Shown: in pieces, positions 1 through 14,652 of the stretch
Layout: each line of letters begins with the position of its first letter
Numbering within the stretch: the first letter of the stretch is position 1
Assembly: GCA_020720185.1 (NCBI GenBank)
Contig: DYPB01000052.1
Span: 1-14,652 of the forward strand
DNA length: 14,652 nt
Reading direction: 5' to 3'
Source: Flavobacterium psychrophilum
Lineage (GTDB): Bacteria; Bacteroidota; Bacteroidia; Flavobacteriales; Flavobacteriaceae
Made by a program: the position numbers and the translations under genes
The notes under the pieces: generated by a model
The model's input: the letters and a program-made list of their open reading frames with translations, nothing else
What the model was told of the DNA's origin: nothing
The model's database searches: none

Positions 1-30
1 ACGGAGGGTATGTTACGCTTGACGATGTTA

Positions 31-855
31 TTATTTTAAAAACCCTCGTTGTCTTTTGGCTTCAAATAACAAAATTGCTGCAGCAACCGATACATTCATA
101 GAATCGACTTCGCCATTCATTGGAATAATAATGTTTTGTGTGGCAGCATTTCGCCATTCGTCAGTTAATCCAACGGATTCTGTTCCAACTACTAATGCTG
201 TTGGAGTTGTGTAGTTTTGAGTATGATAACTTGTTGCGTTTTGTAAAGTGGCACAATAAAAATTTATTGCATTTTGTTTCAAAAAAGCAATAACTTCAGT
301 CGTTGTTCCAGTAGCAATTTGGGTAGTAAATAAACAACCAACGCTTGACCGCACTACATTTGGATTGTACAAATCGCCTTTCGGGTTAGCGATAATTACA
401 GCATCTAATCCAGCAGCATCGGCGGTGCGAAGTAAGGCTCCTATATTACCTGGTTTTTCGGGCGATTCGGCAATTAGGATTAATGGATTTTTGGATAATT
501 TTAAATCTTGTAATTGTAATAATTTTGATTTTGCCACCGCAATAACCCCTTCTGTGGTATCTCGATAGGCTAATTTTTGATAAACTTCTTTGTTAATTTC
601 TATAAACTTCACCCCCAACCCCTCTCCAAAGAAGAGGGGGGCAGGAAGTACTAATTTATTTAGTTCATTTTCACTACATATTTCGGGTAGAAATAAAATA
701 GTTTCTATTTCATATTTACCTTTAATTGCTAGTTCAATTTCTTGTTTTCCTTCAATTAAAAACAAACCTGATTGCTTGCGAGCCTTTGATTTTTCTTGTA
801 ATAAAACTAACGATTTTATAAACAGATTTTGAGTAGAAGTAATTTGTTTTATCAT
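31..855 (-). CDS. SpoU/TrmH-family RNA 2'-O-ribose methyltransferase
   Basis: Predicted SAM-dependent methyltransferase that 2'-O-methylates rRNA or tRNA in the cytoplasm; the exact target cannot be told from sequence. The 274 residues fit the family. An N-terminal substrate-binding domain (about 1-108, ending in the family-typical LAYRDTTEGVIAVA) is followed by a SPOUT domain with all three knot motifs: NIGALLRTADAAG (137-149), VVGTESVGL (222-230) and IPMNGEVDSMNVSVAAA (244-260). The start is an ATG at 853-855, 7 bp after the stop of the upstream lipoprotein gene, so the two are probably cotranscribed. Odd point: residues 70-83 (LPAPLFFGEGLGVK) are encoded by a G-rich palindromic repeat that also occurs between genes in this window. 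The family is clear; the substrate is not. Confidence 0.93.
   Translation of the reverse strand: MIKQITSTQNLFIKSLVLLQEKSKARKQSGLFLIEGKQEIELAIKGKYEIETILFLPEICSENELNKLVLPAPLFFGEGLGVKFIEINKEVYQKLAYRDTTEGVIAVAKSKLLQLQDLKLSKNPLILIAESPEKPGNIGALLRTADAAGLDAVIIANPKGDLYNPNVVRSSVGCLFTTQIATGTTTEVIAFLKQNAINFYCATLQNATSYHTQNYTTPTALVVGTESVGLTDEWRNAATQNIIIPMNGEVDSMNVSVAAAILLFEAKRQRGFLK
607..648 (-). repeat. G-rich palindromic element inside a gene (copy 1 of 4)
   Basis: On the minus strand the core reads CCCTCTTCTTTGGAGAGGGG followed by TTGGGGG. It forms a 7-bp hairpin stem (619-625 pairs with 633-639), with outer CTTC/GAAG ends. The same design, a hairpin and then a TTRGGGGG-like tail, recurs at 7321-7347, 7426-7457 and 13029-13062. 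This copy lies wholly inside the TrmH-family gene, is 42 bp long (a multiple of three) and keeps the frame open. Its exact borders are uncertain. Confidence 0.75.
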
Positions 856-862
856 AAAAAAA

Positions 863-1285
863 TTAATTATAAACTCTAATGATTGTTCCGTTTACTTCTG
901 TACGGTATTGTTTTAATGGATATTTCATTCCTGCACTTTCGCCAGTATATAAACTATATAATTTATTATCGCAAGGGCATTGAGCGTTTATGCCACTTAA
1001 CGACATATTGGAACAATTTCCTAATGTTTGATTAGGACAAGCAGCATCCCAAGCCGTATATCCGCTACCTGTATTGAAAACAAAGATACCACGAATACCC
1101 ACACCCGATTGAGTGATTTTTACACCATTTCCTGGATATCTTAAATTATCGTTTGATGGTAGCGTACTATCTACATTAATAGAAAATGTATAATTTGGCA
1201 AATAAGGGTTATTATTATTTATGGTATTTTCATCACAAGATGCGAATAATCCAAAGGTAAAGAGCAATAAAATTAAATGTTTCAT
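863..1285 (-). CDS. Rieske-like lipoprotein lacking the cluster histidines
   Basis: Small predicted lipoprotein of 140 residues. Residues 1-17 are a hydrophobic leader ending in a lipobox (FASC, Cys17). After an Asn-rich linker comes a domain with the spacing of a Rieske 2Fe-2S fold: Cys83-Pro-Asn85, Cys91, then Cys103-Pro-Cys105-Asp106-Asn107, followed by YSLYTGESAGMKYPLKQYR, which resembles the family's C-terminal strands. A working Rieske centre needs C-x-H and C-x-x-H; here both histidine positions hold Asn85 and Asp106, so binding of a normal Rieske cluster is not expected. The four cysteines could instead form disulfides in the periplasm. It reads divergently from greA and runs into the TrmH gene 7 bp downstream. 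The lipoprotein call is strong; the fold call rests on motif spacing. Confidence 0.8.
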   Translation of the reverse strand: MKHLILLLFTFGLFASCDENTINNNNPYLPNYTFSINVDSTLPSNDNLRYPGNGVKITQSGVGIRGIFVFNTGSGYTAWDAACPNQTLGNCSNMSLSGINAQCPCDNKLYSLYTGESAGMKYPLKQYRTEVNGTIIRVYN

Positions 1286-1304
1286 CTGTTTTTATAATAT
1301 TCAA

Positions 1305-1312
1305 CAAAAATA
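1305..1312 (-). promoter_or_regulatory. Possible -7 box for the Rieske-like lipoprotein gene
   Basis: The minus strand reads TATTTTTG, matching the Bacteroidota -7 consensus TAnnTTTG, 20 bp ahead of the start at 1285. No convincing -33 TTG was seen at the right distance, and such AT-rich matches arise by chance. Confidence 0.4.
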
Positions 1313-1360
1313 AATCAATTAATATTATTAACATAAAATTAAAAGTTAAAAAAATAATTA

Positions 1361-1368
1361 TATCTTTG
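1361..1368 (+). promoter_or_regulatory. -7 promoter box of greA
   Basis: TATCTTTG is a full match to the Bacteroidota -7 element TAnnTTTG. It predicts a transcript start near 1374 and a leader of about 55 nt before the greA ATG. No clear -33 TTG lies about 19 bp upstream, so strength is uncertain. Confidence 0.6.
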
Positions 1369-1371
1369 CAA

Positions 1372-1405
1372 AAAGAAATCCTGTTTTAACCGATGGGGTT
1401 TCTTT
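1372..1405 (+). promoter_or_regulatory. Stem-loop at the 5' end of the greA leader
   Basis: AAAGAAATCC (1372-1381) pairs with GGGTTTCTTT (1396-1405) over 10 consecutive positions, one of them a G-U pair, around a 14-nt loop. It begins where transcription from the TATCTTTG box should start, so the hairpin would cap the mRNA. It could stabilise the message or pause the polymerase early. It is followed by GTATTTTATAT rather than a clean U tract, so a classical terminator is less likely. Confidence 0.55.
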
Positions 1406-1430
1406 GTATTTTATATAAATAGTAAATATT

Positions 1431-1907
1431 ATGAGTGCAGTAAGTTATTACACAGCAGAAGGATTAAAAAAATTAAGAGACGAGTTAGATCATATGAAAG
1501 GGGTTATGCGTCCGAAGGCTTCGCAAGACATTGCAGATGCAAGAGATAAAGGCGACTTGTCTGAAAATGCAGAATACGATGCTGCAAAAGAAGCACAAGG
1601 GATGCTTGAAATGCGTATTGCAAAATTGGAAGAAGTTTATTCAAATGCTCGTTTGATTGATGAAAGTCAATTAGATTTATCAAAAGTTTTGGTATTATCT
1701 AATGTTAAAATTAAAAATCAAAATAACGGAATGGAGATGAAATACACCTTGGTTGCCGAGAGTGAAGCGGATTTAAAATCTGGAAAAATATCAGTATCTT
1801 CGCCTATTGGAAAAGGTTTGTTAGGAAAATCTGTTGGCGAAATAGCCGAAATAAATGTTCCAAACGGAGTTTTGAAATTTGAAATATTAGAAGTAAGTAG
1901 AGATTAA
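1431..1907 (+). CDS. greA: Transcript cleavage factor GreA
   Basis: GreA enters the secondary channel of RNA polymerase and stimulates cleavage of backtracked RNA. The 158 residues match the usual length. The N-terminal coiled-coil hairpin (about 5-75) carries the tip sequence DARDKGDLSENAEYDAAKE; Asp42 and Glu45 correspond to the acidic pair that holds the catalytic magnesium. The C-terminal FKBP-like domain (about 83-158) includes SPIGKGLLGKSVGE. The ATG start fits the conserved YYTAEGLKKLRDEL beginning. A HIT hydrolase gene follows after 42 bp, probably in the same transcript. The gene has its own predicted promoter and a leader hairpin. Confidence 0.97.
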   Translation: MSAVSYYTAEGLKKLRDELDHMKGVMRPKASQDIADARDKGDLSENAEYDAAKEAQGMLEMRIAKLEEVYSNARLIDESQLDLSKVLVLSNVKIKNQNNGMEMKYTLVAESEADLKSGKISVSSPIGKGLLGKSVGEIAEINVPNGVLKFEILEVSRD

Positions 1908-1949
1908 ATTTCAAAACACTTCAAATTTTAACCTTTCTAAACTAAAAAA

Positions 1950-2339
1950 ATGAGTTCAATTTTTACAAAAATAATAAATGGAGAAATTCCTTGTTATAAA
2001 ATTGCAGAAACAGATAAGTTTTTAGCCTTTTTAGATGTAAATCCAAATACAAAAGGACACACACTTTGTATTCCGAAGCAAGAAATTAATAAAATTTTTG
2101 AAATAGAAGATGATTTATACCTTGAACTGATGCAGTTTTCTAAAAAAATTGCTGTGGCTCTCGAAAAAACCATCCCTTGCAAACGAATTGGAATGGCCGT
2201 TATAGGATTAGAAGTGCCACACGCACATTTGCATTTAATTCCGCTGAACGAAATGGATGAAATGCGTTTTGTTAATAAAATTTCGATGAGTAAGGAAGAA
2301 TTTGAAGAATTGGTTAAAGCAATTCAAGAGAATTTGTAG
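1950..2339 (+). CDS. HIT-family nucleotide hydrolase/transferase
   Basis: Histidine-triad protein of 129 residues, a cytoplasmic enzyme expected to hydrolyse or transfer nucleoside phosphoramidates or similar nucleotide esters. The signature HAHLHLIP places the triad at His91, His93 and His95, the middle histidine being the nucleophile in this family. The start SSIFTKIINGEIPCYKI and the segment PNTKGHTLCIPK are typical of the Hint branch. It lies 42 bp after greA. Its stop codon TAG (2337-2339) directly abuts the stop codon of the convergent lipoprotein gene, leaving no space for a terminator between them. Confidence 0.95.
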   Translation: MSSIFTKIINGEIPCYKIAETDKFLAFLDVNPNTKGHTLCIPKQEINKIFEIEDDLYLELMQFSKKIAVALEKTIPCKRIGMAVIGLEVPHAHLHLIPLNEMDEMRFVNKISMSKEEFEELVKAIQENL

Positions 2340-2936
2340 TTAATGTATCGACTTTTTTACAATTGATTTAATCATTTTTTTGTAACAACCCAATATTAAC
2401 TTACTATTAGATTTTATCAAATTTACATCGCTATTGTTATTCTCACTGATGGATGTTGTTCCTGTAACGGTTTGACTGTAAACAACTTCCAATAAATTCA
2501 AATCATAAACTTCCATCTGAACGGTAACTACATTTTTCATTTGTTTGTTACTATTATGATGCGTTAAATCAAGATCGTTTTTAAAATCATTTCGAAGTGT
2601 TTTTGCTTTAATATTTATAAAATAATCAAAATCAGTTCCTTTTTTCAAGTCTTTTAAGATGCTTTTGTTCGGATTCATCTCAACTTTATCATAAACCAAA
2701 ATATTTTTTTTGTTTAAAATATAAGCAAAACGAGAATCGGCAAGTTTTGTAAAATCAGCAATAACATTTTGTGTAATTTCATCTTTCAAATTATTTTGAA
2801 TATCAATTTTATTTAAAAGCCATTTACTTTTATTAAAATCAAAACCAGAATTATTAATAGTGTTCTCAAATAAATAATTTGCGGAACTACACGAGAATAA
2901 TATAAGAATAATTAAAAGAATAATTATTTTTTTCAT
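2340..2936 (-). CDS. Small lipoprotein of unknown function
   Basis: Predicted lipoprotein of 198 residues. The start chosen is the ATG at 2934-2936, which gives a compact signal peptide with a lipobox LFSC at residues 13-16 and begins one base after the engB stop. Earlier in-frame ATGs (2948, 2972) would add a basic extension overlapping engB. The mature part has no known catalytic motif. It contains a run of alternating strand-like segments (DYFINIKAK, then VTVQMEVYDLNLLEVVYSQTVTGT) resembling the CsgG/LpoB-type fold of envelope lipoproteins, but this is only an impression. It is the last gene of the minus-strand unit. No function is assigned. Confidence 0.8.
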   Translation of the reverse strand: MKKIIILLIILILFSCSSANYLFENTINNSGFDFNKSKWLLNKIDIQNNLKDEITQNVIADFTKLADSRFAYILNKKNILVYDKVEMNPNKSILKDLKKGTDFDYFINIKAKTLRNDFKNDLDLTHHNSNKQMKNVVTVQMEVYDLNLLEVVYSQTVTGTTSISENNNSDVNLIKSNSKLILGCYKKMIKSIVKKSIH

Positions 2937-2937
2937 T

Positions 2938-3558
2938 TTAAAACTCATTTTGATTTTTAAAAACCTCTTCATTAACTTCTTGAATATAAGATAGTAATTG
3001 GTCTTTTCCAGTTTGTTCAGTAGCCGATGTTACAAAATAATGTGGCATTTCTTCCCAATTATTTTTAAACATTTCTTTCTTGTAAGCAGCAATATGAGAA
3101 TCGGCTTTGGTTTTACTAATTTTATCTGCTTTTGTAAAAATAATACAAAAAGGAATTTCACTTTCGCCCATATAATTCATAAATTCCAAATCAATATCTT
3201 GTGCCTCGTGCCGAATATCAATTAGTACAAAAGCACAAACCAACTGCTCTCGAGTTTCAAAATAATCGGTTATAAATTGTTGAAAAACTTGTTTGGTTTT
3301 TTTAGATACTTTTGCATATCCATATCCAGGCAAATCAACTAAAAACCAATTATTATTGATTTTGAAATGATTAATTAGTTGTGTCTTTCCTGGTCTTCCC
3401 GATGTTTTTGCTAAGTTTTTATGATTAGTAATCATATTTATCAAACTTGATTTCCCTACATTTGATCGACCAATAAAGGCATATTCTGGCAAAAAATCGG
3501 CAGGACATTTGCTAACTATTGAGTTAGAAATTATAAATTCGGCGGTGTTAATTTTCAT
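2938..3558 (-). CDS. engB: Ribosome biogenesis GTPase EngB (YihA/YsxC)
   Basis: GTPase needed for late assembly of the large ribosomal subunit. All G motifs are visible in 206 residues: G1 GRSNVGKSS (30-38), the switch region TSGRPGKTQ (52-60), G3 DLPGYGYAKVS (75-85), G4 TKAD (142-145) and G5-like TSATEQTGK (176-184). Length and order match the family. The ATG at 3556-3558 precedes the usual short strand (TAEFIISN). A short palindromic repeat and then the DNA methyltransferase gene lie upstream; a lipoprotein gene starts one base past its stop. The hydrolase-engB proximity next to mraZ recalls flavobacterial gene order (from memory). Confidence 0.97.
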   Translation of the reverse strand: MKINTAEFIISNSIVSKCPADFLPEYAFIGRSNVGKSSLINMITNHKNLAKTSGRPGKTQLINHFKINNNWFLVDLPGYGYAKVSKKTKQVFQQFITDYFETREQLVCAFVLIDIRHEAQDIDLEFMNYMGESEIPFCIIFTKADKISKTKADSHIAAYKKEMFKNNWEEMPHYFVTSATEQTGKDQLLSYIQEVNEEVFKNQNEF

Positions 3559-3561
3559 GTT

Positions 3562-3581
3562 ATTGCGAGGAAGGAAGCAAT
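3562..3581. repeat. Short REP-like palindromic repeat
   Basis: ATTGCGAGGAAGGAAGCAAT has ATTGC/GCAAT arms around a purine-rich centre. It resembles the ATTGCGAGGNACGAAGCAAT repeat seen between genes in many bacterial genomes (from memory). It sits in the 50-bp gap between engB and the methyltransferase gene. Confidence 0.6.
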
Positions 3582-3608
3582 CCGTTCTTTTTAAGTTTTA
3601 TTTTCTCT

Positions 3609-4931
3609 TTAGCCTCCAAACAAATTTCCTTTTTCGATTTTTTCAATTTTTGCTTCTTCAAACTTTAAATTGTCAAATTCAATATTTGGCTTGCCTTTTG
3701 AGTTGAGTTCTCTTACAATTATTGTTCTCTTAAATTTATATTTATTATCCACAACTGGGCGATAACTGCTTTGTAATAATTTGTAGCCGCTATTTAAGAT
3801 ACCGTTTTTTAGTGGACTAACTGAGATTGCAAATGGTTTGTAATAATCACTGGGAACAAAACTATCTACTACAAGTATTCCTTTTTCATCATAAAACTTT
3901 TTAGATATTTCGTTTAATGGTTTTATTTTATTGGTTGTGTGGTTTTGATGTATGTTTGTATAAACATAAGTTTTTGCTCTCTTTCTTTTGAAAGTTGGCG
4001 TTAAAAACTCATTAAATTCAAACGGAATTACTGATATTTTTTTGTTGTTCCATAGCTCTTTTGTCCAAGTATATTGAACCGCAGCTCCATTTCCAAAACA
4101 AATAATATCTTTTTTTGTTGATAGCATGGCATTATAAAAATGTTCAAATTTTGAAAACGGTGGATTTGTAATGATAACATCTGCCTCGTTTTTTGCAATA
4201 TACATGCATTCATTGTCATTATACGAACCATGAAAATTTGAATTATTACCAATAGGAGGTATTCTTAAAACCTTTTTTCCATCGTATTTTACAATAAAAC
4301 CATCGTATTTATTGTATTGATTATTAAATAGAGTACCTGAATATTCTAATTTAGAACCGTCAAAATGTGTGGATATAATTTGTTTTAACTGAAGTTTTCC
4401 AAAATTATTGTAGAAATAAATCCAGAATGCCGATTGTCCTGCATCATCACAGTTCATATAAACTACTTTGTTTTTCCAATAATCCGTCCCAAAATGATTT
4501 ACTATTGTATCTACATCGTCATAAAAAGTGTAGCATTCATCACTTTCAATGGTAATCATATCCTCCTCATCATTATATCTTCGTTTGGTTCTAGTTTTAT
4601 TTAGTCGTTCTAAATCCGTCAAACCACCTTTTTCATTCACTTGTGGCAAATCATCTATCGAAATCAAAGGAAATATTTTTTGCCAAATTGCAGACCGTAA
4701 ATCTTTGCTATCGTAACTACATTCTCTGCCCTTGCCAGCACTATTCCATTCGGGCAGGTTATATATGATTTTTAAAATTTCATCAGCATTGTTTTGAACT
4801 TTTATTGGCAAAATCCATTCGATTTTTTTAGCTTTTTGCCCTTTCCAAGCATATCCGCCACGACCTCTGTGTAATTCAAGTTGTCCTTCAGCACTTTCTA
4901 AAATAACATAGTCAATTTTCACTTTCTCCAT
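3609..4931 (-). CDS. EcoRI-type DNA adenine methyltransferase, orphan
   Basis: Predicted DNA N6-adenine methyltransferase of 440 residues using SAM. The catalytic motif IV is NPPFSKF (256-262) in DVIITNPPFS, the N-P-P-F form of adenine methylases. VVYMNCDDAGQSAFWIYF (157-174), FNEFLTPTFKR (306-316) and KTYVYTNI (320-327) resemble the CDDP...NFFKYF and LFTNL segments of the EcoRI modification methylase family. The C-terminal part (about 345-405) matches in outline the specificity region of that family; the sequence recognised cannot be read. No restriction endonuclease gene lies beside it: the neighbours are the hydrolase (15 bp upstream) and engB (50 bp downstream, with a REP-like repeat). 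It is therefore an orphan methylase, probably horizontally acquired into a housekeeping unit. The start MEKVKIDYVI is an ATG. Confidence 0.85.
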   Translation of the reverse strand: MEKVKIDYVILESAEGQLELHRGRGGYAWKGQKAKKIEWILPIKVQNNADEILKIIYNLPEWNSAGKGRECSYDSKDLRSAIWQKIFPLISIDDLPQVNEKGGLTDLERLNKTRTKRRYNDEEDMITIESDECYTFYDDVDTIVNHFGTDYWKNKVVYMNCDDAGQSAFWIYFYNNFGKLQLKQIISTHFDGSKLEYSGTLFNNQYNKYDGFIVKYDGKKVLRIPPIGNNSNFHGSYNDNECMYIAKNEADVIITNPPFSKFEHFYNAMLSTKKDIICFGNGAAVQYTWTKELWNNKKISVIPFEFNEFLTPTFKRKRAKTYVYTNIHQNHTTNKIKPLNEISKKFYDEKGILVVDSFVPSDYYKPFAISVSPLKNGILNSGYKLLQSSYRPVVDNKYKFKRTIIVRELNSKGKPNIEFDNLKFEEAKIEKIEKGNLFGG

Positions 4932-4946
4932 GATTTTGAATTTTTC

Positions 4947-5711
4947 CTACAAATGATTCTCCGTCAACCACTTCTCCACAATATTGTTAAACTCGGCTGG
5001 GTGTTCCATCATGGCAGCGTGTCCACATTTATCAATCCAAAATAAATCAGAGTTTGGCATTAGTCTTTTAAATTCTTCGGCAACTTCTGGAGGGGTTACA
5101 GCGTCGTTTCTTCCCCAAATCAAACAGGTTTTAACATGCATTTTTGGTAAATCACTTGCCATATTATGTCTGATGGCACTTTTTGCAATAGTCAAGGTTT
5201 TAATTACTTTTATTCTGTCGTTCACTATTTCAAAAACTTCATCAACCATTTCTTTTGTAGCAACTTTTGGGTCATAAAAAACCAACTCAGTCTTTTTTTG
5301 AATATAGTCATAATCTCCTCTTTTTGGATAACTATCTCCCATTGCAGATTCATAAAGCCCTGAACTACCAGTAATTATAAGTCCTGCCACTTTTTCGGGA
5401 TACATTTTTGTGTGGTATAATGCAATATGTCCTCCGAGTGAATTACCTAATAAAATTACTCGGTCTAATTTTTTAAAACTAATAAAATCCTTAACATATT
5501 TTGCAAATGCTTTTACATTGGTTTTCAATAAATTCATAGAATATAAAGGTAATTCAGGAATAATAATCCGATATCCTTTGGATGAAAAATGATCTGCAAC
5601 TGCTTGAAAATTACTCAACCCACCCATTAGACCATGTAAAATTACGATTGGTGTGCCTTCTCCTACATCGTAAAAACGGTACCTACCTTCTTTTTTAAAA
5701 TTTTGTATCAT
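4947..5711 (-). CDS. Alpha/beta hydrolase beside the dcw cluster
   Basis: Alpha/beta-hydrolase-fold enzyme of 254 residues from the ATG at 5709-5711. Visible are the oxyanion region ILHGLMGG, the nucleophile elbow GNSLGG (Ser91), the acid in WGRNDAVTPP (Asp203) and the catalytic His in DKCGHAAMMEHP (His231). The segment SGLYESAMGDSYPKRGDY is characteristic of a conserved flavobacterial subgroup found next to mraZ (from memory). A longer frame from a GTG at 5735 is possible, but that codon falls on the predicted -7 box, so the ATG is preferred. It is divergent from mraZ and heads the minus-strand unit with the methyltransferase and engB. The substrate is unknown; the context hints at an envelope-related role, which is inference. 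Confidence 0.9.
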   Translation of the reverse strand: MIQNFKKEGRYRFYDVGEGTPIVILHGLMGGLSNFQAVADHFSSKGYRIIIPELPLYSMNLLKTNVKAFAKYVKDFISFKKLDRVILLGNSLGGHIALYHTKMYPEKVAGLIITGSSGLYESAMGDSYPKRGDYDYIQKKTELVFYDPKVATKEMVDEVFEIVNDRIKVIKTLTIAKSAIRHNMASDLPKMHVKTCLIWGRNDAVTPPEVAEEFKRLMPNSDLFWIDKCGHAAMMEHPAEFNNIVEKWLTENHL

Positions 5712-5734
5712 AAAAATTTTGTTTTCAATTTTCA

Positions 5735-5764
5735 CAAAAATAGTTTTTTATTTTTAATAGTCAA
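5735..5764 (-). promoter_or_regulatory. Promoter of the alpha/beta hydrolase unit
   Basis: On the minus strand TTG (5762-5764), 19 bp, then TATTTTTG (5735-5742): a good match in sequence and spacing to the Bacteroidota -33/-7 promoter. The predicted transcript start near 5729 gives a leader of about 18 nt to the ATG at 5711, which supports that start over the GTG at 5735. Confidence 0.65.
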
Positions 5765-5840
5765 TTTTTAATTTTAAAATTTTGTTCAAAACTCACAAAA
5801 AACCCCTGTTTTTATTAAAAAAATAAAAAGTTATTAACAA

Positions 5841-5870
5841 AGTGGTATTAAGTGGTAAAATGTGGTTTTT
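5841..5870 (+). promoter_or_regulatory. Predicted MraZ operator, three 10-bp direct repeats
   Basis: Three units AGTGGTATTA, AGTGGTAAAA and TGTGGTTTTT follow one another with exact 10-bp spacing, each with a GTGG core on the same strand. MraZ in other bacteria binds direct G-rich repeats (TGGG- or GTGG-type) at about one helical turn ahead of its own gene. The array covers roughly -50 to -21 relative to the predicted mraZ transcript start, where bound protein would block polymerase. Confidence 0.85.
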
Positions 5871-5877
5871 TTTTATT

Positions 5878-5885
5878 TAATTTTG
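5878..5885 (+). promoter_or_regulatory. -7 promoter box of the dcw operon
   Basis: TAATTTTG matches the Bacteroidota TAnnTTTG element, 25 bp ahead of the mraZ start codon. The -33 position falls within the GTGG repeats and has no clear TTG, consistent with a weak or regulated promoter. Confidence 0.55.
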
Positions 5886-5910
5886 CTGTTCAATTTCTAA
5901 TTTTAATATT

Positions 5911-6378
5911 TTGAATCCGTTTATTGGAACTTATGAGTGTAAGGTAGATGCCAAAGGGCGTTTGATGATTCCTGTTGCCCTAAAAAAGCAGTTGGCAGAT
6001 TCATTAGATGCTGGTTTTGTACTCAAAAGATCTGTTTTTCAACCGTGTTTAGAACTCTATCCGATGACAGAATGGAATTTAATGATGCAGAAAATCAATA
6101 AATTAAACAAATTTGTTAAAAAGAATGATGATTTTATTAGACGGTTTTCTGCGGGGGTTCGTATGGTAGAAATTGATGCATTAGGACGGTTGTTAATCCC
6201 AAAAGATTTGGCAACTATTGGCAATATTTCTAAAGATTTAGTACTCTCGTCGGCAGTAAATATCATCGAAATTTGGGATAAGAATTTGTATGAAAAGGCA
6301 ATTGCGAGTTCGGTCGATGATTTTGCAAATTTGGCGGAGGAAGTGATGGGAAATAATCAATTTGAGATTGAAGATTAA
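5911..6378 (+). CDS. mraZ: Transcriptional regulator MraZ
   Basis: DNA-binding regulator at the head of the division and cell wall cluster, built from two AbrB/SpoVT-like half domains. Both signature DxxxR motifs are present: DAKGRLMIP starting at Asp13 and DALGRLLIP starting at Asp89. The 155 residues match Bacteroidota MraZ. The only usable start is TTG at 5911: an in-frame TAA lies at 5878-5880, no ATG or GTG lies between, and the next in-frame ATG is inside the first DNA-binding motif. Three GTGG repeats upstream look like its binding site, suggesting autoregulation of mraZ and rsmH. rsmH follows after a 46-bp gap filled mainly by a 7-bp tandem repeat. Confidence 0.95.
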   Translation: MNPFIGTYECKVDAKGRLMIPVALKKQLADSLDAGFVLKRSVFQPCLELYPMTEWNLMMQKINKLNKFVKKNDDFIRRFSAGVRMVEIDALGRLLIPKDLATIGNISKDLVLSSAVNIIEIWDKNLYEKAIASSVDDFANLAEEVMGNNQFEIED

Positions 6379-6390
6379 GGGTTTTAAAAA

Positions 6391-6424
6391 TCTAAAATCT
6401 AAAATCTAAAATCTAAAAATCTAA
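6391..6424 (+). repeat. 7-bp tandem array before rsmH
   Basis: About 4.7 units of TCTAAAA, one with an added A, run directly into the rsmH start codon at 6425. The array occupies the place of the ribosome binding site and is unstructured and A-rich, which could suit Bacteroidota initiation. A change of copy number would alter spacing, not frame. Confidence 0.8.
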
Positions 6425-7324
6425 ATGGAATATCATAATCCTGTACTTTTAAAACAATCGGTAGATGGATTGAATATCAATCCTGACGGGGTGTATGTGG
6501 ATGTTACTTTTGGTGGTGGCGGACATTCAAAAGAGATTTTGAGTCGGTTGAGTAGTAAAGGAAAGTTGTTTGCTTTTGATCAAGATGAAGATGCTTTGAA
6601 GAATGCAATTGATGACGAAAGATTTGTTTTGATTAACGAAAATTTTAGATACATAAAACGGTATTTACGGTTTTATGGACATGCAACAGTTGATGGAATT
6701 TTAGCTGATTTGGGGGTTTCATCGCATCAATTTGATGTTCCCGAACGGGGTTTTTCGACAAGATTTGATGCTGCATTAGATATGAGAATGAGTCAGAAAA
6801 ATGAGATAAATGCTTATAAGATTGTGAATGAATATGACGATGCTAATTTGCGAAGAATTTTTTATGATTATGCCGAAATGAGCAACGCACCAGCCATTGC
6901 AAGGGTAATTATTGAGGCCAGAGCAGTAGAGTTGATTAAAAATACAGAGCAGTTAAAATTGGTTTTAAGTCGGTTTTTACCTAATCATAAGGCTCATAAA
7001 ATATTGGCACAAATTTATCAAGGAATTAGAATTGAGGTTAATCAGGAGATGGATGTTTTGAAGGAGTTTTTAGAACAATCATTGGAAATTTTAAAACCAA
7101 ATGGCAGATTATCAGTTATTTCTTATCATTCATTGGAAGATAGATTGGTTAAAAGATTTATGAAAAATGGATTGTTTGAGGGTGAGCCTGAAAAGGATTT
7201 TTTCGGAAACTTCTCGGTTCCATTTAAAAGTGTTGGCAAACTGATAATTCCCGATAATGAGGAGATTAAAAGCAATAATAGAGCGAGGAGTGCAAAATTA
7301 AGGGTAAGTGAGAAAGCACCTTAA
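6425..7324 (+). CDS. rsmH: 16S rRNA m4C1402 methyltransferase RsmH (MraW)
   Basis: SAM-dependent N4-methylation of C1402 in the decoding centre of 16S rRNA. The 299 residues are close to the usual length of about 310. The SAM-binding motif is VDVTFGGGGHSKEIL (25-39) with the acidic strand-end FAFDQDE (49-55). Other family signatures are ADLGVSSHQFDVPERGFS (94-111), ALDMRMSQ (117-124) and the C-terminal SYHSLEDRLVKRFMK. The ATG start follows directly on a 7-bp tandem array. The stop codon (7322-7324) overlaps the edge of a G-rich palindromic element. It is the second gene of the dcw operon and probably under MraZ control. Confidence 0.97.
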   Translation: MEYHNPVLLKQSVDGLNINPDGVYVDVTFGGGGHSKEILSRLSSKGKLFAFDQDEDALKNAIDDERFVLINENFRYIKRYLRFYGHATVDGILADLGVSSHQFDVPERGFSTRFDAALDMRMSQKNEINAYKIVNEYDDANLRRIFYDYAEMSNAPAIARVIIEARAVELIKNTEQLKLVLSRFLPNHKAHKILAQIYQGIRIEVNQEMDVLKEFLEQSLEILKPNGRLSVISYHSLEDRLVKRFMKNGLFEGEPEKDFFGNFSVPFKSVGKLIIPDNEEIKSNNRARSAKLRVSEKAP

Positions 7325-7347
7325 CCCCCGAAGAGGAAACTTCGAGA
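7321..7347 (-). repeat. G-rich palindromic element (copy 2 of 4)
   Basis: The minus strand reads GAAGTTTCCTCTTCGGGGG then TTAA, a shortened version of the copy at 13029-13062 (GAAGTTCCCCCTTCGGGGG). CGAAG (7330-7334 region) and CTTCG can pair around a short loop. It starts at the rsmH stop and is followed by the perfect palindrome AGAGATCTCT (7345-7354). Confidence 0.6.
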
Positions 7348-7370
7348 GATCTCTTGCTATAAAAAACACT

Positions 7371-7388
7371 TTGATAAGTTTTTATCAA
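7371..7388 (+). repeat. Small hairpin in the rsmH-ftsL gap
   Basis: TTGATAA and TTATCAA form a perfect 7-bp stem around GTTT. It lies midway between two oppositely oriented G-rich palindromic elements. No U tract follows, so it is not a convincing terminator. Confidence 0.5.
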
Positions 7389-7425
7389 TATGAGTTGCGT
7401 TTAATAACATAACAATTTAAAATAT

Positions 7426-7457
7426 AGTCTCCTTCCTTTAAGGGAGGGCTGGGGCTT
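7426..7457 (+). repeat. G-rich palindromic element (copy 3 of 4)
   Basis: CTCCTTCCTTTAAGGGAGGG followed by CTGGGGCTT: a hairpin (CTCCCTT-like arms) and a G-rich tail, as in the other copies. It ends at the base before the ftsL-like start codon at 7458, so its purine-rich half AGGGAGGG would serve as the leader just upstream of initiation. Confidence 0.7.
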
Positions 7458-7811
7458 ATGAACGGAATATACGACATATTAAAAGCGAGATTTTTAATCA
7501 ATGAGGATGCAACCGCCACTAAAAATTGGCGATTTATTGTGTTTTTGATTGTATTGGCCATTATTATGATTGGAAATACTCAAAGATTTGAACAAAAGGT
7601 AATACGAATTATTGATTTAACGAATGAGGTGAAGGAGTTAAGGAGCGAATTTGTTGATAGTAGGAGTGAATTGATGAAGTTAAAAATGGAATCGACAATT
7701 ACCGTTGAGATGGAGGGACATGGAATTGCACCTGCAAAATTACCTCCTGTGAAAATTAAAGTGGCACGAAAGTTAGAGGAGAAAAATCTTATCGAAAAAC
7801 TATGGCAGTAG
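7458..7811 (+). CDS. ftsL: FtsL-like division protein
   Basis: Small bitopic membrane protein of 117 residues in the FtsL position, between rsmH and ftsI. It has a short cytoplasmic segment (about 1-24), one membrane helix (about 26-42, FIVFLIVLAIIMIGNTQ) and a charged heptad-like region (about 47-75, including VKELRSEFVDSRSELMKLKME) expected to form the periplasmic coiled coil of the divisome. FtsL proteins are poorly conserved, so the name rests on position, topology and resemblance to Bacteroidota FtsL-like proteins. The last 10 bases overlap the start of ftsI (7802), a sign of translational coupling. The start codon abuts a palindromic repeat. Confidence 0.85.
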   Translation: MNGIYDILKARFLINEDATATKNWRFIVFLIVLAIIMIGNTQRFEQKVIRIIDLTNEVKELRSEFVDSRSELMKLKMESTITVEMEGHGIAPAKLPPVKIKVARKLEEKNLIEKLWQ

Positions 7812-9808
7812 AGGATAAAAACATATCGTATAGAATTTATTTTGTGGTGGTTGTCGTTTTTTTAATAGCGATAGGAATACTTGTAAAATTAACTAATATA
7901 CAGTGGGTTCATGGCGATTATTATAAAAAACTTGCTAAAGAGAGAACCATTAAAAATTTTATTATTCCTGCTAATAAAGGAAATATTTACTCGGCAGACG
8001 GCAGTTTATTAGCCACATCAATTCCTAATTATAATATAAGGTTTGATGCTGTTGCTCCGGAAACGCCTGTTTTTAATAATAATATTAGTAAACTATCCGA
8101 TCAATTGAGTGTTTTGTTAGATAAAGATAAAGGGGATATTGAAAAAGAATTAAGAAAAGCAAGGGCTACTAAAAACAGGTACTTTTTAGTAGCTAAAAAT
8201 TTAGGGTTTAGTGATTATTCTAAAATTAAAGAATTTGCTTTGTTTAATCTTGGTGCTAATAAAGGTGGAATTATTGTTGAGCAACAAACGGTTAGAGAAC
8301 ATCCTATTGGTAAAATTGCTGAAAGAACGATTGGTTATGAACGAATTAATCGTGAAGGACAATTAGTTAGGGTTGGTATTGAAGGAGCTTTTGGAAAATA
8401 TTTGAATGGAAAAGACGGGAAGATATTAAAACAAAAAATTGCAAAAGGACAATGGAAACCTTTGAGAGATGAAAACGAAATTGAACCACAAGATGGCTAT
8501 GATGTAGTTTCGACAATTGATGTTTATATTCAAGATATTGCCCATCATGCATTGCTAAAATCATTGAAAGAAAAAGATGCTGAACACGGATGTGTGGTGG
8601 TTATGGAAACCAAAACAGGCAAAATTAAAGCTATTTCAAATTTAGGAAGAGATACTATTGGCGGTAATTATTATGAAACCATTAACTATGCTGTTGCCGA
8701 AAGCCATGAGCCAGGATCAACTTATAAATTAGCAGATTTAATGGCATTGCTAGAAGATAAAAAAGCGGATACGAGTTCGGTTTTTAAAACTTTTGGAGGC
8801 AAAATTATTTATTCAGGACAAGATGTAACAGATTCACATAAAGAACCAACCGACCAAGTTTCTTTAGCACACGGTTTTGAAATGTCGCTAAATACAGTAA
8901 TGGTTCAGGCAGTTTATCAAAATTACAAATCAAATCCAGAGCAATTTACAAATCATTTAAAAGAATGGGGGTTGGGTAAAAAAATAGGTTTACCCTTTCA
9001 AGGTGAGGGGCAACCCTATATTCCTGATCCAAAAGATAGAAACTGGTCATCAATTTCTTTGCCTTGGATGGCATTTGGATATGGAGTTTCGGTTACACCT
9101 TTGCAAATGCTGACATATTATAATGCAGTTGCAAATAATGGAGTTATGGTAAAACCACAGTTTGTATCTGAAATAAAAGAATGGGACAAAACCATCAAGA
9201 AATTTGACACTGAAGTTGTAAATCCTAGTATTTGTAGTATGGAAACTATTGCAAAATTAAAAACCGTATTGCAAAATGTTGTTAAAAAAGGAACTGCAAA
9301 GGAGTTGTTTTCGGCAAATTTTTCAATGGCAGGAAAGACAGGAACAGCACAGGCTAATTATGCCAAGAATAAAGGTAATAGTAAACATTATGTATCAAGT
9401 TTTGTAGGATATTTTCCTGCCGATGTTCCAAAATATTCATGTATTGTAGTTATTCATAAACCAAATACTGGTGATGGAAAATATTTTGGAGTCAATGTGG
9501 CTGGACCTGTTTTTAAACGAATTGCTCAAAAGATATTTACCGATTCGCCTACTACAAACCAGATAAAGAATATTAATGAGAAGATTATGCGGCAAGAAAG
9601 TAATTACGAAAGATACAACACGGTGGCAAACCAAACTAAAAATAAAATCCCGAATATGAGAGGAATGAGTGGTATGGATGCGGTAGCGTTACTCGGAAAT
9701 TTGGGGCTAACGGTAAGAATAGTTGGAATAGGAAAAGTAAAAAGACAAAGTATTGAGCCAGGAACACCAGCAGTAAAGGGTAGGGTAGTGGTTTTAGAAA
9801 TGTTGTAA
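7802..9808 (+). CDS. ftsI: Septal peptidoglycan transpeptidase FtsI (PBP3-type, PASTA)
   Basis: Class B penicillin-binding protein that crosslinks septal peptidoglycan, anchored in the inner membrane by a helix at about 10-30. The N-terminal pedestal domain (about 45-240, with GNIYSADGSLLATS) is followed by a transpeptidase domain with all three active-site motifs: STYK (Ser306 nucleophile, Lys309), SLN (362-364) and KTG (512-514). A single C-terminal PASTA domain occupies about 615-668 (KIPNMRGMSGMDAVALL...). The 668 residues fit Bacteroidota FtsI. The ATG at 7802 overlaps the ftsL-like stop by 10 bp. murE begins 65 bp downstream. No motif residue is missing. Confidence 0.96.
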   Translation: MAVEDKNISYRIYFVVVVVFLIAIGILVKLTNIQWVHGDYYKKLAKERTIKNFIIPANKGNIYSADGSLLATSIPNYNIRFDAVAPETPVFNNNISKLSDQLSVLLDKDKGDIEKELRKARATKNRYFLVAKNLGFSDYSKIKEFALFNLGANKGGIIVEQQTVREHPIGKIAERTIGYERINREGQLVRVGIEGAFGKYLNGKDGKILKQKIAKGQWKPLRDENEIEPQDGYDVVSTIDVYIQDIAHHALLKSLKEKDAEHGCVVVMETKTGKIKAISNLGRDTIGGNYYETINYAVAESHEPGSTYKLADLMALLEDKKADTSSVFKTFGGKIIYSGQDVTDSHKEPTDQVSLAHGFEMSLNTVMVQAVYQNYKSNPEQFTNHLKEWGLGKKIGLPFQGEGQPYIPDPKDRNWSSISLPWMAFGYGVSVTPLQMLTYYNAVANNGVMVKPQFVSEIKEWDKTIKKFDTEVVNPSICSMETIAKLKTVLQNVVKKGTAKELFSANFSMAGKTGTAQANYAKNKGNSKHYVSSFVGYFPADVPKYSCIVVIHKPNTGDGKYFGVNVAGPVFKRIAQKIFTDSPTTNQIKNINEKIMRQESNYERYNTVANQTKNKIPNMRGMSGMDAVALLGNLGLTVRIVGIGKVKRQSIEPGTPAVKGRVVVLEML

Positions 9809-9873
9809 AAGCGACCACCAGCAGAAAAAAAAAGAATTAGCAAAGGTGTTTCAGAAACAAATAGTTACGATAT

Positions 9874-11334
9874 ATGACAGTTAGTTTAGAAAATATATTA
9901 AAAAATGTTGCTATCGAAAAAATTTCGGGTTCGGCAGCTATTACCATCAATAAAATTGAATTTGATAGCAGAAAAATTGTTGCAAACGATATTTTTATTG
10001 CTATAAAAGGAACTATTTCAGACGGGCATCAGTTTATTGAAAAAGCAATTTCATTAGGAGCAACAGTTATAGTTTGTGAGGTTTTTCCAACAATTTTATT
10101 AGGAAATATTTGTTATATAAAAGTTGCTGACCCTAATAAAGCATTGGCACAAATGGCCGCAAATTTTTATAATAATCCGTCCGAAAGATTAAAATTAGTA
10201 GGAGTTACAGGTACAAATGGCAAAACAACAGTGGCGAGTTTGTTGTATCAATTGTTTAAAAAGGCAGGGTTTAAAGTTGGTTTGTTATCAACAGTAAAAA
10301 TTATGGTCGATGAAACAGAATATAAAGCAACTCATACCACGCCCGACTCGATTATGATTAATCATTATTTAAACGAGATCGTTCATGCGGGAGTTAATTA
10401 TTGTTTTATGGAAGTTAGTTCACACGGCATTCATCAGAAACGAACGGATGGTTTGACATTTGCAGGTGGAATTTTCACCAATTTGTCGCACGATCATCTG
10501 GATTACCACCCAACATTTGCAGAATATAGAGATGTAAAAAAACAGTTTTTTGATAATTTGCCCAAAACAGCTTTTGCTATAACAAATATCGACGATAAAA
10601 ACGGAGCGGTAATGTTGCAAAATACGGTTGCAAGAAAAAGAACTTATGCACTAAAATCGTATGCTGATTATAAAGTTCAAATATTAGAAAGTGGACTAAA
10701 TGGTTTGTTATTAAAAATTGACAATAACGAAGTTTGGGTGCGGTTAATAGGAGTTTTTAATGCCTATAATTTATTAGCAATTTATGCCACAGCAGTCGAA
10801 TTAGGATTAGAAAAATTAGTCGTTTTGCAATATTTATCAACATTAGAAAGTGTATCAGGACGGTTTCAATACATCGTTTCGGATGATAAAATCACAGCAA
10901 TTGTCGATTATGCTCATACACCTGATGCGTTAGAGAATGTGTTAAAAACAATAGACGATATTAGAACTAAAAACGAGCAGTTGATAACCCTAGTAGGCTG
11001 TGGTGGCGATAGAGATAAAACCAAACGACCTGTAATGGCAAATATTGCGACCAATTTTAGCAATAAAGTAATTCTAACATCGGATAATCCACGAACTGAA
11101 AATGCAGAAGCAATTTTGGACGATATGGAGGCAGGGGTAGAACCACAAAATTATAAAAAAATGCTCCGAATAACCGATAGAAAGCAAGCCATAAAAACCG
11201 CAGTTTCGTTAGCAAAAACCGGAGATATTATTTTGATAGCTGGCAAAGGGCACGAGAATTATCAAGAAATTAATGGAGTTAAACATCATTTTGATGATAT
11301 GGAAACTGTTAGTCAATTTTTAATTATGAATTAA
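9874..11334 (+). CDS. murE: UDP-MurNAc-tripeptide synthetase MurE (meso-DAP type)
   Basis: Cytoplasmic ATP-dependent ligase adding the third amino acid to UDP-MurNAc-L-Ala-D-Glu. The 486 residues show the N-terminal UDP-binding domain (about 1-95), the ATP loop GTNGKTT (113-119) in the central domain with THTTPDS and FTNLSHDHLDYH, and the C-terminal domain with GCGGDRDKTKRP. DNPRTE (Asp404-Arg407) is the DNPR motif linked to meso-diaminopimelate, so this cell wall should be the DAP type. KGHENYQEI near the end is also typical. The ATG at 9874 is the only start fitting the family. The last bases lie inside the left arm of a 23-bp inverted repeat that flanks the next gene. Confidence 0.97.
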   Translation: MTVSLENILKNVAIEKISGSAAITINKIEFDSRKIVANDIFIAIKGTISDGHQFIEKAISLGATVIVCEVFPTILLGNICYIKVADPNKALAQMAANFYNNPSERLKLVGVTGTNGKTTVASLLYQLFKKAGFKVGLLSTVKIMVDETEYKATHTTPDSIMINHYLNEIVHAGVNYCFMEVSSHGIHQKRTDGLTFAGGIFTNLSHDHLDYHPTFAEYRDVKKQFFDNLPKTAFAITNIDDKNGAVMLQNTVARKRTYALKSYADYKVQILESGLNGLLLKIDNNEVWVRLIGVFNAYNLLAIYATAVELGLEKLVVLQYLSTLESVSGRFQYIVSDDKITAIVDYAHTPDALENVLKTIDDIRTKNEQLITLVGCGGDRDKTKRPVMANIATNFSNKVILTSDNPRTENAEAILDDMEAGVEPQNYKKMLRITDRKQAIKTAVSLAKTGDIILIAGKGHENYQEINGVKHHFDDMETVSQFLIMN

Positions 11335-11350
11335 AAATTACGAATTACGA
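11328..11350 (+). repeat. Left arm of perfect 23-bp inverted repeat
   Basis: The arm begins GAATTAAAAATTACG and ends AATTACGA; its exact reverse complement is at 11759-11781. It covers the last two codons of murE plus 16 bases. The sequence uses the ATTCGTA heptamer (here on the minus strand) also seen before mraY and murD. Confidence 0.9.
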
Positions 11351-11367
11351 AAAAAATCCACTTCAAT

Positions 11368-11679
11368 ATGAAAGATAACATTATACAACAGAAATCATTT
11401 TTGTTTGCTATCAGAATTGTGAATCTATACAAACATTTAGTTTCTGATAAGAAAGAATATGTTTTAAGTAAACAAATTTTAAGAAGCGGCACTTCGATTG
11501 GTTCTAATATCGAAGAATCAATCGGTGGTCAATCCAATAAAGATTTTCTTTCAAAAATTAGTATTTCTTATAAAGAAGCAAGAGAAACAATTTATTGGTT
11601 AAAACTTCTTAAAGAAACAGAATACATTTCAAAAGAAGAATTTGAAAGTATATATAATGATGCAAATGAAATATGTTAA
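11368..11679 (+). CDS. Four-helix-bundle protein (23S IVS type), C-terminally shortened
   Basis: A 103-residue protein of the four-helix-bundle family first known from open frames in 23S rRNA intervening sequences and common as single genes in Bacteroidota. Key features: KSFLFAIRIVNLYKHL, LSKQILRSGTSIGSNIEESIGGQS and KISISYKEARETIYWLKLL, the family's most conserved blocks. The frame ends at TAA 11677-11679 (after NEIC). Read through that codon, it continues ILGSIQISMKNK and stops at 11725-11727, giving about 119 residues and restoring the family's usual ILGSI-type ending. A single AAA-to-TAA change thus probably removed the end of the last helix. No rRNA is nearby. The role is unknown; it is not part of the cell wall pathway that surrounds it. 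Confidence 0.88.
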   Translation: MKDNIIQQKSFLFAIRIVNLYKHLVSDKKEYVLSKQILRSGTSIGSNIEESIGGQSNKDFLSKISISYKEARETIYWLKLLKETEYISKEEFESIYNDANEIC

Positions 11680-11758
11680 ATATTAGGAAGCATACAAATT
11701 TCAATGAAAAATAAAATTAATCAATAATTAATTCATATTTTTTTTAAAGTTTAATCAA

Positions 11759-11781
11759 TCGTAATTCGTAATTTTTAATTC
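11759..11781 (-). repeat. Right arm of perfect 23-bp inverted repeat
   Basis: The plus strand begins TCGTAATTCGTAA and ends TTTTTAATTC, the exact reverse complement of 11328-11350. It is followed by one more ATTCGTA-type unit (11778-11784 overlaps its end) and T-rich bases up to the mraY start at 11796, so the repeat also supplies the mraY leader. Confidence 0.9.
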
Positions 11782-11795
11782 GTAATTTTTTTAAT

Positions 11796-13022
11796 ATGTT
11801 ATACTATCTATTCGAATATCTAAATAAGGAATTGAACATTCCAGGAACAGGCGTTTTCCAATACATTTCGTTTCGATCTGCGTTGGCAATAATTATGTCG
11901 TTGTCAATCTCGACTATTTTTGGCAAACGAATTATTAATTATCTGCGAAACAAACAAGTAGGCGAAACCGTTAGAGAACTCGGACTCGACGGGCAAAATC
12001 AAAAAGCAGGCACACCCACAATGGGCGGATTAATCATTATTATAGCAACTTTAATCCCTGTTTTTTTGCTAACCAAGTTAAACAATGTGTATATTATCCT
12101 ATTGATAATAACCACTTTATGGATGGGTACTATTGGTTTTATTGACGATTATATAAAAGTTTTCAAAAAAGACAAAGAAGGATTAAAGGGAATATTTAAA
12201 GTCGTAGGACAAGTTGGTTTAGGTTTAATCGTAGGTTCGATTTTGTATTTTAACTCAAATGTTACGATTAGAACAGACATCAAAAACAAAAATTATTCGT
12301 TCAACAAAACTACCGAAACAAAAACAATACCCGTTTACGAAAAATCAACCGCAACCACCATTCCCTTTATGAAAAACAACGAGTTTGATTATGCCGAAAT
12401 CCTTTCATTTATGGGAGATGGTTACAAAAACTGGGCGTGGTTAATTTTTATTTCAGTCGTTATTTTTATCATTACCGCAGTCTCAAACGGAGCCAATCTA
12501 ACCGATGGAATTGACGGTTTGGCGGCAGGAACATCGGCAATATCAGTCATAGCACTAGGTGTTTTCACATTTCTTTCGGGCAATATTATTTTTTCTAACT
12601 ACCTCAATATTATGTATATCCCAAATGCGGGCGAAATGACCGTTTTCATTGCAGCATTTGTAGGAGCACTAATAGGATTTTTGTGGTACAATTCCTATCC
12701 AGCATCAGTCTTTATGGGTGATACGGGCAGTTTAACCATCGGCGGAATCATTGCCGTTTTGGCAATTGCCGTCCGAAAAGAGTTGTTAATAATATTGTTT
12801 TGCGGGATTTTCTTTGCCGAAACTTTATCAGTAGTCATTCAAGTTGCCTATTTCAAATACACCAAAAAACGCTTCGGAGAGGGCAAACGAATTTTCCTGA
12901 TGTCGCCCCTGCACCATCATTATCAAAAAAAAGGATACCACGAAAGTAAAATAGTAACAAGATTTTTAATAGTAGCAATTATGTTGGCAATCTTGAGTTT
13001 AGTAACATTGAAGTTGAGGTAA
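11796..13022 (+). CDS. mraY: Phospho-MurNAc-pentapeptide transferase MraY
   Basis: Integral membrane enzyme moving phospho-MurNAc-pentapeptide from UDP to undecaprenyl phosphate, forming lipid I. The 408 residues contain many hydrophobic helices and the catalytic sites: the Asp pair Asp117-Asp118 in [27 protein letters not shown] (Asn234, Asp237, Asp240), [12 protein letters not shown] (Asp309) and the histidine loop [10 protein letters not shown] (His373-375). It is about 45 residues longer than the E. coli enzyme because of a polar insert (about 150-215, including [14 protein letters not shown] sequence and [17 protein letters not shown]), usual in Bacteroidota and predicted to face the periplasm. 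The ATG follows a T-rich repeat. murD follows after an unusually long 311-bp gap. Confidence 0.97.
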
Positions 13023-13028
13023 AAGCAA

Positions 13029-13062
13029 AGCCCCCTAACCCCCGAAGGGGGAACTTCGCAGG
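13029..13062 (-). repeat. G-rich palindromic element (copy 4 of 4)
   Basis: The minus strand reads GAAGTTCCCCCTTCGGGGG followed by TTAGGGGG. CCCCC (13039-13043) and GGGGG (13047-13051) form a tight hairpin with loop GAA. It lies 6 bp after the mraY stop, so transcripts would carry this GC hairpin, but no U tract follows. Confidence 0.75.
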
Positions 13063-13080
13063 AGTTTAGAAGATGGATTT

Positions 13081-13179
13081 TGATTGAGTGAGTATCAGGA
13101 TATGATGAGTGAGTAGCAGAAAGTAGTAAGTGAGTAGTAAAAAATGATTGGAGTGTAGCAGGATATGATGAGTGAGTAG
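13081..13179 (+). repeat. Degenerate direct repeat, two 35-36-bp units
   Basis: Unit 1 (13081-13116) and unit 2 (13145-13179) both begin TGATTG and share an identical 21-bp stretch (13096-13116 and 13159-13179, beginning CAGGATATGATGAG). They differ by a small indel near their starts. The DNA between is rich in the same GTGAGTAG words. Only two units and no uniform spacers, so it is not a CRISPR array. Confidence 0.75.
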
Positions 13180-13298
13180 AGCAAAAGATGTGGCATTTTC
13201 GGATTATGTAAATCATCGATAAAAAACAACCGCAAAGTGGGGAGTTTTCGGGAAAAATGTATCAATAAGAATAATGTTTTACAATTTGACAAATCCAA

Positions 13299-13329
13299 AT
13301 TCGTAATTCGTAATTCGTAATTCATAATT
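13299..13329 (+). repeat. 7-bp tandem array before murD
   Basis: Three exact ATTCGTA units, one ATTCATA and a partial ATT, ending 4 bp before the murD ATG. The same unit makes up part of the inverted repeat around the four-helix-bundle gene. Confidence 0.85.
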
Positions 13330-13333
13330 AAAT

Positions 13334-14652
13334 ATGCGTTTAGTAATATTAGGTGGTGGCGAAAGCGGTGTTGGAACGGCAATACTTGCTAAACAAAATG
13401 CTTACGAGGTATTTGTGTCCGATTTTGGAAAAATAAAAGATAAGTATAAACAGGTTTTGGTGGATAATGAAATTGAATTTGAGGATGAAAAACACACCGA
13501 GAATTTGATTCTAAATGCCGATTTGGTAATGAAAAGCCCTGGAATTCCAGATAAGTCGCCAATAGTCAAAAAATTGATAGAAAAAGGAGTGAAAATTGTA
13601 TCCGAAATAGAATTTGCCATACAGTTCACAAACGCAAAAACAATAGGAATTACGGGCAGTAACGGCAAAACCACTACTACAATGCTTACTTATCATTTGC
13701 TGAAAGAGGCAGGATTAAATGTTGGGTTAGGGGGCAATATCGGAAAAAGTTTTGCTTGGCAAGTGGCTACCGAAAATTTTGATTATTTCGTATTAGAATT
13801 AAGCAGTTTTCAACTCGATGGTTGTTATAATTATCGACCAGATATTGCGATAATAACCAATTTAAGTCCCGATCATTTAGACCGATATGATTATAAATAT
13901 AAAAATTATATAGCCTCAAAGTTTAGAATAACACAAAATCAAACGGCAACCGATTTCTTGATTTATGACGATGATGATTCCGAGATTGCCAATTGGTTCA
14001 AAAACAACAAAACGAAAGCAAGATTAATTCCGTTTTCATTAACAAAACAAAATGAATTTGGAGCATTTATAAAAAATAATACCATGAAAGTTTTAATCAA
14101 CGAAGAAGAATTTAATATCGAAACTGATACAATAATTTTAGAAGGAAAACACAACCATAAAAATGCTATGGCAGCATCGTCTGTTGCAATGCTTTTAGGT
14201 GTTAGAAAAAAAACGATTGAGAATAGTTTAAAAACCTTTCAAGGAGTAGAGCATCGGTTAGAGAAGGTTCTGAAAATAAATGGTGTGCAATATATTAATG
14301 ATAGCAAGGCTACTAATGTAAATTCGGTTTATTACGCACTCGAAAGTATGACGGCACCTACCGTTTGGATTATAGGTGGTATAGATAAAGGAAATGATTA
14401 CGATCAATTGACCGAATTGGTTTTTGAAAAAGTAAAATCAATAATCTGTTTAGGGGTCGATAACGAAAAAATATTAAAGACTTTCGGGAATATGGTTGAG
14501 GTAATGGTTGAGGTTGAAAATATGGAAGATGCCGTAAAAACCGCTCAACATCTTACCGAAAAGGGAGACTGTGTTTTACTATCTCCAGCTTGTGCTAGTT
14601 TTGACAAATTTAATAATTACGAAGATCGAGGAAACCAGTTTAAACGGTTTGT
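13334..14652 (+). CDS. murD: UDP-MurNAc-L-Ala-D-Glu ligase MurD (3' end cut by window)
   Basis: Cytoplasmic ATP-dependent ligase adding D-glutamate to UDP-MurNAc-L-alanine. 439 codons are visible and the frame is still open at the window edge; the last residues, YEDRGNQFKRFV, lie close to the usual C-terminus, so only a few codons are missing. The N-terminal dinucleotide-like loop is VILGGGESGVGTA (4-16), the ATP loop GSNGKTT (108-114) in the central domain, with LELSSFQLD and ITNLSPDHLDRYDY following, then EGKHNHKNAMAA and NDSKATN, and SPACASFDKFNNYEDRG near the end. The ATG at 13334 fits the conserved start and follows an ATTCGTA array. A 12-bp tandem duplication (14492-14515) encodes MVEVMVEV without breaking the frame. 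Confidence 0.96.
   Translation, partial: MRLVILGGGESGVGTAILAKQNAYEVFVSDFGKIKDKYKQVLVDNEIEFEDEKHTENLILNADLVMKSPGIPDKSPIVKKLIEKGVKIVSEIEFAIQFTNAKTIGITGSNGKTTTTMLTYHLLKEAGLNVGLGGNIGKSFAWQVATENFDYFVLELSSFQLDGCYNYRPDIAIITNLSPDHLDRYDYKYKNYIASKFRITQNQTATDFLIYDDDDSEIANWFKNNKTKARLIPFSLTKQNEFGAFIKNNTMKVLINEEEFNIETDTIILEGKHNHKNAMAASSVAMLLGVRKKTIENSLKTFQGVEHRLEKVLKINGVQYINDSKATNVNSVYYALESMTAPTVWIIGGIDKGNDYDQLTELVFEKVKSIICLGVDNEKILKTFGNMVEVMVEVENMEDAVKTAQHLTEKGDCVLLSPACASFDKFNNYEDRGNQFKRF

Follow-up and report, generated by a model that had tools for sequence, protein, structure and literature searches.

Intervening sequences (IVS) of 23S rRNA are the closest described relatives of the element analysed here. 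The IVS of Coxiella measures 428 nt, is closed by a 28-bp terminal stem that is cleaved by RNase III, and carries two to three tandem GACAGAT heptamers, in strain-variable number, before the S23p open reading frame (PMC4990558). Structures of the IVP/S23 protein family have been solved while its function is still open according to the same paper, in the cited parts of which no wider link of the heptamer is drawn (PMC4990558). Intergenic arrays of another heptamer, TAACTGA, have been described from Beggiatoaceae, Cyanobacteria and Bacteroidetes, in the sections cited here without a known binding protein and with the speculation that the mobile element might be a protein binding to TAACTGA (MacGregor, 2015; PMC4679880); the terms 'four helix', 'intervening' and 'S23' have 0 occurrences in the main text of that paper. 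Work on F. columnare and Arthrospira just lists four helix bundle genes in the parts considered (PMC5524665, PMC8700078), and no literature joining IVP genes outside rRNA with heptamer arms was found in a search mostly at title and abstract level, with most subscription journals outside its scope.

The window, which is the whole stretch of 14,652 nt analysed here (Flavobacterium psychrophilum, GenBank GCA_020720185.1, contig DYPB01000052.1), carries an IVP gene within the dcw operon, together with several heptad arrays:

9874..11334, + strand: murE, the upstream neighbour, with its stop codon (11332-11334) within the left arm
11322..11350, + strand: left arm, a heptad array reading AATTATG AATTAAA AATTACG AATTACG A on the + strand
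11368..11679, + strand: IVP gene (103 aa, four-helix-bundle protein, PF05635/TIGR02436)
11680..11724, + strand: former 3' part of the IVP frame past an early stop, still readable as ILGSIQISMKNKINQ*
11759..11787, - strand: right arm, the inverted heptad array, with the mraY start 8 nt further on
11796..13022, + strand: mraY, the gene 3' of the element (ATG at 11796)
13295..13335, - strand: gene-less heptad array in right-arm orientation, reaching the murD ATG (13334)
6382..6424, - strand: gene-less (AATCTAA)n array, read on the + strand, of five units with right-arm polarity, abutting the rsmH/mraW ATG (6425)

The whole element spans 11322-11787 (466 nt), with a single IVP gene inside inverted arrays. 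The perfect 23-bp arms (11328-11350 and 11759-11781) reported in the initial annotation were confirmed as the core of a 29-nt pair, 28/29 complementary (97%) with one mismatch at 11327 and 408 nt between the arms, whose inverted alignment score of 26.5 lies above all 2000 dinucleotide shuffles (mean 10.5, maximum 22) and above the maximum of 14 among 530 other segment pairs of the window at the same spacing. Likewise, in agreement with the initial annotation, the left arm contains the murE stop and the mraY leader holds the right arm. The latter ends 8 nt before the ATG. The arms are inverted arrays of the 7-nt unit AATTACG with the variants AATTAAA and AATTATG. Searching the window for the pattern AATTACGAATTACG with up to two mismatches gave 9 overlapping matches against 0.36 expected, and these fall in both arms and in a third array directly before murD. 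The gene itself had been assigned to the 23S-intervening-sequence type, in agreement with the matches of its product to PF05635 (E=2.1e-30) and TIGR02436 (E=1.9e-31), both above the curated cut-off. Comparison with the PDB led to 2rld (E=1.2e-36) and, weakly, 2gsc (E=0.034), with 5 chains in each entry. The gene stops about 15 codons short of its end in the relatives L003, L008, L012, L260 and L261. PF05635 is the sole Pfam match of the protein, and no catalytic domain, in particular no transposase or HUH nuclease, was detected. REP/RAYT systems and insertion sequences share with IVP elements a gene between inverted recognition sequences and dispersed gene-less copies; unlike them, the IVP has no transposase or nuclease domain. 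A related four-helix-bundle pentamer, which works with nucleic acid, is the Avd accessory protein of diversity-generating retroelements, from which the window differs as no reverse transcriptase was recognised among its ORFs when the list was judged by eye. A known RNA (no Rfam family reaching gathering score in the window), a phage origin of the element (no DNA match among 50,697 phage records) and a defence gene (four IVPs without a match in PADLOC) were tried and rejected.

With 23S IVS the element shares an IVP-family ORF, a similar unit size (428 nt in Coxiella, 466 nt here) and complementary ends of about 28 nt, and by our own comparison GACAGAT of Coxiella has the AG polarity described below. 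Unlike 23S IVS it lies between the protein genes murE and mraY, outside any rRNA gene, and unlike in the cited description of the Coxiella IVS, heptads form both of its arms; it works like an IVS but is not located in rRNA. The TAACTGA arrays, as described in the cited sections, resemble the right arm and the arrays at 6382-6424 and 13295-13335 in that tandem 7-nt units stand directly before start codons; the other strand of TAACTGA, TCAGTTA, fits an AGT heptad and right-arm polarity (again our comparison), whereas the units in the window are AATTACG and AATCTAA. We consider 11322-11787 to be probably a compact IVS-like mobile element, the IVP of which would recognise its own heptad ends.

PF05635 was present, with 3-10 matches each, in 20/20 genomes that were picked by hand through the loci and include known IVP carriers, and in 45/61 Bacteroidota genomes; the window protein had matches at E<=1e-25 in 90/199 Flavobacterium genomes. 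Across Bacteroidota, IVP genes are often flanked by inverted heptad arrays. In a first set, consisting of the 101/104 IVPs with complete 250-nt flanks, inverted flanks with a score of at least 14 were seen at 60/101 loci, compared with 11/101 in direct orientation and 2.3% of mismatched pairs. A mostly new set (87/92 IVPs) gave inverted 200-nt flanks for 51/87 IVPs and 0/13 control genes. When spacers only were compared, inverted repeats were found at 44/70 IVPs vs 15/232 control genes; of these 15, two are duplicates of IVP loci, and six to eight reflect a different hairpin that surrounds a single dcw-linked gene. Arms with a score of at least 14 were detected for 145/235 IVPs, the other 90/235 lying below the threshold, and the arm statistics describe only the 145 arm-bearing loci. 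Plasmid loci, sampled as 12/26 records from Cyanobacteriota, Bacteroidota, Spirochaetota, Chloroflexota and Bacillota, had inverted flanks at this score in 10/12 cases and in four phyla; L295 carries arms other than heptad arrays, L296 scored 10 and yet looks periodic on both sides, and L300 (Bacillota) scored 8 and has a stop inside the IVP frame. A search for empty sites in Nostoc plasmids gave matches that break near the element and differ in the other flank, and no clean empty site. Some plasmid IVPs are found in clusters annotated as defence-like (L296, L298, L299, L300 and L294), in the orders csx2-IVP-cas1, DUF1156-IVP-Swt1/HEPN (two), hsdS-IVP-hsdR and helicase-IVP-hypothetical-DNA methyltransferase. 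On another plasmid, from Nostoc, a right array of 29 GCGACTT and 7 ACGACTT units lies between the IVP gene and xisH (L301:1931-2192).

Period-7 arrays were detected in a flank of 37/87 IVPs, compared with 0, 2, 10, 1 and 0 for periods 5, 6, 8, 9 and 10; period 7 is dominant, and period 8 occurs in some subfamilies. A shared-phase model over 140 arms led to the motif A-R-T-T within the heptad. The arrays are polar, with AG over CT in 60/73 loci and the reverse in 4. The same polarity was observed in the mostly new set (left arrays 39 vs 2 with 4 ties, right arrays 4 vs 28 with 4 ties), which is only partly independent in this respect because the motif was first noticed partly in L171-L199 (13/29), all of which belong to the 87 IVPs. 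Opposite polarity was found in 8/122 arm-bearing loci inside operons and also in the plasmid loci L295 and L297, and where arm-bearing IVPs are antisense to both neighbours, the polarity follows the IVP gene in 7/7 cases, of which three are mutual orthologues. As the two arms differ at only 9-17% of sites by position while successive heptads within one arm differ at 27-50%, the inverted repeat is real and more than a common motif. The window arms, differing at 1 of 29 positions, agree more closely than arms generally do, so that a recent origin, as suggested in the initial annotation, or homogenisation may apply to them. The protein is under purifying selection (median dN/dS 0.079 for the 79/96 pairs with finite dS).

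Arm similarity between different contexts increased with IVP identity, from about 0.22 below 50% to 0.39 at 50-60%, 0.54 at 60-70% and 0.59 at 70-80%, and 0/2000 permutations reached the observed mean, the loci being related and kinship left uncorrected. For different-context pairs it was higher within than without in 9/10 subfamilies with at least three members, the exception being the three loci of cluster 9 (0.16 within vs 0.24 background). Among loci of known genome, to which this comparison was limited, unlike IVPs of one genome showed an arm similarity of 0.218, equal to the background of 0.22, whereas like IVPs in different genomes and contexts reached 0.352, or 0.358 over 455 pairs when window-subfamily pairs were left out. 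That the heptamer tracks the IVP subfamily and not the genome is well supported. The window subfamily (25 loci, mean identity 65%) uses AATTACG or AATTAAA except for a Euhalothece member with CAGTGAC, and units elsewhere, named by eye, are GATTTTA, GTTTCAA, CAGTnnn, GTTGATG, purine-rich AGA units, the octamer AGGTTCTA and others. Between IVPs about 80% alike, synonymous sites are near saturation and dN/dS is 0.08; an unconstrained spacer should therefore have lost the likeness of the arms. Arms scattered widely without a linked gene had been named beforehand as an argument against a unit of gene and arms, and such scattering was found in part: the window holds gene-less AATTACG arrays, and exact (AATTACG)3 occurs in 22/199 Flavobacterium genomes, mostly away from a window-type IVP gene. 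A close window-type IVP (best E<=1e-34, a cut chosen post hoc, with counts by hand) was present in 10/22 genomes with (AATTACG)3 vs 23/177 without (p=7e-4), and at E<=1e-25 no association was seen (11/22 vs 79/177, p=0.66). A scan of 21 genomes for CAGTATT arrays gave 1 match.

IVP genes are co-directional with both neighbours in 95/101 and 61/82 cases (control genes 86/232 and 7/12), which gives no support to the invertible segment considered in the initial annotation. The right arm ends -10 to +20 nt from the next co-directional start in 85/127 loci. Gene-less intergenic arrays of period 7 were also found in 81 dcw loci (n=36): 16/36 have right-arm polarity with a start at most 300 nt away, 11 of those ending -6 to +8 nt from it, 10/36 have left-arm polarity with the start 17-147 nt off, and the remaining 10 show neither arrangement. 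The same 81 loci contain 30 arrays of period 10, nearly matching the 36 of period 7. In different-context pairs, sampled as 25 of the 34 most similar ones, DNA homology extended at least 15 nt beyond the gene, a reach that may not span an arm, to the left in 14 pairs, to the right in 12 and in both directions in 8. Outside the gene, homology always ended within 150 nt on the left side and within 200 nt on the right, a far limit that is partly built in because the pairs were picked for unlike flank proteins. Arm homology across contexts is partial. That the IVP gene, inverted polar heptad arms, a subfamily-linked heptamer and insertion in operons together make up a compact unit is well supported.

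The MraY of the window mostly shares 80-83% identity with its counterparts in the best Flavobacterium loci. When 80 related dcw loci were searched by tblastn with the window protein as query, none (0/80) had an IVP gene at murE-mraY. An IVP was located directly 3' of mraY in 6/80 and near murD-ftsW in 6/80, with L012 showing both; ftsW was assigned from its sequence. Where no IVP follows mraY, the start of murD, located by script in 59/74 loci (15/74 without call), lies 0-5 nt from mraY in 50, 6-50 nt in 7 and more than 50 nt in 2, compared with 448-572 nt in the 5/6 IVP-bearing loci with a located start. From this spacing, short without the IVP and long with it, gene and arms come and go together. 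The mini-element moved in trans, proposed beforehand, is well supported in so far as arms and gene accompany each other in many contexts and most relatives lack both at the same junctions, while its movement in trans is what we infer. Two unlike subfamilies occur after mraY, L003, L008 and L012 being 74-81% identical to the window IVP and L059, L062 and L077 26-31%. The closest relatives fetched (75-85% identity; the nine loci L260-L267 and L272, of which L262 duplicates L003) all lie directly downstream of mraY, and relatives of at most 68% identity lie elsewhere. In the window, the array before murD resembles the right arm of the elements that occupy this junction in L261 (94% over 36 nt) and in L012 (85% over 47 nt), and is likely a remnant of an earlier position of the element (13295-13335). 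Moreover, the window MurE ends in ...VSQFLIMN*, its final codons and stop being supplied by the left-arm region, whereas most of 50 relatives end in ...VKEILEQLNK* or a similar sequence. Because relatives occupy mraY-murD, a right-arm-like remnant is found there and the left arm has overwritten the end of murE, the element seems to have hopped inside the operon, from mraY-murD to murE-mraY; alternatively there may have been two elements, one of which has since lost its gene. No target-site duplication was evident by eye at mraY-murD when L003, L008 and L012 were compared with empty relatives of other species. In L002, L003, L008, L019 and L039, AG-polar arrays lie 44-63 nt before the next start and look like left halves of gene-less hairpins, the partner half being detected in L019. 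The murE-mraY junction of L001, L002, L008 and others holds gene-less AAATTCC/TTGGAATTT hairpins, with a polarity seemingly opposite to that of the IVP arms. Further repeats of the window are a 25-nt GTAGCAGGATATGATGAGTGAGTAG-like unit that occurs three times between mraY and murD (13092-13179) and a 32-nt sequence, AAAGCNCCNTAACCCCCGAAGNGGNAACTTCG, shared with 88% identity by the 3' end of rsmH (7313-7344) and that of mraY (13027-13058).

The same arms might act in RNA. In the operon transcript the arms would then form a long stem enclosing the IVP frame, in the manner of 23S IVS, RNase III would cut this stem and so part the murE and mraY messages or bare the mraY leader, and selection would keep the pairing. 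A predicted fold indeed pairs the window arms in a 29-bp stem (z -5.6), and to this extent the structured RNA suggested in the initial annotation is possible; the sense orientation in operons, the agreement of arm with arm beyond that of neighbouring heptads, and the RNase III-cleaved terminal stem in the cited account of Coxiella (PMC4990558) would fit as well. However, the 394 transition mismatches in 128 loci are divided into 203 of G.U type and 191 of A.C type, and this equality leaves no trace of selection on a sense RNA stem; in this the IVP arms, whose mismatches give no support for sense-strand RNA pairing, differ from 23S IVS as RNA element. In addition, mismatches shun the three strongest motif positions (9-11% vs 14-17% at the other four), as would not be expected from pairing alone, polarity and subfamily-linked heptamers are not predicted by pairing, and some arrays (L290, L301) exceed the paired part by far. 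DNA-level recognition or homogenised DNA ends fit the mismatch data better than RNA pairing, and we regard an RNA element as unlikely.

Instead of moving, the IVP could be a settled regulator that binds leader arrays, both in its own operon and in others, and thereby governs how the next gene is translated or transcribed, the arms being operator arrays and mobility incidental and ancient. The position of right arms and of right-polarity gene-less arrays at start codons and the purifying selection on the protein would be expected from such a role, for which TAACTGA arrays offer a parallel, being mostly just before starts in one genome and suggested, in the cited part, to be bound by a regulator (MacGregor, 2015; PMC4679880). 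Its presence is patchy among related species, however, as seen from the counts at murE-mraY, after mraY and at murD-ftsW; this reading is credible but rather improbable. On the other hand, the heptamer arrays might be ordinary site-bound repeats in these genomes, with the IVP gene merely landing in or between them, and gene-less arrays and hairpins are indeed seen at operon junctions occupied by IVP genes in relatives; but the heptamer follows the protein across genomes and sites, which disfavours this explanation, and the 0-5 nt gap between mraY and murD in 50/59 loci without an IVP leaves no room for an array, so that we hold it to be highly improbable.

For the mobile element that we prefer, the IVP protein, of which a solved homologue has been described as homopentameric, would recognise several heptads in each array of its own arms, and array recognition would mark or pair both ends of the element. 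The movement would depend on functions for nuclease action, recombination or copying that are supplied in trans, because no catalytic domain was found in the IVP. Elements are found mostly in short intra-operon spacers and in sense direction, for which reason the host operon would transcribe them, and the right array comes to rest against the start codon of the next gene. Such a sense bias is uncommon among DNA transposons and might be a sign of RNA. Where the gene is lost, hairpins without a gene or solitary arrays would remain. In the lineage of the window, the element would have left mraY-murD, where the right-arm remnant stays, and would now be found between murE and mraY. As a more tentative generalisation, which we consider slightly less likely than not, IVPs may form a large class, so far unrecognised, of proteins that bind arrays sequence-specifically, each subfamily reading its own 7-nt (sometimes 8-nt) unit, bearing this unit as inverted arms and spreading gene-less arrays before start codons, which would explain 23S IVS, many of the operon genes annotated as 'four helix bundle protein' and the orphan heptamer arrays known from Bacteroidota, Cyanobacteria and Beggiatoaceae. 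If so, the heptamer common to related IVPs would be a candidate ligand for each subfamily, the old question of 23S intervening sequences and their protein would become a binding assay, and heptamer arrays described without source or reader would gain a source and a candidate reader.

Two further observations concern the records and the surroundings of the cluster. Records L007 and L012, titled Klebsiella pneumoniae and Bdellovibrio, contain Flavobacterium-like dcw genes and are likely mislabelled metagenome bins. Near the dcw cluster of the window, a 440-aa ORF (3609-4931, - strand) carries an NPPF motif and is probably an adenine DNA methyltransferase.
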